Source: Modicisalibacter tunisiensis (lineage in GTDB: Bacteria; Pseudomonadota; Gammaproteobacteria; Pseudomonadales; Halomonadaceae). From it: DNA of 59,926 bases. The notes beneath the pieces were generated by a model. The model was not told the DNA's origin. It worked only from the letters and a program-made list of their open reading frames with translations, and did no database searches. Position 1 is the first letter of the stretch. Every line of letters starts with the position of its first letter. The position numbers and the translations under genes are program-made. Below, piece after piece: positions 1 through 59,926 of this stretch. Where the stretch lies: assembly GCF_020148005.1 (NCBI RefSeq), contig NZ_JAGXFD010000001.1, positions 1,424,620 to 1,484,545 on the forward strand. Reading direction: 5' to 3'.

Positions 1-2
1 GA

Positions 3-89
3 TGGTGCCCAGGAGAGGACTTGAACCTCCACGTCCGTAAGGACACTAGCACCTGAAGCTAGCGCGTCTACCAATTCCGCCACCTGGGC
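3..89 (-). tRNA. tRNA-Leu (anticodon CAG)
   Basis: On the minus strand this folds as a class II tRNA of 87 nt with a genome-encoded CCA end. The 7-bp acceptor stem begins GCCCAGG. The D loop reads GGAATTGGTAGACGCG, the anticodon loop carries CAG, and a long variable arm (GTGTCCTTACGGAC) is present, as expected for tRNA-Leu. The T arm has GGTTCAAGTCC. It is transcribed away from rnr. Confidence 0.97.
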
Positions 90-107
90 CGGGGCAAGTG
101 GCCACGA

Positions 108-135
108 ATCATACCGATTCCTGGCACGAATGCAA
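108..135 (-). promoter_or_regulatory. Probable sigma70 promoter of tRNA-Leu
   Basis: On the minus strand a TTGCAT box (130-135) and a TATGAT box (108-113) are 16 bp apart. The expected start would be close to position 101, about 12 nt before the mature tRNA 5' end at 89. Inferred from matches to consensus only. Confidence 0.45.
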
Positions 136-189
136 GCCCCTCGGCGGCAATTCGTCGGTGGATGGCGGCCGCGGGTTGCCGGCCGATGG

Positions 190-218
190 TTGGGTCGCCT
201 TGCGCACGGCGCTATACT
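190..218 (+). promoter_or_regulatory. Probable sigma70 promoter of rnr
   Basis: TTGGGT (190-195) and TATACT (213-218) are separated by 17 bp. This lies 75 nt before the chosen rnr start and argues against the longer upstream reading frame being translated. Confidence 0.5.
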
Positions 219-292
219 GCGCGCATGACAAGCCCCTTATCAGCCGCGCCGCGTCCGTCATCGCCCGCAACGACAATCAAGGAAGCAACAAC

Positions 293-2668
293 ATGAATCA
301 CTGGACGTTAAATGACGATCCGCACGCCGCGCGCGAAGCCGAGAAATACGACAAGCCGGTGCCCAGCCGCGAATACCTGCTGGACCGGCTCGAGGAATAC
401 GGCAAGCCGATCACCGACGAGAACATGAGTCGCATGCTCGGCCTGACCGACGACGACCAGGTCGAGGCCGTGCGCCGCCGTCTGGCAGCCATGGAGCGCG
501 ACGGCCAGATCCTGCGCAACCGTCGTGGCGCCTACGCGCTGATCGACAAGCTCGATCTCATCAAGGGCAAGGTGCTGGGCCATCGCGACGGCATCGGCTT
601 CCTGCTCCGCGACGACGGCAAGAAACCCGACCTGGTGCTGCCGCCGCGCCAGATGCGCCGCGTGTTCCACGGCGACCACGTGCTGGTGCGCATCAGCGGC
701 CGTGATCGCCGCGGTCGCGACGAGGCGACCATCGTCGAGGTGCTGTCCCGCAACACCCAGGCGCTGGTCGGCGTGTTCCGCGAGCGCTCGAGCGAGTTCG
801 GCGTGCTGATCCCCGAGAACACCCGCATCACCCAGGAGGTGATCGTTCCCAACAGCGCCACCGGCGGCGCCCGGGACGGCCAGGTGGTGTCGGTGCGCAT
901 CACCCAGCAGCCCGAGACCCGCGTGCAGCCGGTGGGCGAGGTGACCGAGGTGCTCGGCGAGCGCATGGACCCGGGGATGGAGATCGACATCGCCATCCGC
1001 AGCTACGAGATTCCCGACGCCTTCCCGCCCGAGGTCGAGGCCCAGATCGACGGCATGTCGGATCAGGTGGCCGAGGCCGACAAGCACCATCGCATCGACC
1101 TGCGCGACACCCCGCTGGTGACCATCGACGGCGAGGACGCCAAGGACTTCGACGACGCCGTCTGCGCCTGGAAGACCAAGTCGGGCAGCTGGAAGCTGCT
1201 CGTGGCGATCGCCGATGTCTCGCACTATGTGCGTCCGAGCTCGGCGCTCGATCAGGAGGCGCACGTCCGCGGCAACTCGGTGTACTTCCCCGGCCAGGTG
1301 GTGCCGATGCTGCCCGAGCTGCTCTCCAACGGGCTGTGCTCGCTCAACCCCGAGGTCGATCGCCTGACGCTGGTCTGCGAGATGAACATCTCGAAGACCG
1401 GGGCGATCAGCCGTTATCGTTTCTACGAGGCGGTGATCCGGTCGCACGCCCGCCTGACCTACACCCAGGTCGGCGAGATGCTCGAGTCCCCCGACAGCCC
1501 GCTGGGTCAGGAGCTCTGCCAGCGCTATCACAGCCTGCTGCCCTCGCTGCACAATCTGCACGCGCTCTACAAGCTGCTGCGCCAGTCCCGCGAGGAGCGT
1601 GGCGCCATCGATTTCGAGACCACCGAGACCGAGATCCTGTTCAACGCCGAGCGCAAGATCGAGGCCATCGTGCCGCGCTCGCGCAACGACGCCCACAAGC
1701 TGATCGAGGAGTGCATGCTGGCCGCCAACGTGGCCACGGCCCGCTTCCTCGACAAGCACGACCTGCCTGCGCTGTATCGCATCCACCAGCCGCCGGCCGC
1801 CGAGCGCCTCGACAAGCTGCGGCTGTTCCTCAACGAGCTGGGCCTGACCCTGCCGGGCGGCGACGAGCCCACGCCGCAGGACTTCCAGACCCTGCGCGAG
1901 ACGATCAAGGACCGCCCCGATGCCGACATCATCCAGACGGTGATGCTGCGCACCATGAGCCAGGCGGTCTACTCGCCCCACAACGAGGGGCACTTCGGGC
2001 TGGCCTACCAGGCCTATGCGCACTTCACCTCGCCGATCCGCCGCTACCCGGACCTGCTGGTGCACCGCGCGATCCGTTCGGTGATCCGCGGGCCGCGCCA
2101 GACCAGCAACGTGTTGCGTGCCGAGGGGGCGCCGGTGGAGAAGCCCTCCACCTGGTGCCCCTACACCTTCGAGCAGATGATCGAGCTCGGCGAGCACTGC
2201 TCGATGACCGAGCGCCGCGCCGACGACGCGACCCGCGACGTCACCGACTGGCTGAAGTGCGAGTTCATGTCCGACAAGGTCGGCGACACCTTCGAGGGCA
2301 CCATCGCCTCGGTGACCCAGTTCGGCATCTTCGTGCGTCTCGACGACGTCTACGTGGAGGGGCTGGTGCACGTCACCTCGCTGCCCTCCGACTACTACCA
2401 CTACGAGCCCGAGAAGCACCGTCTCAAGGGCGAGCGGGGCGGCTTCGCCTACCGCCTGGGTGACGGCGTCACCGTGCAGGTCGCGCGGGTCGACCTCGAC
2501 GAGCGCAAGATCGATTTCGAGCTGGTCGACGAGCATCCGCGTCGCCAGAAGCCGCCGCGCAAGGCCGGCGGGACCCGCGGCAGCGGTGACGAGAGCGGCG
2601 GGCGCAAGCGCTCGCGGCGCAAGTCGCGGCCCGGCAAGCGCGAGCGTCGCGGCGGGGAGTCGTCGTGA
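293..2668 (+). CDS. rnr: Ribonuclease R (3'-5' exoribonuclease)
   Basis: 791 aa RNB-family exoribonuclease that degrades structured RNA processively in the cytoplasm (family knowledge). Seen in order: an N-terminal winged-helix region (about residues 20-90), OB/cold-shock domains, an RNB catalytic core with the acidic motif GEDAKDFDDA near residue 280, the late RNB motif HFTSPIRRYPDLLVHR, a C-terminal S1 domain (GTIASVTQFGIFVRLD) and a Lys/Arg-rich tail typical of RNase R. The start at 293 is preceded by AAGGAAG; the frame is open from 98, but that stretch contains the probable promoter. The stop overlaps the rlmB start, so the two are probably cotranscribed, as in many gammaproteobacteria. 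RNase II is less likely because of the N-terminal HTH and the basic tail. Confidence 0.96.
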   Translation: MNHWTLNDDPHAAREAEKYDKPVPSREYLLDRLEEYGKPITDENMSRMLGLTDDDQVEAVRRRLAAMERDGQILRNRRGAYALIDKLDLIKGKVLGHRDGIGFLLRDDGKKPDLVLPPRQMRRVFHGDHVLVRISGRDRRGRDEATIVEVLSRNTQALVGVFRERSSEFGVLIPENTRITQEVIVPNSATGGARDGQVVSVRITQQPETRVQPVGEVTEVLGERMDPGMEIDIAIRSYEIPDAFPPEVEAQIDGMSDQVAEADKHHRIDLRDTPLVTIDGEDAKDFDDAVCAWKTKSGSWKLLVAIADVSHYVRPSSALDQEAHVRGNSVYFPGQVVPMLPELLSNGLCSLNPEVDRLTLVCEMNISKTGAISRYRFYEAVIRSHARLTYTQVGEMLESPDSPLGQELCQRYHSLLPSLHNLHALYKLLRQSREERGAIDFETTETEILFNAERKIEAIVPRSRNDAHKLIEECMLAANVATARFLDKHDLPALYRIHQPPAAERLDKLRLFLNELGLTLPGGDEPTPQDFQTLRETIKDRPDADIIQTVMLRTMSQAVYSPHNEGHFGLAYQAYAHFTSPIRRYPDLLVHRAIRSVIRGPRQTSNVLRAEGAPVEKPSTWCPYTFEQMIELGEHCSMTERRADDATRDVTDWLKCEFMSDKVGDTFEGTIASVTQFGIFVRLDDVYVEGLVHVTSLPSDYYHYEPEKHRLKGERGGFAYRLGDGVTVQVARVDLDERKIDFELVDEHPRRQKPPRKAGGTRGSGDESGGRKRSRRKSRPGKRERRGGESS

Positions 2669-3504
2669 GTCGCCGTCAGGCCCGCGCGCCCGTCGGCGGC
2701 AAGGGCCGGGGGCGCGGGCCGGCGAAGGCGCCGCGCATCGCGACCCCGCCCGGGCTGGACGGCGTGTTCGGCGTGCATGCCGTCGAGGCGCTGCTCGAGC
2801 GTGGCGAGACCCCCCGCGAGCTCTGGTATCAGGAGGGGGTCGCCGAACGCCGGCTCGGCGAGCTGCTCGCCCGCGCCGAGGCGGCCGGTGCGCGGCTCGT
2901 CGCCCAGCCCCGCGAGGTGCTCGACGGCCTGGCCCAGGGGGCCAGTCATCAGGGGGTGATCGCCTTCTGTCCGCCGCTCGAGGCGCAGAGCGAGGAGACG
3001 CTGTGGCATCGCCTCGGCGGCTGGCCGCACGCCGAGCCGCCGCTGCTGCTGGTGCTCGACGGCGTCACCGACGTGCACAATCTAGGCGCCTGCCTGCGCA
3101 GTGCCGACGCCGCGGGCGTGCACGGCGTGGTGGTGCCCAAGGACAAGTCGGCGCCGCTCAACGCCACCGTGCGCAAGGTGGCCTGCGGGGCCGCCGAGAG
3201 CGTGCCGGTCTATCGCGTCACCAACCTGGCGCGCGCCCTGGGCCGGCTCAAGGGCGCCGGCGTCTGGGTGCTGGGCACCGCCGGCGAGGCGACCGACGAC
3301 GTCTTCGCGGCCGACTTCGCCCGCCCCGTGGCGCTGGTGATGGGCGCCGAGGGCAAGGGGCTGCGGCGGCTCACCCGCGAAGCCTGCGACACCCTCATCA
3401 AGCTGCCCATGGCGGGCAGCGTCTCCAGCCTCAACGTCTCGGTGGCCACCGGCGTGTGCCTGTTCGAGGCCGTGCGCCAGCGCCGCGGGGCGGCCGGCGG
3501 CTGA
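2665..3504 (+). CDS. rlmB: 23S rRNA (guanosine-2251-2'-O)-methyltransferase RlmB
   Basis: 279 aa SpoU-type (SPOUT) methyltransferase that 2'-O-methylates G2251 in the peptidyl-transferase P loop. The N-terminal substrate-binding domain starts at GVFGVHAVEALL. The SPOUT motifs are visible: VTDVHNLGACLRSADAAG, ALVMGAEGKGLRRL and the knot motif LPMAGSVSSLNVSVATG near the C-terminus. A GTG start overlaps the rnr stop by 4 nt (GTGA), showing translational coupling. A basic Gly/Arg/Pro-rich N-terminal extension of about 30 residues precedes the fold and is longer than in E. coli. Confidence 0.95.
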   Translation: MSRRQARAPVGGKGRGRGPAKAPRIATPPGLDGVFGVHAVEALLERGETPRELWYQEGVAERRLGELLARAEAAGARLVAQPREVLDGLAQGASHQGVIAFCPPLEAQSEETLWHRLGGWPHAEPPLLLVLDGVTDVHNLGACLRSADAAGVHGVVVPKDKSAPLNATVRKVACGAAESVPVYRVTNLARALGRLKGAGVWVLGTAGEATDDVFAADFARPVALVMGAEGKGLRRLTREACDTLIKLPMAGSVSSLNVSVATGVCLFEAVRQRRGAAGG

Positions 3505-3511
3505 ACGCCGC

Positions 3512-3540
3512 TTGCATGGGGTGGGGCGCATCACTACAAT
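3512..3540 (+). promoter_or_regulatory. Probable promoter of the rpsF-rpsR-rplI operon
   Basis: TTGCAT (3512-3517), 17-bp spacer, TACAAT (3535-3540). The start would fall near 3547, giving a leader of about 100 nt before rpsF. Confidence 0.5.
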
Positions 3541-3584
3541 TGTGCGGTTCTTTGAACACCCTCACCCCGTACTCAAGACTCCTT

Positions 3585-3623
3585 GCTTCCGCATGGCCGG
3601 TTCCACTGTCGCCATCGGGAAGC
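3585..3623 (+). promoter_or_regulatory. Candidate S6:S18-binding leader hairpin
   Basis: GCTTCC (3585-3590) pairs with GGAAGC (3618-3623), and inside it ATGGC (3593-3597) pairs with GCCAT (3611-3615), leaving an internal loop next to a CCG trinucleotide. The known S6:S18 autoregulatory motif in rpsF leaders also has a stem-loop with an exposed CCG. Placement between the probable promoter and the rpsF ribosome-binding site fits. No covariation could be tested here. Confidence 0.45.
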
Positions 3624-3645
3624 TGTCAAACCGAAAGGAGATACC

Positions 3646-4038
3646 ATGCGTCATTACGAAATCGTGTTCATGGTCCACCCGGATCAGAGCGAGCAGGTTC
3701 CGGCGATGGTCGAGCGCTACACCAGCCTCGTCACCGACAACGGCGGCACCGTGCATCGTCTCGAGGATTGGGGGCGCCGTCACCTGGCCTACCCGATCAA
3801 CAAGATTCACAAGGCCCACTACGTGCTGATGAACATCGAGTGCCGCGGCGAGACTCTCGAGGAAATCGAGAACATCTTCCGCTTCAACGATGCCATCATC
3901 CGCAGCCTGGTGGTGCGCTGCAAGGAAGCCGTGACCGAGGCGTCGCCGATGATGAAGGCCGCCGAGGACAAGGGTCGTCGTCGTGACGAGAAGTCCGACA
4001 AGCCCCGCGCCGAGCGCACCGAAGCCGCCGCCAACTGA
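3646..4038 (+). CDS. rpsF: 30S ribosomal protein S6
   Basis: 130 aa. Begins [20 protein letters not shown] and contains the S6 signature region [19 protein letters not shown]. The start at 3646 follows a strong AAAGGAG (3634-3640); an upstream in-frame ATG at 3583 falls in the leader hairpin and is rejected. The C-terminal tail is rich in Lys, Arg, Asp and Glu, as in other gammaproteobacterial S6 proteins that are modified by RimK. First gene of the rpsF-rpsR-(membrane protein)-rplI cluster. S6 binds S18 in the 30S platform. Confidence 0.97.
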
Positions 4039-4065
4039 ATCGCTGCCCGTCCAGGAGGATAATCC

Positions 4066-4293
4066 ATGGCACGCTTTTTCCGTCGCCGCAAGTTCTGCCG
4101 CTTTACCGCCGAGGGCGTGAAGTATATCGATTACAAGGATATCGATACCCTCAAGGCCTACATCACCGAGACCGGCAAGATCGTTCCCAGCCGCATCACC
4201 GGCACCCGTGCGCGGTACCAGCGTCAGCTGTCCACCGCCATCAAGCGGGCCCGTTACCTGGCGCTGCTGCCGTACACCGATAGCCACCAGTAA
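4066..4293 (+). CDS. rpsR: 30S ribosomal protein S18
   Basis: 75 aa, normal length. Contains [13 protein letters not shown] at the N-terminus and [20 protein letters not shown] in the C-terminal half, both diagnostic for S18. Preceded by AGGAGG about 7 nt upstream. Lies 27 nt after rpsF and forms a heterodimer with S6 on the 30S platform. Confidence 0.98.
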
Positions 4294-4307
4294 GCCGATA
4301 CCACGCA

Positions 4308-5159
4308 ATGCTACCCCTGGCTCGCTGGGTCATGCGCGGCACGCCGCATGCCGCGGGTGCCGCTGCCGCCGCCGCCCTCGTGCCGTGGCTGTTCTGGCTG
4401 AGCGCCGCGATCGCCTCGCTGGTGACGCTGCGCCGCGGCCTGGCACCGGCCATGCCGGTGATCATCGCCGCCGCACTGCCCACCGGCTGGTGGTGGACGC
4501 GGGGTGACAGCATCCCGCTGGCCACGCTGCTGCTGGTGACGCTGATGGCGGTCGTGCTGCGTGCGCGCCGTCGCTGGAGCGAGACGCTGATCGTCGGTGC
4601 GCTGGCCGCGGCCGTCATGGTGCAGCTGGGCGTGTTCCTGCCGCCTGGCGGCGTCGATCCGCTGCTCGAGACGCTGCGCCAGAGCTCGCCGGAGTTCGCC
4701 CGCATGCTCGACGAGCTGGCCGCCCAGGGGGTGTCCACCGAGCGGCTGGCCACGCTGCTGATCGGCGGCATCACCGGGCTGATCGTCATGCTGGCCAGTG
4801 TGGCCTGCCTGGCGCTGGCCCGCAGCTGGCAGGCCGGGCTCTACAACCCGGGCGGCTTCCGCAGCGAGTTCCACGGCCTGCGCCTGACCCGCCGGGAACT
4901 GCTGGGGCTGTTCGCCATGGCCATCGTCGGCGGTCTGGTGACCTGGCCGGCGCTGGTGTTCATGAGCTGGGTGCCGCTGCTGATCGGTGGCATTGCGTTG
5001 ATTCACGGCCTGATTGGTCTCAAAGGGATGAACGGGTTATGGCTGGTCGCCTTCTATGCGCTGCTGCTGACCACCTGGCCCATGATTCTGATCGTGCTGC
5101 TGCTGGGCCTGGTCGATACCTTCGCGGATTTCCGCGGCCGGCTGGCCCGCAGCCAATGA
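4308..5159 (+). CDS. DUF2232-type polytopic inner-membrane protein
   Basis: 283 aa, with seven or eight predicted hydrophobic segments spread through the protein, no catalytic motif and few charged loops. A gene of this type sits between rpsR and rplI in Pseudomonas and relatives (recalled synteny), and the same position here (14 nt after rpsR, 15 nt before rplI) implies cotranscription with ribosomal protein genes. Function unknown. An ECF-transporter S-component-like role has been suggested for DUF2232 folds in Firmicutes, but nothing here proves it. Confidence 0.75.
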   Translation: MLPLARWVMRGTPHAAGAAAAAALVPWLFWLSAAIASLVTLRRGLAPAMPVIIAAALPTGWWWTRGDSIPLATLLLVTLMAVVLRARRRWSETLIVGALAAAVMVQLGVFLPPGGVDPLLETLRQSSPEFARMLDELAAQGVSTERLATLLIGGITGLIVMLASVACLALARSWQAGLYNPGGFRSEFHGLRLTRRELLGLFAMAIVGGLVTWPALVFMSWVPLLIGGIALIHGLIGLKGMNGLWLVAFYALLLTTWPMILIVLLLGLVDTFADFRGRLARSQ

Positions 5160-5174
5160 CAAGAGGTTAACGAG

Positions 5175-5621
5175 ATGGAAGTCATTCTGCTCGACAAGAT
5201 CGGCAAGCTGGGTGCGCTGGGTGACAAGGTCACCGTCAAGCCTGGTTACGGCCGCAATTATCTGGTCCCCTACGGCCTGGCCGTGCCGGCGACCAAGGAC
5301 AACGTCGCCGCCTTCGAGGCACAGCGTGCGGAACTCGAGGCCCAGGCCGTCGAGCGCCAGCGTGAAGCCGAGGAGCGCGCCGAGCAGCTCAACGACATCG
5401 AGCTGTCGCTGGTCGCCAAGGCCGGCGACGAAGGCAAGCTGTTCGGTTCCATCGGACCGCGCGACCTGGCCGATGCCCTGACCCAGGCCGGCCTCGACGT
5501 CGCCAAGAGCGAAGTCCGCATGCCCGACGGTCCGATCCGCGCGACCGGCGAGTACGACGTCCAGCTGCACCTGCACGCGGAAGTCGACGCCACCGTGCGT
5601 ATCGTGGTGGTGGCCGAGTAA
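5175..5621 (+). CDS. rplI: 50S ribosomal protein L9
   Basis: 148 aa. Starts [20 protein letters not shown] and contains [17 protein letters not shown], the N-terminal rRNA-binding domain of L9. A long charged helix follows (about residues 40-75), then a C-terminal domain with [16 protein letters not shown]. Preceded by AAGAGGTTAACGAG. Last gene of the S6/S18/L9 operon, followed by an intrinsic terminator. Confidence 0.98.
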
Positions 5622-5657
5622 CACGCCCTGCACGGCCGGCCCGGCCGGTCGAGAAAC

Positions 5658-5692
5658 AGCGCGGCGCCTTCCGGGGTGTCGCGCTTTCTTTT
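5658..5692 (+). terminator. Intrinsic terminator after rplI
   Basis: AGCGCGGCGCC (5658-5668) pairs with GGTGTCGCGCT (5675-5685) with two G-U wobbles, followed by TTTCTTTT. It closes the ribosomal operon before dnaB. Confidence 0.8.
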
Positions 5693-5794
5693 GCGCGCGC
5701 GCCGGCGTTCGGGCCGGCGCGCGGCGCGACGAGATAGGCTAGAATGGCGCGGCGGTCGACACGACCTTCCCGCCCCCGATGTCGGAACGAGCCC

Positions 5795-7183
5795 ATGAGT
5801 GACTCCCTGGAACTGGATCCGGAAGCGGCCGCCCTCAAGGTGCCGCCGCATTCGCTGGAGGCCGAGCAGTCGGTGCTGGGCGGCCTGATGCTCGACAACG
5901 CCGCCTGGGATACCGTCTCCGAACGGCTGGTGGCGGATGACTTCTACCGCTACGAGCATCGCCTGGTCTTCAACGTGATGATCCAGCTGGCCGAGGGCGC
6001 GCATCCGCTCGACGTGGTGACGCTCTCCGAGGCGCTGGAGTCCCGGGACCAGCTCGATACCGTGGGCGGGCTGGCCTATCTCGCCGAGCTGGCCCGCAAC
6101 ACGCCCTCGGCCAGCAACATCCGCGCCTACGCCGACATCGTTCGCGAGCGCGCCACCCTGCGCAAGCTGATCCAGGCCGCCAGCCAGATCGCCGACGGCG
6201 CCTTCGCCCCGCAGGGCCGCCCGGCCGACGAGCTGGTCAACGAGGCCGAGCGGCTGGTCTTCCAGATCAGCGAGTCGCGGCCCAAGATGGGCGGACCGAT
6301 CGGCATGAGCGACCTGCTCACCAAGGCGGTGGACCGCATCGACGAGCTGTTCAACATGCAGGGGCAGATGACCGGGCTGTCCACCGGCTTCCGCGACCTG
6401 GATGACATGACCTCGGGCCTGCAGCCCTCCGACCTGGTGATCATTGCCGGGCGTCCGTCGATGGGCAAGACCACCTTCGCAATGAACGTCGTCGAGCATG
6501 CGGTGATCTCCAGCGACAAGCCGGTGATGGTGTTCTCGATGGAGATGCCCGCCGAGGCGCTGATGCTGCGCATGCTTTCCTCGCTGGGGCGAATCGACCA
6601 GACCCGGGTGCGCACCGGCCAGCTCGAGGACGAGGACTGGCCGCGGCTGACATCGGCGGTCAACCTGCTCAAGGACAAGCAGCTGTTCATCGACGACACG
6701 GCGGCGCTGTCGCCCAACGAGATGCGCTCGCGCATTCGGCGTATCGTTCGCGAGCACGGCAATCTCGGCATGATCATGATCGACTACCTGCAGCTGATGC
6801 AGATTCCCGGCTTCTCCGAGAACCGCACCGGCGAGATCTCCGAGATCTCGCGTTCGCTGAAGGGCCTGGCCAAGGAGTTCGGCTGTCCGGTGATCGCCCT
6901 GTCGCAGCTCAACCGCTCGCTGGAGCAGCGGCCCAACAAGCGTCCGGTGATGTCGGACCTGCGCGAGTCCGGCGCCATCGAGCAGGACGCCGATCTGATT
7001 GCCTTCGTCTATCGCGACGAGGTCTACAATCCGGATAACCCCGACAACAAGGGGCTGGCCGAGCTGGTCATCGGCAAGCAGCGCAACGGGCCGATCGGCA
7101 CGGTGCATCTGGCCTTCATCGGCAAGTACACGCGCTTCGAGGATCTCGCCCCCGACAGCTACGGCCAGCACTTCGGCGAATGA
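5795..7183 (+). CDS. dnaB: Replicative DNA helicase DnaB
   Basis: 462 aa hexameric 5'-3' helicase of the replication fork. The N-terminal domain begins KVPPHSLEAEQSVLGGLMLD. The RecA-like C-terminal domain shows Walker A GRPSMGKTTFAMN, Walker B MIMIDYLQLM, the motif ALSQLNRSLEQRPNKRP and the end motif DLRESGAIEQDADLI. The start MSDSLELDPE at 5795 is the natural family start; an in-frame ATG at 5744 would add an Arg-rich stretch. No intein interrupts the gene. The adjacency to rplI matches other gammaproteobacteria. Confidence 0.97.
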   Translation: MSDSLELDPEAAALKVPPHSLEAEQSVLGGLMLDNAAWDTVSERLVADDFYRYEHRLVFNVMIQLAEGAHPLDVVTLSEALESRDQLDTVGGLAYLAELARNTPSASNIRAYADIVRERATLRKLIQAASQIADGAFAPQGRPADELVNEAERLVFQISESRPKMGGPIGMSDLLTKAVDRIDELFNMQGQMTGLSTGFRDLDDMTSGLQPSDLVIIAGRPSMGKTTFAMNVVEHAVISSDKPVMVFSMEMPAEALMLRMLSSLGRIDQTRVRTGQLEDEDWPRLTSAVNLLKDKQLFIDDTAALSPNEMRSRIRRIVREHGNLGMIMIDYLQLMQIPGFSENRTGEISEISRSLKGLAKEFGCPVIALSQLNRSLEQRPNKRPVMSDLRESGAIEQDADLIAFVYRDEVYNPDNPDNKGLAELVIGKQRNGPIGTVHLAFIGKYTRFEDLAPDSYGQHFGE

Positions 7184-7190
7184 CCCGGGG

Positions 7191-7218
7191 TTGAGGCCGG
7201 GCGGTGCGGCCGTATAAT
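7191..7218 (+). promoter_or_regulatory. Strong sigma70-like promoter for the small unknown gene
   Basis: TTGAGG (7191-7196), 16-bp spacer and a perfect TATAAT (7213-7218), just after the dnaB stop. It would drive the 100-aa gene with a leader of about 60 nt. Confidence 0.6.
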
Positions 7219-7284
7219 GCCGCCCCTCGGGCGTCAACCGGCCCCGGGTGACCATCGACGGCACAGACGACAGAGGAGAGAGGC

Positions 7285-7587
7285 ATGGCGGGCGGATATC
7301 GTCGCGGCTATCGCAAGCGTACCCCCAAGCTGGAGGCACGCGGCACGCTCGAGAGCATCGAGCGCGAGGGCCCCTTTCAGGAATGGCTGGGCATGCCCGA
7401 CCTGTACCGCTACACGCTGGTGGTCGACGGCGAGACCTACAGCTACCAGACCGAGGACGCCGAGCTGCCGGTCGGCGAGGGCGACTACGTGGTGTTCCGT
7501 TACAAGCAGACCAAGGCCGGCAACTGGGTCGACCGCAATTCGCTGGGCATCGCCATCGATCCCTCGACCTACCGGCCCGATGCCTGA
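7285..7587 (+). CDS. Small conserved-looking protein of unknown function
   Basis: 100 aa with a basic N-terminus (MAGGYRRGYRKRTPKL), then an alternating hydrophobic/charged pattern (YRYTLVVDGETYSYQTED, GDYVVFRYKQTKAGNW) that suggests a small beta barrel. No catalytic motif, signal peptide or membrane segment. It has its own good promoter and an AGAGGAGAGAGG ribosome-binding site, so it is very likely expressed. Lies between dnaB and a c-di-GMP gene, 66 nt from the latter. I do not recognise the family; an OB-fold nucleic-acid binder is only a guess from the basic tail and strand pattern. Confidence 0.7.
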   Translation: MAGGYRRGYRKRTPKLEARGTLESIEREGPFQEWLGMPDLYRYTLVVDGETYSYQTEDAELPVGEGDYVVFRYKQTKAGNWVDRNSLGIAIDPSTYRPDA

Positions 7588-7653
7588 GGAGCGCCGCCGC
7601 CGTGGGCGGCGCCGGTCGCGAAAGGATGCGTTTGTCACGAGAGTGTCATCGTC

Positions 7654-9426
7654 ATGCCGCTCAATGGCGGCATGAATCCCGACATCTCCTGTATCTCGCC
7701 AGTTGCCGGGCTGGATGCCTTCATCGACACGGCGGCCATCACGGTTCACTTTCAGCCGATCGTGTCGGTGCATTCCGGCCATGTCTTCGCCTATGAAGCC
7801 CTGTCCCGCGGGCCGGCCGGCACGTCGCTCGAGCCGCCGCTGGCGCTCTTCCGGGCCGCCCGGGCGCAGCGCCTGCTGGCACCGCTGGAAGCGGTGTGTC
7901 GCGAGCGGGCCATGACCCGCTGGGTCGATGCGGGCCTCGACGAGCGGCTGTTCATCAACGTCTCGCCGGAGGTGCTGCTGGACCCGCAGCATCGCAGTGG
8001 CGAGACACGGCGCCTGCTCGAGATCCTGGGGTTGCCGCCCCATCGCGTGGTGATCGAGCTGACCGAGCAGTCACCGGGCATCGATCCGACGCTGATGGCC
8101 GAGGCGGTGCGCCACTATCAGTCGATGGGCTTCGCCATCGCCCTGGACGATCTCGGCGAGGGCTATGCCGGGCTGCGCCTGTGGTCGGAGATCGCCCCGG
8201 ATTTCGTCAAGCTCGACCGGCATTTCGTCAGCGGGCTCGACGGTGACCCGGTCAAGCGTCGCTTCGTGCGGGCGATCATCGACATCGCCCACAGCATGGG
8301 CTCGCAGGTGATCGCCGAGGGCGTCGAGCGGGAGGCGGAGCTGGCCTGCCTGGGGGAGCTGGGGGCCGACTACTGCCAGGGCTGGCTCTTCGCCCATCCG
8401 GCGCCGGACCCGGCCCGACGGCGGCCGGCGCTGGACGAGCGGCTCGCGACCCTGACGCGGCGCCACCGTCGGCCGCTGGAGGCGGTGATCATCGAGCGAC
8501 TCTGCACCGCGGTGACGCCGCTGCCGGCAGACGCCAGCGTGGCCGAGGCCAGCGAGCGCTTCGCCGCCGAGCCCGACTCGCGCTGCCTGGCGGTGGTCGA
8601 CGAGCAGGGCATCCCCATCGGCGTGCTCGACCGCCAGCGCCTCCTGGCACTGGTCGGCAAGCGCTTCGGCTTCGACCTCCACGGGCGCCAGCGGGTCACC
8701 CGGGTGATGCGTCACGCCCCGCTGTGCGTGGAGGGCAGCGCCTCGCTGGATCAGGTCTCGCGCAAGGTCACCGGGCGCGAACGCGACCTGCGCGACGAGG
8801 ACTTCGTGATCACCGCGGCGGGGCGCTATCGCGGCATGGGACGGGTGGTCGACCTGCTGCAGGTCATCACCGAGCAGCGCGTCGAGATCGCCCGCCAGGC
8901 CAATCCCCTGACCCAGCTGCCCGGCAATGCGCCAATCCGCGCCGCCCTGGACCGCTTCGCCGGGCGCGCCCGGCCCTTCATCGCCGCCTATCTGGACCTG
9001 GATCACTTCAAGCCGTTCAACGACCGCTTCGGCTACGCCCTGGGCGATCGCCTGCTGCTGGTGCTGGCCGAACTGCTCGGCGAGTCGCTGCGCGACGGCG
9101 ACTTCCTGGGGCATCTGGGCGGCGACGACTTCGTGCTGCTGCTCGACGACACCGGCGATCGCCACGCCCGCCTGGCCGACATCCAGCGGCGCTTCCGGCG
9201 GGCCTGCGAGGCGCTGGTGCCCGACGCCATCGTCCGGGCCGGCGGTTTCGACGGGGTGGACCGCTTCGGCCAGCGGCGTGTCTTCGGCCTGCCACGGCTG
9301 TCCATCGCCGCGCTGGTGCTCTCCGGCACGCACCGGCCGACGAGCTTCGGGGACTGCTGGCGCAACCTCAAGGCACAGGCCAAGCGCGACGCCACGGGGC
9401 GCGTGGTGGCCCGTTATCCGGCGTGA
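7654..9426 (+). CDS. EAL-CBS-GGDEF cyclic di-GMP signalling protein
   Basis: 590 aa cytoplasmic protein with no membrane segment. The N-terminal EAL phosphodiesterase domain (about 30-265) keeps the key residues: E48-A49-L50, NVSPEVLL, ALDDLGEGYAGL, KLDRHF, IAEGVE and QGWLF, so c-di-GMP hydrolysis is expected. The middle (about 275-410) looks like a CBS pair (CLAVVDEQGIPIGVLDRQRL), a possible nucleotide-sensing module. The C-terminal GGDEF domain (about 420-575) has GGDDF at 489-493 with the substrate motif DLDHFKPFNDRFG; the fourth residue is Asp rather than Glu, so cyclase activity is uncertain. An alternative start at 7672 (M7) is possible. Monocistronic by spacing. Confidence 0.92.
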   Translation: MPLNGGMNPDISCISPVAGLDAFIDTAAITVHFQPIVSVHSGHVFAYEALSRGPAGTSLEPPLALFRAARAQRLLAPLEAVCRERAMTRWVDAGLDERLFINVSPEVLLDPQHRSGETRRLLEILGLPPHRVVIELTEQSPGIDPTLMAEAVRHYQSMGFAIALDDLGEGYAGLRLWSEIAPDFVKLDRHFVSGLDGDPVKRRFVRAIIDIAHSMGSQVIAEGVEREAELACLGELGADYCQGWLFAHPAPDPARRRPALDERLATLTRRHRRPLEAVIIERLCTAVTPLPADASVAEASERFAAEPDSRCLAVVDEQGIPIGVLDRQRLLALVGKRFGFDLHGRQRVTRVMRHAPLCVEGSASLDQVSRKVTGRERDLRDEDFVITAAGRYRGMGRVVDLLQVITEQRVEIARQANPLTQLPGNAPIRAALDRFAGRARPFIAAYLDLDHFKPFNDRFGYALGDRLLLVLAELLGESLRDGDFLGHLGGDDFVLLLDDTGDRHARLADIQRRFRRACEALVPDAIVRAGGFDGVDRFGQRRVFGLPRLSIAALVLSGTHRPTSFGDCWRNLKAQAKRDATGRVVARYPA

Positions 9427-9550
9427 ACTTCAGCCGCGTTGCGTGGTCTGGAAAGATTGACCGATGACATGGACCTGTCACACCCGGTGGCTAGCCTGAG
9501 TGGATAAGCAGGCCCACCAAATGGATCGACAAGCACAAGGAGGGAGCCTC

Positions 9551-9853
9551 ATGGAGCTTCACGCACTCAAGCACTACGTGCACGAGCACGACAATTTCGA
9601 AGTTCGCGTCATCAGCCACGCCGGCAGCCGTTTCTACCAGGTCGAGCTCGAGGACCTCGAGGGGCAGCGCCACCTGCTGACCCGCCGGGGCAAGCCGATG
9701 CTGTTCCGGGCGCTGGACGATGTCTACCTGGAACTCAAGCGGGCCGGCATCCATCGTGCCTATCTGGTCCAGTTCGTCGCCCACGACGAGATGATCGGCC
9801 ACGAGGCCCACTATCACGAGCCGCTGGCCTCGCGCATGCCGCTGGTCTTCTGA
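9551..9853 (+). CDS. Small protein, probably DUF6482 family
   Basis: 100 aa starting MELHALKHYVHEHDNFEVRV, with VELEDLEGQRHLLTRRGKP in the middle and a His/Glu-rich end. Start chosen at 9551 because AAGGAGGGAGCC lies directly upstream; the open frame extends back to 9500 without a ribosome-binding site. I recall similar short proteins annotated as DUF6482 in halomonads and pseudomonads; function unknown. Convergent with the DUF393 gene, 3 nt apart. Confidence 0.7.
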   Translation: MELHALKHYVHEHDNFEVRVISHAGSRFYQVELEDLEGQRHLLTRRGKPMLFRALDDVYLELKRAGIHRAYLVQFVAHDEMIGHEAHYHEPLASRMPLVF

Positions 9854-9856
9854 GGC

Positions 9857-10240
9857 TCAGTACCGGGTCGGCAGCAGCCGGCCCAGGGTGAAGCGGTGCC
9901 GCGCCACCCACAGATAGCCCCGATCGAGCAGCCCCTTGAGCCCCGGCCGGAGTGACAGCCACACCAGCCGGCGATAGCCCAGCAGGGCGAGCATCGCCCG
10001 AACCGCCGCCATTCCCGCGAACCACTCGCCTCGCCCGTCGCGGGCGAACATGCGTCCCAGCAGCTCCTGCCACTCGCGTCCCCAGGCCGCCGGCGAGAAG
10101 TCCGCCGCGCGGATGTTCACGCAGCGGATGCGCTCGCGATGGCGTTGCCGCTGAATCCAGGCGACCTGACGTTGGCAGATCGGGCAGTCGCCGTCGTAGA
10201 GCATCGTCAGTGGTGGCTGGGCGGTGGCCGGTGAGGTCAT
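9857..10240 (-). CDS. DUF393 (DCC) thiol-disulfide oxidoreductase-like protein
   Basis: 127 aa. The N-terminal motif LYDGDCPICQRQVAWIQ gives the DxxCPxC signature of the DCC/DUF393 family, which has a thioredoxin-like redox centre. Further family positions follow: IRCVNI, MAAVRAMLALLGYRRLVWL. No signal peptide. Genes of this family often accompany photolyase/cryptochrome genes and LitR-type regulators in proteobacteria (recalled), which fits the TGTACA-type repeat in its upstream region, shared with divergent hemH. Substrate unknown. Confidence 0.85.
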   Translation of the reverse strand: MTSPATAQPPLTMLYDGDCPICQRQVAWIQRQRHRERIRCVNIRAADFSPAAWGREWQELLGRMFARDGRGEWFAGMAAVRAMLALLGYRRLVWLSLRPGLKGLLDRGYLWVARHRFTLGRLLPTRY

Positions 10241-10288
10241 GACGCCTCCGAGCGTTGCCGAGGCAGGCGTACTGCCCTGGTGTTCAGT

Positions 10289-10305
10289 TGTTCAATGATT
10301 GTACA
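10289..10305. promoter_or_regulatory. Candidate LitR/CarH-type operator between the DUF393 gene and hemH
   Basis: TGTTCA (10289-10294) and TGTACA (10300-10305) are direct repeats spaced exactly 11 bp; a further TGTTCA lies at 10281-10286. The same TGTAC-type repeats on an 11-bp register precede the cryptochrome gene at 17664-17702. The site sits between divergent promoters, 49 nt from the DUF393 start and 96 nt from hemH, so it could control either. Confidence 0.45.
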
Positions 10306-10400
10306 AATAACCGGCATAGTCATGCTTCATTCCCCTGGCGAGCCGGGGGCTTGATAGACTGCCCGCACTGTCACCTGCTTGCGTTCAAGGAGAGTCGTTC

Positions 10401-11390
10401 ATGTCCCAGCCCCGCTTCGGTGTCCTGCTGGCCAACCTCGGTACCCCCGATGCGCCGACCCCGGCGGCGGTACGCCGCTATCTGGCGGAGTTCCTGTGGG
10501 ACGAACGGGTGGTCGATGTCTCGCGGCCGCTGTGGTGGCTGATCCTGCACGGGGTGATCCTGCGCGTGCGCCCGGGCCGAGTGGCCCGCAACTATGCCGC
10601 GGTCTGGCAGGCGGAGGGCTCGCCGCTGCTGGCGATCGGCCGCCGCCAGCAGCGCGCCCTGGCCGAGCGTCTCGCCGAGTGCTTCGGCGAGACGATCCCC
10701 GTGGAGCTGGCAATGACCTACGGCAACCCGAGCATGGAGCGGGCCGGCCAGGCCCTGCGCGATGCCGGGGTGTCGCGCATCCTGGTGCTGCCGCTGTTCC
10801 CGCAGTACTCGCGCTCGACCACCGCGGCGGTCTTCGACCGTCTGGCGCGGGCGCTCAAGCCCTGCCCGCATCTGCCCGAGCTGCGGTTCGTGAACAGTTA
10901 TCACGATCATCCGGCCTACATCGAGGCGCTCGCGGCCAGCGTGCGCGAGCACTGGGCGAGCCACGGTGGCGAGCGGGGGCGGCTGCTGATGTCCTACCAC
11001 GGCATTCCCCGGCGCTATGCCGAGTCGGGCGACCCCTACCCCCAGCAATGCGCGGCCACCAGCCGGGCGCTGGCCGAGGCGCTGGATCTCGCCGACGACG
11101 CCTGGCTGATGAGCTATCAGTCGCGCTTCGGCCGCGAGGAATGGCTTCGGCCTTACACCGACGAGACGCTGCAGGCCTGGGGCGGCGAGGGTGTCGAGCA
11201 CGTCGACGTGATCAGCCCGGCCTTCGCCGCCGACTGCCTGGAGACCCTCGAGGAGCTCGAGGTAGAAAACCGTGACAACTTCCTCGGCGCCGGCGGCCGG
11301 GTCTATCGCTACATTCCGGCGCTCAACGACCGTGCCGATCACATCGCGCTGTTCGCCCAGCTGGTGGAGCAGCACTCCCGCGGCTGGTAG
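10401..11390 (+). CDS. hemH: Ferrochelatase
   Basis: 329 aa. Inserts Fe2+ into protoporphyrin IX, the last step of protohaem synthesis. Begins FGVLLANLGTPDAPTP and has VLPLFPQYSRSTTAAVFD and the active-site His region LLMSYHGIPRRYAESGDPY; the C-terminal motif is VDVISPAFAADCLETLEEL. Good ribosome-binding site AAGGAGAG about 7 nt upstream of the ATG. Divergent from the DUF393 gene with a candidate photosensory operator between them, plausible because protoporphyrin is phototoxic. Convergent with mnhG, only 4 nt apart. Confidence 0.96.
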   Translation: MSQPRFGVLLANLGTPDAPTPAAVRRYLAEFLWDERVVDVSRPLWWLILHGVILRVRPGRVARNYAAVWQAEGSPLLAIGRRQQRALAERLAECFGETIPVELAMTYGNPSMERAGQALRDAGVSRILVLPLFPQYSRSTTAAVFDRLARALKPCPHLPELRFVNSYHDHPAYIEALAASVREHWASHGGERGRLLMSYHGIPRRYAESGDPYPQQCAATSRALAEALDLADDAWLMSYQSRFGREEWLRPYTDETLQAWGGEGVEHVDVISPAFAADCLETLEELEVENRDNFLGAGGRVYRYIPALNDRADHIALFAQLVEQHSRGW

Positions 11391-11394
11391 GGCG

Positions 11395-11778
11395 TCAGGG
11401 CAGGCGGTCGCCGTTGGCCTCGTGCTCCTCGTCCTCGGCCAGTTCCTCGATCTCGCCCCGGGTGCGCGGATCGCGGGGGAGCTTCTGGTGCAGCGCGCTC
11501 TTGGCCAGCAGGTGGGCGGACACCGGCGCGGTGATGAACAGGAAGACGGTGATCAGCATCTCCTGGAAGCTCGGGCCCTTGCCGACCAGCGAGAAGTAGA
11601 GCATCGAGGCCAGCAGCACACAGCCCACCCCGAGGGTGGTGGTCTTGGTGGGGCCGTGCAGGCGCATGTAGATGTCGCGCAGGTGGGTCAGCCCCAGCGA
11701 GCCGATGAAGGCGAACGCGCCGCCGGCAATCAGCAGGCAGGCGATCACGCCCTCCATGAGGTTGTAGAAGCCGATCAT
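11395..11778 (-). CDS. mrpG: Na+/H+ antiporter subunit G (MrpG/MnhG)
   Basis: 127 aa with three hydrophobic helices. Contains the MrpG-type segment GLTHLRDIYMRLHGPTKTTT followed by LGVGCVLLAS, and a charged C-terminal tail (EEIEELAEDEEHEANG). Last gene of the mrpABCDEFG operon; G is required for complex assembly and antiport. Lies 31 nt downstream of mrpF. Confidence 0.93.
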   Translation of the reverse strand: MIGFYNLMEGVIACLLIAGGAFAFIGSLGLTHLRDIYMRLHGPTKTTTLGVGCVLLASMLYFSLVGKGPSFQEMLITVFLFITAPVSAHLLAKSALHQKLPRDPRTRGEIEELAEDEEHEANGDRLP

Positions 11779-11809
11779 GTCTCGCTCCTTGGCCGGTGTC
11801 GCGCCGGCG

Positions 11810-12079
11810 TCATTCGATGATGTCGCCGCGCAGCAGGTACTTGCAGACGGCCACGGTGCTGATGAAGCCGAGCATGGCGATCAGCAGGGCGGCCTCGAAA
11901 TAGGTCTTGTCGTTGAGCCAGATGCCGAGCAGCACGATCAACGCGATGGAGTTGACATACAGGGTATCCAGCGCCAGCAGGCGGTCGGGCTGGCCGGGAC
12001 CGATCGCCGCGCGATACAGGCACAGCAGCATGGCGGCGGTGAACAGGGCCAGGCTGATCCAGAAGGCGATGTCTAGCAT
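11810..12079 (-). CDS. mrpF: Na+/H+ antiporter subunit F (MrpF/MnhF)
   Basis: 89 aa with three membrane helices. MrpF features: CLYRAAIGPGQPDRLLALDT and VNSIALIVLLGIWLNDKTYF. Start at 12079: its ATG overlaps the mrpE stop (ATGCTAG), so the longer reading frame through mrpE is an artefact. Bile-acid/Na+ efflux has been ascribed to MrpF homologues, but here it is simply part of the complex. Confidence 0.93.
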   Translation of the reverse strand: MLDIAFWISLALFTAAMLLCLYRAAIGPGQPDRLLALDTLYVNSIALIVLLGIWLNDKTYFEAALLIAMLGFISTVAVCKYLLRGDIIE

Positions 12080-12570
12080 CCGAAGATCTCCTTGAGCGGT
12101 CGTTCGTAGCGCTCGCGTATCGTGTCGATGGTGGCCGGGATATCGTCGGTGTCCAGCACGTGGATCAGCAGCGTGCGGCGGTCCTGGCGCAGGTTGGCCG
12201 ATACCGTTCCCGGCGTCAGCGTGATGGTGCTGGCGAGGATGGTGATGGGGAACAGTTCCTCGAGCTCCAGCGGATACTCGATGAAGGCCGGCTGCATGCG
12301 TCCGCGCGGGTCGAGGATCAGCTTCGAGACCTCCAGGTTGGCGACGATGATGTCGCCGAGCAGACGCAGGATGTAGCGCACCAGCAGCCAGGGGCGCTTG
12401 ATGGTCGGCTGGTGTTCCCAGAAGCGCCGGGTGAGCAGCGGAATGACGATGGCCAGAAAGCCACCCAGCAGCACCTGGCCGAGGGCCAGGCTCTGCTGCA
12501 GCATCAGCCAGACTGCCAGCAGCAGGATCGACAGCAGCGGCATGGGCAGCCACGGTTGCGCGGGAATCAT
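12073..12570 (-). CDS. mrpE: Na+/H+ antiporter subunit E (MrpE/MnhE)
   Basis: 165 aa. N-terminal hydrophobic helices (MPLLSILLLAVWLMLQQSLA), then the family region NLEVSKLILDPRGRMQPAF and ITLTPGTVSANL, followed by a soluble C-terminal domain (LLIHVLDTDDIPATIDTI). Overlaps mrpF by 7 nt and mrpD by 4 nt, so the operon is tightly coupled. Confidence 0.94.
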   Translation of the reverse strand: MIPAQPWLPMPLLSILLLAVWLMLQQSLALGQVLLGGFLAIVIPLLTRRFWEHQPTIKRPWLLVRYILRLLGDIIVANLEVSKLILDPRGRMQPAFIEYPLELEELFPITILASTITLTPGTVSANLRQDRRTLLIHVLDTDDIPATIDTIRERYERPLKEIFGC

Positions 12571-14108
12571 GAGTCACCCTCCGTCCGGTGGCGTTCGAGG
12601 ATCGCCTGGATGTAGGCCTCGTGGTCGGCCAGCTGGTCGGCCGCGGCCTCGGTGTAGGCGCTCAGCGGCCCGGCGAAGGCCACCAGCAGCGGCGAGGCGC
12701 CGATCAGCAGCAGCAGGCCCAGCGTGCGCAGGGCACCGATGCCCGGGGCGTCCCCGCTGTCCCGGGATTCGCTGCGCTCGCCGCCCCCCGAGGCGCGCCA
12801 GAACACCGTGGAGCCACTGCGCGACAGGGCGACGATCGCCGCCAGGCTGCTCGACAGCAGGATCGGCCACAGCCAGGCCTGCTGATCCGGGGTCGCCGCC
12901 TGCAGCAGCAGCGCCTTGCCCACGGCCCCCGAGAAGGGCGGCACCCCGGCGACGGCCAGGGCGGCGACGAAGAACAGCGTGCCGAGCAGGGCGACCTGCT
13001 GCACCGACCGGCCGCGCACGATGCGGGCGCCGGCCTTGCCGCGCTGGCGGGCGATGCTGTCGACGAGCAGGAACAGCCCGCCGGTGATCAGCGTGGTGTG
13101 CACCATGTAGTAGAGCAGGGCGCCGTGGGCGTCGAGGCTGTTCATGCCGATGCCGGCCAGCAGCGTGCCCACCGAGATGATGATCAGGTAGGCCACCTGG
13201 GTGCGCAGATCCCGCGACGACAGCACGCCGATCCCGCCGAGCGCCAGGGTGGCCAGCGCCAGCCACCACACCCAGGGCTGGGCCAGGTTGGCCAGCGAGC
13301 CCGCCTGGGGGCCGAAGATCAGCGTGAACACGCGCAGGATGGCGTAGATGCCCACCTTGGTGAGGATCGCGAACAGCGCCGCGACGGGCGCCGGCGCCGC
13401 CGCATAGGCGCGCGGCAGCCAGAAGTACAGCGGCAGGATCGCCGACTTCATGCCGAAGACCACCAGCAGCAGCATGGCCCCGGCCTCGGCCAGCACCAGC
13501 CGGCCGCTGTCCAGCCCCGGCGCCCGGGCGGCCATGTCGGCCATGTTGAGGGTACCGATGGTGCCGTAGAGCACGCCCAGGCCGATCAGGAACAGCGCCG
13601 AGCCGGCCAGGTTGAGCACCACGTAGTGGAAGCCCGAGTGGATGCGCGCCTTGCCGCCGCCGTGCATCAGCAGCGAGTAGGAGGCGATCAGCAGCACCTC
13701 GAAGAACACGAAGAGGTTGAACAGGTCGCCGGTCAGGAAGGCGCCGTTGATGCCCATCAGCTGCAGCTGGAACAGGCCGTGGAAGTTGGAGCCTTCCTCG
13801 TCGCTGCCGGCGCTGGCATAGCACAGGCTGCCCAGCGCCAGCAGGGCGGTGAGCGTGACCATCAGCGCCGAGAGCCGGTCGAGCACCAGGATGATGCCGA
13901 ACGGCGGCTGCCAGTCGCCCAGCGCATAGTACTGGATGATGCCGCTGGCGCTCTGGCGCATCAGCAGCACGCCGCAGACCAGCAGGGCCACGGTGGCGGC
14001 CAGGGCGATCAGGCGGCGCGGCGTCGCCGGCCCCTCGCGCTTGAGCAGCAAGCCCAGCCCGCTGAACAGCGGGATCAGGATCGGCAGAACGATCAGGTGA
14101 TTCATCAA
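12567..14108 (-). CDS. mrpD: Na+/H+ antiporter subunit D (MrpD/MnhD)
   Basis: 513 aa polytopic protein (about 14 helices) of the NuoL/M/N-like antiporter family. The family core is visible: FFEVLLIASYSLLMHGGG with the conserved helix-5 Glu region, KSAILPLYFWLPRAYAAAPA, ILTKVGIYAILRVF, and VAGVPPFSGAVGKALLLQ. MrpD and MrpA carry the proton- and ion-translocating channels. Four-nucleotide overlaps with mrpC and mrpE. Confidence 0.96.
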   Translation of the reverse strand: MMNHLIVLPILIPLFSGLGLLLKREGPATPRRLIALAATVALLVCGVLLMRQSASGIIQYYALGDWQPPFGIILVLDRLSALMVTLTALLALGSLCYASAGSDEEGSNFHGLFQLQLMGINGAFLTGDLFNLFVFFEVLLIASYSLLMHGGGKARIHSGFHYVVLNLAGSALFLIGLGVLYGTIGTLNMADMAARAPGLDSGRLVLAEAGAMLLLVVFGMKSAILPLYFWLPRAYAAAPAPVAALFAILTKVGIYAILRVFTLIFGPQAGSLANLAQPWVWWLALATLALGGIGVLSSRDLRTQVAYLIIISVGTLLAGIGMNSLDAHGALLYYMVHTTLITGGLFLLVDSIARQRGKAGARIVRGRSVQQVALLGTLFFVAALAVAGVPPFSGAVGKALLLQAATPDQQAWLWPILLSSSLAAIVALSRSGSTVFWRASGGGERSESRDSGDAPGIGALRTLGLLLLIGASPLLVAFAGPLSAYTEAAADQLADHEAYIQAILERHRTEGDS

Positions 14109-14455
14109 CTGCGTTCCTCCCGCGGCTCGTCCACCCGGTTGCCGTTGACGTGGTCGCTGCCCAGATCGCCGCGCGCCCGCATGGCGAGAATGACCGAGAA
14201 GGCCGTCATGGCGAAGCCGATCACGATCGCCGTGAGCACCAGGGCCTGAGGCAGCGGGTCGGCGTGGCTGCCGCCCTTGTCGTCGAGCACCACGGCGCCC
14301 CCCGTATCCAGCCCGCCCATGGAGAACAGGAAGAGGTTGACCGCATAGGAGAGCAGGGTCAGTCCCACCACCACCGGGAAGGTGCGGCCGCGCAGGGCGA
14401 GGAACAGACCGCAGGCGGCGAGCACGCCGGTGGTCATCGAGAACAGCGCTTCCAT
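14105..14455 (-). CDS. mrpC: Na+/H+ antiporter subunit C (MrpC/MnhC, NuoK-like)
   Basis: 116 aa, three helices, NuoK-like. Contains LTLLSYAVNLFLFSMGGLD and DPLPQALVLTAIVIGFAMTA, the typical MrpC segments. Start at 14455 ([10 protein letters not shown]), where ATG overlaps the mrpA TGA. The polar C-terminal tail is short. Fourteen nt-scale gaps and overlaps place it firmly in the operon. Confidence 0.95.
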   Translation of the reverse strand: MEALFSMTTGVLAACGLFLALRGRTFPVVVGLTLLSYAVNLFLFSMGGLDTGGAVVLDDKGGSHADPLPQALVLTAIVIGFAMTAFSVILAMRARGDLGSDHVNGNRVDEPREERS

Positions 14456-17253
14456 CAGGCCTTCTCCTTCTGCTTGCTGGGGCGGTGGGGCGTGGTCAGC
14501 TTGCCCAGATTGGCCAGGATCATCAGGGTGGCGCCGACCACCGTGAGGTAGACGCCGAGGTCGAAGAGCATCGCCGTGGCCAGCTCCACGTCGCCGATCA
14601 GCGGGATATGGAAGTGGCCGAACGACGAGGTCAGGAACGGGTACCCGAACGCCCAGCTGCCCAGGCCGGTCAGCGCGGCGACGCCGACCCCGGCGACGGC
14701 GATCGGCTGGTACTGGAAGGACAGCCGGCGCTGGCTCCAGTCCACCCCGCGGGCGATGTAGATCAGGATCAGGGCCACCGCGGTGACCAACCCGGCGATG
14801 AAGCCGCCGCCCGGGGCGTTGTGGCCGCGCAGGAAGATGAACACCGAGACCAGCAGGGCCAGCGGCAGGATGGTCTGGGAGACGCTGACCAGGATCATCG
14901 GATGGCGATCCTTCGACCAGGGGCGGCCGTCGGCATCGCTCGAGGGCATGAACAGGCGCAGCCGGTTGAGCAGCTTGTAGATGCCCACCGCGGCGATGCA
15001 CAGCACGGTGATCTCGCCCAGGGTGTCGAAGCCGCGGAAGTCCACCAGGATCACGTTGACCACGTTGTGGCCGCCGCCGCCGGGCACGCTGTTGTCGACG
15101 AAGTACTGCGAGATCGACTCCAGCGGCCGGGTCAGCACCGCGAAGTTGAGGCTGGCGACGATGCCGCCGAAGCCCGCCGCCAGCAGGGCATCACGCAGGA
15201 TACGCGGCGCGCCGGATTCCTTGGGGGTGCGCTGCGGCAGGAAGAACAGCGCCAGCATCAGCAGGATCATGGTCACCACCTCCACCGCCAGCTGGGTCAG
15301 CGCCAGGTCGGGCGCCGAGAAGCGCGCGAAGGCCAGCGAGGTCACCAGGCCGACGATCGACAGCATCAGCAGCGAGACCAGGCGCCGACGGTGCAGCACC
15401 GCGGTGGCCAGGCCGGCGAACATCGCCATCAGCGCCCCGGCGACGAGCAGTCCGTCCAGCGGCTGCAGCGGCAGGGGGCCGCGCAGCTGCACGGTATGGG
15501 TCAGCGTGCCGCCGACCAGGCAGAGAATGGTGATCACCAGCCACAGCATGTAGCGCTGCAGGGAGCCGTTCTCCAGGGTATCGATCAGCTGCTGGGCGCC
15601 GCGCACCACCCACTGCACGGCCGCCTCGAAGTTCAGGCGGGCGTTCTGGATGCGGAACTGGCGCTGGAAGGCGAACAGGTGGCGGCGCTGGACATAGAGC
15701 ACGGTACCGCCGATCAGGGCGATGGCACTCATCAGCAGCGGCAGGTTGAAGCCGTGCCACACCGCCAGGTGCAGTTCGGGCACGGGGCCGACGAGGGCGG
15801 CCCGGGCGGCGGCGTCGATCAGGGTCGTGGCGGTCAGCGCCGGCATCACGCCGACCACGATGCACAGCGCGGCCAGCAGCAGGCCCGGCGCGACCATCGG
15901 CAGCGGCGGCTCGTGCGGGGTCCGAGGCAGCTCCCGCGGCGGGCCGTTGAAGAAGACGTTGTGCACCAGGCGGATCGAATAGGCCACCGACAGCAGGCTG
16001 CCCAGGGTCGCCAGCGCCGGGATCAGCCAGCCCAGGCCGCCGAGCAGCGACGTCTCCAGGGTCTCGGTGAGCATCATCTCCTTGGACAGGAAGCCGTTGA
16101 ACAGCGGCACCCCCGCCATCGCCGCGCCGGCGATCACCGCCACGGTCGCGGTCAGCGGCATGGCCCGCCACAGCCCCTGCAGCTTGCGGATGTCGCGAGT
16201 GCCGGTCTCGTGGTCGACGATGCCGGCGGTCATGAACAACGCCGCCTTGAAGGTCGCGTGGTTGAGGATATGCAGCAGCGCGGCGACCACCGCCATGCGC
16301 TGGTCGAGCCCCAGCAGCAGGGTGATCAGCCCCAGGTGGCTGATCGTGGAGTTGGCCAGCACGCCCTTGAGGTCGTACTTGAGCAGCGCGAAGTAGGCGC
16401 CGTAGAGCAGGGTCGCCAGGCCGGTGAGACCGACCAGATAGAGCCAGGCCTCGCTGCCGGCCAGGGCCGGGTGCAGGCGGGCCAGCAGAAAGACCCCGGC
16501 CTTGACCATGGTCGCCGAATGCAGGAAGGCCGAGACGGGGGTCGGCGCGGCCATGGCATGCGGCAGCCAGAACTGGAAGGGAAACTGGGCCGACTTGGTG
16601 AAGGCGCCCAGCAGCACCAGCAGCAGCGCGGGCAGGTAGCGCGGGTCGGCCTGGATCATGTCCCGACTGTCGAGCACGGTCTGCAGGTCGTAGGTGCCGA
16701 CGATATGGCCGAGCAGCAGGAAGCCGGCCAGCAGGCACAGGCCGCCCGCACCGGTCACCGTCAGCGCCATGCGCGCGCCCTTGCGGGCCTCGCTCTGGTG
16801 GTACCAGAAGCCGATCAGCAGGAAGGACGACAGGCTGGTCAGCTCCCAGAAGAACCACAGCAGCAGCAGGTTGTCGGCCATCACGATGCCCAGCATCGCC
16901 GCCATGAACAGCATCAGGAAGGCATAGAAGCGCGGCAGGTTGTCCTTCGGCGACAGGTAGTAGCGGGCATAGAGGATGATCAGCAGCCCGATGCCCAGAA
17001 TCAGCAGCACGAACAGCAGCGACAGGCCATCGAGGCGCATGGCGAATTCGAGCCCCAGGGCCGGTATCCAGTCGAAGGCGGCGCGTGGAACGCCGCCGGC
17101 GAAGACCGTGCCGGCATGCAGGCCGGCGACGATCAAGGCGAGCGCCGGCGGAATCGCCGTCATCAGGGCGCAGCGGCCGCGTCGGTCATTCGAGCCCATG
17201 ACGGGCAGCAGGCTGCCGACCAGGGGCAGCAGCACGATCAGTAACACGGACAT
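14455..17253 (-). CDS. mrpA: Na+/H+ antiporter subunits A and B fused (MrpA-MrpB)
   Basis: 932 aa. The N-terminal 500 or so residues are NuoL-like ([60 protein letters not shown]). A second half carries the MbhD/MbhE-like region ([39 protein letters not shown]) and ends in an MrpB domain ([23 protein letters not shown]). The A-B fusion, with no separate mrpB gene, marks a group 2 mrp operon. The complex expels Na+ for H+, supporting pH and salt tolerance. First large gene of the operon; a possible 53-aa leader ORF ends 90 nt upstream. Confidence 0.95.
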
Positions 17254-17343
17254 GAACGACTCGCTCTTGTCGTTGGCATTCTGGCGGGCCGGGCGCTCGG
17301 CACCGCGGCATGGCTCACAGTTCAGTCGTCGCGGCGACGACCA

Positions 17344-17505
17344 TCAAGCGCAAATGCGGGGCGGGTCGGTCAGGAAGGGGCGGCGTACGGCGCGGGGCGT
17401 CAGCATCCAGGCGGGCGTGCGATCCGCGAGACGCGCGATGGGCAGAGTGTCGGCACCGAAATGGCGGCGCGCACGGCCGGTACCGTGCGGGGGACGATCC
17501 GTCAT
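17344..17505 (-). CDS. Possible 53-aa leader ORF of the mrp operon
   Basis: An uninterrupted ATG-TGA frame of 53 codons on the minus strand begins MTDRPPHGTGRARRHFGADT and ends RRPFLTDPPRICA. It is preceded by GGAGGAAGACACC, the best ribosome-binding site in the region, at ideal spacing, and lies between the AT-rich dyad at 17555-17580 and mrpA (90 nt downstream). Arg/Pro-rich, no membrane segment. I recognise no family. It may be a leader peptide or a small independent protein; chance is possible because high-GC DNA opens frames easily. Confidence 0.4.
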   Translation of the reverse strand: MTDRPPHGTGRARRHFGADTLPIARLADRTPAWMLTPRAVRRPFLTDPPRICA

Positions 17506-17554
17506 GGTGTCTTCCTCCCTTCATGGCTCCCTGGCGCGTCGGGAATGGCTAGTC

Positions 17555-17580
17555 GACTGATTTTATTATGAAAATAAGTC
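17555..17580. promoter_or_regulatory. AT-rich dyad at the likely mrp promoter
   Basis: GACTGATTTT (17555-17564) and AAAATAAGTC (17571-17580) form arms matching at 9 of 10 positions around ATTATG. It is an AT-rich island in GC-rich DNA about 50 nt upstream of the leader ORF and 300 nt upstream of mrpA. On the minus strand it contains TAATAAAAT, a plausible -10. It could be an operator or promoter; the regulator is unknown. Confidence 0.4.
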
Positions 17581-17663
17581 GGAAAGACAGCGCCGAAATG
17601 AAGTCAGTGTTCGACTCTACCACGCCCCCTGCAGTGTATCCAGCCGCCGTGCCGGCCCAATAA

Positions 17664-17702
17664 TGTACAAAATATGTACCTTTAAGGGTAAAATGTTGTA
17701 CA
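17664..17702 (+). promoter_or_regulatory. Candidate LitR/CarH-type operator-promoter of the cryptochrome gene
   Basis: TGTACA (17664-17669), TGTACC (17675-17680) and TGTACA (17697-17702) are direct repeats at offsets 0, 11 and 33 bp, all on one 11-bp register. TAAAAT (17689-17694) makes a good -10; the first repeat would sit 19 bp upstream as a -35, a spacing typical of MerR-family promoters. CarH-type operators are known to contain 11-bp TNTACA-like direct repeats. The regulator gene itself is not in this window. Confidence 0.55.
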
Positions 17703-17768
17703 GCAATGGTTCCCGGAAAGCCGAGACGACGCGGGCGATGCGCGCCCGGCGGGTCGCAAGGAGGTGCA

Positions 17769-19178
17769 ATGAGTCGCGTGCTGGTGTGGTTGCGCAATGA
17801 TCTGCGCGTTGCCGACAACCCCTTGTGGTGCGTCGACACGCCTGCCGAGACGATGCTGTGCGTCTATGTGCTCGATCGTCGCTGGCTGACGCCGTGGCGG
17901 CCGGGCGATGCGCGGGCCCGGATCGGCCCGGCGCGACTGCGCTTTCTCTGGGAAAGCCTGATGGCGCTGCGCGGCGAGCTGCTGGTGCGGGGCAGCGATC
18001 TGCTGGTGTGCGTCGGCGACCCGGTCGACGAACTGCAGGGCGTGCTGCGGCGTGCTCCCGCGGACGTGATTCGCGTGCGCGAGGACCCCGGCTGGCAGGA
18101 GAGCGACGACGTGCAGCGCCTGGCCAGCCGTCTGCCGTCGGCGGTGAAGCTCGAGACCGTCTCCGGCGGCACGCTGTTCACCCGCGAGCAGCTGCCCTTC
18201 TCCCCGGGCGCGTTGCCCGACACCTTCAGCGCCTTCCGCCGCCGCGTGGCGGGGCTGGCGCCGCGACCCTCGCGGATGGCGCCGGTGACGCTGCCGCCGT
18301 GGCCCGACGAGGCGCCGCGCGGCCTGCCGCCGCTGGCCCGGGTGTCGCCGGAGGCCGCCGGGTGGCGGGTCGACCCCCTGGGTGGTCCCTGGCCCGAGGG
18401 CGGCGAACGGGCCGGGCGCGAGCGGTTGCAGCGGTTTCTCGCCGGGCCGCTCGATCATTACCGGGACACCCGCAATGCGCTGCTGGGCGACGACGTCTCG
18501 AGCCGGCTGTCGCCCTGGCTGGCCTGGGGCTGCCTGTCCGCGGGGCAGGTCATGGCGCAGCTGGCCGAGCGACCGGCCGACGATGACGCGGCCGTGACCG
18601 CGTCCCGCGAGGCCTTCGTCGACGAGCTCCTGTGGCGTGAGTACTTCCACTGGGCCGCCCGTCAGGACGGGGCGGCGCTGTTCGGCGAGCACCGCCTGCC
18701 GGTGGCGCACGAGCCGGCCCTGGAGGCCTGGTGCGCGGGAGCCACGGGGGTGCCCTTCATCGATGCCGCCATGCGCGAGCTGGTGGGTACCGGCTGGCTG
18801 TCCAACCGCGCGCGGCAGAACGTGGCGAGCTTCCTGGTCAAGGACCTGCAGGTCGACTGGCGGCTGGGTGCCGCCTGGTTCGAGCGCTGGCTGGTCGACT
18901 ACGATGCCGCCAGCAACTGGGAGAACTGGCGTTACGTGGCCGGGGGCGGCCGTGACCCTCGCCGGGATCGCTACTTCAACGTGATGCGTCAGGCGCTGCG
19001 CTACGACGCCGACGGGGACTATGTCGCCCACTGGCTGCCCGATCTGGCGTCGCTGCCGCCGGGACCGGCCCGACACGCCCCCTGGCGTCATCGGCCGGCG
19101 CGCTTCGGCAGGCCCTGGGTGGAGCCGGAAGCATGGCGGACGGTCATGACGTCATCGGCGGTTGTTACTGGTCAGTAA
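17769..19178 (+). CDS. Cryptochrome DASH / deoxyribodipyrimidine photolyase family protein
   Basis: 469 aa FAD flavoprotein. The N-terminal photolyase domain begins VLVWLRNDLRVADNPLW; the C-terminal FAD-binding domain has VDELLWREYFHWAARQDG, TGVPFIDAAMRELVGTGWLS, NRARQNVASFLVKDLQVDWR and AGGGRDPRRDRYFNVMRQ. The SNRARQNVASFLxxDL and DPRxxRxFN signatures point to the DASH group, which repairs pyrimidine dimers mainly in single-stranded DNA. Start at 17769 follows AAGGAGG; the frame opens at 17706 but lacks a site. Followed 60 nt later by DUF3429. Likely light-inducible, given the upstream repeats. Confidence 0.9.
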   Translation: MSRVLVWLRNDLRVADNPLWCVDTPAETMLCVYVLDRRWLTPWRPGDARARIGPARLRFLWESLMALRGELLVRGSDLLVCVGDPVDELQGVLRRAPADVIRVREDPGWQESDDVQRLASRLPSAVKLETVSGGTLFTREQLPFSPGALPDTFSAFRRRVAGLAPRPSRMAPVTLPPWPDEAPRGLPPLARVSPEAAGWRVDPLGGPWPEGGERAGRERLQRFLAGPLDHYRDTRNALLGDDVSSRLSPWLAWGCLSAGQVMAQLAERPADDDAAVTASREAFVDELLWREYFHWAARQDGAALFGEHRLPVAHEPALEAWCAGATGVPFIDAAMRELVGTGWLSNRARQNVASFLVKDLQVDWRLGAAWFERWLVDYDAASNWENWRYVAGGGRDPRRDRYFNVMRQALRYDADGDYVAHWLPDLASLPPGPARHAPWRHRPARFGRPWVEPEAWRTVMTSSAVVTGQ

Positions 19179-19179
19179 C
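19164..19179. promoter_or_regulatory. Perfect 7-bp dyad overlapping the cryptochrome stop codon
   Basis: GTTACTG (19164-19170) and CAGTAAC (19173-19179) are perfect inverted repeats around GT; the TAA stop lies inside the right arm. Size and symmetry resemble TetR-family operators. It is 60 nt before the DUF3429 start and could control that gene. No regulator can be assigned. Confidence 0.3.
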
Positions 19180-19238
19180 CGGCAAGCCGGCTAAGCTGTG
19201 GCGTTGCACGGATAATCAACGGTTGCAAGGATGCTGCC

Positions 19239-19703
19239 ATGTTCACTGAGGTATCGCCCTCCGTCCGCCTGCCCTTCGGGCTGGGGGCCGTGGGCCTGTT
19301 GCCCTTCGTCATTGCCACGGCCGGGGTCTACATCGCTCCGGTACTGTGGCAGGCCCTGGCCATCAAGGCCTTCCTGTTCTACAGCGCGCTGTGCCTGACC
19401 TTTCTGGGCGGCGTCCACTGGGGCGTTGCCATGAGCCGCGACCGCGAGTCGAATCCGGCGTTCGCCACGCGGCTGTGGGTGAGCCTGATGCCCGGCCTGG
19501 TCGGCTGGGCGGCGCTGATGATCGAGTACCGGCTGGCGACGCTGGTGCTGATGATCGGCTTCTGGCTGCTGCGCTTCTACGAGCGCACCGATGCCAGTCT
19601 CGTGCGGTTGCCGGGCTGGTATCAGGGGCTGCGCAGCCTGCTTTCGCCCGTGGTGGTGGCCTGCCACCTGGCGGTGGTGGTGCGCCTGAGCCTGCTCGGC
19701 TGA
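19239..19703 (+). CDS. DUF3429 inner-membrane protein
   Basis: 154 aa with four hydrophobic helices. The family segment LTFLGGVHWGVAMSRD lies near residue 60, followed by LWVSLMPGLVGWAALMI and LLRFYERTDA. Function unknown; DUF3429 genes are often found beside photolyase genes in proteobacteria (recalled), and here it follows the cryptochrome on the same strand, suggesting a shared photoprotection role. Start ATG at 19239 preceded by AAGGATGC. Confidence 0.85.
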   Translation: MFTEVSPSVRLPFGLGAVGLLPFVIATAGVYIAPVLWQALAIKAFLFYSALCLTFLGGVHWGVAMSRDRESNPAFATRLWVSLMPGLVGWAALMIEYRLATLVLMIGFWLLRFYERTDASLVRLPGWYQGLRSLLSPVVVACHLAVVVRLSLLG

Positions 19704-19814
19704 GTACCGCGCAGGATCGGCAGGCGTGCAGGGGGCGTCTGCCGTGTCGCCTCTCGGCCCCGGGGCAGGCTCACGAGGCGCGGCAGGGATCATGGCGCTC
19801 GGGTAGGGGCCAAC

Positions 19815-19848
19815 GAAAAAAAGCGGACCGGTCAATGACCGATCCGCT
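19815..19848 (-). terminator. Intrinsic terminator of the initiator tRNA
   Basis: On the minus strand AGCGGATCGGTC pairs with GACCGGTCCGCT around a 3-nt loop (12 bp, one wobble), followed by seven T residues. It lies 12 nt after the tRNA 3' end. Confidence 0.9.
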
Positions 19849-19859
19849 TCTTCGAAATT

Positions 19860-19936
<77 letters not shown>

Positions 19937-20106
19937 TCAAATTGTGGAGCCCAGTATACGCAGAAACTGAGTCACGTCAAGAGTCCGTCGGGAATTCGCA
20001 CAGCGAGCCGAATATTGACCATACTGGCGGGGCGAGGTCACAAAGATGACATCGTCGGTCGAGGAGACTGTTAGTGGTTGAACGTCATGACTCAGGGGGA
20101 GAACAC

Positions 20107-20853
20107 ATGACACAAGCAGCACCCGTCGCCTGGGTAACCGGTGGCACCGGCGGCATCGGTACCGCCATCTGTCGTGAACTGGCCAGGGAGGGTTATCAGG
20201 TCGTGGCCGGCTATCACAATCCCGACAAGGCCCGGAACTGGCTCGAGGAGCAGCGAGCGGCCGGTTTCGACAACATCGCGCTGTCGGGCGCCAACCTGAT
20301 CGACTACGAGGACTGCGAGGCGGGGGTCCGCGAGATCCGTGACACCTACGGGCCGGTCAGCGTGCTGGTCAACTGCGCGGGCATCACCCGCGACACCACG
20401 CTCAAGAAGATGAGCCCCGAGCAATGGCGCGAGGTGATCGACTGCAACCTCAACAGCGTCTTCAACACCTGCCGCTGCGTCATCGAGGACATGCTCGAGT
20501 CGGGCTACGGGCGGATCATCAACATTTCCTCGATCAACGGGCGCAAGGGCCAGTTCGGCCAGGCCAACTACTCGGCGGCCAAGGCCGGCATGCATGGCCT
20601 GACCATGGCGCTGGCCCAGGAAACGGCGGCCAAGGGCATCACCGTCAACACCGTGTCGCCCGGCTACATCGCCACCGACATGATCCAGAAGGTGCCGGAG
20701 AAGATCCGCGAGTCGATCCGCGAGTCGATTCCGGTCAAGCGCTTCGGCGAGCCCGACGAAATCGCACGGGCGGTGTGCTTCCTGGCCGACAAGGGGTCCG
20801 GCTTCATCACCGGGGCGAACCTGGACATCAATGGCGGGCAGTTCATGGGGTAA
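20107..20853 (+). CDS. phaB: Acetoacetyl-CoA reductase (PhaB-type SDR)
   Basis: 248 aa short-chain dehydrogenase. Cofactor motif VTGGTGGIGTAICREL, NCAG motif VNCAGITRDTTLKKM, catalytic Ser and the YxxxK motif in GQFGQANYSAAKAGMHGLTM, and TVSPGYIATDMI. The KGQFGQANYSAAKAGMHG block is characteristic of PhaB, the NADPH-dependent reductase making (R)-3-hydroxybutyryl-CoA for polyhydroxybutyrate; FabG is the alternative. Start at 20107 follows GGGGGAGAACAC. Standing alone here: no phaA or phaC nearby. PHB is a common carbon store in halomonads. Confidence 0.9.
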   Translation: MTQAAPVAWVTGGTGGIGTAICRELAREGYQVVAGYHNPDKARNWLEEQRAAGFDNIALSGANLIDYEDCEAGVREIRDTYGPVSVLVNCAGITRDTTLKKMSPEQWREVIDCNLNSVFNTCRCVIEDMLESGYGRIINISSINGRKGQFGQANYSAAKAGMHGLTMALAQETAAKGITVNTVSPGYIATDMIQKVPEKIRESIRESIPVKRFGEPDEIARAVCFLADKGSGFITGANLDINGGQFMG

Positions 20854-20888
20854 GCCCTGGCCGGCGCCCCGTCACTCATCACCCGCAC

Positions 20889-20918
20889 CCGCGAGCGAGG
20901 CCCCGGCCTCGCTCGCGG
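20889..20918. terminator. Perfect hairpin between convergent phaB and the DUF349 gene
   Basis: CCGCGAGCGAGGC (20889-20901) and GCCTCGCTCGCGG (20906-20918) form a perfect 13-bp stem with a CCCG loop. There is only CGTTTC after it, so it is a bidirectional terminator candidate without a real U tract. Confidence 0.6.
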
Positions 20919-20933
20919 CGTTTCGGGGCTCGC

Positions 20934-23708
20934 TCAGGGCGGCGGTAGCTCGGCCAGGGCCGCCAGGTGGTGATCCATGTCGGCGGCTTCGCGCCGCCAG
21001 GGATCGGGGGCGACCGGGCCGGTGGCGAGGATAGCGGCGAGTACCCCCTCCAGTTCCTCGGCGCGGGTCAGGTCGCGTCCCAGCCCGTCGTTGAGCCGCT
21101 GTACCTGGATGGCCAGCCGCAGGGGCTCGTCCTCGCGACTCACCGCGGCGCCGGCCAGCAGGGCGAGGTGCACGCGCAGGCGGGTCAGGTGCTCCGCGAC
21201 CTCGGCGGCCGGCGGCGGGTCCAGCCGGGCCGCGTTGCGCCGCTCGTGGGCCGACTGCAGCGGGGCGCCCAGCGCCGGAGGCGCCGGGACGTCCTCGGGC
21301 GGGCGGCCGTCGATCAGCCGGGCGTCGGCGGCCAGATGGGCCTCGAGCAGCGGCCGCAGTGCCTGCCAGCGAGCGATCGTCTCGCTGACCGCCAGGCGTG
21401 CCAGGCGGTCGCGGCGCGCGCGGACGATGCCCGACCACCGTCGGCGCATGCCGTCGCTGCGCCGCCCCTGGGGCAGCGGCTCGAGGCTTTCGGCCTCGGC
21501 GATGGCCGCCTCCAGCGTGGCCACGTCGTCGCTGGAGGCGGGCTGCCAGGCATCCAGGCGCTCGATCAGGGCCTGCATGGCCTCGAGGCGCTGGCGGCTG
21601 CGCTGGGCACGGTCGTCGCGCTCGTTCTCGCGCGCCGCGAAGATGGCGTCGCAGTAGCCGCGAAACGCCCGCCACAGGGTCTGCTCCTCGCCCTTGGGCG
21701 CCCGGCCGAGCTCACGCCAGCGCCGCTGCAGTGCCTTGGCCTGCTCGGCGCGGGAGGCCGCCCGGGTGTCGGTGTCCTCCTGCAGCAGGCGGGCCGCCTC
21801 GACCAGCTCGCGCTTGGCCGTGGCGATCTCCTGGGCGCGGTGATCGATCAGTTGCTGCAGGGCGTGACGGATGCGGCCGAAGCGCTGGCCGATCGTCCGG
21901 GCCTGGTCGCGGGGCACGGGGGCGAAGCGCTGCCACTGCTCGCGCGCACGGTCACGGATCTGGCGCAGGGCGTCCGGATCGGCATGCGGGTCGGGGTTGT
22001 CGAGCAGCGCCTCGAGCTGCTCGCAGAGGCCTTCGCGGGCGGCCAGGTTCTGTTGCCGCTCGGCCTCGCGCCGCTGCTTCCAGGGGCCCAGGCGCTCGTG
22101 GATGCGGTCCGAGGCGGCCCGAAAGCGCGTGGAGAGCGCGCGGTCGGCGGCGGCGTCGCCGAGGTTCTTCCAGTCCTTGACCAGCTGCCGGTGCTGGCGA
22201 TCCAGTTCGGCATCGCTGTGGGTGGTGTCCTCGGCCAGCGCCTCGATGGCGTCGCACAGCTGCTCGCGCTTGGGGCCGGCGACGAAGCCGCGCCAGTCGC
22301 GCAGTTCGGCAAGCTGGGCGCCGAGCCGCTTGAGAGTCGGCTGGTGGCGACGACGTTCCGCCTCGGGCAGCAGGGCGAGGCGCTGGCGCAGGCTCTGGTG
22401 CAGGCGGCTGGCGCGCTTGAAGGCGCCGCGGTCGAGCAGGTCGTCCAGGGCGTCGAGATCGCGGGCGAAGCGGGCGCTCTGCTGCGGCGACCCGGCCGGC
22501 TCCGCGGGCGGCGTGGCGAGTACCTGCCGGGCGCGGGCGAGCTGCGGCGTGGGCGGCAGGTCGCCGGGCCAGTCGATGCGGTCCAGGATGCCGGTCAGGG
22601 CGGTGGCGTCCTCGGCCTCCAGTGCCGCCGCCAGCTCGGCCCCCTGGCGGTCGAGCCGTTCCCAGGCCTGCAGCAGGCGATCGTACTCCTCCAGCGCGCG
22701 GGCATAGCGTTCGCTGAGTGCGGCCTCCGGCGCGTGACGGTCGGAGAGAGTCTGCCACTGGTGGGCCACCAGGTGCTTCTGGGCCTGCAGGCTGGCCATG
22801 TCCTGGTCGGTGAGGCATTCGCCCTGGGTGAAGCTGGCCAGGGTGTCCTCCAGCGACTCGATCAGCGAGCGCCGGGTCTCGTCGGCGTCGTCGCGCCGCT
22901 CCTCGGCGGCGGCCAGGGCATGATGCCGGGCCTCGTGGTCGGCGATCACCTTGCGGCAGCGCTGCGAGGCCTCCTGGTAGCGCTGCTCCTGGCTGGCGGT
23001 GGGCAGATCGCCGAGCGCTTCCCACTCGCGCTCGAGATGGCGATAGCGACCCGGGTAGAGGGGCTCCCAGGCATGCTGGGCGTGGGCCTCGAGGGCGGCA
23101 AGGATGCGTTCCCGGCGCTCGCGGGCCTCGCGGGCCTGGGCCTCGTCCTCGCGCAGCCGGTTGAGGCGGGCCCGGGCCAGCCGGGCCACCTGCTTGTCGC
23201 GCCGCGAGCGGCGGGCCAGGCGGGTCAGCCCGGTCTCGCTGGTGATCCGCTCGGCGGCGGCCTGGCGTACCGCGGCGATGCCGTTGTCGCAGGCCTGGCG
23301 CAGCAGGCGCTCCTCGTCGTCGAGGCGGGCCAGGGCGGCCAGGCGCAGTGCCTGATTGTCCCCTTCCCGGGCCAGGGTCTCGAGCAGGTCGGGGTCGTCG
23401 AGCGTCTCGACCAGCGTCAGGCGTTGCCCCAGTGGGGTACTGCCCTCGCGGCCGCTGAGCAGCTCGCGCAGGCGCTCCTGCAACTCGGGACTGTCGTGCG
23501 TGTCACGCAGCGCCAGCAGAGCGGCCGGCTCGTCGAGCGCCGCCAGCGCGGCGCGGCGCACGGCCGCGTCGGGGTCGCCGGCAAGTCGCTCGAGACGCCG
23601 CCGGTCGTCGTCGGTGTCGGGGTCGAGGCGCGCGATGGCCTGGCGACGCACGGCGGGGTCGTGGTGCTGCCAGCGGGGCGCGAAGAATCGTCGTAGGAAT
23701 CCGGGCAT
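20934..23708 (-). CDS. Large DUF349-repeat protein
   Basis: 924 aa, soluble, extremely charged (Arg, Glu, Asp, Gln, Ala) with almost continuous predicted helix. The first 150 residues read like HEAT/TOG-type repeats (RRQAIARLDPDTDDDRRRLE, AVRRAALAALDEPAALLAL). The rest holds several DUF349 units recognised by WR-type motifs (LQRRWRELGRAPKGEEQTLW; REQWQRFAPVPRDQ; WEALGDLPTASQEQRYQ). Start set at 23708 (MPGFLRRFFAPRW); the frame is open to 23783. Divergent from minC, a neighbourhood I recall in other gammaproteobacteria. Function unknown; a scaffold or nucleic-acid-associated role is speculation. Confidence 0.85.
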   Translation of the reverse strand: MPGFLRRFFAPRWQHHDPAVRRQAIARLDPDTDDDRRRLERLAGDPDAAVRRAALAALDEPAALLALRDTHDSPELQERLRELLSGREGSTPLGQRLTLVETLDDPDLLETLAREGDNQALRLAALARLDDEERLLRQACDNGIAAVRQAAAERITSETGLTRLARRSRRDKQVARLARARLNRLREDEAQAREARERRERILAALEAHAQHAWEPLYPGRYRHLEREWEALGDLPTASQEQRYQEASQRCRKVIADHEARHHALAAAEERRDDADETRRSLIESLEDTLASFTQGECLTDQDMASLQAQKHLVAHQWQTLSDRHAPEAALSERYARALEEYDRLLQAWERLDRQGAELAAALEAEDATALTGILDRIDWPGDLPPTPQLARARQVLATPPAEPAGSPQQSARFARDLDALDDLLDRGAFKRASRLHQSLRQRLALLPEAERRRHQPTLKRLGAQLAELRDWRGFVAGPKREQLCDAIEALAEDTTHSDAELDRQHRQLVKDWKNLGDAAADRALSTRFRAASDRIHERLGPWKQRREAERQQNLAAREGLCEQLEALLDNPDPHADPDALRQIRDRAREQWQRFAPVPRDQARTIGQRFGRIRHALQQLIDHRAQEIATAKRELVEAARLLQEDTDTRAASRAEQAKALQRRWRELGRAPKGEEQTLWRAFRGYCDAIFAARENERDDRAQRSRQRLEAMQALIERLDAWQPASSDDVATLEAAIAEAESLEPLPQGRRSDGMRRRWSGIVRARRDRLARLAVSETIARWQALRPLLEAHLAADARLIDGRPPEDVPAPPALGAPLQSAHERRNAARLDPPPAAEVAEHLTRLRVHLALLAGAAVSREDEPLRLAIQVQRLNDGLGRDLTRAEELEGVLAAILATGPVAPDPWRREAADMDHHLAALAELPPP

Positions 23709-23935
23709 AGGTCGCGATACATCCCTGAAAGAGGCGCGGAAGACGCCGGTCGACGCGGCGTGCGCGCAAGGCGTTCCAGCCATTTATCTAAGCATGGCTC
23801 GGCGTGGCCGAAAAGGTCGGGGGCGTCGGTACCCGGAGACACTGACAGGCCGTATCCACAGGGCGTATGATCGGTTGCAGCCCGGCAGCCCCTCGCTTAG
23901 CTTTAAATGTCACCATCCGACTGTGGAGACCGGCA

Positions 23936-24691
23936 ATGAGCCTCAACATGGACAGGGCCGGCAGTGCCTTCGCCTTCAAGGGGGGAATGCTGCCCATGAC
24001 GGTCATGGAGCTGACCAGTGCAGACCCCGAACAGATACGCGAGCAGCTGGTCGGCAAGCTCAATCAGGCGCCGGCCTTCTTTCAGCATACGCCGGTGATG
24101 CTGAGTGTCGAAAAGCTCGAGGAGCCGCACCTGGCGCTGGAGCGGATCTGTGCCGTGTGCCGCGCCCACAAGCTGCTGCCGGTGGCCGTGCGGGGCGGGG
24201 GTGACCCCGTCAAGCAGTCGGCCTGGGCCCTGGGGCTGGGCTGGTTTCCGCCCCAGGAGGTGCGCCCGCGTACCCTCGAGAGCGTGCTGCCCGGGGCCGG
24301 CGAGCCGCCCGCGGAGGATGGCGCGGCCCCGGAGGCCGAGGCGCCGATCGTGCAGGGCGGGGTCGGCAGCCGCATTCATCGCGGCACGGTGCGTTCGGGG
24401 CAGCAGGTCAGCGCCCCGGAGGGCGACCTGGTGGTGGTCGGTGCGGTCAATGCCGGGGCCGAGGTGCTGGCCGGCGGCAACGTGCATGTCTACGGCGCGT
24501 TGCGCGGGCGGGCGCTGGCCGGCATCCACGGCGACCGCGACGCCGGCATCTTCTGCCGGGAGCTGCGGGCGGAACTGCTGTCGCTGGCAGGAAACTACAA
24601 GCGTCTCGAGGATATCGACCCTCGGCTGCTGGGGCGGGCCGTGCAGGCGACCCTCGACAACGACCAATTGAGCATCACGCCGCTGGACTGA
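23936..24691 (+). CDS. minC: Septum site-determining protein MinC
   Basis: 251 aa FtsZ-assembly inhibitor. The N-terminal domain runs to about residue 110 (FAFKGGMLPMTVMELTS; AFFQHTPVMLSVEKL). An acidic/Pro-rich linker (PAEDGAAPEAEAP) leads to the C-terminal beta-helix (VRSGQQVSAPEGDLVVVGAV, VYGALRGRALAGIHGD, AGIFCRELRAELLSLAGNY) that binds MinD and FtsZ. Start at 23936 is 10 nt after GGAGAC; the in-frame ATG at 23867 lies in the promoter region. First gene of minCDE. Confidence 0.95.
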   Translation: MSLNMDRAGSAFAFKGGMLPMTVMELTSADPEQIREQLVGKLNQAPAFFQHTPVMLSVEKLEEPHLALERICAVCRAHKLLPVAVRGGGDPVKQSAWALGLGWFPPQEVRPRTLESVLPGAGEPPAEDGAAPEAEAPIVQGGVGSRIHRGTVRSGQQVSAPEGDLVVVGAVNAGAEVLAGGNVHVYGALRGRALAGIHGDRDAGIFCRELRAELLSLAGNYKRLEDIDPRLLGRAVQATLDNDQLSITPLD

Positions 24692-24742
24692 TGAGCAGGG
24701 CGTGAACGGACGATCTTCGATTTCAGCAACAGGAAGCTTACC

Positions 24743-25561
24743 TTGGCCAAGATCATTGTAGTGACCTCCGGCAAGGGCGGGGTCGGAAAGACGACCAGTG
24801 CAGCGGCAATCGCGACCGGACTGGCGCTGCGTGGAAAGAAGACCGTGGTGATCGACTTCGACGTGGGGCTGCGCAACCTCGATCTGATCATGGGCTGCGA
24901 GCGGCGCGTGGTCTACGACCTGATCAACGTGATCCAGGGCGAGGCGGGGCTCAACCAGGCGATGATCCGCGACAAGCGGGTCGAGAACCTGCACATCCTG
25001 CCGGCCTCCCAGACCCGGGACAAGGATGCGCTGACCGCCGAGGGCGTGGAGAAGGTGCTCGACACCCTGTCCTCGGACTTCGACTATGTGGTCTGCGATT
25101 CGCCGGCGGGCATCGAGCGCGGCGCCCAGCTGGCCATGTACTATGCCGACGAGGCGGTGGTGGTCACCAACCCGGAGGTCTCCTCGGTGCGCGACTCCGA
25201 CCGCATCCTCGGCCTGCTGGGTTCGAAGACCCGCCGTGCCGAGCAGAATCGCGAACCGGTCAAGGAGCACCTGCTGATCACCCGCTACGATCCGGAGCGG
25301 GTGACCGGTGGTGACATGCTCAACCTCGAGGATATCCAGGAGATCCTGGCCATCCACCTGATCGGGCTGATTCCCGAGTCGGAGGCGGTGCTGCGGGCCT
25401 CCAACCAGGGGATTCCGGTGACACATGACCAGAAGAGCGATGCGGGGCTGGCCTATGTCGATACCGTGGCACGGCTGCTGGGCGAAGAAGTCCCGCTGCG
25501 CTTCCACGAGTATCAGAAGAAGGGGCTGCTCTCGCGCATGTTCGGAGGAGGTCGTCGGTGA
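24743..25561 (+). CDS. minD: Septum site-determining ATPase MinD
   Basis: 272 aa ParA/MinD ATPase. Deviant Walker [21 protein letters not shown] at the N-terminus, Walker B-type [13 protein letters not shown], and a C-terminal amphipathic membrane-targeting helix (LLSRMFGGG). It recruits MinC to the membrane and oscillates with MinE. The start codon is TTG at 24743, 6 nt after AGGAAG; no ATG fits the conserved N-terminus. Stop overlaps the minE start by 4 nt. Confidence 0.97.
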
Positions 25562-25806
25562 AGCTACTCGAGTTTCTCAAGCGTGAACGCAAGAAGTCGG
25601 CGTCGGTGGCCAAGGAGCGGCTGCAGATCATCGTGGCGCACCAGCGCAGCCAGCGTGATCAGCCGGATTATTTGCCGCTGCTCGAGAAGGAGCTGCTGGA
25701 AGTGATTCGCCGTTATGTCAACGTCGACCAGGAAGCCATCAACATCAGCCTGGACAGCGAGGACGACTGCTCGGTGCTCGAGCTCAACGTCACGCTGCCG
25801 CGCTGA
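25558..25806 (+). CDS. minE: Cell division topological specificity factor MinE
   Basis: 82 aa. GTG start overlapping the minD stop (GTGA). The N-terminal MinD-activating segment is [20 protein letters not shown] and the topological specificity domain follows ([20 protein letters not shown]). It stimulates MinD ATPase and confines MinC away from mid-cell. Confidence 0.97.
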
Positions 25807-25876
25807 GGTGCGGCTGAGTCGTCGCCGGGGCTGTGCTAGGCTGGGCGCTTTCCTCTGAGGCGTTGGGAGAGCGTGC

Positions 25877-27367
25877 ATGGCCCGTCGCGGCGATTCGCAG
25901 CAGACCTTTCTCTGGCACGACTACGAGACGTTCGGCGCCGACCCCCGGCGTGACCGGCCGTCCCAGTTCGCGGCAATCCGTACCGACGGCGACTTCCGGG
26001 AGATCGGCGAGCCGCTGACGCTCTATTGTCGGCCGGCCGACGACTACCTGCCCTCGCCGCAGGCCTGCCTGATCACCGGCATCACCCCCCAGGCCGCGCT
26101 GCGCCGCGGGCTGCCCGAGATGGCCTTCGCCGAGCGCGTCAATGCGCTGATGAGCGAGCCCGGCACCTGTGCGCTGGGCTACAACAGCCTGCGCTTCGAC
26201 GACGAGGTGTCGCGGCATCTCTTCTATCGCAACCTGCTCGATCCCTATGCCCGCGAATGGCAGAACGGCAATTCGCGCTGGGACCTGATCGACGTGGTGC
26301 GTGCCTTCCATGCGCTGCGCCCCGACGGGATCGCGTGGCCCCGGCGCGAGGACGGCTCGCCGAGCTTCCGGCTCGAGGACCTCACCGCCGCCAACGGCAT
26401 CGCCCACGCCGGTGCCCACGATGCCCTGGCCGACGTGCGCGCCACCATCGACCTGGCTCGCCTGCTCAAGCGCTGCAACGCCCGGCTCTTCGACTACCTG
26501 CTGACGCTGCGCGACAAGCGCGTCGTGGCCCGCCAGCTGAACGTGCCGGCGGGCAAGCCGATGCTGCACATCTCGCGCCGCTATCCGGCCAGCCGAGCCT
26601 GCAGCGCGCTGGTGATGCCGCTGGCCGAACATCCCTCGAATCCCAACGGCGTGATCGTCTACGATCTCGCCGTCGATCCCGCGCCGCTGTTCGAACTCGA
26701 TGCCGCGGCGATCCGTGAACGGGTCTTCGCCAGCGCCGACGAACTCAGCGAGGGCGAGTCGCGCATCCCGCTCAAGGTCATCCACATCAACCGCAGTCCG
26801 GTGGTCATGCCGGCGACCTTCCTCAAGGACGTCGACGGGCCGCGGCGTGGCGAGTACGGCGACATCGTCGAGCGCCTGGGGCTGGACATCGCCGCCTGCC
26901 GCCGCCACTGGAAGGCGCTGAGCGGCCGGCCCGAGGCGGCGCGCAAGGCGGCCGAGGTGTTCGCCGAGCCGCCTCCCGAGGGCCCTCGGGATCCGGATTT
27001 CATGCTCTACTCGGGCAGCTTCTTCTCGCCGGCCGACCGCCAGCAGATGCAGCGGGTCCACGAGACGCCACCGGAGTCGCTGGGCGACACCGTCTTCGCC
27101 TTTCAGGATCCGCGGCTCGAGGAGATGCTCTTTCGCCTGCGCGCGCGCAGCTACCCGGACACCCTGAGTGCCGAGGAACAGGCGCAGTGGGAGGCCTACC
27201 GCTGGGCGCGCATGAACGATGCCAGCCTCGGCATCCTGACCCTCAAGGGCTTCGCCCGCGAGATCGAGCGGCTCAACCAGCAGCCGCTCGGTGATCGCGA
27301 GCGGCAGATTCTCGAGGAGCTGGTGATGCACGTCGAGGCGATCGTCCCGCCCCAGGCCTTCGGGTAA
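25877..27367 (+). CDS. sbcB: Exonuclease I (exodeoxyribonuclease I)
   Basis: 496 aa 3'-5' single-strand DNA exonuclease (DnaQ fold). Exo I motif FLWHDYETFGADPRRDRPSQ near the N-terminus, with LGYNSLRFDDEVSRHLFYRN and the late motif NGIAHAGAHDALADV carrying the catalytic His/Asp. A C-terminal helical domain (about 350-480) matches ExoI length in E. coli (475 aa). It acts in recombination and mismatch repair. ATG at 25877 follows GGGAGAG. Confidence 0.96.
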   Translation: MARRGDSQQTFLWHDYETFGADPRRDRPSQFAAIRTDGDFREIGEPLTLYCRPADDYLPSPQACLITGITPQAALRRGLPEMAFAERVNALMSEPGTCALGYNSLRFDDEVSRHLFYRNLLDPYAREWQNGNSRWDLIDVVRAFHALRPDGIAWPRREDGSPSFRLEDLTAANGIAHAGAHDALADVRATIDLARLLKRCNARLFDYLLTLRDKRVVARQLNVPAGKPMLHISRRYPASRACSALVMPLAEHPSNPNGVIVYDLAVDPAPLFELDAAAIRERVFASADELSEGESRIPLKVIHINRSPVVMPATFLKDVDGPRRGEYGDIVERLGLDIAACRRHWKALSGRPEAARKAAEVFAEPPPEGPRDPDFMLYSGSFFSPADRQQMQRVHETPPESLGDTVFAFQDPRLEEMLFRLRARSYPDTLSAEEQAQWEAYRWARMNDASLGILTLKGFAREIERLNQQPLGDRERQILEELVMHVEAIVPPQAFG

Positions 27368-27368
27368 T

Positions 27369-27388
27369 CGCCCGCCTCGTGGCGGGCG
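27369..27388. terminator. Bidirectional hairpin between sbcB and the convergent protease gene
   Basis: CGCCCGCC (27369-27376) and GGCGGGCG (27381-27388) form a perfect stem with a TCGT loop in the 29-nt gap between convergent genes. Only a short pyrimidine run (CTGCTTTC) follows. Confidence 0.65.
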
Positions 27389-27396
27389 GGCTGCTT

Positions 27397-30237
27397 TCAG
27401 CGAGTTTCCGGCAACGGCGTGAAGCCGTCGGTCAGTTCGCCGACGTTACTGGCAGTGTCGCCGGGCGCGAAGCGAATGCTCAGCGGCGTGCTGTCGCGCA
27501 GGGCCTGCCAGGCGCCGCGAACGTCCTCCGGCGTCAGCGCGGTGACCGTCTCGGCGAGGTGCCGGCGGCGCTGGAAGTCGGGCGTCGGGTGGACGGTTTC
27601 CTGCCACAGCCGTCCGGTCAGCTCGGACAGCGACGAGGGGCGCTCCAGCAGATGGTCATGAACCGCCTTGCGATAGGGCGCCAGGGTCGCCTCGTCGAGG
27701 CCGGCGATGCGCTGGTCGAAGTCGCCCAGGAAGGCGTCCATGCGCGAGCGGATCGTCGCCACGTCGGTGCTCGGCGACTGCACCAGCAGGCCCAGCCCCG
27801 GGGCGTCGAGCAGCGGCTGGTAGCCGGCGTTGACGATGTAGCCGAGCTGCTCCTGAGTGCGCAGCCGGCTGTAGAAGGGCGCCTGGATCAGCTGGCCGAG
27901 CACGGCCAGGCGGGCCTGGCTGGCGAGGCTGCGGTCCGGCCCCTGGAGATAGCGCAGCACGGCGCTGTCGTTGCGCGTCGAGGCCGGATGCAGCACGGGC
28001 GGCGTGGCGGGCACGGCCAGCGGGGCCAGCTCGGGCACGCCGGCCTTGTCGAGGGTCGGCGAGAGCGCGCGCCGGACCAGCGTGTCGACCTGCCGGGCCT
28101 GGTCGGCCTCCAGATTGCCCACGGCCATGCTTTCCAGATGCAGCCGGTCCAGGAACCGGCGACGATAGTCGCGAAGGGCGTCCAGCGAGGTGTCGTCGAG
28201 GGCCGCGAGCAGGGTCTCGGGGGACCAGCTCGGGCGCATCAGGGCATCGCCCAGGGTGCGCTGCATCTGCTGGTAGAGCGGCGAGTCCGGGGCGTTCTGC
28301 CACTGCTGCTTCAGCTGCAGTCGGACCCGCGCGACGCTGTCCGCGTCGATGGCGGCCGTCTTCAGCTGCTCGAGCACCCGTTTCACCAGCACGTCCTGAT
28401 GATCGCGCCACCCCGAGAAGGCCAGGGTGATGCCGCGGCCGTGGGCATAGGCGGAAAACGACTGGCCGGCCAGGCGGGCGGGGTACAGCGCCTCGTTGAG
28501 GCTGTCTCCCAGCCAGCCGGCGAGCAGGCGAGCGAGCACCGCATCGCGCGGCGTGTCGGCGGCGTCCGGGGTCTGCAGGCTGAAGCGCCACTCCACCCGC
28601 GGCGTGCCGAAGTGGCTGTCGGGCCGGTACCAGAGGGTGTGCTCGGCGGTGTCGACGAGCGCCTTCGGCGGCTGGGCCTCGAGCGGCAGTACCTCGAGGT
28701 CATCGGCGATGTAGGGGTTGTGGCCGGGCAGGGCCAGGCCGTCGAGCGGCGTGGCCCCGGGCCAGTGGTCGACCCGGGCGAGGCGGTAGGGCGCGTCGAA
28801 CCAGCGGGTGGTCTTGTCGCCCTCGACATCCGGACCGCTGTAGACGCGCAGCAGGTGCTGCGGCGTCAGCCGGCCGAGCAGGTCACGCAGCTTGCCGGGC
28901 TCGAAGCCGTCCATCCGGTAGGGGCCGTACTGGGCATCCTTCAGGGGATAGTAGCTCAGGTTCATGGCCAGGCTGCTGGCCGTGTGGATCGGCTCGCCGC
29001 GCTGCTGGAAGCGGAAGTCCTGCTCGGCGAGCTCGGCCTGCTCGCGGTAGCGCCAGGCGTCGATGCCGTCGTCGCGGATGCGCCGGATCATCGCGAACAG
29101 GCTGGCCTGGATGCGGTCGAGATGCCGGGCGCCCTCGGGGGTCAGGTCGACGTTCACCACGAACAGGGCATCGTCGCCGTCGCCGCGGGCGCTGCCCGCC
29201 GACAGGCCGTCGGCCCAGCCGGCGCGGCGCAGGGCCGCCAGCAGGCTGCCCTCGCCCTCATGGCCGAGCAGGTTGGCCAGGTAGTCCACCGGCTTGTGGC
29301 GATAATCCTGCTGCGGGTCGGGAATCGGGAAGGCGAAGCGCACCTGGCGATGCTGCTTGAGGCTCTGGACTCGCAGTCGGGCCGGCAGCTGGGCCGGGGT
29401 CACCAGGGCCTCGGGGATCGCCGGGCGCGACAGGCCGCGGTCGGGCACCGCCGAGAAGTCCTGGCGGACCCAGCTGCCCAGCTGGTCCAGTGGCTGGGGG
29501 CCGATCACCACCAGATCCATGACGTGGGCCCCGTAATGGGCCTTGTAGAAGTCGATCAGCGACTGGCGCAGCGGCTGCTGGCCGTCCTTCAGCGTCTCGA
29601 GGCTGCCCACCGAGAAGCGCGTGGCGGGGTGGTCGGGGTTGAGCGCCCGGTCCATGGCCTCGTTGACCCGCCGGGCATCGTCGCGCAGGCGTGCCTGGTA
29701 TTCGGAATGCACGGCGTGGCGCTCACGGTCGACATACTCGGCGTTGAAGCGCGGGGCGACGAAGAACTGGCTGAAGCGATCGAGGGCGCCCTTGAGCGCC
29801 GTCGGCTCGATGTCGAAGAAGTAGTTGGTGTCGCGGTCGGCGGTGAAGGCATTGTGATCGCCGCCGTGCTGGCTGATGAAATGCTGGTAGCTGTCGGCCT
29901 CGGGGTACTTGTCGGTGCCCAGGAACAGCATGTGCTCGAGAAAGTGGGCCAGCCCGGGGATGGCGTCGGGGTTCTGGTCGCTGCCCGCCGCCACGTTCAT
30001 CGCCGCGGCCGCCTTGTCGGCGTCGGGATCGTGGATCAGCAGCGCCTCGAGGCCGTTGTCGAGGGTCAGGGTCCGGTAGTCGCGCTCGTCGTTGGGGCTG
30101 ACGATCACGCCGCCGGAGGTCGGCAGGGACGCCGCGGTGCTCGGGGCGTCGGCCGCCGCGGCCGCGGCGGGGCCGCCGAGCGCGGTGGCGATGACCAGCG
30201 CCCAGGCGCCGAGGGGGAGTCGCAGTGCAGGCATCAT
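27397..30237 (-). CDS. Pitrilysin/insulinase-family (M16) periplasmic zinc protease
   Basis: 946 aa. An N-terminal Sec signal peptide (LGAWALVIATALGGPAAAAA) directs it to the periplasm. The inverted zinc motif HFLEH is in GLAHFLEHMLFLGTDKYPEA, with the downstream metal-ligand Glu in RHAVHSEYQARL. The C-terminal half carries the substrate-binding motif RTQEQLGYIVNAGYQPL. Length and order (four M16 domains) match protease III (Ptr), which degrades small peptides. The start overlaps the SRAP-like gene stop (ATGATG after AGGAGAG), so the two are translationally coupled. Confidence 0.92.
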   Translation of the reverse strand: MMPALRLPLGAWALVIATALGGPAAAAAADAPSTAASLPTSGGVIVSPNDERDYRTLTLDNGLEALLIHDPDADKAAAAMNVAAGSDQNPDAIPGLAHFLEHMLFLGTDKYPEADSYQHFISQHGGDHNAFTADRDTNYFFDIEPTALKGALDRFSQFFVAPRFNAEYVDRERHAVHSEYQARLRDDARRVNEAMDRALNPDHPATRFSVGSLETLKDGQQPLRQSLIDFYKAHYGAHVMDLVVIGPQPLDQLGSWVRQDFSAVPDRGLSRPAIPEALVTPAQLPARLRVQSLKQHRQVRFAFPIPDPQQDYRHKPVDYLANLLGHEGEGSLLAALRRAGWADGLSAGSARGDGDDALFVVNVDLTPEGARHLDRIQASLFAMIRRIRDDGIDAWRYREQAELAEQDFRFQQRGEPIHTASSLAMNLSYYPLKDAQYGPYRMDGFEPGKLRDLLGRLTPQHLLRVYSGPDVEGDKTTRWFDAPYRLARVDHWPGATPLDGLALPGHNPYIADDLEVLPLEAQPPKALVDTAEHTLWYRPDSHFGTPRVEWRFSLQTPDAADTPRDAVLARLLAGWLGDSLNEALYPARLAGQSFSAYAHGRGITLAFSGWRDHQDVLVKRVLEQLKTAAIDADSVARVRLQLKQQWQNAPDSPLYQQMQRTLGDALMRPSWSPETLLAALDDTSLDALRDYRRRFLDRLHLESMAVGNLEADQARQVDTLVRRALSPTLDKAGVPELAPLAVPATPPVLHPASTRNDSAVLRYLQGPDRSLASQARLAVLGQLIQAPFYSRLRTQEQLGYIVNAGYQPLLDAPGLGLLVQSPSTDVATIRSRMDAFLGDFDQRIAGLDEATLAPYRKAVHDHLLERPSSLSELTGRLWQETVHPTPDFQRRRHLAETVTALTPEDVRGAWQALRDSTPLSIRFAPGDTASNVGELTDGFTPLPETR

Positions 30238-30920
30238 CTCTCCTGTTCGGGGTCCCAGCGGAGCATCCGGCCGGTGGGGCGTCCGCAGGCCCAGTCCTGA
30301 TTCGAAGGATCATTCACCTGTCTTGATACCGGAAATGCGCCCAACAGTTCCGCAGGCGCCGGTTTCAGCAGGGCCCGGGCCGTGGTCAGCGGGGTGGCGG
30401 GATCGAGCCAGGCGGCAAGGTCCGCGGCGGCGATGAGGGCCGGAAGGCGGTCGGTCAGCGGGCTCAGCAGCGGGCTGGTGGCCACCGTGATCAGGGCCGT
30501 GGAGTCGGTCCAGGTGGTCAGGGTGGTGTGGTAGCGGCACCACAGGGCGGCCAGCAGCAGCGGGCCGCGATCGGCGCGAGTGATCAGGAACGGCTGCTTC
30601 ATGCGTGGCTGGGGCCGCCAGGCATAGACACCGCTGGCCGGCACCACGCAGCGCCGGGCAGCGAAGGCGTCGCGAAACATCGGGCGTTCGTCCAGCGACT
30701 CGGCCCGGGCGCAGTGCGGCGCGTGATCGAGCACCTTGAGCCAGGGCGGCGTGAGGCCCCAGAACAGGGTGGCGAGGTACGGCTCGCCGCTTTCCAGGCG
30801 GATCGCCGACAGCGGGTGGCGGGGGGCCCGGTTGGGGCTGGTGCGCAGCGGCTGGTCACGTCGCAGCGACGGCACCAGGGAGTTGAGCGCCAGGTCGGCG
30901 ATGTGCAGGCGTCCGGCCAT
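30234..30920 (-). CDS. SRAP-fold (YedK/HMCES-like) protein lacking the active-site residues
   Basis: 228 aa. The SRAP scaffold is clear: YLATLFWGLTPPWLKVL, CVVPASGVYAW, MKQPFLI, ALITVATSPL and PVSRQVNDPSNQDWA near the end. SRAP enzymes crosslink to abasic sites through Cys2 with help from Asn, Glu and His. Here these are replaced: MAGR instead of MCGR (Ala2), CARAES instead of NARxET (Cys70), GVYAW instead of GFYEW (Ala100), LTDRLP instead of IHDRMP (Thr156). Start at 30920 is fixed by the homologous N-terminus; an alternative start upstream does not restore a Cys2. Upstream of and coupled to the M16 protease. Probably a pseudoenzyme. Confidence 0.85.
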   Translation of the reverse strand: MAGRLHIADLALNSLVPSLRRDQPLRTSPNRAPRHPLSAIRLESGEPYLATLFWGLTPPWLKVLDHAPHCARAESLDERPMFRDAFAARRCVVPASGVYAWRPQPRMKQPFLITRADRGPLLLAALWCRYHTTLTTWTDSTALITVATSPLLSPLTDRLPALIAAADLAAWLDPATPLTTARALLKPAPAELLGAFPVSRQVNDPSNQDWACGRPTGRMLRWDPEQER

Positions 30921-31045
30921 CGGGCCTCCCGATCTCGATAGGCGAGCGAAACGACACGGGTCCGCCGGGACCCGGCCAGCCGTGTCGCGGGTGGCATGGT
31001 AGCAGTCGCCCCGGGAAACCGGGTAGCGCAAGGGCCTCGACAGGC

Positions 31046-31073
31046 TTGCGTTTGCGCGCGGTGTCGATATGCT
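31046..31073 (+). promoter_or_regulatory. Probable promoter of the TetR / MFS-acyltransferase operon
   Basis: TTGCGT (31046-31051), 16-bp spacer, TATGCT (31068-31073), 63 nt before the TetR start. Confidence 0.4.
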
Positions 31074-31135
31074 GGGGTGAAAACACTGTTCGACCACGCC
31101 GTCCCCCGGGGACGAGCGACTGACGAGGCGATTTC

Positions 31136-31750
31136 ATGGCACGTCCCAGACAGCACGCGCCAGAGGCGCTGCATGCCCAGGTCATGGCAGCATGCGATGC
31201 CTGGCTGCGGGAAAACCCCGTGCACACGCTGTCCCTGCGTGCGCTGGCGCGCGAGATCGGCTGTGCGCCCAGCACCCTGCTGAAGCTCTATGGCAGCTTC
31301 AACAATCTGTTGCAGTACGTCAACATCCAGACACTGGAGCATCTGGGCGGCGCCGTCGAGGGACTGCACGACGCCCCGCCCGAGCCGCGGCTCAAGTCGC
31401 TGGCCCTGACTTACTGGCAGTTCGCGCAACGCGAGCCCTACCGCTGGCAGCTGCTCTTCGACTACCCGCTGGCCCAGGAGGGCGAGCTCGATCAGCGCCA
31501 GCACAGCATGATCGAGGGGCTGTTCACCCGGGTCGAGGCGACGCTCAAGGAGTACCAGCCGGCGCTCGGCGACCTGGATGCCCGGCGCATGGCGCGAACC
31601 CTGTGGGGCAGCGTGCACGGTCTGGTGCAGCTGGGGCTCAACGAGCGGCTGGGCTACTGGCAGGGGCAGCCGCTCGAGGTCAGCGAGCTGCTCGACCAGC
31701 TGCTCTCCACCATACTCGCCGGCCTCAGGACATCACCGGGGACGGCATGA
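31136..31750 (+). CDS. TetR-family transcriptional regulator
   Basis: 204 aa. N-terminal helix-turn-helix in LSLRALAREIGCAPSTLLKL followed by YGSFNNLLQYV, the TetR arrangement. The C-terminal ligand domain has YWQFAQREPYRWQLLF and WGSVHGLVQLGLNERL, typical of the WHG-type TetR C-terminal domain. The stop overlaps the next ATG (ATGA), so it probably autoregulates and controls the downstream acyltransferase fusion. Ligand unknown; a lipid or lysophospholipid is plausible from context. Confidence 0.9.
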   Translation: MARPRQHAPEALHAQVMAACDAWLRENPVHTLSLRALAREIGCAPSTLLKLYGSFNNLLQYVNIQTLEHLGGAVEGLHDAPPEPRLKSLALTYWQFAQREPYRWQLLFDYPLAQEGELDQRQHSMIEGLFTRVEATLKEYQPALGDLDARRMARTLWGSVHGLVQLGLNERLGYWQGQPLEVSELLDQLLSTILAGLRTSPGTA

Positions 31751-33630
31751 GTCGTTCCCTGCTGCTGCGCCGCGAGTTCGCGCCCTTCTTCTGGACCCAG
31801 GCACTGGGCGCCTTCAACGACAATGTCTTCAAGAACGTCCTGCTGCTGCTGCTGACCTTCGTCGCGGTACCGCGTTTCGGCTGGGACACGGGGCTGCTCA
31901 ACAATCTGGCCGCGGGGCTGTTCATCCTGCCGTTCCTGTTGTTCTCCGCCTGGGGCGGAACCCTGGCGGACCGTCTCGACAAGCAGGTGCTGGTGCGCCG
32001 GCTCAAGCTGCTCGAACTGGCGACCATGACCCTGGCGGCGGCGGCGGTGTGGTTCGAGCAGTTCCTGCTGCTGCTGGCGCTGCTGTTCCTGATGGGGACC
32101 CAGTCGGCGCTGTTCGGGCCGGTCAAGTATGCCATCCTGCCACAGCACCTGCCGCGCACCCAGCTGGTCAAGGGCAACGCCTGGGTCAATCTGGGGACCT
32201 TCGTGTCGATCCTGCTGGGCACCCTGCTGGCCGGCGTGCTGGCCTCGCTGGGGGGAGAGCTGGCCCGCGGCGCCATCGCTGCCGCGTTGATCGGCGTGGC
32301 GGTGATGGGCTATCTGGCCAGCCTGGCGGTGCCGGCGGCACCGTCCAGCGATCCCGGGCGCGTCAGCTGGCAGCCGCTGGCGGGCAGCATTGCCGTGCTG
32401 CGCGACAGCTGGCGGCATCGGCGCATCTTCCGGGGGCTGCTGGGGATCAGCCTGTTCTGGTTCCTGGGCGCCTGCTACCTGACCCAGCTGCCGGCCTGGG
32501 TGCGCGACATGGTGCACGGCCAGGAGACCGCGGTGAGCTGGCTGCTGGGCGCCTTCGCGCTGGGCGTCGGCGGCGGGGCGCTGCTGTGCGCGCGGCTGTC
32601 CGGCGGGCGGCTCGAGCTGGGGCTGGTGCCGCTGGGGGCGCTGTTGATCGCGCTGGGGGGCTTCGACTTCGCAGCGCGGCCGGCCCTGGCGGGAAGCGGG
32701 ACGGGGCTGCCCGCGCTGCTGCTCATGCCCGGCTTCTGGCGCATGAGTCTCGACCTGGCCCTGGTCGGCGTGGGCGGGGGGTTGTACATCGTGCCGCTCT
32801 ATACCCTGGTGCAGGTGGCCAGCAGCGACGGTCACCGGGCGCGGATGATCGCCGCCAACAACCTGCTCAACGCCCTGTTCATGATCCTGGCCGCGCTGTT
32901 CGGCATCCTCCTGCTGACGGTGCTCGAGCTGCCCCTGTCGGCCTTCTTCGCCGCGCTGGCGGGGATGGCGCTGGTCATCTGCCTGGGCGTGGTGGCCCTG
33001 AATCCCCGGGCGGTGCTGCGTCTGGCGGTCTTCACGCTCATGCACCTGTTCTATCGGCTGCGCTTTCGGGGCCGCAGCCGGGTGCCCGCCGAAGGGCCGG
33101 CGCTGGTGGTCTGCAATCACGTCAGCTTCATGGATGCGCTGATCATCGGCGGCGCCTGTCCGCGGCCGCTGCGCTTCTTGATGGACCGGCCGATCTACGA
33201 GTCGCCCGGGCTGAGCTGGTTCTTCCGCCTGGCCGGGGCGATCCCGGTGGACTCCGAGCGGCGCGACCCGGGCGGTGTGCGTCGGGCCATGGCGGAGGTC
33301 AGCCGGGCACTGCGTGCCGGCGAGGTGGTGATGGTGTTCCCGGAGGGGCGCCTGACCACCGACGGCGAGATCCATCGCTTCCGGCGCGGCGTCGACATGA
33401 TCCTCGCCCGTGACGCCGTGCCGGTGGTGCCGGCGGCGCTGGCCGGACTGTGGGGGTCGTGGACCTCGTATTGTCACGGGCGAGCCTTTTCCACGCGTCC
33501 GCGTCGCTTTCGGGCGCGGGTGGCGCTGGTCTTCGGCGAGCCGGTGGCGCCCGAGGCGGCCGATCGCGGGACGCTGGAGGAGCGCGTGCGCGCGCTCAAG
33601 CGCGAGGCCGACGCCTTCCTGAGCGACTGA
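31747..33630 (+). CDS. MFS transporter-PlsC acyltransferase fusion (LplT-Aas-like)
   Basis: 627 aa. Residues 1-410 form an LplT-like MFS domain with 11-12 helices (FFWTQALGAFNDNVFKNVLL; LFGPVKYAILPQHL). Residues 430-627 form a PlsC/LPLAT domain with the catalytic HX4D motif NHVSFMD (His458, Asp463) and substrate motif VFPEGRLTTDGEIHRFRRG. By family analogy it would flip lysophospholipid inward and reacylate it. Unlike the common three-domain MFS-LPLAT-AMP-synthetase proteins, it lacks the acyl-ACP synthetase part, so acyl donor must come from elsewhere. Start at 31747 overlaps the TetR stop. Confidence 0.92.
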   Translation: MSRSLLLRREFAPFFWTQALGAFNDNVFKNVLLLLLTFVAVPRFGWDTGLLNNLAAGLFILPFLLFSAWGGTLADRLDKQVLVRRLKLLELATMTLAAAAVWFEQFLLLLALLFLMGTQSALFGPVKYAILPQHLPRTQLVKGNAWVNLGTFVSILLGTLLAGVLASLGGELARGAIAAALIGVAVMGYLASLAVPAAPSSDPGRVSWQPLAGSIAVLRDSWRHRRIFRGLLGISLFWFLGACYLTQLPAWVRDMVHGQETAVSWLLGAFALGVGGGALLCARLSGGRLELGLVPLGALLIALGGFDFAARPALAGSGTGLPALLLMPGFWRMSLDLALVGVGGGLYIVPLYTLVQVASSDGHRARMIAANNLLNALFMILAALFGILLLTVLELPLSAFFAALAGMALVICLGVVALNPRAVLRLAVFTLMHLFYRLRFRGRSRVPAEGPALVVCNHVSFMDALIIGGACPRPLRFLMDRPIYESPGLSWFFRLAGAIPVDSERRDPGGVRRAMAEVSRALRAGEVVMVFPEGRLTTDGEIHRFRRGVDMILARDAVPVVPAALAGLWGSWTSYCHGRAFSTRPRRFRARVALVFGEPVAPEAADRGTLEERVRALKREADAFLSD

Positions 33631-33636
33631 GCCCTT

Positions 33637-34920
33637 TCAGGCGTTGCGCTGGCGGCGGACCGGAGGCTGCCAGCAGCGCGCCGCGGTGATCAGGTTGTCC
33701 TTGACCTGCAGGATTTCCATGCGGGTCTGGCCGAGCTGCAGGCAGGCCGGGGCGTCGGGGAAGGACTCGAGATGCTCGATGATCAGGCCGTTGAGGGTCT
33801 TGGGGCCGTCGGTGGGCAGCTGCCAGCCCAGCGTCTTGTTGATCTCGCGGATGTTGGCGGTGCCCTCGATGACGTAGCTGCCGTCGTCCTGCAGGTGAAT
33901 CTCCTGGTGCATGCCGGCCACGTCGGTGGTGAACTCGCCGACGATCTCCTCGAGGATGTCCTCCAGCGTCACCAGACCTTCCACGTCCCCGTACTCGTCG
34001 ACCACGATGCCGATGCGGCGCTTCTGCTGCTGGAAGTTGAGCAGCTGGGTGTGCAGCGGGGTCGACTCGGGGATGAAGTAGGGCTCGCGGGCTTCCTGCA
34101 CGATCGAGGCCTTGGTGACCTCGGGTCTGGAGAGGAAGCGAGCGGCGTTGCGCAGGTGCAGGATGCCGATGACGTTGTTGATGTCGCCCTTGTAGACCGG
34201 CACGCGGGTGTGCTGGCTGGCGCGAATCTGGGCGAGGATGCTGTCGAGGTCGTCGTCGAGGTCGATGCCGGCGATCTCGTGGCGCGGCACCATGATGTCG
34301 TTGACCGTGACGTTCTCGAGATCGAGGATCGACAGCAGCATCGACTGGTGACGCCGCGGGATCATGGTGCCGGCCTCGTGGACCACGGTGCGCAGCTCGT
34401 CGCGGGACAGGCTGTCGGCGCCGCCCTCGATGTTCTTCACCCCCATCAGGCGCAGCAGGCCGTTGGAGATGGCGTTGACCAGCCACACCAGCGGGTAGAG
34501 CAGCTTGAGCAGCGGCTCCAGTGCCAGCGACGACGGATAGGCGATGCGCTCGGGCTTGATGGCGGCGTAGGTCTTGGGCGTGACCTCGGCGAAGATCAGC
34601 ACCACGATGGTCAGCGCCAGGGTGGAGATGGCCGGGCCGGAGACCTCGCCGAAGTAGTGGATGGCGATGATGGTGCCGATCGAGGCGGCCAGGTTGTTGA
34701 CGAAGTTGTTGCCGATCAGGATCACGCCGATCAGCCGGTCGGGGCGGGAGAGCAGGCGCAGCACGCGCTGGGCGCGACGTTCGCCGCTTCTCGCCTGATG
34801 GCTCAGGCGGTAGCGGTTGATCGACATCATGCCGGTCTCGGAACTCGAGAAGTAGGCAGACAGGAGTATCAGCAGGGCAAGCAGGCCGAACAGCAGTCCC
34901 AACGGGATGTCGTCGCTCAA
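33637..34920 (-). CDS. CNNM/CorC-type (DUF21-CBS-CorC_HlyC) membrane protein
   Basis: 427 aa. N-terminal DUF21/CNNM membrane domain with SAYFSSSETGMMSINRYRL and three or four helices (to about residue 150), a CBS pair (LSILDLENVTVNDIMVPRHE; DINNVIGILHLRNAARFL) and a C-terminal CorC_HlyC domain (LPTDGPKTLNGLIIEHLES). Similar to E. coli YfjD; family members are implicated in Mg2+/Co2+ efflux. Start set at a TTG (34920) because LSDDIPLG aligns with the family N-terminus and GAGGATCC lies upstream; the frame opens at 34983. Downstream of ypjD, same strand. Confidence 0.9.
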   Translation of the reverse strand: MSDDIPLGLLFGLLALLILLSAYFSSSETGMMSINRYRLSHQARSGERRAQRVLRLLSRPDRLIGVILIGNNFVNNLAASIGTIIAIHYFGEVSGPAISTLALTIVVLIFAEVTPKTYAAIKPERIAYPSSLALEPLLKLLYPLVWLVNAISNGLLRLMGVKNIEGGADSLSRDELRTVVHEAGTMIPRRHQSMLLSILDLENVTVNDIMVPRHEIAGIDLDDDLDSILAQIRASQHTRVPVYKGDINNVIGILHLRNAARFLSRPEVTKASIVQEAREPYFIPESTPLHTQLLNFQQQKRRIGIVVDEYGDVEGLVTLEDILEEIVGEFTTDVAGMHQEIHLQDDGSYVIEGTANIREINKTLGWQLPTDGPKTLNGLIIEHLESFPDAPACLQLGQTRMEILQVKDNLITAARCWQPPVRRQRNA

Positions 34921-34995
34921 GGTCGGAGGATCCTCAGTCGCGTACCAGGCTCGTTTGTAGGGAATGGGAGCGCGCGGTGTCAAGGCGCGACGTGG

Positions 34996-35796
34996 CTAGA
35001 CGTCGTGGAAGACCACCTCGATGGCGAACTTGCTGCCGAAGTAGGCGAGCAGCAGCAGCAGGCAGCCGCCGAGCGTCCAGCGGGCCGCCCGGGCGCCGCG
35101 CCAGCCGAAGAAATGGCGCCCGGCGAGCAGGGCGGCGAAGATCACCCAGGCGGCCAGCGACAGCACGGTCTTGTGCACCAGGTGCTGGGCGAACATGTTG
35201 TCGATGAACAGCATGCCGCTGATCAGCGAGACGGTGAGCAGGATCATGCCGGCCCAGATCAGCTCGAAAAGCACCCGCTCCATGGCGGTCAGCGGCGGCA
35301 GCGACTGCACCAGGCCGCGGGTATGGTGGCGGCGCAGGGCCTGATTCTGGCGGGCCAGCAGCATGGCCTGCACGGCGGCGATGGCGAACAGCGCGAAGGC
35401 CAGGATCGAGGTCAGCACATGGACCATGATGCCCGGTGTCAGGCCGGCGGGGTGGCTGCCCACCGGCAGCTCGGTGGCCAGCACGATGGTCAGCGCGGCG
35501 AGCGGAAACAGCCCGGCGGCGGCGCTGAGCACCGGCTTGATGAAGCTCGTCAGCACCAGCAGGATGGCCACCAGCCAGCTGATCAGCGAGGCGCTGGCCG
35601 AGATGCCCAGGCTGACCTCGCCCAGCTCGCGCAGGGCGGAGGCCACCACCACGGTATGACAGGCCACGGCCAGCAGGCCGAGGCCGCGGACCAGGACCGG
35701 ACGGGCGGGGACGCGGCGCAGCAGCACGAGGCTCTGCCAGGAACCGGCGCCGAGATAGAAGGCGATGGCCAGAAACGCGAACGGAAGCACCTGCAT
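34996..35796 (-). CDS. ypjD: Inner-membrane protein YpjD (CcsA/CytC-assembly-like)
   Basis: 266 aa with eight hydrophobic helices. The cytochrome c assembly (CcsA/HemX) pattern is seen in LPPLTAMERVLFELIWAGMI and LVHKTVLSLAAWVIFAALL, then RHFFGWRGARAARWTLGG. The WWD haem-handling motif of true CcsA is not evident. The divergent position next to ffh and the corC-like gene downstream match the ypjD-ffh arrangement of E. coli. Exact role unknown. Confidence 0.88.
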   Translation of the reverse strand: MQVLPFAFLAIAFYLGAGSWQSLVLLRRVPARPVLVRGLGLLAVACHTVVVASALRELGEVSLGISASASLISWLVAILLVLTSFIKPVLSAAAGLFPLAALTIVLATELPVGSHPAGLTPGIMVHVLTSILAFALFAIAAVQAMLLARQNQALRRHHTRGLVQSLPPLTAMERVLFELIWAGMILLTVSLISGMLFIDNMFAQHLVHKTVLSLAAWVIFAALLAGRHFFGWRGARAARWTLGGCLLLLLAYFGSKFAIEVVFHDV

Positions 35797-35904
35797 GAGG
35801 ACCTAATCGACCCGTGGAGTGGCTCAACGAGAGAGAATCATTCGCGGGTCACTATATCGGAATCGCCCGGCGCCGCCCAGCCTGATCGCGGCGCGGGGCA
35901 AGCA

Positions 35905-35933
35905 TGGAGACGGCGCGGCGTAACGCGTATAAT
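35905..35933 (+). promoter_or_regulatory. Probable ffh promoter
   Basis: TGGAGA (35905-35910), 17-bp spacer, perfect TATAAT (35928-35933), 83 nt before the ffh start. Confidence 0.6.
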
Positions 35934-36015
35934 CGTCGGCCAACGCGTCGGCACCCGCCGGGCCGGCCATCACGGCCCGCCCCGGGGCCTCGTGCACCCA
36001 CTGCCGGAGAGTCAC

Positions 36016-37437
36016 ATGTTCGAAAGTCTCTCGCAACGTCTGTCGAGGACGCTCAAGTCGATCACCGGTCAGGCGCGCCTGACCGAGGACAACATCAAGG
36101 ATACGCTGCGCGAGGTCCGCCGGGCGCTGCTCGAGGCCGACGTCGCCCTGCCCGTGGTCAAGGCCTTCGTCGAGCGCGTGCGCGAGCGGGCGGTCGGCCA
36201 GGAGGTCTCGCGCAGCCTGTCGCCGGGCCAGCAGTTCGTCAAGATCGTCCAGCAGGAGCTCGAGGCGATCATGGGCGAGGGCAACGTCCCGCTCGAGCTC
36301 AAGCAGCAGCCGTCGGTGATCCTGATGGCCGGCCTGCAGGGGGCGGGCAAGACCACCTCGGTGGCCAAGCTGGCCAAGTACCTGCGCGAGCGCGAAAAGA
36401 AGAAGGTGCTGGTGGTCTCCGCCGACGTCTATCGCCCGGCGGCCATCGACCAGCTCGAGACGCTGGCCAGGGAGGTCGAGGTCGACTTCTTCCCGTCGCG
36501 CAGCGACCAGCAGCCGGTGGCCATTGCCGAGGCGGCGCTCAAGCACGCCCGTATCCAGTTCCATGACGTGGTGATCGTCGATACCGCGGGGCGCCTGCAC
36601 GTCGACAGCGACATGATGGACGAGATCCAGGCGCTGAATAAGGCCATCGCGCCGCAGGAGACCCTGTTCGTCGTCGATGCCATGACCGGCCAGGATGCCG
36701 CCAATACCGCGAAGGCCTTCCACGAGGCCCTGCCGCTGACCGGGGTGATCCTCACCAAGGCCGACGGTGACGCCCGCGGCGGGGCCGCGCTGTCGGTGCG
36801 CCACATCACCGGCAAGCCGATCAAGTTCATGGGCATGGGCGAGAAGGTCGATGCCCTCGAGCCCTTCCACCCGGATCGCGTGGCCTCGCGCATCCTCGGC
36901 ATGGGCGACATGCTGTCGCTGATCGAGGAAGCCGAGCGCACGGTGGACAAGGGCAAGGCCGAGAGGTTGGCCAAAAAGGTCAAGAAGGGCGACGGCTTCG
37001 ACCTCGAGGACTTCCGCGACCAGCTCCAGCAGCTCAAGAAGATGGGCGGCATGGGCGGCCTGATGAGCAAGCTGCCGGGCATGGGGCAGATGGCCGAGAT
37101 GGCCCAGGGCCCCGGTGTCGAGAAGGAGCTGGGCAAGCTCGAGGCGCTGATCAATTCGATGACGCCGAAGGAGCGCCACAAGCCGGAGATCATCAACGGC
37201 TCGCGCAAGCGGCGCATCGCCGCGGGCGCCGGCCTCCAGGTGCCCGACCTCAACCGTCTGCTCAAGCAGCACAAGCAGATGCAGAAGATGATGAAGAAGG
37301 CCGGCAAGAAGGGCGGCATGCAGAAGATGATGCGCGGCATGGGCGGCATGCCGGGCATGGGCGGCTCCGGTGGCATGGGTGGCCCTGGCGGCATGGGCGG
37401 CCCGGGCGGCTTCGGCGGCGGCTTTCCGAAGCGCTGA
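36016..37437 (+). CDS. ffh: Signal recognition particle protein Ffh
   Basis: 473 aa SRP GTPase that binds 4.5S RNA and signal sequences. N domain MFESLSQRLSRTLKSITGQA; G domain with G1 GLQGAGKTTSVAKLAKYL, VVSADVYRPAAIDQLETLA, VDTAGRLHVDSDMMDEI and the specificity motif LTKADGDARGGAAL. Methionine-rich M domain with the RNA-binding SRKRRIAAGAG. The C-terminal tail after about residue 435 is a Gly/Met-rich low-complexity run (GGMPGMGGSGGMGGPGGMGG) longer than the E. coli tail. Start at 36016; much longer upstream open frame is antisense to neighbouring genes. Confidence 0.97.
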   Translation: MFESLSQRLSRTLKSITGQARLTEDNIKDTLREVRRALLEADVALPVVKAFVERVRERAVGQEVSRSLSPGQQFVKIVQQELEAIMGEGNVPLELKQQPSVILMAGLQGAGKTTSVAKLAKYLREREKKKVLVVSADVYRPAAIDQLETLAREVEVDFFPSRSDQQPVAIAEAALKHARIQFHDVVIVDTAGRLHVDSDMMDEIQALNKAIAPQETLFVVDAMTGQDAANTAKAFHEALPLTGVILTKADGDARGGAALSVRHITGKPIKFMGMGEKVDALEPFHPDRVASRILGMGDMLSLIEEAERTVDKGKAERLAKKVKKGDGFDLEDFRDQLQQLKKMGGMGGLMSKLPGMGQMAEMAQGPGVEKELGKLEALINSMTPKERHKPEIINGSRKRRIAAGAGLQVPDLNRLLKQHKQMQKMMKKAGKKGGMQKMMRGMGGMPGMGGSGGMGGPGGMGGPGGFGGGFPKR

Positions 37438-37472
37438 ACGGGGCGCGCCGGCCGCGTTGTCAAGGAAAAAGG

Positions 37473-37501
37473 TTCCCAAGCCGGGCCGATTTCCGTAAAA
37501 T
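37473..37501 (+). promoter_or_regulatory. Probable promoter of rpsP-rimM-trmD-rplS
   Basis: TTCCCA (37473-37478), 17-bp spacer, TAAAAT (37496-37501). The leader of about 98 nt contains a 9-bp GC hairpin (37549-37557 with 37562-37570, loop GAGT) ending 35 nt before the rpsP start, which could take part in operon control. Confidence 0.5.
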
Positions 37502-37605
37502 GCTGCGTCTTCGTGGCAGGCTGCGCGTAGGCGCGTGGCACGAGATGCCGTCGCCGCGAGTGCGGCGGCGTAATGTCTGAATTCAACCGAAGGACTCATA
37601 ACGCA

Positions 37606-37869
37606 ATGGTTACCATTCGTTTGGCACGGGGTGGCGCCAAGAAGCGTCCCTTCTATCACGTGACCGTCAGCGATTCCCGCAAGTCTCGCGATGGCCGTTT
37701 CATTGAGCGCGTCGGCTTCTTCAACCCGGTCGCCCGGGGCCAGGAAGAGCGCCTGCGTCTTGACCTGGACCGCGTCAGCCACTGGGAAGGCCTGGGCGCC
37801 CAGGTGACCGAGCGCGTCGCCGAGCTGGTCAAGGAAGCCCGCAAGCAGCAGGCTCAGGCCCAGGCCTGA
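37606..37869 (+). CDS. rpsP: 30S ribosomal protein S16
   Basis: 87 aa. [19 protein letters not shown] is the S16 N-terminus, followed by [15 protein letters not shown] and [20 protein letters not shown]. The ATG at 37606 lies 9 nt after GAAGGAC; an upstream in-frame ATG at 37573 would add 11 unrelated residues. First gene of the four-gene S16/L19 operon. Confidence 0.98.
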
Positions 37870-37871
37870 GG

Positions 37872-38432
37872 ATGACCCCCGGCATGCCGATGGACGCAGC
37901 GCCCGAGGCGGCAGCGGACGATTACGTCGTGCTGGGCAAGCTGACCAGCCCCTATGGTGTCAAGGGCTGGCTCAAGGTGTACTCGTACACCGACCCGATG
38001 GAAGGCATCCTCGACTATCCGGAGTGGATCCTCGTGCAGCGCGGCACGCAGCATGTCTACCGCGTGGCCGGGGGGCGGCGCCACGGCAAGGGCCTGGTCG
38101 CCGGTCTGGAAGGCGTGGAGACCCGTGAGCGGGCCGAGCAGCTGGCCGGTGCCGAGATTCGTCTGGCCAAGCAGCAGCTGCCGAGGCTCGAACCCGGGGA
38201 TTACTACTGGCACCAGCTCGAGGGCCTGCGGGTCGTGACGCGCGAGGGCGTCGACCTGGGCTTCGTCGACTACCTGTTCGAGACCGGCGCCAACGATGTG
38301 CTCGTGGTGCGCGGTGACGCGGACAGTCGCGATGCCGAGGAACGTCTGCTGCCGTTTCTGCCCGACGAGGTGATCCTCGAGGTGGATCTCGAGGCCGGTC
38401 GTCTGACGGTCGACTGGGATCCGGAATTCTAG
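37872..38432 (+). CDS. rimM: Ribosome maturation factor RimM
   Basis: 186 aa 16S rRNA processing factor that binds S19 during 30S assembly. N-terminal RimM domain [21 protein letters not shown]-terminal PRC-barrel with [20 protein letters not shown] and [19 protein letters not shown]. Begins 2 nt after rpsP; an internal ATG at 37884 or 37890 could also serve since the first residues are not conserved. Confidence 0.96.
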
Positions 38433-38485
38433 ACCGGGGAAACCCGGGAGCATGCCGCGCATGGCGTGGCAGCCGTGATTGGGCC

Positions 38486-39286
38486 ATGGGGCAAGCCGTG
38501 TGGATTGGTGTCGTTTCCCTGTTTCCGGAGATGTTCGAGGCCGTGACCGGCTACGGCGTGACCGGGCGGGCGGTCAAGCAGGGGCTTCTGGACATCGAGT
38601 TCTGGAATCCGCGGGAGTACGCCACGGACCGCCATCGTACGGTGGACGACCGGCCCTATGGCGGTGGCCCCGGCATGCTGATGAAAGTCGACACGCTGCG
38701 CCAGGCGATTCACGCGGCGCGTGATCGCGGCGAAGCGCAGTTCGGCGTCCCGCCGAAGGTGGTCTACCTGTCGCCGCAGGGGCGACCTCTGGATCAGCGG
38801 GGCGTGGGCGAGCTGGCGGCCGACGGCCCGTTGGTACTGGTCGCCGGGCGTTACGAAGGTATCGATGAGCGCGTCGTGGAAAGCGACATCGACGAGGAGA
38901 TCTCGATCGGCGACTATGTGCTCAGCGGCGGCGAGCTGCCGGCCATGGTGCTGATCGACGCCGCGGCCCGGCTGGTGCCCGGCGTGCTGGGCCACCAGGG
39001 CTCGGCCGAGGAGGACTCCTTCACCGATGGGCTGCTGGACTGCCCGCACTACACGCGCCCCGAGGTGATCGACGGGCGTCGGGTGCCGGATGTCCTGCTC
39101 AGCGGCAACCACGAGCGGATTCGTCGCTGGCGTCTCCAGCAGGCGCTGGGCCGCACCTGGCTGCGGCGCCCGGAACTGCTGGAGGGGCGCACGTTGAACA
39201 CGGAGCAACGCGCGCTGCTCGAGGCGTTCATCGAGGAGCACGCCGCAATGGCGGAGGAGCGTGACGGTTCGGTCGTCGACGACTGA
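38486..39286 (+). CDS. trmD: tRNA (guanine37-N1)-methyltransferase TrmD
   Basis: 266 aa SPOUT methyltransferase making m1G37, which prevents +1 frameshifting. Motifs: [53 protein letters not shown] and the knot [18 protein letters not shown]. The C-terminal segment [20 protein letters not shown] is family-typical. Spacing of 53 nt after rimM within the operon. Confidence 0.97.
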
Positions 39287-39341
39287 GCGCCACGCGTCAC
39301 CCATACAGTCGTTCCCGCGTCTTCGAACGTCGGGATCACAC

Positions 39342-39400
39342 GCCGGGCGGGTATCGCCACGGCCCCGGGCCGTCAGCGCAACGCGGCGAGCCCGCCCGGC
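39342..39400 (+). promoter_or_regulatory. Structured leader upstream of rplS
   Basis: GCCGGGCGGG (39342-39351) pairs perfectly with CCCGCCCGGC (39391-39400). Inside, ACGGCC (39359-39364) pairs with GGCCGT (39368-39373) and a small GCG/CGC hairpin follows, giving a three-way-junction shape. It ends 26 nt before the rplS ATG. Could be a cis-regulatory element for L19, which is made in a different amount from TrmD and RimM. Confidence 0.5.
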
Positions 39401-39426
39401 ACATTATCAGTCAAGGAGTTTGCATC

Positions 39427-39783
39427 ATGAGCAGCAAGAACAAGGTGATCCAGGCGTTGGAAGCCGAGCAGATGGAAAAGGCCATTCCGGAGTTCGGCCC
39501 GGGTGACACCGTGGTCGTGCAGGTCAAGGTCGTCGAGGGCAACCGCGAGCGTCTGCAGGCCTTCGAAGGCGTGGTGATCGGCAAGCGCAACCGGGGTCTG
39601 AACTCCGCCTTCACCGTGCGCAAGATCTCCCACGGTGTCGGCGTCGAGCGGACCTTCCAGACCTACAGCCCGCTGGTCGACTCCATCGCCGTCAAGCGTC
39701 GCGGCGACGTGCGCCAGGCCAAGCTCTACTACCTCCGCGAGCGCAGCGGCAAGTCGGCACGCATCAAGGAAAAGCTGGCCTGA
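39427..39783 (+). CDS. rplS: 50S ribosomal protein L19
   Basis: 118 aa. Contains [40 protein letters not shown] and [20 protein letters not shown], all L19 signatures. Ribosome-binding site AAGGAG at 39413-39418. L19 lies at the 30S-50S interface. Last gene of the operon. Confidence 0.98.
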
Positions 39784-39894
39784 TACGGCCTTCGTTCCGG
39801 GGCGCGGCGTGAGCCGTGTCCCGTGTCGTGCGACCCCGTCGCCGCGTCATGCGGGGCGGGGTTTGTCGTATCCGGAAGGAGGCGAGTCGCGTCC

Positions 39895-40800
39895 ATGAGC
39901 CACACGCGGGAGCGCGATGAACGGCGCATCGAGGCGTTCCTCGATGCGCTGTGGCTGGAGCAGGGCGCCAGCGAGCACACCCTGAGCGCCTACCGCCATG
40001 ACCTGCTGGCCTGGCTCGCACAGCTGGACGAGGCGGGCGGGTCGCTGCTGCAGCCGGCGGCCGAGGCGCTGCCGGCCTGGCTGGACGGCCGTCGGGAGGC
40101 CGGCTATCAGCTGCGCAGCAATGCCCGGCTGGTGTCCAGCCTGCGGCGCTTCTACCGCTGGGCCCTCGAACAGGGTGAGTGCGAACACGATCCGCTGGCC
40201 GATGTGCGCCTGCCGCGGGTGCGGGCGAAGCTTCCCGATACCCTCGACGAGGACGAGGTGGAGCGCCTGCTCGAGGCGCCGGCCACCGATACCCCGCTGG
40301 GGCTGCGCGACCGGGCCATGCTCGAGGTGCTCTATGCCTGCGGGCTGCGGGTCTCGGAGCTGGTCGGCCTGCGCCACGACAGCATCAACAGCCGCCAGGG
40401 CGTGGTGCGCGTGCTGGGCAAGGGCGACAAGGAGCGCCTGGTGCCGCTGGGCGAGGAGGCGCAGGCGTGGCTGGAACGCTACCTGCGCGCAGGCCGGGCG
40501 GCGCTGATGAGCGACGTGCGGCGGGCGCCGCTGTTTCCCGGTCGCGGCGACAACTTCATGACCCGCCAGACCTTCTGGCATCGCATCAAGCACTACGCGC
40601 GCCTGGCCGGGATCGACAAGCCGCTCTCGCCACACACGCTGCGCCATGCCTTCGCCACGCATCTGCTCAACCATGGTGCCAATCTGCGTGTCGTGCAGCT
40701 GTTGTTGGGGCATAGTGACCTGTCGACGACCCAGATCTACACCCATGTGGCCCAGGCCCGCCTGGAAGCCCTGCATGCGGCACACCATCCGCGAGGTTGA
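39895..40800 (+). CDS. xerD: Site-specific tyrosine recombinase XerD
   Basis: 301 aa. Resolves chromosome dimers at dif with XerC. N-terminal SAM-like core-binding domain (FLDALWLEQGASEHTLSAYR; SSLRRFYRWALEQGE). Catalytic residues: Arg in YACGLRVSELVGL, Lys in GKGDKERLVPLG, His/Arg in SPHTLRHAFATHLLNHGANL, His in LLLGHSDLSTTQIY with the nucleophilic Tyr. Start at 39895 chosen over 39823; GGAAGGAGG lies about 13 nt upstream. The dsbC neighbour supports XerD rather than XerC. Confidence 0.96.
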   Translation: MSHTRERDERRIEAFLDALWLEQGASEHTLSAYRHDLLAWLAQLDEAGGSLLQPAAEALPAWLDGRREAGYQLRSNARLVSSLRRFYRWALEQGECEHDPLADVRLPRVRAKLPDTLDEDEVERLLEAPATDTPLGLRDRAMLEVLYACGLRVSELVGLRHDSINSRQGVVRVLGKGDKERLVPLGEEAQAWLERYLRAGRAALMSDVRRAPLFPGRGDNFMTRQTFWHRIKHYARLAGIDKPLSPHTLRHAFATHLLNHGANLRVVQLLLGHSDLSTTQIYTHVAQARLEALHAAHHPRG

Positions 40801-40803
40801 ATC

Positions 40804-41547
40804 ATGCAGCGAATGACACGGATCCTGTCCCTTCTTTTCCTGAGCGGCCTGGTGCTGGCCGGCGTGGCCCGGGCGGCGGTCCCCGAGGCGCTGACCGATA
40901 CCTTCACCGTCAACGGCAAGCCGGTTCCGGTCAAGACGGTCAACGAGACGCCCCTGAAGGGCCTCTACGAGGTGCGCCTGACCAGCGGGGAAACGCTCTA
41001 CAGCGATGCCGAGGGGACCTACTTCGTCGCCGGTGAACTCTATGCCAATCGCGATACGGGGCTGGTCAACCTGACCCGGCAGGCCGAGAACGCCGAGCGC
41101 GACAAGCGGCTGGCCGCCATTCCCGAGTCGCAGCGCGTCATCTTCCGCGGTACCGGCGAGCCCAGGGCGGTCCTGCGGGTATTCACCGACGTGACCTGCC
41201 CCTACTGTCGCAAGCTCCACGAGGAGGTACCGACCCTCAATCGCATGGGCATCGCGGTGGAATACCTGGCCTTTCCGCGCAGCGGGCTGGGTTCCGCCGG
41301 CGCGCGGCAGATGGCGCAGGTCTGGTGTGCCGACAACCGTCAGGAAACCCTGACCGACGCGATGCACGGCAAGGCACCCACCAACCCGCCGGACTGCGAC
41401 AATCCGGTGGCTGACCAGTATCATCTGGGCCTGAAACTCGGCGTTCAGGGCACGCCGGCGATCGTCCTGCCCGACGGCCGCCTGGTGCCCGGCTATGTGC
41501 CGCCCAGGCGCCTGGCCGCCATGCTGGGGCTGGACCCGGCCGGCTGA
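40804..41547 (+). CDS. dsbC: Thiol:disulfide interchange protein DsbC
   Basis: 247 aa periplasmic disulfide isomerase. Signal peptide of about 24 residues ending in VARA. N-terminal dimerisation domain (VKTVNETPLKGLYEVRLTSG), then a thioredoxin domain with the CPYC active site in VFTDVTCPYCRKLHEEV and cis-Pro in GVQGTPAIVLPDGRLVPGY. Three nt after xerD, as in enterics and pseudomonads (xerD-dsbC). Confidence 0.95.
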   Translation: MQRMTRILSLLFLSGLVLAGVARAAVPEALTDTFTVNGKPVPVKTVNETPLKGLYEVRLTSGETLYSDAEGTYFVAGELYANRDTGLVNLTRQAENAERDKRLAAIPESQRVIFRGTGEPRAVLRVFTDVTCPYCRKLHEEVPTLNRMGIAVEYLAFPRSGLGSAGARQMAQVWCADNRQETLTDAMHGKAPTNPPDCDNPVADQYHLGLKLGVQGTPAIVLPDGRLVPGYVPPRRLAAMLGLDPAG

Positions 41548-41682
41548 GCCGCCCACGGCGCCGCTCTCGGGGCAACCCGGGCGCCGATCGACAATGACAT
41601 GCCCCGGGTTCTCGGGGAGACTGGACACAGGCGGCCCTCGGCGGGCCGCGATCGAAGCACGGAAAATCGGGGGAGCAAGACG

Positions 41683-42999
41683 TTGAAACCGGTGAGAGTT
41701 GGGATCTGTGGACTGGGGACCGTCGGCGGCGGCACCTTCAATGTGCTGATGCGCAATGCCGACGAGATCGCGCGACGCGCGGGGCGGCCGATCGTCATCG
41801 AGCAGATCGGTGCCCGCCGCGACAACCCCGAGTGCGACACCGCCGGGGTCAAGGTCACCGCGGACATCTTCGAGGTCGCGCGCAACCCCGACGTCGACGT
41901 GCTGGTCGAGCTGATCGGCGGCTATGACGTGGCCCGCGAGCTGGTGCTCACGGCCATCGAGCACGGCAAGCACGTGGTCACCGCCAACAAGGCGCTGATC
42001 GCCGTGCACGGCAACGAGATCTTCCAGGCCGCCCACGCCAAGGGCGTGATCGTCGCCTTCGAGGCCGCGGTGGCCGGCGGCATCCCGGTGATCAAGTCGC
42101 TGCGCGAGGGGCTGGGCGCCAACCGCATCCAGTGGGTCGCCGGCATCATCAACGGCACCGGCAATTACATCCTCACCCACATGCGCGACGAGGGCCGGGC
42201 CTTCGAGGACGTGCTCGCCGAGGCCCAGGCGCTGGGCTATGCCGAGGCCGACCCGACCTTCGACGTCGAGGGCATCGACGCCGCCCACAAGCTGACCATC
42301 CTCGCTTCCATCGCCTACGGCGTGCCGCTGCAGTTCGAGAAGGCCTACACCGAGGGCATCTCGCGGATCACCGCCGAGGACGTCGAGCAGGCCGACAACC
42401 TGGGCTACATCATCAAGCACCTGGGCATCTCCAAGCGCACCGAGACCGGGCTGGAGCTGCGCGTGCATCCCACGCTGATCCCCAAGGAGCGGCTGCTGGC
42501 CAGCGTCCACGGGGTCAAGAACGCCATCGCCGTGATGGGCGACGCCGTGGGACCGACCCTCTACTACGGCGCCGGCGCGGGGGCCGAGCCGACCGCCTCG
42601 GCGGTGGTCGCCGACCTGCTCGACGTGGCCCGCGACATCACTACCGCCCATCACTACCGGGTGCCGTACCTGGCCTTCAGCGGCATCCGCGAGGGTGACC
42701 AGAGCCTGCCGATCCTGCCCATGGAGGAGATCGTCACCGCCTACTACCTGCGCCTGCTGGCGGTGGACCGCCCCGGGGTGCTGGCGCGGGTGGCGACGAT
42801 CCTCTCCGAGCAGGGCATCTCGATCGAGGCGCTGATCCAGAAGGAAGCCACCGAGGGCGAACTGGTGCCGATCATCCTGCTGACGCACCGTACCCGCGAG
42901 CAGCACATGAACGAGGCGATCCGTCAGCTCGAGTCGCTGGCCGACATCGCCGGGCCGGTGATGCGGATCCGGGTCGAGTCCCTGGACGAACAGGAGTAA
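41683..42999 (+). CDS. hom: Homoserine dehydrogenase
   Basis: 438 aa, NAD(P)-dependent, converting aspartate semialdehyde to homoserine for threonine and methionine. Rossmann motif VGICGLGTVGGGTFNVL; catalytic region VVTANKALIAVHGNEIF and AEADPTFDVEGIDAAHKLTI; C-terminal ACT domain (LLAVDRPGVLARVATILSEQ) for threonine feedback. TTG start at 41683, 7 nt after GGGGGAG, gives the family N-terminus; the frame opens earlier at 41599. Monofunctional (no aspartokinase). Next gene on the strand is thrC; no thrB is present between them. Confidence 0.96.
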   Translation: MKPVRVGICGLGTVGGGTFNVLMRNADEIARRAGRPIVIEQIGARRDNPECDTAGVKVTADIFEVARNPDVDVLVELIGGYDVARELVLTAIEHGKHVVTANKALIAVHGNEIFQAAHAKGVIVAFEAAVAGGIPVIKSLREGLGANRIQWVAGIINGTGNYILTHMRDEGRAFEDVLAEAQALGYAEADPTFDVEGIDAAHKLTILASIAYGVPLQFEKAYTEGISRITAEDVEQADNLGYIIKHLGISKRTETGLELRVHPTLIPKERLLASVHGVKNAIAVMGDAVGPTLYYGAGAGAEPTASAVVADLLDVARDITTAHHYRVPYLAFSGIREGDQSLPILPMEEIVTAYYLRLLAVDRPGVLARVATILSEQGISIEALIQKEATEGELVPIILLTHRTREQHMNEAIRQLESLADIAGPVMRIRVESLDEQE

Positions 43000-43025
43000 G
43001 TCACCCCGAATCCGGGGCTGCGCTC

Positions 43026-43110
43026 GGCCATGCGTCGTTGAAACGCGGCTTGGACTGCTCATTTACCTCGGTAAACTCCGCGTCCGCGCCACGTTTCGTC
43101 TAGCCTGGCC
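43026..43110 (+). repeat. TGCTCA nested-hairpin element, copy A (after hom)
   Basis: 85-nt inverted repeat starting 27 nt after the hom stop. Outer arms GGCCA...GAAACGCGGC and its partner GCGCCACGTTTC...TGGCC pair imperfectly; GGAC/GTCC closes the inner part. The heart is TGCTCA (43056-43061), a TTTACC/GGTAAA stem around TC, then CTCCGC (43076-43081). Shares the heart and total size with copies B and C while the arms differ. Confidence 0.7.
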
Positions 43111-43192
43111 ATCGCTCGCCTCCGCCTTCGGCGCGACTTGCAGTATGGGCTTACAGTAGGGGCTGATAGCCCACGACTGGGTGGAAATCAAG

Positions 43193-44581
43193 ATGCGTTA
43201 TATCAGTACACGCGGGCAGGCGCCGGCGCTGAACTTCGAGGATGTGGTGCTGACCGGCATGGCCAGCGACGGTGGCCTCTACGTGCCCGAGACGGTGCCG
43301 CAGCTGTCCCGCGACGAGCTGGCCGAGATGGCCGGGCTGTCCTACGCGGAGATCGCCTTCCGGGTGATGAAGCCGTTCGTCGGCGGCGAGATCGACGACG
43401 ACACCTTCCGCGACATCGTTCACGACGCCTATGCCACCTTCAGCCACGAGGCAGTGGTGCCGCTCAACCAGCTCGGCGCCAACCACTTCCTGCTCGAGCT
43501 GTTCCATGGCCCGACGCTGGCCTTCAAGGATGTCGCCCTGCAGCTGCTCGGCCGGCTGCTCGATCACTTCCTGAAGAAGCGCGGCGAGCGGGCGGTGATC
43601 ATGGGCGCCACCTCCGGCGATACCGGCTCGGCGGCGATCGAGGGCTGCCGTCACTGCGACAACCTGGACATCTTCATCCTCCACCCGCACAACCGGGTCT
43701 CGGAGGTGCAGCGCCGCCAGATGACCACGGTGCTCGCCGACAACGTCTTCAACATCGCCATCGAGGGCAACTTCGACGACGCCCAGGCGATGGTCAAGGC
43801 CAGCTTCGCCGATCAGGCGTTCCTGAACGGCACCCGGCTGGTGGCGGTCAATTCGATCAACTGGGCACGCATCATGGCCCAGATCGTCTACTACGTCGCC
43901 GCCGGCGTGGCGCTGGGCGCCCCGCAGCGCAAGGTGAGCTTCTGCGTGCCCTCGGCCAACTTCGGCAACGTCTTCGCCGGCTACACGGCCTACCAGATGG
44001 GGCTGCCGGTCGAGCGCTTCGTGATCGCCACCAACGCCAACGACATCCTGCATCGCACGCTGGCCGACAACGACTTCTCCAAGCGCGAGCTCGAGGCCAC
44101 GCTGGCGCCGTCGATGGACATCGTGGTGTCGTCGAACTTCGAGCGGCTGCTGTTCGACGCCTACGAGCGCGACGGCGACGCCGTGCGCGCCCTGCTCGAG
44201 CGCTTCCAGAACGAGCCCACGGCGCTCGCCGAGGCGCCGCTGGCCCGGCTGCGCGAGAAGTTCGCCAGCCACAGCGTGGATGACGCGACGATCCTCGAGG
44301 TGATCCGCGAGGCGCACCATCGCACCAAGGAGATCCTCGACCCGCACACCGCCACCGGCTACCGGGCGGCCGAGGTCTGCCGCGGCGATGCGAGCGTGCC
44401 GATGATCACCCTGGCCACCGCGCACCCGGCCAAGTTCGCCGATGCCGTGGTCAAGGCCGGCTTCCCCGGCGTGCCGCTGCCCAGCCACATGGACGACCTG
44501 CTCGAGCGCGAGGAGCGCTACAGCGTGCTGCCGGCCGAGCTCGATGCCGTGCAGCGGTTCGTCGCCGACCACCGCCGATGA
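43193..44581 (+). CDS. thrC: Threonine synthase
   Basis: 462 aa PLP enzyme converting O-phosphohomoserine to threonine. N-terminus MRYISTRGQAPALNFEDVVL is typical of proteobacterial ThrC. The PLP Lys lies in LFHGPTLAFKDVALQLLGRL, and the phosphate loop in IMGATSGDTGSAAIEG. Start at 43193 rather than the ATG 12 nt upstream, by family N-terminus. Paired with hom for threonine synthesis from aspartate semialdehyde. Confidence 0.96.
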   Translation: MRYISTRGQAPALNFEDVVLTGMASDGGLYVPETVPQLSRDELAEMAGLSYAEIAFRVMKPFVGGEIDDDTFRDIVHDAYATFSHEAVVPLNQLGANHFLLELFHGPTLAFKDVALQLLGRLLDHFLKKRGERAVIMGATSGDTGSAAIEGCRHCDNLDIFILHPHNRVSEVQRRQMTTVLADNVFNIAIEGNFDDAQAMVKASFADQAFLNGTRLVAVNSINWARIMAQIVYYVAAGVALGAPQRKVSFCVPSANFGNVFAGYTAYQMGLPVERFVIATNANDILHRTLADNDFSKRELEATLAPSMDIVVSSNFERLLFDAYERDGDAVRALLERFQNEPTALAEAPLARLREKFASHSVDDATILEVIREAHHRTKEILDPHTATGYRAAEVCRGDASVPMITLATAHPAKFADAVVKAGFPGVPLPSHMDDLLEREERYSVLPAELDAVQRFVADHRR

Positions 44582-44650
44582 GTCTTCGTTGCCGGTGAGT
44601 GGACTCGCGAGCCGGACGAGGGGCACCGGGGGCTGGTCCAAAGAGGAGGT

Positions 44651-44700
44651 CCGGCGCCAGGGATGGCGCCGGTAGCGCCCAGGGAGGGGGTTACAGCGCC
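44651..44700 (+). repeat. GCGCCAGGGATGG tandem/dyad element between thrC and recJ
   Basis: CCGGCGCC (44651-44658) and GGCGCCGG (44665-44672) form a perfect dyad around AGGGAT. Immediately after, GCGCCCAGGGAGGGG repeats the same unit (GCGCC-AGGGA-GG), followed by TTACAGCGCC. I recall similar CAGGGATGG/CATGGATGG double units in intergenic DNA of halomonads and pseudomonads; no name is known to me. Confidence 0.5.
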
Positions 44701-44770
44701 TCCTCGGCGAGCCTGCCCCCGGATCAGCCCCGTGCGACCGAATTCGCTATCCCTTCCAGAGGAGCCGGGC

Positions 44771-46591
44771 TTGGATGCCGTGACCGATTCCCACGACCTG
44801 CATGAATGTCTCGCCCCCCGCATCCTGCCGCGCGCGCGCGACGAGGCGCTCTACCGCCGCGCCCGGGAGGCGGGCCTGACCGAGCTTCAGGCGCGGGTGC
44901 TGGCCGGGCGCCTGTCCGGCTATCAGGGCGAGCTGGCGCCGCTGGTGACGCCGAGCCTGCGGCATCTCGCGCATCCCGAGCGGCTGGCGGATGCCCGGCG
45001 CGCCGCCGAGCGGCTCGCCCGGGCGGTGGCCGAGGGCGAGCACATCGGCATCCTCACCGACTACGATGTCGACGGCATCACCTCCCACGTGGTGATCCGG
45101 CGCACCCTGAGCGAGCTGTTCGGGGTGCCGGATCAGCGCATCCACAGCCTGATCGGTCATCGCATCTTCGACGGCTACGGCATCAGCCTGCCGCTGGTGG
45201 AGCGCACCCTGGCGCTGACGCCGCGACCCAGCGTGATCGTCACCGCCGACTGCGGGTCCTCCGATGAGCCGCGCATCGCCCGGCTCGCCGCGGCGGGCAT
45301 CGACGTGATCGTCAGCGATCACCACGCCCTGCCCGAGGCGGGGCCGCCGGCCTCGGCCTACGCCACGGTCAATCCCACCCGCCGCGACTGCGGCTTCCCC
45401 GACCCGACCATCGCCGGCTGCATGGTCGCCTGGCTGGTGATGTCGCTGACCCGCGCGGTGCTGATCGAGATCGGCCACCTTCCGCCCTCGACGCCCAAGC
45501 TCTCGCCCTGGCTCTCCTACGTGGCGCTGGGCACGGTCGCCGACTGCGTGTCGCTGGGCGGCAGCGCCATCAACCGTGCCGTGGTCGCCCAGGGCCTGAC
45601 GCTGATCAACCGCATGGAGGCGCCCTGCTGGCGGGTCATGGCCGAACGCCTGGGGCCCGACAGCGTGCCCTTCGACGCCGAGACGCTGGCCTTCCAGATG
45701 GGCCCGCGCATCAACGCCCGCTCGCGGCTCGACGACCCCTACGCGGCGCTGCACTTCGTGCTCGCCGCCGATGACGCCACGGCGCGCCGCCACCTCGAGG
45801 TGCTCGATGCCGACAACCAGTCGCGCAAGACGATCGAGGCGGAGATGGTCGAGCAGGCCCGGGCGGTGGCCACGGCGCAGGTCGCCGAGGGCGCGCGGGT
45901 GCTGATCGTCCACCTGGAAACCGGCCATGCCGGGGTCCAGGGCATCGTCGCCTCGCGGCTGGTGCAGGCCTTCGGCCGCCCGGCGCTGGTGCTGACCCCG
46001 GCGGCGCAGCCGGGCATGCTGACCGGCTCGGGGCGCTCGGTCGAGGCGCTGCACCTGCGCGACGCCCTGCAGCGCGCCCATGACCTTTCGCCCGAGGCGC
46101 TGCCGCGCTTCGGGGGCCATCGCGGGGCGGCCGGGGTCGGCGTGCCGCTGGAGCAACTCGAGGTGTTTCGCGAGGCATTCGCCCGCGCGGTGGACGAGCG
46201 GCTCGGCGAGCGCGAGCTCTATCCCTGCGTGTTCACCGACGGCGAGCTGGCCGCCGATCAGCTCGACCTGGCGACGCTGGACGAGCTCGAGCGCCTGGCG
46301 CCCTACGGCCGCGAGTTCGAGGCGCCGCTGTTCGACGGCGAGTTCCGGGTCGAGCAGCTGCGGGTAGTGGGCGCCGACGGCAGCCACCTGATGCTGACGC
46401 TGTCGCAGGGGGCCGTCAGCGTGCGGGCGATCTGGTTTCGCGCCCTGACGCCCGGCGAGCTGCCGGCGTTCGATCTCGGCGCACGGCTGCGCTGCGCCTA
46501 CAAGCTGTCGCGCAATCGCTGGCGGGGGCGGGAGTCGCTGCAGTTGATGGTCGAGCATGCCGAGCGGCTGCCCGACCGAGGCGGGAAATGA
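44771..46591 (+). CDS. recJ: Single-stranded-DNA-specific exonuclease RecJ
   Basis: 606 aa DHH-family 5'-3' ssDNA exonuclease for RecFOR recombination, mismatch repair and fork processing. Motifs: GILTDYDVDGITSHVVIRR, VTADCGSSDEPRIARL, IVSDHHALPEAGPP (DHH), LGTVADCVSLGGSAINRAVV, and the DHHA1 glycine-rich motif FGGHRGAAGVGVPLEQLE. The C-terminal OB fold spans about 480-600. Start placed at TTG 44771, 7 nt after AGAGGAG; a GTG at 44780 is an alternative, and the upstream frame to 44663 runs through the repeat element. Confidence 0.95.
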   Translation: MDAVTDSHDLHECLAPRILPRARDEALYRRAREAGLTELQARVLAGRLSGYQGELAPLVTPSLRHLAHPERLADARRAAERLARAVAEGEHIGILTDYDVDGITSHVVIRRTLSELFGVPDQRIHSLIGHRIFDGYGISLPLVERTLALTPRPSVIVTADCGSSDEPRIARLAAAGIDVIVSDHHALPEAGPPASAYATVNPTRRDCGFPDPTIAGCMVAWLVMSLTRAVLIEIGHLPPSTPKLSPWLSYVALGTVADCVSLGGSAINRAVVAQGLTLINRMEAPCWRVMAERLGPDSVPFDAETLAFQMGPRINARSRLDDPYAALHFVLAADDATARRHLEVLDADNQSRKTIEAEMVEQARAVATAQVAEGARVLIVHLETGHAGVQGIVASRLVQAFGRPALVLTPAAQPGMLTGSGRSVEALHLRDALQRAHDLSPEALPRFGGHRGAAGVGVPLEQLEVFREAFARAVDERLGERELYPCVFTDGELAADQLDLATLDELERLAPYGREFEAPLFDGEFRVEQLRVVGADGSHLMLTLSQGAVSVRAIWFRALTPGELPAFDLGARLRCAYKLSRNRWRGRESLQLMVEHAERLPDRGGK

Positions 46592-46593
46592 GC

Positions 46594-46619
46594 GGGCCGG
46601 CCGAGCGATCGGCCGGCCC
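46594..46619. terminator. Perfect hairpin between convergent recJ and the metal-efflux operon
   Basis: GGGCCGGCCGA (46594-46604) and TCGGCCGGCCC (46609-46619) form a perfect 11-bp stem closed by GCGA, a GNRA tetraloop. It starts 3 nt after the recJ stop and lacks a U tract on either side. Confidence 0.6.
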
Positions 46620-46633
46620 GACGTCGAGGTGGA

Positions 46634-46711
46634 TCAGTGGCGGGGCGCCCAGAACCACCAGGCGATGCCGGCGATCAGCGCCAGGCCGATGACGTTGACG
46701 AGTACACTCAT
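46634..46711 (-). CDS. 25-aa single-helix membrane ORF coupled to the P-type ATPase gene
   Basis: 25 residues: [20 protein letters not shown] then WAPRH. One transmembrane helix with the aromatic end WWFW. Its ATG overlaps the ATPase stop (ATGA), so it is translationally coupled. The sequence resembles the membrane anchor of small cupredoxin-domain proteins that I recall downstream of CopA in gammaproteobacteria, but the cupredoxin part is absent and the downstream DNA is the recJ hairpin. Either a genuine small ATPase partner or a truncated remnant. Confidence 0.5.
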
Positions 46712-49698
46712 GCCGAAGCCTCCCGTGTCGTTTCCCGCGGGGTGAACAGGCGCAGCCGGTTGGCGTTGCTGACCACGGTGACCGAGGACAGCGACATCGC
46801 CACCGCCGCAATGACCGGCGACAGCAGCATGCCGGTGGCCGGGTAGAGCACCCCGGCGGCGATGGGAATGCCCAGCACGTTGTAACCGAACGCGCCCCAC
46901 AGGTTCTGCTTGATGTTGCGCAGCGCCGCGCTACTGATGGCGATGGCGTCGGCGACGCCATGCAGCGAGTTGCGCATCAGCGCGATGCCGGCCGACTCGA
47001 TCGCCACGTCGGTGCCGGCGCCGATGGCGAAGCCCACGTCGGCACGCGCCAGGGCGGGGGCGTCGTTGATGCCGTCGCCGACCATGCCGACGATCTCGCC
47101 GCGGGCCTGCAGCTCGGCGATGGCGTCGTGCTTGTCCTCCGGCAGCAGGCCGGCCCGGTAGTCGTCGATACCGGCCTCCGCGGCGATCGCGGCGGCGGTG
47201 GAGGCGGCATCGCCGGTGAGCATCACCACCCTGAGCCCCGCCTGGCGGAGCCGGGCGACGGCCGCCACGGCGTCCTCGCGCAGCGGGTCGGCGACGGCGA
47301 ACAGCGCCGCCAGCCGGCCGTCGACGGCCAGGTGGATCACCGTGCGGGCCCGCGACTCGGCATCCTCGATCCAGGCGCGGCCCGGCGCGAGATCGACCCC
47401 GGTCTCCTGCATCAGGGCGGCGTTGCCCAGCAGCAGGCGCTCGCCGTCGGGCCCCCGGGCCTGGACGCCGCGCCCGGTGAGCGAGGTGAAGTCGCGGATG
47501 GCGGCGGGGGTGGCCGAGGCGGCCTCGGCATGGGCCACCAGCGCCGTGGCCAACGGGTGCTCGGAGCCGCGCTCCAGCGCCAGGGTCAGGCCCAGAATGC
47601 GCGCTTCGTCGTCGAAGGCCTGCCAGTCGGTCACGCTGGGCTTGCCCTCGGTCAGGGTGCCGGTCTTGTCGACCACCAGCGTGGTCAGGCGGCTGGCGGT
47701 CTGCAGCGCCTCGCCGCTGCGGATCAGCACGCCGTACTCGGCGGCCTTGCCGACGCCGATCATGGTCGAGATGGGCGTGGCCAGGCCCAGGGCGCAGGGG
47801 CAGGCGATGATCAGCACCGTGGTGGCGGCCACCAGCATGTGGATGATGCGCGGCTCGGGGCCGACGTTGAACCATACCAGCGCCGTGATCACGGCCAGGA
47901 TCATCACGGTCGGCACGAAGACCGCCGCCACCCGGTCGGCCAGCCGGCTGATCGGCGGGCGCGAGTTCTGGGCGTTGCGGACCTGCTCGATGATCCGCGA
48001 CAGCCGGGTCTGCTGCCCCACGCGCGTGGCGCGGTAGACCAGCGAGCCCTTGCCGTTGACGGTGCCGGCGGCCACTTCGTCGCCCTGACGCTTGGCGACC
48101 GGCATCGGCTCGCCGGTGAGCATCGATTCGTCGATGAAGCTCTCGCCCTCGAGCACCTCGCCGTCCACCGGCAGGCGCTCGCCGGGGCGGACCCGCAGCC
48201 GGTCACCCTCGCGGACCTCGTCGATGGCCACGTCGCGCTCCTCGCCGTCGCGGAGAACCCGGGCCGTCTGTACCTTGAGGTCGAGCAGGTGCTTGAGCGC
48301 CTGGGAGGTCCGGCCGCGGGCGCGGACCTCGAGGGCCTGGCCGACGTTGATCAGACCCACGATCATCAGCGAGGCCTCGAAGTACAGGGCGCGCGCCGCC
48401 TCCGGCACGATGCCGGGGGCCAGGGCGACGACCATCGAGTACAGCCAGGCCACGCCGGTGCCCACGGCGACCAGCATGTCCATGTTGGCCTGGTGATGGC
48501 GGAAGGCCTTGACCGCGCCGACGAAGAACACCCGGCCGGCGGTGGCCAGCACGCCGAGGGTGCCCAGCCCCACCAGGACCCACAGCCAGCGTTCGCCGCC
48601 GCCGAGCACCGGTTCGTGGACGAACATCAGGCCCATCAGCGCCAGCCCGGGGACCAGCGCGACCACGGTGTCGCGCAGCCGGCGGCGATACTCGCGGGCC
48701 TCGTTGGCCTCGCGCTTGGCCTCGCCGCGCTCCAGGTCCTCGATCACCTCGGCGCTGTAGCCGGCGTCTTCCACCGCCTTGACCAGCGCCTGCGGGGAGG
48801 CCGTGCCGCTGACCGAGGCGGTGCGGCTGGCGAAGTTGACCTCCGCCCGGGCGACGCCCTCGGTGGCGTCGAGCGCCTGCTGGATGGTCCGCACGCAGCT
48901 GGCGCAGGTGATGCCGGACAGCGCCAGTTCGAGGTTCTGCGGCTGGCCGCCGGTAGCGGCGGCTGTGAAAGCGGGCTCGCCGTCCGGCTCGGCATCCGGC
49001 TTGCTGGCCGGCGTCTCGGGCTCGGGGGCCGACGGCGAGGCGCGGCGCGCCTCGGGAGCGGCCGGTTCGGCGGTGGTGTCTTCCGGTGGATAGCCGGCCT
49101 TGCCGAGCACGGCGTCGATCAGGGCGTCCGGCAGGTAGCTGGCCACCATCAGGCGCTTCTCGGCGGGCTCGCCCTCGACCCGCGCCAGCGGGTCACGGGC
49201 CTGAAGGGCCTCGCGCATGCGCTTCACGCAGCCCTGGCAGGACATGCCCGGGACCCGGCGGGTGCGGGTCGTGAAACGCGCGGGTTCGGCATGGTAGCCG
49301 GCGGTCTCGGTGGCCTCGACCAGTGTCGCGGTGTCCAGCGCGCTGTCGACCGTCAGCCACCCGGCACTGGGCTCGCCCTCGACGACGGCCGCGGCGTCCT
49401 GCTCCTGAATGGTCCGACGAATCTTGCCGACGCACCCCTGGCAGCTGACCCCCTCGGTCAGGAAGGCGTGGGGCGCGCGGTCGACGGGCGCGGCGTCGAA
49501 GCCGGCCTCGCGGATCGCCGCGATGAGCGCCTCGGTGTCTTCGGTGGTGGTGACACGGGCCAGGCGCGTGTCGAGGTCGATGTCCGCCTCGCCGTCGAGC
49601 GCGCTCAGGGCCCGGCGTGTCTTGTTGACGCAGCCGTTGCAGGTCAACCCCTGCAGCGCCAGCGCATGCGGCCGGCGCCGAGTCGCGGTATCACTCAT
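46708..49698 (-). CDS. copA: Heavy-metal (probably Cu+) translocating P1B-type ATPase with four HMA domains
   Basis: 996 aa. Four N-terminal metal-binding domains with CxxC at C20/C23 (LTCNGC), C86/C89 (VSCQGC), C154/C157 (MSCQGC) and C265/C268 (ITCASC); an Ala/Pro/Glu linker (205-250) separates the third and fourth. The ATPase core has [19 protein letters not shown], the CPC metal motif [34 protein letters not shown] and [18 protein letters not shown]. Eight helices, with the P1B-1 signatures in the last two ([31 protein letters not shown]) supporting Cu+/Ag+. Overlaps the MerR-family regulator gene by 8 nt. Confidence 0.93.
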
Positions 49699-50119
49699 GA
49701 TGTTCGGTCTCCTGCGGCAGGTTCCAGTGCTCGATCAACCGACAGATGGTATGGCCGTCCGGGGCGCCGTCGGGCATGTCGGACCAGTTGGCCAGGGCGT
49801 TTTCCATGCGCTCGGCCAGGCGTTCGAGCTCGATGATGCGCTGCTTGATCTCGGGCAGGCGGGCCGCGAGCAGATCGCGCACCATGGGGCAGGGGGAGTC
49901 GCCGTGGTCGGCATGCTCGAGAATCTCGCCGATCTCCCGGAGGCTGAAGCCCAGGGTCCGGGCGCGTTGAATGAAGCGCAGGCGGTTGAGGTCGGCCTGA
50001 TCGTAGATCTGGTAGCCGTTGTCGGGGTCGCGCTCGGGGCTCAGCAGGCCCTCCCGCGTGTAGTGGCGCACGGTTTCCGCGGTCACGTTCGCCGTCTTGG
50101 CCAGTTCTCCCACTTTCAT
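49691..50119 (-). CDS. MerR-family heavy-metal-responsive regulator
   Basis: 142 aa. N-terminal MerR helix-turn-helix [20 protein letters not shown] and wing, long dimerisation helix (about 80-112), and a short metal-binding end. Only two cysteines: Cys77 (DSPCPMV) and Cys126 ([12 protein letters not shown]). CueR has a CxxxxxxxC pair near the C-terminus, so the metal site here is atypical although genomic context points to copper. Start at 50119 is set by the family N-terminus; the frame extends upstream over its own promoter. Its promoter is a perfect MerR-type site, and it overlaps the ATPase gene. Confidence 0.9.
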
Positions 50120-50148
50120 GCCTGGTTCCTCCCTGCTGTTGCATAGCA

Positions 50149-50179
50149 GTTTAAAACCCTTGGGTAACACAAGGGTCAA
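50149..50179 (-). promoter_or_regulatory. MerR-type promoter/operator of the metal-efflux operon
   Basis: On the minus strand TTGACC (50174-50179) and TTAAAC (50149-50154) are 19 bp apart, the over-long spacer used by MerR activators. Between and overlapping them lies a perfect dyad, ACCCTTG (50156-50162) and CAAGGGT (50170-50176). It drives the regulator and then the ATPase, so the operon is autoregulated. Confidence 0.85.
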
Positions 50180-50231
50180 GGCGAGCCCGGTCGAATAAGG
50201 TTCGACCAATGGGGGAGGTGTCGGAGGTGTT

Positions 50232-50245
50232 AAAACGGACGTTTG
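50232..50245. promoter_or_regulatory. PsrA-like operator upstream of the FadL gene
   Basis: AAAAC-GGA-CGTTTG reads as AAAC-N4-GTTTG (AAAC 50233-50236, GTTTG 50241-50245), close to the PsrA consensus (G/C)AAAC-N2-4-GTTT(G/C). PsrA is a fatty-acid-responsive TetR regulator in pseudomonads. TTGACT (50249-50254) directly downstream could be a -35. A second, wider copy (AAAC-N8-GTTTC) lies at 50274-50290. Confidence 0.5.
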
Positions 50246-50340
50246 TCCTTGACTTGATATCGGCGATCAGCCAAAACGGTGAGACGTTTCATTGTCCGGT
50301 ATGGGCAAGCCGATCCACCGCCAGCCCCTCGGGGAACAGG

Positions 50341-51624
50341 ATGTCGATAATCATGCATAACAACAGGAACAAGCTCGCCATCGCCATCGCCGCTGTCTCG
50401 GCCGCGATCTCGACCTCTGCCGCGGCCGGGGGCTTCCAGTTGAACGAGCAGAGCGTGAGTGCCCAGGGCACCTCGTTTGCCGGGCGCACCTCGAATGTCA
50501 CCGACGCCTCGATCGTGTTCGGCAATCCGGCGGGGATGTCGTTTCTCGACCGCACCCAGGTTACCGCCGGGGCCACCTATCTCGACGTCAACAGCGATAT
50601 CGACAACGCCGCGGGGACCACGGCGCTGGGCACCCCCGTCACGCCGGGGACCAACGAGGGCGACATGGTGCCGGGCAAGACGGTGCCCTTCGGCTACTTC
50701 GTCCAGCCGATCAACGACCACCTGCACTTCGGCCTCGGCGTCTATGCGCCGTTCGGGGTGATCACCGACTACGAGAGCCGTTTCGAGGGACGCTACTTCG
50801 GCAGCTACAGCGATGTGGAGGTGATCACCGTCCAGCCGACGCTGTCGATCAAGTTCAACGACCAGTTCTCGGCCGGTTTCGGCGTGACCTACAACCGCAT
50901 CGATGGCGAGCTGGAAAAGGCCACCTATGGCGGGCCCTTCGGCGACGGCAGCGTCAATGTCCAGGGCGACGACGAGGCCTGGGGCTTCACCTTCGGCCTG
51001 ATGTACAAGCCGGTCGAGTCCACCACCCTCGGCGTGACCTACCGCTCCGATGTCGACTACACCCTGGACGGCGACCTCAGGACCCGCAACGTCTACGCCG
51101 GTGGCACGCGCACGCTGCCCGATGCGACCTACGATGCCTCGCTGGACATCACCCTGCCGGAAACCATCGACTTCTCGGTGACCCACGACGTCAACGACCG
51201 CTGGACGCTGATGGCCGGGGCGGCGCTGGTCAAGTGGAGCAGCTTCGACCGACTGGTGATCGCCAACGACAGTCCGCTGGGCACGCGCACCGAAGTCCAG
51301 GATTACGACGATGCCTGGCAGTATGCGCTGGGGACCGCCTATCAGGTATCGCCGGCCTGGGTGCTGCGTGCCGGCATCGCCTACGATGACTCGCCGATCC
51401 GCGACGCGGTGCGTACCGTGCGCGTGCCCTCCGGAGACCGCACCATCTACTCGCTGGGCGCGGGCTGGACGCCGGTGCCGGACCTGACTCTCGACGTCGC
51501 CTATACCTACATCGACGAGGCGACCGCCTCGGTCGACGAAGCCTCCCGCACGGCCGGCCGCTACCGGGCCGACTACCACAACAAGATCCACGGCATCGGG
51601 GGCCAGCTGACCTACCGCTTCTGA
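50341..51624 (+). CDS. fadL: FadL/OmpP1-family outer-membrane long-chain fatty acid transporter
   Basis: 427 aa. Signal peptide of about 25 residues (NKLAIAIAAVSAAISTSAAA), then the FadL hatch GGFQLNEQSVSAQGTSFAGR with FGNPAGMSFLDRTQVTAGAT, repeated amphipathic strands, and terminal Phe (QLTYRF), as in outer-membrane barrels. Imports long-chain fatty acids or other hydrophobic compounds. The start at 50341 has GGGAACAGG upstream; M5 at 50353 is an alternative. Divergent from the metal-efflux operon and preceded by a PsrA-like box. Confidence 0.93.
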   Translation: MSIIMHNNRNKLAIAIAAVSAAISTSAAAGGFQLNEQSVSAQGTSFAGRTSNVTDASIVFGNPAGMSFLDRTQVTAGATYLDVNSDIDNAAGTTALGTPVTPGTNEGDMVPGKTVPFGYFVQPINDHLHFGLGVYAPFGVITDYESRFEGRYFGSYSDVEVITVQPTLSIKFNDQFSAGFGVTYNRIDGELEKATYGGPFGDGSVNVQGDDEAWGFTFGLMYKPVESTTLGVTYRSDVDYTLDGDLRTRNVYAGGTRTLPDATYDASLDITLPETIDFSVTHDVNDRWTLMAGAALVKWSSFDRLVIANDSPLGTRTEVQDYDDAWQYALGTAYQVSPAWVLRAGIAYDDSPIRDAVRTVRVPSGDRTIYSLGAGWTPVPDLTLDVAYTYIDEATASVDEASRTAGRYRADYHNKIHGIGGQLTYRF

Positions 51625-51638
51625 TCCCTTCACGTCCC

Positions 51639-51670
51639 CGCCGGGCTCGGCCGTTCGGCCGGGCCCGGCG
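51639..51670 (+). terminator. Long GC hairpin after fadL
   Basis: CGCCGGGC-T-CGGCC pairs with GGCCG-G-GCCCGGCG (51639-51670), about 14 bp with one wobble around a GTTC loop, 15 nt after the stop codon. No U tract. Probable terminator or transcript-end stabiliser. Confidence 0.55.
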
Positions 51671-51682
51671 CCCGTCATGCGG

Positions 51683-51711
51683 ATGACGCCCTCGGGCTGT
51701 TTGGCTACAAT
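51683..51711 (+). promoter_or_regulatory. Probable prfB promoter
   Basis: ATGACG (51683-51688), 17-bp spacer, TACAAT (51706-51711), 80 nt before the prfB start. Confidence 0.5.
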
Positions 51712-51791
51712 GGGCGCCTTTCGACACGCGGCGCCCGGCCGTCGTCTCGCCGGCGTCCGGTGTCGCCATCGCCCATCAAGACGGGATCACC

Positions 51792-52890
51792 ATGCAAGAG
51801 ATCAATCCGATCAATCACCTCATCAAGGACCTGTCCGAACGGACAGACGTCCTGAGGGGGTATCTTTGACTATGCCGAAAAGAAGGATCGGCTAGAGGAA
51901 GTCACCCGCGAGCTCGAGAACCCGGACATCTGGAACGACCCGGACTATGCCCAGAAGCTGGGCAAGGAGCGCGCCACCCTCGAGAACATCGTCGCTACCA
52001 TCGACCAGCTCGACCAGGGGCTGGCCGACAACCGCGAGCTGCTGGAACTGGCGGTGATGGAGGAGGACGAGGATACCGTCGAGGAGGTGAAGCGCGAGCT
52101 GGAAAATCTGCAGGCCAGCCTCGAGAAGCTCGAGTTCCGGCGCATGTTCGCCGGCGAGATGGACGAGAACAACGCCTACCTCGACATCCAGGCCGGCTCC
52201 GGCGGCACCGAGGCCCAGGACTGGGCCAACATGCTGCTGCGCATGTACCTGCGCTGGGCCGAGCATCACGGCTTCAAGGCCGAGATCACCGAGCTTTCCG
52301 CCGGCGAGGTGGCGGGCATCAAGTCGGCGTCCGTGCACGTCCAGGGCGAGTACGCCTTCGGCTGGCTGCGCACCGAGACCGGCGTGCACCGCCTGGTGCG
52401 CAAGAGCCCGTTCGACTCCGGCGGTCGTCGCCACACCTCCTTCGCCTCGGTGTTCCTGTCGCCGGAGGTGGACGACAGCTTCGAGATCGAGATCAACCCG
52501 GCCGACCTGCGCGTCGACACCTATCGCTCCAGCGGCGCCGGCGGTCAGCACGTCAACACCACCGATTCGGCGGTGCGCATCACTCACGAGCCCACCGGCA
52601 TCGTGGTGGCCTGCCAGAGCCAGCGCAGCCAGCACGCCAACCGCGACTTCGCCATGAAGCAGCTCAAGGCGAAGCTGTGGGAACACGAGATGGAGAAGCG
52701 CAACGCCGCCAAGCAGGCGGCCGAGGAGTCCAAGGCCGACATCGGCTGGGGCAGCCAGATCCGCTCCTACGTGCTGGACGACCAGCGCATCAAGGATCTG
52801 CGCACCGGCGTGCAGTCCAGCAGCTGCGAGAAGGTGCTGGATGGGGATCTGGATCAGTTCATCGTGGCCAGCCTCAAACAGGGCCTTTGA
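51792..52890 (+). CDS. prfB: Peptide chain release factor 2 with programmed +1 frameshift
   Basis: 365 aa after frameshift. Frame 1 (51792-51866, [20 protein letters not shown]...) ends at an in-frame UGA (51867-51869) preceded by an internal Shine-Dalgarno AGGGGG and CUU; ribosomes slip +1 and continue at GAC in the second frame (from 51868). This is the classic RF2 autoregulatory site, not a mutation. Downstream motifs: [20 protein letters not shown], the GGQ motif in [16 protein letters not shown], and the stop-recognition tripeptide region [20 protein letters not shown]. Reads UGA and UAA. Often followed by lysS, as here. Confidence 0.97.
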
Positions 52891-52907
52891 GCGACGCTAT
52901 TGCGCTC

Positions 52908-52994
52908 GACGAGGCGGTGTTGCGGTGTTGCTCATCATGCTCATGGACAGCCACGTCCACTGCGCTGATTCGCACCGCCGCGCCTTGCCTCGTC
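52908..52994 (+). repeat. TGCTCA nested-hairpin element, copy B (after prfB)
   Basis: 87 nt, starting 18 nt after the prfB stop. Outer arms GACGAGGC (52908-52915) and GCCTCGTC (52987-52994) pair perfectly, with GCGGTG/CACCGC inside. The heart is TGCTCA (52938-52943), a TGGAC/GTCCA stem around AGCCAC, then CTGCGC (52960-52965). A second TGCTCA precedes at 52929. A further outer pair GAGCGACG/CGTCGCTC lies at 52889-52896 and 52994-53001. Confidence 0.65.
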
Positions 52995-53075
52995 GTCGCT
53001 CATGACGCGTCTCGACCTGGGTGGCACCTTCATCGCGCCACAATCGATAGCGACCTTCCATAGACAGGCAGAACC

Positions 53076-54626
53076 ATGGCGAACCAGGACAACCAAGCGG
53101 CCGTCGAGGGCCAGGACGAGAACCGTCTGATCGCGGAGCGTCGTGCCAAGCTGGCGGCGCGGCGCGAGCAGGCCGCCGAGCGCGGCACGAGCGTCTTTCC
53201 CAACGACTTCCGTCGCGACAGCAGCGCCGCCGCGCTGCAGGCCGAGCTGGGCGACCGGGACAAGGAGGCGCTCGAGGCGCTGGACCGCCGGGCCGCGGTG
53301 GCCGGGCGCATCATGCGCAAGCGCGGGCCCTTCGTGGTCATTCAGGACGCGTCCGGCCAGATCCAGCTCTACATCGACAAGAAGGGCCTGCCGACCGAGA
53401 CCCTCGAGGACATCAAGGGCTGGGACATCGGCGACATCGTCGCCGGTCGCGGCCCGGTGCACAAGTCCGGCAAGGGTGACCTCTATGTCAAGATGGACGA
53501 GGCGCGGCTGCTGACCAAGAGCCTGCGCCCGCTGCCGGACAAGTTCCACGGCCTGACCGATCAGGAATCGCGCTATCGCCAGCGCTACGTCGACCTGATC
53601 ATGAACGCCGACTCGCGGCGGGTGTTCGAGACCCGCGCCCGGGTGATCAGCGCCATGCGCCGGTTCTTCGAGGACCACGGCTTCATGGAGGTCGAGACGC
53701 CGATGCTGCAGCCGATTCCCGGCGGCGCCACGGCCCGGCCCTTCATCACCCACCACAACGCGCTGGATCTCGACATGTACCTGCGCATCGCCCCCGAGCT
53801 GTATCTCAAGCGGCTGGTGGTGGGCGGCTTCGAGCGGGTCTTCGAGATCAACCGCAACTTCCGCAACGAGGGGCTGTCGACGCGGCACAACCCCGAGTTC
53901 ACCATGATCGAGTTCTATCAGGCCTACGCCGACTATCACGACCTGATGGATCTCACCGAGGCCATGCTGCGCGAGGTGACGCGCTCCGTGCTGGGCACCA
54001 CCACGGTGACCAACACCGTGCGTGACGCCGACGGCGAGGTGCTGGAGACCTTCGAGTACGACTTCGGCCAGCCGCTGCGCCGGCTGAGCGTGTTCGACGC
54101 CATCCTCGAGTACAACCCGGATATCCGGGCCGAGGCGCTGGCCGACGAGTCCGCCGCCCGCCAGATCGCCGAGCGTCTGGATATCGACGTCAAGGACGGC
54201 TGGGGCCTGGGCAAGGTGCAGATCGAGATCTTCGAGAAGACCGTCGAGCATCGCCTCCAGCAGCCGACCTTCATCACCGACTACCCGACCGAGGTCAGTC
54301 CGCTGGCGCGGCGCAAGGACTCGGATCCCTTCGTCACCGACCGCTTCGAGTTCTTCGTCGGCGGCCGCGAGATCGCCAACGGCTTCTCGGAGCTCAACGA
54401 CGCCGAGGACCAGGCCGAGCGCTTCGCCGCCCAGGTGGCCGAGAAGGAGGCCGGCGACGACGAGGCGATGTACTACGACGCCGACTACATCCGCGCCCTC
54501 GAGCACGGCCTGCCGCCCACCGCGGGCGAGGGGATCGGCATCGACCGGCTGGTGATGCTGCTGACCGACAGCGCCTCGATCCGCGATGTGCTGTTGTTCC
54601 CGGCGATGCGCCCTTCCGGAGATTGA
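53076..54626 (+). CDS. lysS: Lysine--tRNA ligase (class II)
   Basis: 516 aa. N-terminal OB anticodon-binding domain ([40 protein letters not shown]). Class II motif 1 region [20 protein letters not shown], motif 2 [20 protein letters not shown] and motif 3 [20 protein letters not shown] with the C-terminal FPAMRP. Follows prfB by 185 nt, an interval filled mainly by repeat copy B. Confidence 0.98.
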
Positions 54627-54641
54627 AGGCGCTGCGCGTCG

Positions 54642-54726
54642 GCCAGACCTCGTGGCGCGGGGGTTCGCCTTGCTCATGTACCACCTCGTACATTCCGCCG
54701 GCGAATCCCCGCGCGCCTGGTCTGGC
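54642..54726 (+). repeat. TGCTCA nested-hairpin element, copy C (after lysS)
   Basis: 85 nt, starting 16 nt after the lysS stop. Arms GCCAGACC...CGCGGGGGTTCGCC and GGCGAATCCCCGCG...GGTCTGGC pair over about 27 nt with few mismatches. The heart is TGCTCA (54671-54676), a TGTAC/GTACA stem around CACCTC, then TTCCGC (54693-54698). The most perfect of the three copies. Confidence 0.75.
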
Positions 54727-54798
54727 GCAGGCTCGCCGCCTTCCGCGTGTTCCGGTGGGGCGGCGCATTCCCGCACAAGAGGGCGCGGTCGGGAAGTG

Positions 54799-54828
54799 TT
54801 GGTAAGGGGCGTGGCGAGCGCCCATAAT
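54799..54828 (+). promoter_or_regulatory. Possible promoter of the acidic unknown gene
   Basis: TTGGTA (54799-54804), 18-bp spacer, CATAAT (54823-54828), 57 nt before the start codon at 54885. Confidence 0.4.
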
Positions 54829-54884
54829 GATCGGCGTTTTACTGGCGCGGCACATCCGTCGCGGCACCTTCGAGGAGAGTCCCG

Positions 54885-55271
54885 ATGAAACTGCTCAACC
54901 GCTCCGCGCTGAGCGTCAAGCCCACCCAGGCGTTCGTCGACTGGGTCAACTCGCTCGAGCCCGTGATGGGCGACGACGATCTGACGCTGGGGGATGTCGA
55001 CAGCGAGAGCACGGTGTACCTGATCCCCGAGATGGATACGCCGGAGGCACTGCAGGCCTATGTCCGCGAGCGGTATCTGGACATCCTCGAGAACGAGCTG
55101 CGTGCCTGGGAGGAGGACACCCGGCAGTGGCCGGAATCCCTCGACTGGGCACTGTTCGAGCGCTTCCTGGTCGTCGAGCACAGCTATCTCGCCCTGGATC
55201 TCGAGAACGACGAGCCGATCGAGATCGCCGACATCGACGACGACCTGCTGATGGACGCCGACGAGGACTGA
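54885..55271 (+). CDS. Acidic protein of unknown function
   Basis: 128 aa. Starts MKLLNRSALSVKPTQAFVDW; ends in a strongly acidic tail (ADIDDDLLMDADED). Rich in Asp, Glu and Leu, with no Cys and no membrane segment. Core phrases VYLIPEMDTPEALQAYVRER and WEEDTRQWPESLDWALFERF look conserved-type (many aromatic residues). A ribosome-binding site GAGGAGAG lies about 8 nt upstream. I do not recognise a named family with confidence; I recall similar short proteins near lysS in pseudomonads. Confidence 0.75.
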   Translation: MKLLNRSALSVKPTQAFVDWVNSLEPVMGDDDLTLGDVDSESTVYLIPEMDTPEALQAYVRERYLDILENELRAWEEDTRQWPESLDWALFERFLVVEHSYLALDLENDEPIEIADIDDDLLMDADED

Positions 55272-55343
55272 GCACGCGGTGTCGCCTTCGCCTTGCCCTG
55301 ATTGCCGTTCCCGCCTCGGCCGCCGGACGCCTCCGGCGTGCTG

Positions 55344-56744
55344 ATGCGCCGCCTGTTCGAGACCCGCCCCGGTGACACCGGCCTGCCCGGCCCGCAGCGG
55401 CGCTGGGCCCTGCTGGTGCTGGTGATGGGCACGCTGATGGCGGTGTTCGACGGCGGCATCGTCAATATCGCCCTGCCGACCCTGGCCCGGGAGCTGAATG
55501 TCAGCGAGTCCCGGGTGGTGTGGATCACCAACGTCTATCAGCTGGTCAGTGCCTCGTCGCTGCTGGCCTTCGCGGCGCTGAGCCGCCTGCTGGGCCGGCA
55601 TCGCCTCTACATCGGCGGCCTGGCGGTGTTCACCGTGGCCTCGCTGGCCTGTGCCCTGGCGCCGGGCTTTGCCTGGCTGGTGGGGGCGCGGGTCGTCCAG
55701 GGGCTGGGGGCGGCGGCGATGCTGTCGATCGGCCCGTCGATGTACCGGGTGATCTTCCCGCCGCGGCTGCTGGGCTCGGCGATCGGCATCGGTGCGCTGG
55801 TGGTGGCCTTCGGCATCGCCTTCGGCCCCTCGCTGGGCGGCGGTATCCTCTATCTGGCCAGCTGGCCCTGGTTGTTCGCCATCAACGTGCCGATCGGCAT
55901 CGCCGCCCTGCTCCTGGCGCTCAGGGCGCTGCCCCGCGAGGCGCCCGAGGCGGGGCGCTTCGACTGGCCGGGGGCACTGCTCTCCGCGGGCATGGTCTCC
56001 ACCTTCGTGCTGGCGCTCGACCAGCTGGGACACGGCGGGCTGCACCTGGTCGCCCTGGCGCCGCTGGCGACGAGCCTGGCCTGCCTGGCGGGCTTCATCC
56101 GCCGCCAGCGTCGGGCGGCGACCCCGCTGGTGCCGCTGGCGATGTTCCACGAGGCTCGCTTCAGTTATGCGGCGACGATCTCGATGTGCGCCTTCATCGC
56201 CCAGGGGGCGGCCTTCGTGGGGCTGCCGTTCCTGTTCCAGAGCGTCATGGAGCGCAGTCCCCTCGAATCGGCGGCGCTGTTCACGCCCTGGCCGCTGGCG
56301 CTGATGGTCACCGGCCCCCTGGCCGGTCGCCTGGCGGATCGCTTCAATCCGGCGGTGATCTCGTCGCTGGGCCTGGTGCTGTTCTTGGCAGGCATGCTGT
56401 CGCTGGCGCTGCTGGGCGAGGACACCACCCTCGGTCATGTCGTCTGGCGGGTCGCGCTGTGCGGCATCGGCTACGGCCTCTTCCAGGCACCCAACAACCG
56501 CGAGCTGCTGGGCGGCGTGCCGATGGCCTACAGTGCCAACGCCTCCGGGGTGATGGCCTCGGTGCGCACCTTCGGCCAGGCGGTGGGCACGGCGCTGGTG
56601 GGGCTGGTCCTGGCGCTGTCGCTCGGCGCGTCCGAGTCGCCGGTCGGCTCGCTGACGCTGGCGCTGTGGCTCGGTGTCGCCACCGTGAGCCTGGCGCTGG
56701 CGTTGAGCCTGCGGCGGATTCCGCTGGCCCGCCACGCTCGGTGA
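55344..56744 (+). CDS. MFS drug-efflux-type transporter (DHA2-like)
   Basis: 466 aa with 12-14 hydrophobic helices. N-terminal MAVFDGGIVNIALPTLAREL is the usual drug:H+ antiporter helix 1; ALSRLLGRHRLYIGGLAVF is motif A; AFGPSLGGGILYLASWPWLF is motif C, which marks drug efflux pumps. EmrB/QacA-like length. Substrate unknown. Start uncertain: ATG 55344 is chosen; a TTG at 55302 gives 14 extra Pro-rich residues. No adjacent regulator. Confidence 0.85.
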   Translation: MRRLFETRPGDTGLPGPQRRWALLVLVMGTLMAVFDGGIVNIALPTLARELNVSESRVVWITNVYQLVSASSLLAFAALSRLLGRHRLYIGGLAVFTVASLACALAPGFAWLVGARVVQGLGAAAMLSIGPSMYRVIFPPRLLGSAIGIGALVVAFGIAFGPSLGGGILYLASWPWLFAINVPIGIAALLLALRALPREAPEAGRFDWPGALLSAGMVSTFVLALDQLGHGGLHLVALAPLATSLACLAGFIRRQRRAATPLVPLAMFHEARFSYAATISMCAFIAQGAAFVGLPFLFQSVMERSPLESAALFTPWPLALMVTGPLAGRLADRFNPAVISSLGLVLFLAGMLSLALLGEDTTLGHVVWRVALCGIGYGLFQAPNNRELLGGVPMAYSANASGVMASVRTFGQAVGTALVGLVLALSLGASESPVGSLTLALWLGVATVSLALALSLRRIPLARHAR

Positions 56745-56751
56745 TCCCGGC

Positions 56752-56781
56752 TTATCGCGGGTCGCCGCCAGGCGTTACAAT
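56752..56781 (+). promoter_or_regulatory. Possible promoter of the bolA operon
   Basis: TTATCG (56752-56757), 18-bp spacer, TACAAT (56776-56781), 29 nt before the bolA start. Confidence 0.4.
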
Positions 56782-56809
56782 GACTCCATTCTTGTCAGGA
56801 GGAGTGGTC

Positions 56810-57121
56810 ATGAGTGTTCAGGCACGCATCGAAGAGAAACTGCACGATCTCGAGCCCGTGCACCTGAGTGTGGAGAACGAGAGCCACAAGCATCACGTGC
56901 CGCCGAACTCCGAGACGCACTTCAAGGTGACGCTGGTGTCGACGCGCTTCGAGGGGCTGATGCCGGTCAAGCGCCACCAGCAGATCTACGCGCTGCTGGC
57001 CGAGGAGCTGTCCGGGCCGGTGCATGCCCTGGCGCTGCATCTCTATACCCCGGCCGAGTGGGACGCCCGCGGCAGCCAGCGCCCCGACTCGCCGAACTGC
57101 CGAGGCGGCGGTGGTCGCTGA
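56810..57121 (+). CDS. bolA: BolA-family protein
   Basis: 103 aa. MSVQARIEEKLHDLEPVHLS, HFKVTLVSTRFEGLMPVKRH and RHQQIYALLAEEL are the BolA fold elements, with the invariant His of the RH motif. BolA-type proteins bind [2Fe-2S] glutaredoxins and affect cell shape and stress response. ATG at 56810 has AGGAGGAG about 6 nt upstream. The GTG of the next gene overlaps its end, so bolA, the psi-like gene and rimI form an operon. Confidence 0.93.
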   Translation: MSVQARIEEKLHDLEPVHLSVENESHKHHVPPNSETHFKVTLVSTRFEGLMPVKRHQQIYALLAEELSGPVHALALHLYTPAEWDARGSQRPDSPNCRGGGGR

Positions 57122-57941
57122 GCCGCTCGGCGAGCCGCAGCGTTCGCAGTACCTGGAGGCCATGGGGCTGACCGCCTGGGTCGGCCGTTATCGCCTGCCC
57201 AATGCCCGCGAGAGCCAGGCCTGCGACTGGCCGGAGCCGTCGCACGAACCGGCGCGTCCGCCGGCGCAACGCCTGCACGCCCTGCTCGACGAGGCCGCGC
57301 CCGAGCCACGCCCGATGGCAGCGAGCGAGGAAGCCCCGGTGCTGCCGCGCGCGAACGCCCGGCGCGCCAGGGCCCTGCTGGGGGGGGCTGCTGAGCCCCC
57401 CGAGCCCGAGACGCCGCAAGCCGTGCCCGCCGCCGCGGAGGCGGAAACCGTTTCGACGCCGGAACCTCGGGAAGCGCTGCGTTTCGCGCTGCAGGTGGCG
57501 GCGCTGGAGGGGCGATGGCTGATCCTGCTGCCCGGCGAGACGCCACCCGACGCGAAGGCCCTGCGCCTGCTCGGCAACCTGCTGCGTGCCGCCGGCATCG
57601 AGGTCGAGATGCCGGCATTCCAGGCGTTCCGCTGGCCGCTGATGGACGGGCTGAGTGCCGAGGCGCCGCTGCAGGAGGCGCAGGACGGGCTGCAGGCCTT
57701 CATCGACGGGCGCCGACGGCGGGGCTGGCAGCCCGAGCGGGTCCTGCTGTTCGGCGACGCCCCCGTGCTGAGCCGGGTGCTGGCGGCCGACGCAGACCGG
57801 TGCGGGCTGCTGGAGCTGCCGTTGTGGCAGGGCGAGACCCTGGCGACCCTGGCGACGTCGGCCGAGGCCAAGCGGGCCCTGTGGCCGTACCTCGCCGAAT
57901 GGCGAACGGCCTGGCGGTCGCTGGAGGGGGGCGTGTCGTGA
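57111..57941 (+). CDS. holD: Psi-like (HolD) subunit of DNA polymerase III
   Basis: 276 aa starting at GTG 57111, overlapping bolA. The N-terminal segment RSQYLEAMGLTAWVGRYRLP resembles the psi N-terminus that contacts SSB/chi, and the C-terminal ATSAEAKRALWPYLAEWRTAW resembles the psi end. A Pro/Ala/Glu-rich linker lies between (about 60-120). Position directly before rimI (4-nt overlap, GTGA) matches holD-rimI in E. coli and the cryptic psi gene of Pseudomonas. Sequence similarity is weak, so the call rests mainly on context; length is about twice that of E. coli HolD. Confidence 0.65.
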   Translation: MVAEPLGEPQRSQYLEAMGLTAWVGRYRLPNARESQACDWPEPSHEPARPPAQRLHALLDEAAPEPRPMAASEEAPVLPRANARRARALLGGAAEPPEPETPQAVPAAAEAETVSTPEPREALRFALQVAALEGRWLILLPGETPPDAKALRLLGNLLRAAGIEVEMPAFQAFRWPLMDGLSAEAPLQEAQDGLQAFIDGRRRRGWQPERVLLFGDAPVLSRVLAADADRCGLLELPLWQGETLATLATSAEAKRALWPYLAEWRTAWRSLEGGVS

Positions 57942-58396
57942 CGCCGGTGCTCGAGCGGCTGACCCCGGCGGCACTGGAGGCGCTGGTCGCCGTCGAACGC
58001 GCCGGCCAGGCGCATCCCTGGTCGGAGGCGGCGCTGGCCGAGGCGCTGACGTCGCCGGCGTACGAACTCTGGGGAGCATACGCGCCGGGAGCGCCGGCGG
58101 AACTGCTCGGCCATGCGGCGCTGTATCGGTTGCCCTTCGAGGCGGAGCTGCAGGCGATTACCGTGGCGCCCGGCGCGCGTCGCCGGGGCATCGCCCGGTG
58201 CCTGCTCGAGCGCCTGCTGGCGCGGGCGGCCGCCTGGCGCAGCGAACGCCTGCTGCTCGAGGTGCGTGCCTCCAACGCGGCGGCACTGGCGCTGTACGCG
58301 GCGATGGGCTTTCGGGAGGACGGTCGGCGGCCGAACTACTATCCCGCCGGGGCGGGGCGGCGGGAGGCGGCCGTGCTGATGTCGCGGCCGCTGTAG
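57938..58396 (+). CDS. rimI: Ribosomal protein S18 alanine N-acetyltransferase RimI
   Basis: 152 aa GNAT acetyltransferase. Acetyl-CoA motif AITVAPGARRRGIARCLLER, and LLLEVRASNAAALALYAAMG with FREDGRRPNYYPAG, both typical of RimI. It acetylates the N-terminal Ala of S18 (rpsR is also in this window). GTG start overlaps the holD-like stop. Confidence 0.93.
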   Translation: MTPVLERLTPAALEALVAVERAGQAHPWSEAALAEALTSPAYELWGAYAPGAPAELLGHAALYRLPFEAELQAITVAPGARRRGIARCLLERLLARAAAWRSERLLLEVRASNAAALALYAAMGFREDGRRPNYYPAGAGRREAAVLMSRPL

Positions 58397-58405
58397 GCGG
58401 CCGCG
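58383..58405. terminator. Perfect hairpin at the rimI/zapB convergence
   Basis: CGCGGCCGC (58383-58391) and GCGGCCGCG (58397-58405) pair perfectly; the 5-nt loop TGTAG contains the rimI TAG stop. No U tract. Confidence 0.5.
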
Positions 58406-58412
58406 GCGCGGA

Positions 58413-58616
58413 TCAGGAAACGGAGGACGTCTCGCTGCCTTCCATCTCGCGGAACTTCTCCAGCAGGCCACTCAGGCGGCGTTCCCACTCGTCGTGCTGC
58501 TGCTTGAGGCGGGCGTTTTCCTCGCGCAGCTCCTCGGCTTCCATCTTCAGCATCTCGAGCGACTCGACCGCGTGGGTCACCTTCTGTTCGAGCTGATTGA
58601 AAAGTTCGCTACTCAT
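58413..58616 (-). CDS. zapB: Cell division protein ZapB-like (TIGR02449 family)
   Basis: 67 aa, a single coiled coil: MSSELFNQLEQKVTHAVESL, then EMLKMEAEELREENARLKQQ and RRLSGLLEKFREME. Aligns with E. coli ZapB (81 aa), which bundles FtsZ-ring-associated ZapA. RBS AGGAGAAACG upstream. Downstream of rsmD on the same strand, 67 nt away; a 12-bp palindrome (GTCTGCGCAGAC, 58654-58665) sits in the gap. Confidence 0.85.
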   Translation of the reverse strand: MSSELFNQLEQKVTHAVESLEMLKMEAEELREENARLKQQHDEWERRLSGLLEKFREMEGSETSSVS

Positions 58617-58683
58617 CCGTTTCTCCTGGTCGCTGATCGCGTTCGGGGGCCGTGTCTGCGCAGACTACGCCGTGGCGCGGGGC

Positions 58684-59313
58684 TCAGCAAGCCTCGCCCG
58701 CGGGCGGCGCACGATGATAGAGCCGGCCGTGGGTTTCGCCGGCGCGTACCTCGCGATGCAGGCGCCAGATGGAAGGCACCTCGGGGGGCAACTCCGCCTC
58801 GTGCTCGACGTAGATCCAGGCCTCCTCGTTCAGCCAGCCGGCTGCCTCCAGGGCCGCGCAGGCCGTCGCGGCATGCCCCTGACGAAACGGCGGGTCGAGG
58901 AAGACCAGGTCGAAGGGGGCCTCGGCGGGCGTGACCAGGAAGCTCTCGGCCGTGGCGTTGACCAGCCGCGCCGCCACGCCGAGCGTGTCGATGTTGGCCT
59001 GCAGCGCCCGGGCCACGGCGGGCTGGGCCTCGACGAACACCGCCTCGGCCGCGCCGCGGGACAGCGCCTCGAAGCCCAGCGCGCCGGTGCCGGCATAGAG
59101 GTCCAGCACCCGGCGCCCGGCGAGTTCGAAGGCCAGCCAGTTGAACAGCGTCTCGCGGACGCGGTCGGGGGTGGGGCGCAGGCCGGGGCTGTCGGGCACG
59201 CTCAGCAGGCGGCGCTTGAAGCGGCCGCCGATCAGGCGCAGCTTGCCGCTGGGCGGGGACGAGGCCCGGGCGTTGCGGCGCGACGCGGGCTTGCGGTGAC
59301 GATGACGGCTCAT
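58684..59313 (-). CDS. rsmD: 16S rRNA (guanine966-N2)-methyltransferase RsmD
   Basis: 209 aa Rossmann methyltransferase. After a basic N-terminus come LRLIGGRFKRRLLSVPDSPG, LRPTPDRVRETLFNWL, the SAM motif VLDLYAGTGALGFEALSRGA, and the catalytic DPPF in DLVFLDPPFRQGHA. Methylates G966 in 30S. Divergent from ftsY, the same arrangement as in E. coli. Confidence 0.96.
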   Translation of the reverse strand: MSRHRHRKPASRRNARASSPPSGKLRLIGGRFKRRLLSVPDSPGLRPTPDRVRETLFNWLAFELAGRRVLDLYAGTGALGFEALSRGAAEAVFVEAQPAVARALQANIDTLGVAARLVNATAESFLVTPAEAPFDLVFLDPPFRQGHAATACAALEAAGWLNEEAWIYVEHEAELPPEVPSIWRLHREVRAGETHGRLYHRAPPAGEAC

Positions 59314-59402
59314 GACCGGCGGATTGTACGCGCGCCGTGTCCACAGTGGTAGCGGGGGGTGTTAGGATACGGCGATTGTTTCCGTCCAGGTTTTGACTGC
59401 CC

Positions 59403-59926
<524 letters not shown>

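What the first reader, a model, noticed from the sequence alone, without database searches (positions are those of the whole stretch)
54642..54726. A family of ~85-nt nested hairpins with a fixed TGCTCA...YTCCGC heart and covarying arms
Three elements (43026-43110, 52908-52994, 54642-54726) are 85, 87 and 85 nt. Each consists of long outer inverted arms, then TGCTCA, a short stem (TTTACC/GGTAAA, TGGAC/GTCCA, TGTAC/GTACA), a loop, and CTCCGC, CTGCGC or TTCCGC. Only the TGCTCA and YTCCGC boxes are alike; arms and inner stems differ completely but still pair. Pairing kept across different sequences is the signature of a selected structure, not of a copied repeat. All three lie 16-27 nt downstream of a stop codon, in the same orientation as the gene. 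I recall similar TGCTCATTTAC...GTAAACTCCGC sequences in other marine gammaproteobacteria but know no name or function. Options: 3'-end RNA element, transposon-like structural repeat with strand-specific ends, or a protein-binding DNA cruciform.
Basis: partly seen in the sequence, partly recalled or inferred. Interest (0 to 1): 0.8.

Follow-up and report, generated by a model that had tools for sequence, protein, structure and literature searches.

The report
Mobile folded repeat at stop codons
The three hairpins are copies of a widespread, gene-less mobile DNA element that folds on itself, often lands in or just after stop codons, and keeps its fold while its letters change; what moves it is unknown.

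Summary
The three hairpins belong to one family of ~118-nt nested hairpins (~145 nt with outer arms). This genome has 38 copies at E<1e-7; hits occur in 109 of 274 genomes sampled from the class and 66 of 249 from the phylum. Arms covary around fixed loops (9 own copies: 96.4% paired, 55 double-change cells against 16 shuffled).

It is a mobile repeat and a selected structure. Relatives hold empty sites; at the clearest, a TGA stop was split after its T and the element's first letters, AG, rebuilt TAG. 25 of the 30 best own copies start within 20 nt of a sense stop codon. The prfB-lysS copy stands at the same place in 10 of 14 genus genomes with compensating arms.

The strand opposite to the gene folds better in 114 of 123 elements and carries most wobble pairs, against a plain sense 3'-UTR RNA. 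No link to RAYT genes, integron integrase or Rfam was found.

Best reading: a non-autonomous palindromic element, conserved as a folded antisense strand, moved by an unidentified enzyme, sometimes kept in place. Closest analogue: Yersinia YPAL.

The parts
43011..43127 (+). Element copy 1, between hom (homoserine dehydrogenase) and thrC; fixed boxes CTGCGCTCG / TGCTCA / CTCCGC / TCGCTCG
   Evidence: R1 116 bits, E 2.1e-28 (G000:C1:1467630-1467746). Of 12 genomes in which hom was located, own included, only own and G275 have it. Gene names from reading the translations, not from a family search.
52893..53011 (+). Element copy 2, between prfB and lysS
   Evidence: R1 111.3 bits. Same place in 10 of 14 genus genomes, own included, with compensating arms.
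54625..54744 (+). Element copy 3, directly behind lysS; the copy the finding names; diverged, middle GCTC/TCG loop not evident
   Evidence: R1 66.9 bits. Lost in G275, eroded in G284 (34 bits), present behind lysS in G280 and G289.
42997..42999 (+). Stop codon TAA of hom; model start 11 nt on
52888..52890 (+). Stop codon TGA of prfB; model start 2 nt on
54624..54626 (+). Stop codon TGA of lysS; overlaps the model start

Best explanation
The hairpins are copies of a gene-less, palindromic mobile DNA element of about 145 bp. Shown: it inserts precisely (no target duplication, or at most a 2-bp CT) at CT|RR-like sites; its left end starts with AG, so at the two sites where the empty relative ends the gene with TGA, the filled gene ends with TAG. 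Shown: its arms change in step while the inner and middle loops and the GCGTT / CGCCTTG boxes stay. Shown: the fold is better on the strand antisense to the upstream gene, where the middle loop of most copies reads as tandem G.A. Inferred: the asymmetric target sets the orientation, and insertions that rebuild a stop codon survive because the protein stays intact. Inferred: the antisense strand, as folded single-stranded DNA, is what an unidentified recombinase or transposase recognises, in the manner of attC or IS200/IS605 ends but with different boxes. Inferred: some copies, such as prfB-lysS, were then kept in place for a host role, perhaps in mRNA decay or transcription between the genes.
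For: Empty sites: own L048 CTGTTCT-[element]-GAGGCC against G275 CTGTTCTGAGGCC. Of 8 recent own sites queried in G275, 5 give one contiguous flank-to-flank hit, 2 are filled, and 1 (L071) lies in a repeat whose other copies in G275 (5 hits, 3 of them aligned) run on uninterrupted through CT|AAGCTCTG. L053 is empty in G275 and L054 in G284. A copy in the other genus G287 is 99% identical. Placement: 25 of 30 own copies start within 20 nt behind a sense stop codon; named set 45 of 76 on the left, 19 of them at 9-12 nt, against 27 of 74 on the right, 4 at 9-12 nt; family loci 19 sense of 23 with an upstream gene called, 28 examined. Structure: each 0 of 500 shuffles on the covariation score. Strand: 114 of 123 (RNA parameters) and 118 of 123 (DNA) fold better on the antisense strand; wobble on antisense against sense 55:25, 27:7 and 6:3 in three alignments.
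Against: No mobilising gene was found: Y1_Tnp genes are not flanked by elements; integron integrase passes its cut-off in only 4 of 25 family genomes and not in this one; no neighbouring protein cluster spans more than 9 of 118 loci and the six representatives scanned are common families, proteins under 150 aa not looked at. Ends differ between lineages, and some Pseudomonas copies show 3-bp direct repeats (TGA, TAA or TTA in 4 of 10 of one end type, by eye), which looks like an ordinary DDE transposase. Other gammaproteobacteria show no left-side excess (10 of 28 left, 12 of 28 right). Long persistence at prfB-lysS is more than a mobility signal needs. Wobble counts are not independent between related rows (distinct pair-type events 26:18, 15:7 and 3:3). 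The outer tandem loop is kept in only 5 of 29 rows from other genomes. The single-stranded DNA step is inference only.
Confidence: 0.5

Rival explanations
1. Ordinary MITE moved by a DDE transposase of IS5 or IS630 type acting on double-stranded terminal repeats; pairing of the arms is only a by-product, kept up by quasi-palindrome template-switch correction at replication forks.
For: Lineage-specific terminal inverted repeats and TA / TNA / CTAG at junctions; an IS630 copy has itself inserted in the CTAG at one element's end; empty sites. The IS5/IS630 target habits are recalled.
Against: No element with these ends carrying a transposase was seen; the listed plasmid hits are all single pieces. 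Template-switch correction would also erase the mismatched middle and inner loops, yet these are conserved (TC/TC in 48 and 38 of 60). Own-genome insertions show no clear duplication.
Confidence: 0.25
2. Sense-strand 3'-UTR RNA element controlling mRNA 3'-end stability, processing or termination of the upstream gene.
For: Position and orientation; conservation in place between prfB and lysS with compensating changes; the sense strand also folds strongly.
Against: The sense strand folds worse than the antisense strand in 114 of 123. G.U on the sense strand is rarer than A.C, 25:55 and 7:27, opposite to an RNA selected on that strand. Copies are gained and lost. A run of five or more T near the right end occurs in 1 of 30 own copies.
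Confidence: 0.17
3. REP/BIME element moved by a REP-associated tyrosine transposase (RAYT).
For: Palindromic, intergenic, multicopy; GGAG lies 5' of the inner stem on the antisense strand.
Against: 51 loci around Y1_Tnp genes (1 own, 50 from other element-bearing genomes) hold only 2 weak matches. 9 of the 35 element-bearing genomes searched have no Y1_Tnp match.
Confidence: 0.03
4. Integron attC sites.
For: Same geometry: directly behind stop codons, antisense strand folds, structure kept while sequence varies (attC features recalled).
Against: Integron integrase over cut-off in 4 of 25 family genomes and not in this one, though 22 of the 25 have elements. Own copies are dispersed, not in cassette arrays. 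The GTTRRR-like box lies in the wrong half (by eye; box recalled).
Confidence: 0.03

Closest known systems
YPAL / RU-2 (Yersinia palindromic sequences, 168 bp)
   Same: Gene-less palindromic intergenic element; empty and filled sites compared; targets span or lie next to dyad symmetry; [quoted passage not shown] That YPAL tends to lie closely behind stop codons is recalled and comes from no call.
   Different: Target duplications of 3-26 bp. The published RU-2 sequence has none of 8 box strings of this family on either strand (exact strings only).
ERIC and other bacterial MITEs (RUP, Correia/NEMIS)
   Same: About 100-200 bp, non-autonomous, long imperfect hairpin, TA at the ends (Table 1 passage of PMC2229807).
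   Different: Listed there for one genus or family each (ERIC also for V. cholerae in a table passage of PMC2267715); here arms covary across genera and the core crosses phyla. No autonomous partner found. Not compared by sequence.
Integron attC sites
   Same: Folded antisense strand behind a stop codon; structure conserved rather than sequence (recalled).
   Different: Different boxes; no integrase over cut-off in this genome.
P. fluorescens repeat families R178 / R30 (101 and 120 bp)
   Same: Similar size, intergenic; R178 listed with 11-bp internal inverted repeats (table passage of PMC2718517). May be members.
   Different: Sequence not seen; membership not tested.

Membership tests
[quoted passage not shown]
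   38 own copies E<1e-7; 17-60 in each of 13 other same-genus genomes.
[quoted passage not shown]
[quoted passage not shown]
   For example L053, AGGCATTGTCTGAAAA.. / ..TTTTCAGACAGTGCCT; other lineages have other ends.
[quoted passage not shown]
   0 to 2 bp in own copies; 3-bp direct repeats in 4 of 10 Pseudomonas copies of one end type, by eye.
[quoted passage not shown]
   None seen on plasmids; own genome not searched for ends alone.
REP/RAYT | RAYT gene flanked by the repeats | tested here: not met
   51 loci, 2 weak hits at 23.6 and 19.1 bits.
Integron attC | Integron integrase in the genome | tested here: not met
   TIGR02249 best own match 81.9 bits, cut-off 265.
YPAL/RU-2 | Sequence similarity to the published 168-nt unit | tested here: not met
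   None of 8 box strings on either strand; exact strings only, no alignment made.
Rfam families | Match at gathering score | tested here: not met
   Only two tRNAs in the window. Over 8 element loci at E<=0.1 one sub-threshold microRNA-family match beside an element; around copy 3 only sub-threshold matches.
Intrinsic terminator | Hairpin followed by a U-tract on the sense strand | tested here: not met
   A run of five or more T within 45 nt of the model end in 1 of 30 own copies (L065).

The most novel reading that the evidence does not exclude
A phylum-crossing class of minimal mobile elements that exist only as a strand-specific DNA fold: the folded antisense strand is the substrate of an undescribed recombinase, arms are free to drift as long as they pair, and the AG left end makes stop codons safe landing sites because it rebuilds TAG.
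Probability: 0.3. Interest if true: 0.85.

Novelty: new variant of a known kind. Interest (0 to 1): 0.6.

Why it matters
If right, a large family of folded mobile DNA for which I found no name sits behind many genes in Halomonas, Pseudomonas and relatives and, at lower score, elsewhere. It would give genome annotators a model for a common 3'-flank feature. It gives a clean case in which a mobile element spares its host by rebuilding the stop codon it breaks. It also predicts an undiscovered structure-reading enzyme that can be sought directly.

Tried and rejected
REP/RAYT link: rejected. Integron attC: rejected. Rfam: nothing. An autonomous element with the same ends in G294: the four partial hits fetched with their contig ends (L361-L364) lie at or within 40 bases of the end of their contig, and others start at base 1-3, so this looks like an assembly effect. 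The IS630 gene beside a P. amygdali copy has its own ends and inserted in the flanking CTAG. Plasmid carriers: 15 of 72,556 records for the own type, 19 and 9 for two Pseudomonas types, without a partner gene in the six regions opened (one of them has no annotation). Recurrent neighbour genes: only common families among six scanned. The first gene calls were trained on antisense frames and were discarded. Papers: literal-sequence searches (listings, 20 of 72 and 30 of 51 papers shown) and term searches (listings, 20 of 520, 20 of 99, 11 of 11, 20 of 132, 11 of 11, 0) showed no description of this family; most subscription papers are not held, so this is not proof that it is unpublished. Passages only were seen of PMC2229807, PMC2759123, PMC2718517 and PMC2267715.

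Counts made by eye: the 12 recent own copies (L048, L050-L054, L059, L061, L062, L064, L066, L071; chosen by their ends from the 30) and their left junctions; the 3-bp repeats; the organism labels.

Full report
What is there. The three hairpins exist at the stated places. The two boxes alone are weak evidence in the window: TGCTCA..YTSCGC matches 5 times against 2.36 expected; in the whole genome 130 matches stand against 42 for the pattern read backwards. Reading out from the strong matches showed a larger unit. On the sense strand it reads, from outside in: CTGCGCTCG, arm, GCGTT box, arm, GCTC, arm, TGCTCA, inner stem and loop, CTCCGC (or CTGCGC), arm, TCG, arm, CGCCTTG, arm, TCGCTCG. A 9-copy alignment, A2, gives 34 pairs with 96.4% of cells paired, 55 double-change cells (16.3 shuffled, 0 of 500) and a covariation score of 0.533 against 0.069-0.132 when slid. 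Of the 13 copies aligned I dropped L042, L043, L044 and the 54626 copy, for an extra insert or divergence; five further copies seen (L033, L036, L040, L041 and the second one of L032) had been left out before as redundant or degenerate. The structure was drawn by hand from these sequences.

How many. The model R1 finds 42 own matches at E<=1, 38 of them below 1e-7. It matches 109 of 274 genomes drawn from the class, own included; 21 of 24 other family genomes, with 4-60 copies where present; and 66 of 249 of the phylum, own included. The two large scans share some genomes and cap copy numbers at 13-14. The exact core TGCTCATTTAC-N3..8-GTAAACTSCGC hit 119 stretches in named genomes before the scan stopped at its limit, and 80 loci were returned. 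By title 35 are Pseudomonas or Stutzerimonas and 8 are Halomonas, Salinicola or Chromohalobacter. 16 bear Bacteroidota names, all metagenome bins; one of these (Pedobacter, 60% GC) is probably mis-binned. Four of the 16 were folded: by eye L169, L164 and L155 keep the inner and middle loops and L107 the inner one. In viral contigs the same pattern gave 9 stretches.

Covariation at scale. 60 copies, 31 own and 29 from other genomes of the class: 94.2% paired, 417 double-change cells against 95.9 shuffled, 0 of 500. 36 matches from 34 loci of family, order and class relatives, some of them orthologues of own copies: 96.0%, 148 against 33.5, 0 of 500. These two alignments were fitted to the model, which favours pairing; A2 and A5 were made by MAFFT and were not.

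It moves. Several own copies are near-identical and share ends such as AGGCATTGTCTGAAAA...TTTTCAGACAGTGCCT. In G275 the L053 site is empty. Eight other own sites were queried in G275 by joined flanks. Five gave one contiguous hit (L048, L050, L062, L064, L066) and two were filled (L051, L061). L071 turned out to lie in a repeat: its joined flanks match five places of G275 at 81%, and three of these, aligned, run on uninterrupted as GGCGCTAAGCTCTG where the own copy has GGCGCCT-[element]-AAGCTCTG. Base-level reading is exact for L048; L053, L062 and L064 keep their length to within a base but differ by one to a few letters at the right junction; L050 has 11 extra bases in the empty genome; the L066 and L051 comparisons did not resolve in the script. 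L054 is empty in G284. At L048 the empty gene ends TTC TGA; the filled one reads TTC TAG, where AG is the element's start, and GA continues beyond its right end. G284 likewise ends the L054 gene with TGA where the own gene ends with TAG. L053 lies right behind a hairpin, CCAACGCCGGGCGA..TCGCCCGGCGTTGG. A 99% identical copy in another genus of the family points to recent transfer.

Where it lands. Of the 30 best own copies, 27 have the nearest upstream gene in sense orientation, 25 of them within 20 nt of its stop and 14 at 9-12 nt (genes called by a codon-usage script). A cruder test that only asks for a long open frame ending nearby gives, for own copies, 26 of 28 on the left and 19 of 28 on the right; for the named and viral set 45 of 76 on the left, 19 at 9-12 nt, and 27 of 74 on the right, 4 at 9-12 nt; for other gammaproteobacteria 10 of 28 and 12 of 28, no excess. 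In 28 family loci, 19 of the 23 with an upstream call are sense and 17 of these lie at -7 to 12 nt. Of 12 recent own copies chosen by eye, all have T and 10 have CT at the left junction, and 7 lie in a stop codon. A simple null helps: if the target is CT|AG or CT|GA and insertions in coding sequence are lost, stop codons make up 27 of 78 tolerated sites in the window (0.35); with CT|RR the share is 0.18 and with T|RR 0.10. So site preference plus purifying selection explains much, perhaps all, of the stop-codon habit, and the asymmetric site would explain the orientation; both are inference.

Selection in place. The prfB-lysS copy is at the same place in 10 of the 14 genus genomes, whose lysS loci were all searched. 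All ten have CTGC where most own copies have CTCC, which fits descent rather than repeated insertion. Pairing is 96.7% with 77 double-change cells against 25.9 shuffled, 0 of 500; the count of further pair types is not above shuffles (385 of 500 reach it). The lysS copy by contrast is lost in G275 and eroded in G284, and the hom-thrC copy is found only in own and G275 among 12 genomes in which hom was located; in 9 of the 20 stretches fetched hom was not found. So copies come and go, but at least one is kept.

Which strand. On the strand antisense to the gene the loops can read as tandem GA against GA. The matching TC/TC on the sense strand is present in the outer, middle and inner loop in 31, 48 and 38 of 60 rows; the inner loop reads TC/TG in 20 more, and the outer loop is kept in 26 of 31 own rows but only 5 of 29 others. 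Of 123 dereplicated elements, 114 fold better on the antisense strand with RNA parameters (mean 7.2 kcal/mol) and 118 with DNA parameters (133 elements of 100-140 nt before dereplication, out of 163 rows of A3 and A4). Setting aside one invariant U.G pair, wobble on antisense against sense is 55:25 in A3, 27:7 in A6 (two weak tandem rows left out) and 6:3 in A5; by rows 29:12, 19:4 and 3:2; distinct pair-type events 26:18, 15:7 and 3:3. Rows are related, so p-values are only indicative. A sense-strand RNA should show the reverse. This favours folded single-stranded DNA, or an antisense RNA; it does not prove either.

What it is not, and what is open. No RAYT link (51 loci, 2 weak hits). No integron integrase over cut-off in this genome. 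No Rfam family. No recurrent mobilising gene among the neighbours looked at. The mover is unknown. Ends differ between lineages, so more than one mover is possible. The nearest described element, YPAL, is similar in build and habit but shares none of the box strings tested. On re-checking, L071 became further evidence of insertion; I left the odds as they were.

Noticed in passing
L036, L041, L043, L044, L294, L295: Some copies carry an extra 16-19-nt module CTCGnnCGCGAGTCCGATC (a mini-hairpin; a variant in L041) at the GCTC loop, in different genomes.
   Followed up: partly
L409 (1501-1860), L131, L123, L135: Two or three element copies in tandem, same orientation, 0 to about 70 nt apart.
   Followed up: no
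L112, L113, L141, L170: Longer Pseudomonas copies hold an added segment with TGTTACT, in three of the four followed by CCCGTTGGTCGTTGCG, probably a further hairpin arm.
   Followed up: no
L289, L290, L418, L428: In two genus genomes (G281, G279) the lysS 3' flank holds heptamer runs (GAGCTAC-like), and the hom-thrC gap holds such runs in G281 and related inverted GAGC-rich sequence in G279, where other genomes have the element.
   Followed up: no
L376 3149-3175: An IS630-family element of P. amygdali has inserted in the CTAG at the end of one copy.
   Followed up: yes
L071 (G000:C1:1001551-1001684): This copy sits inside another dispersed repeat, of which G275 has at least five copies; three of them, aligned, are uninterrupted.
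   Followed up: partly
G000:C1:80171-80494: The only Y1_Tnp (RAYT-like, 171 aa frame) match of the genome; no element in the locus fetched.
   Followed up: yes
window 6-89 and 19863-19936, - strand: Two tRNA genes.
   Followed up: no
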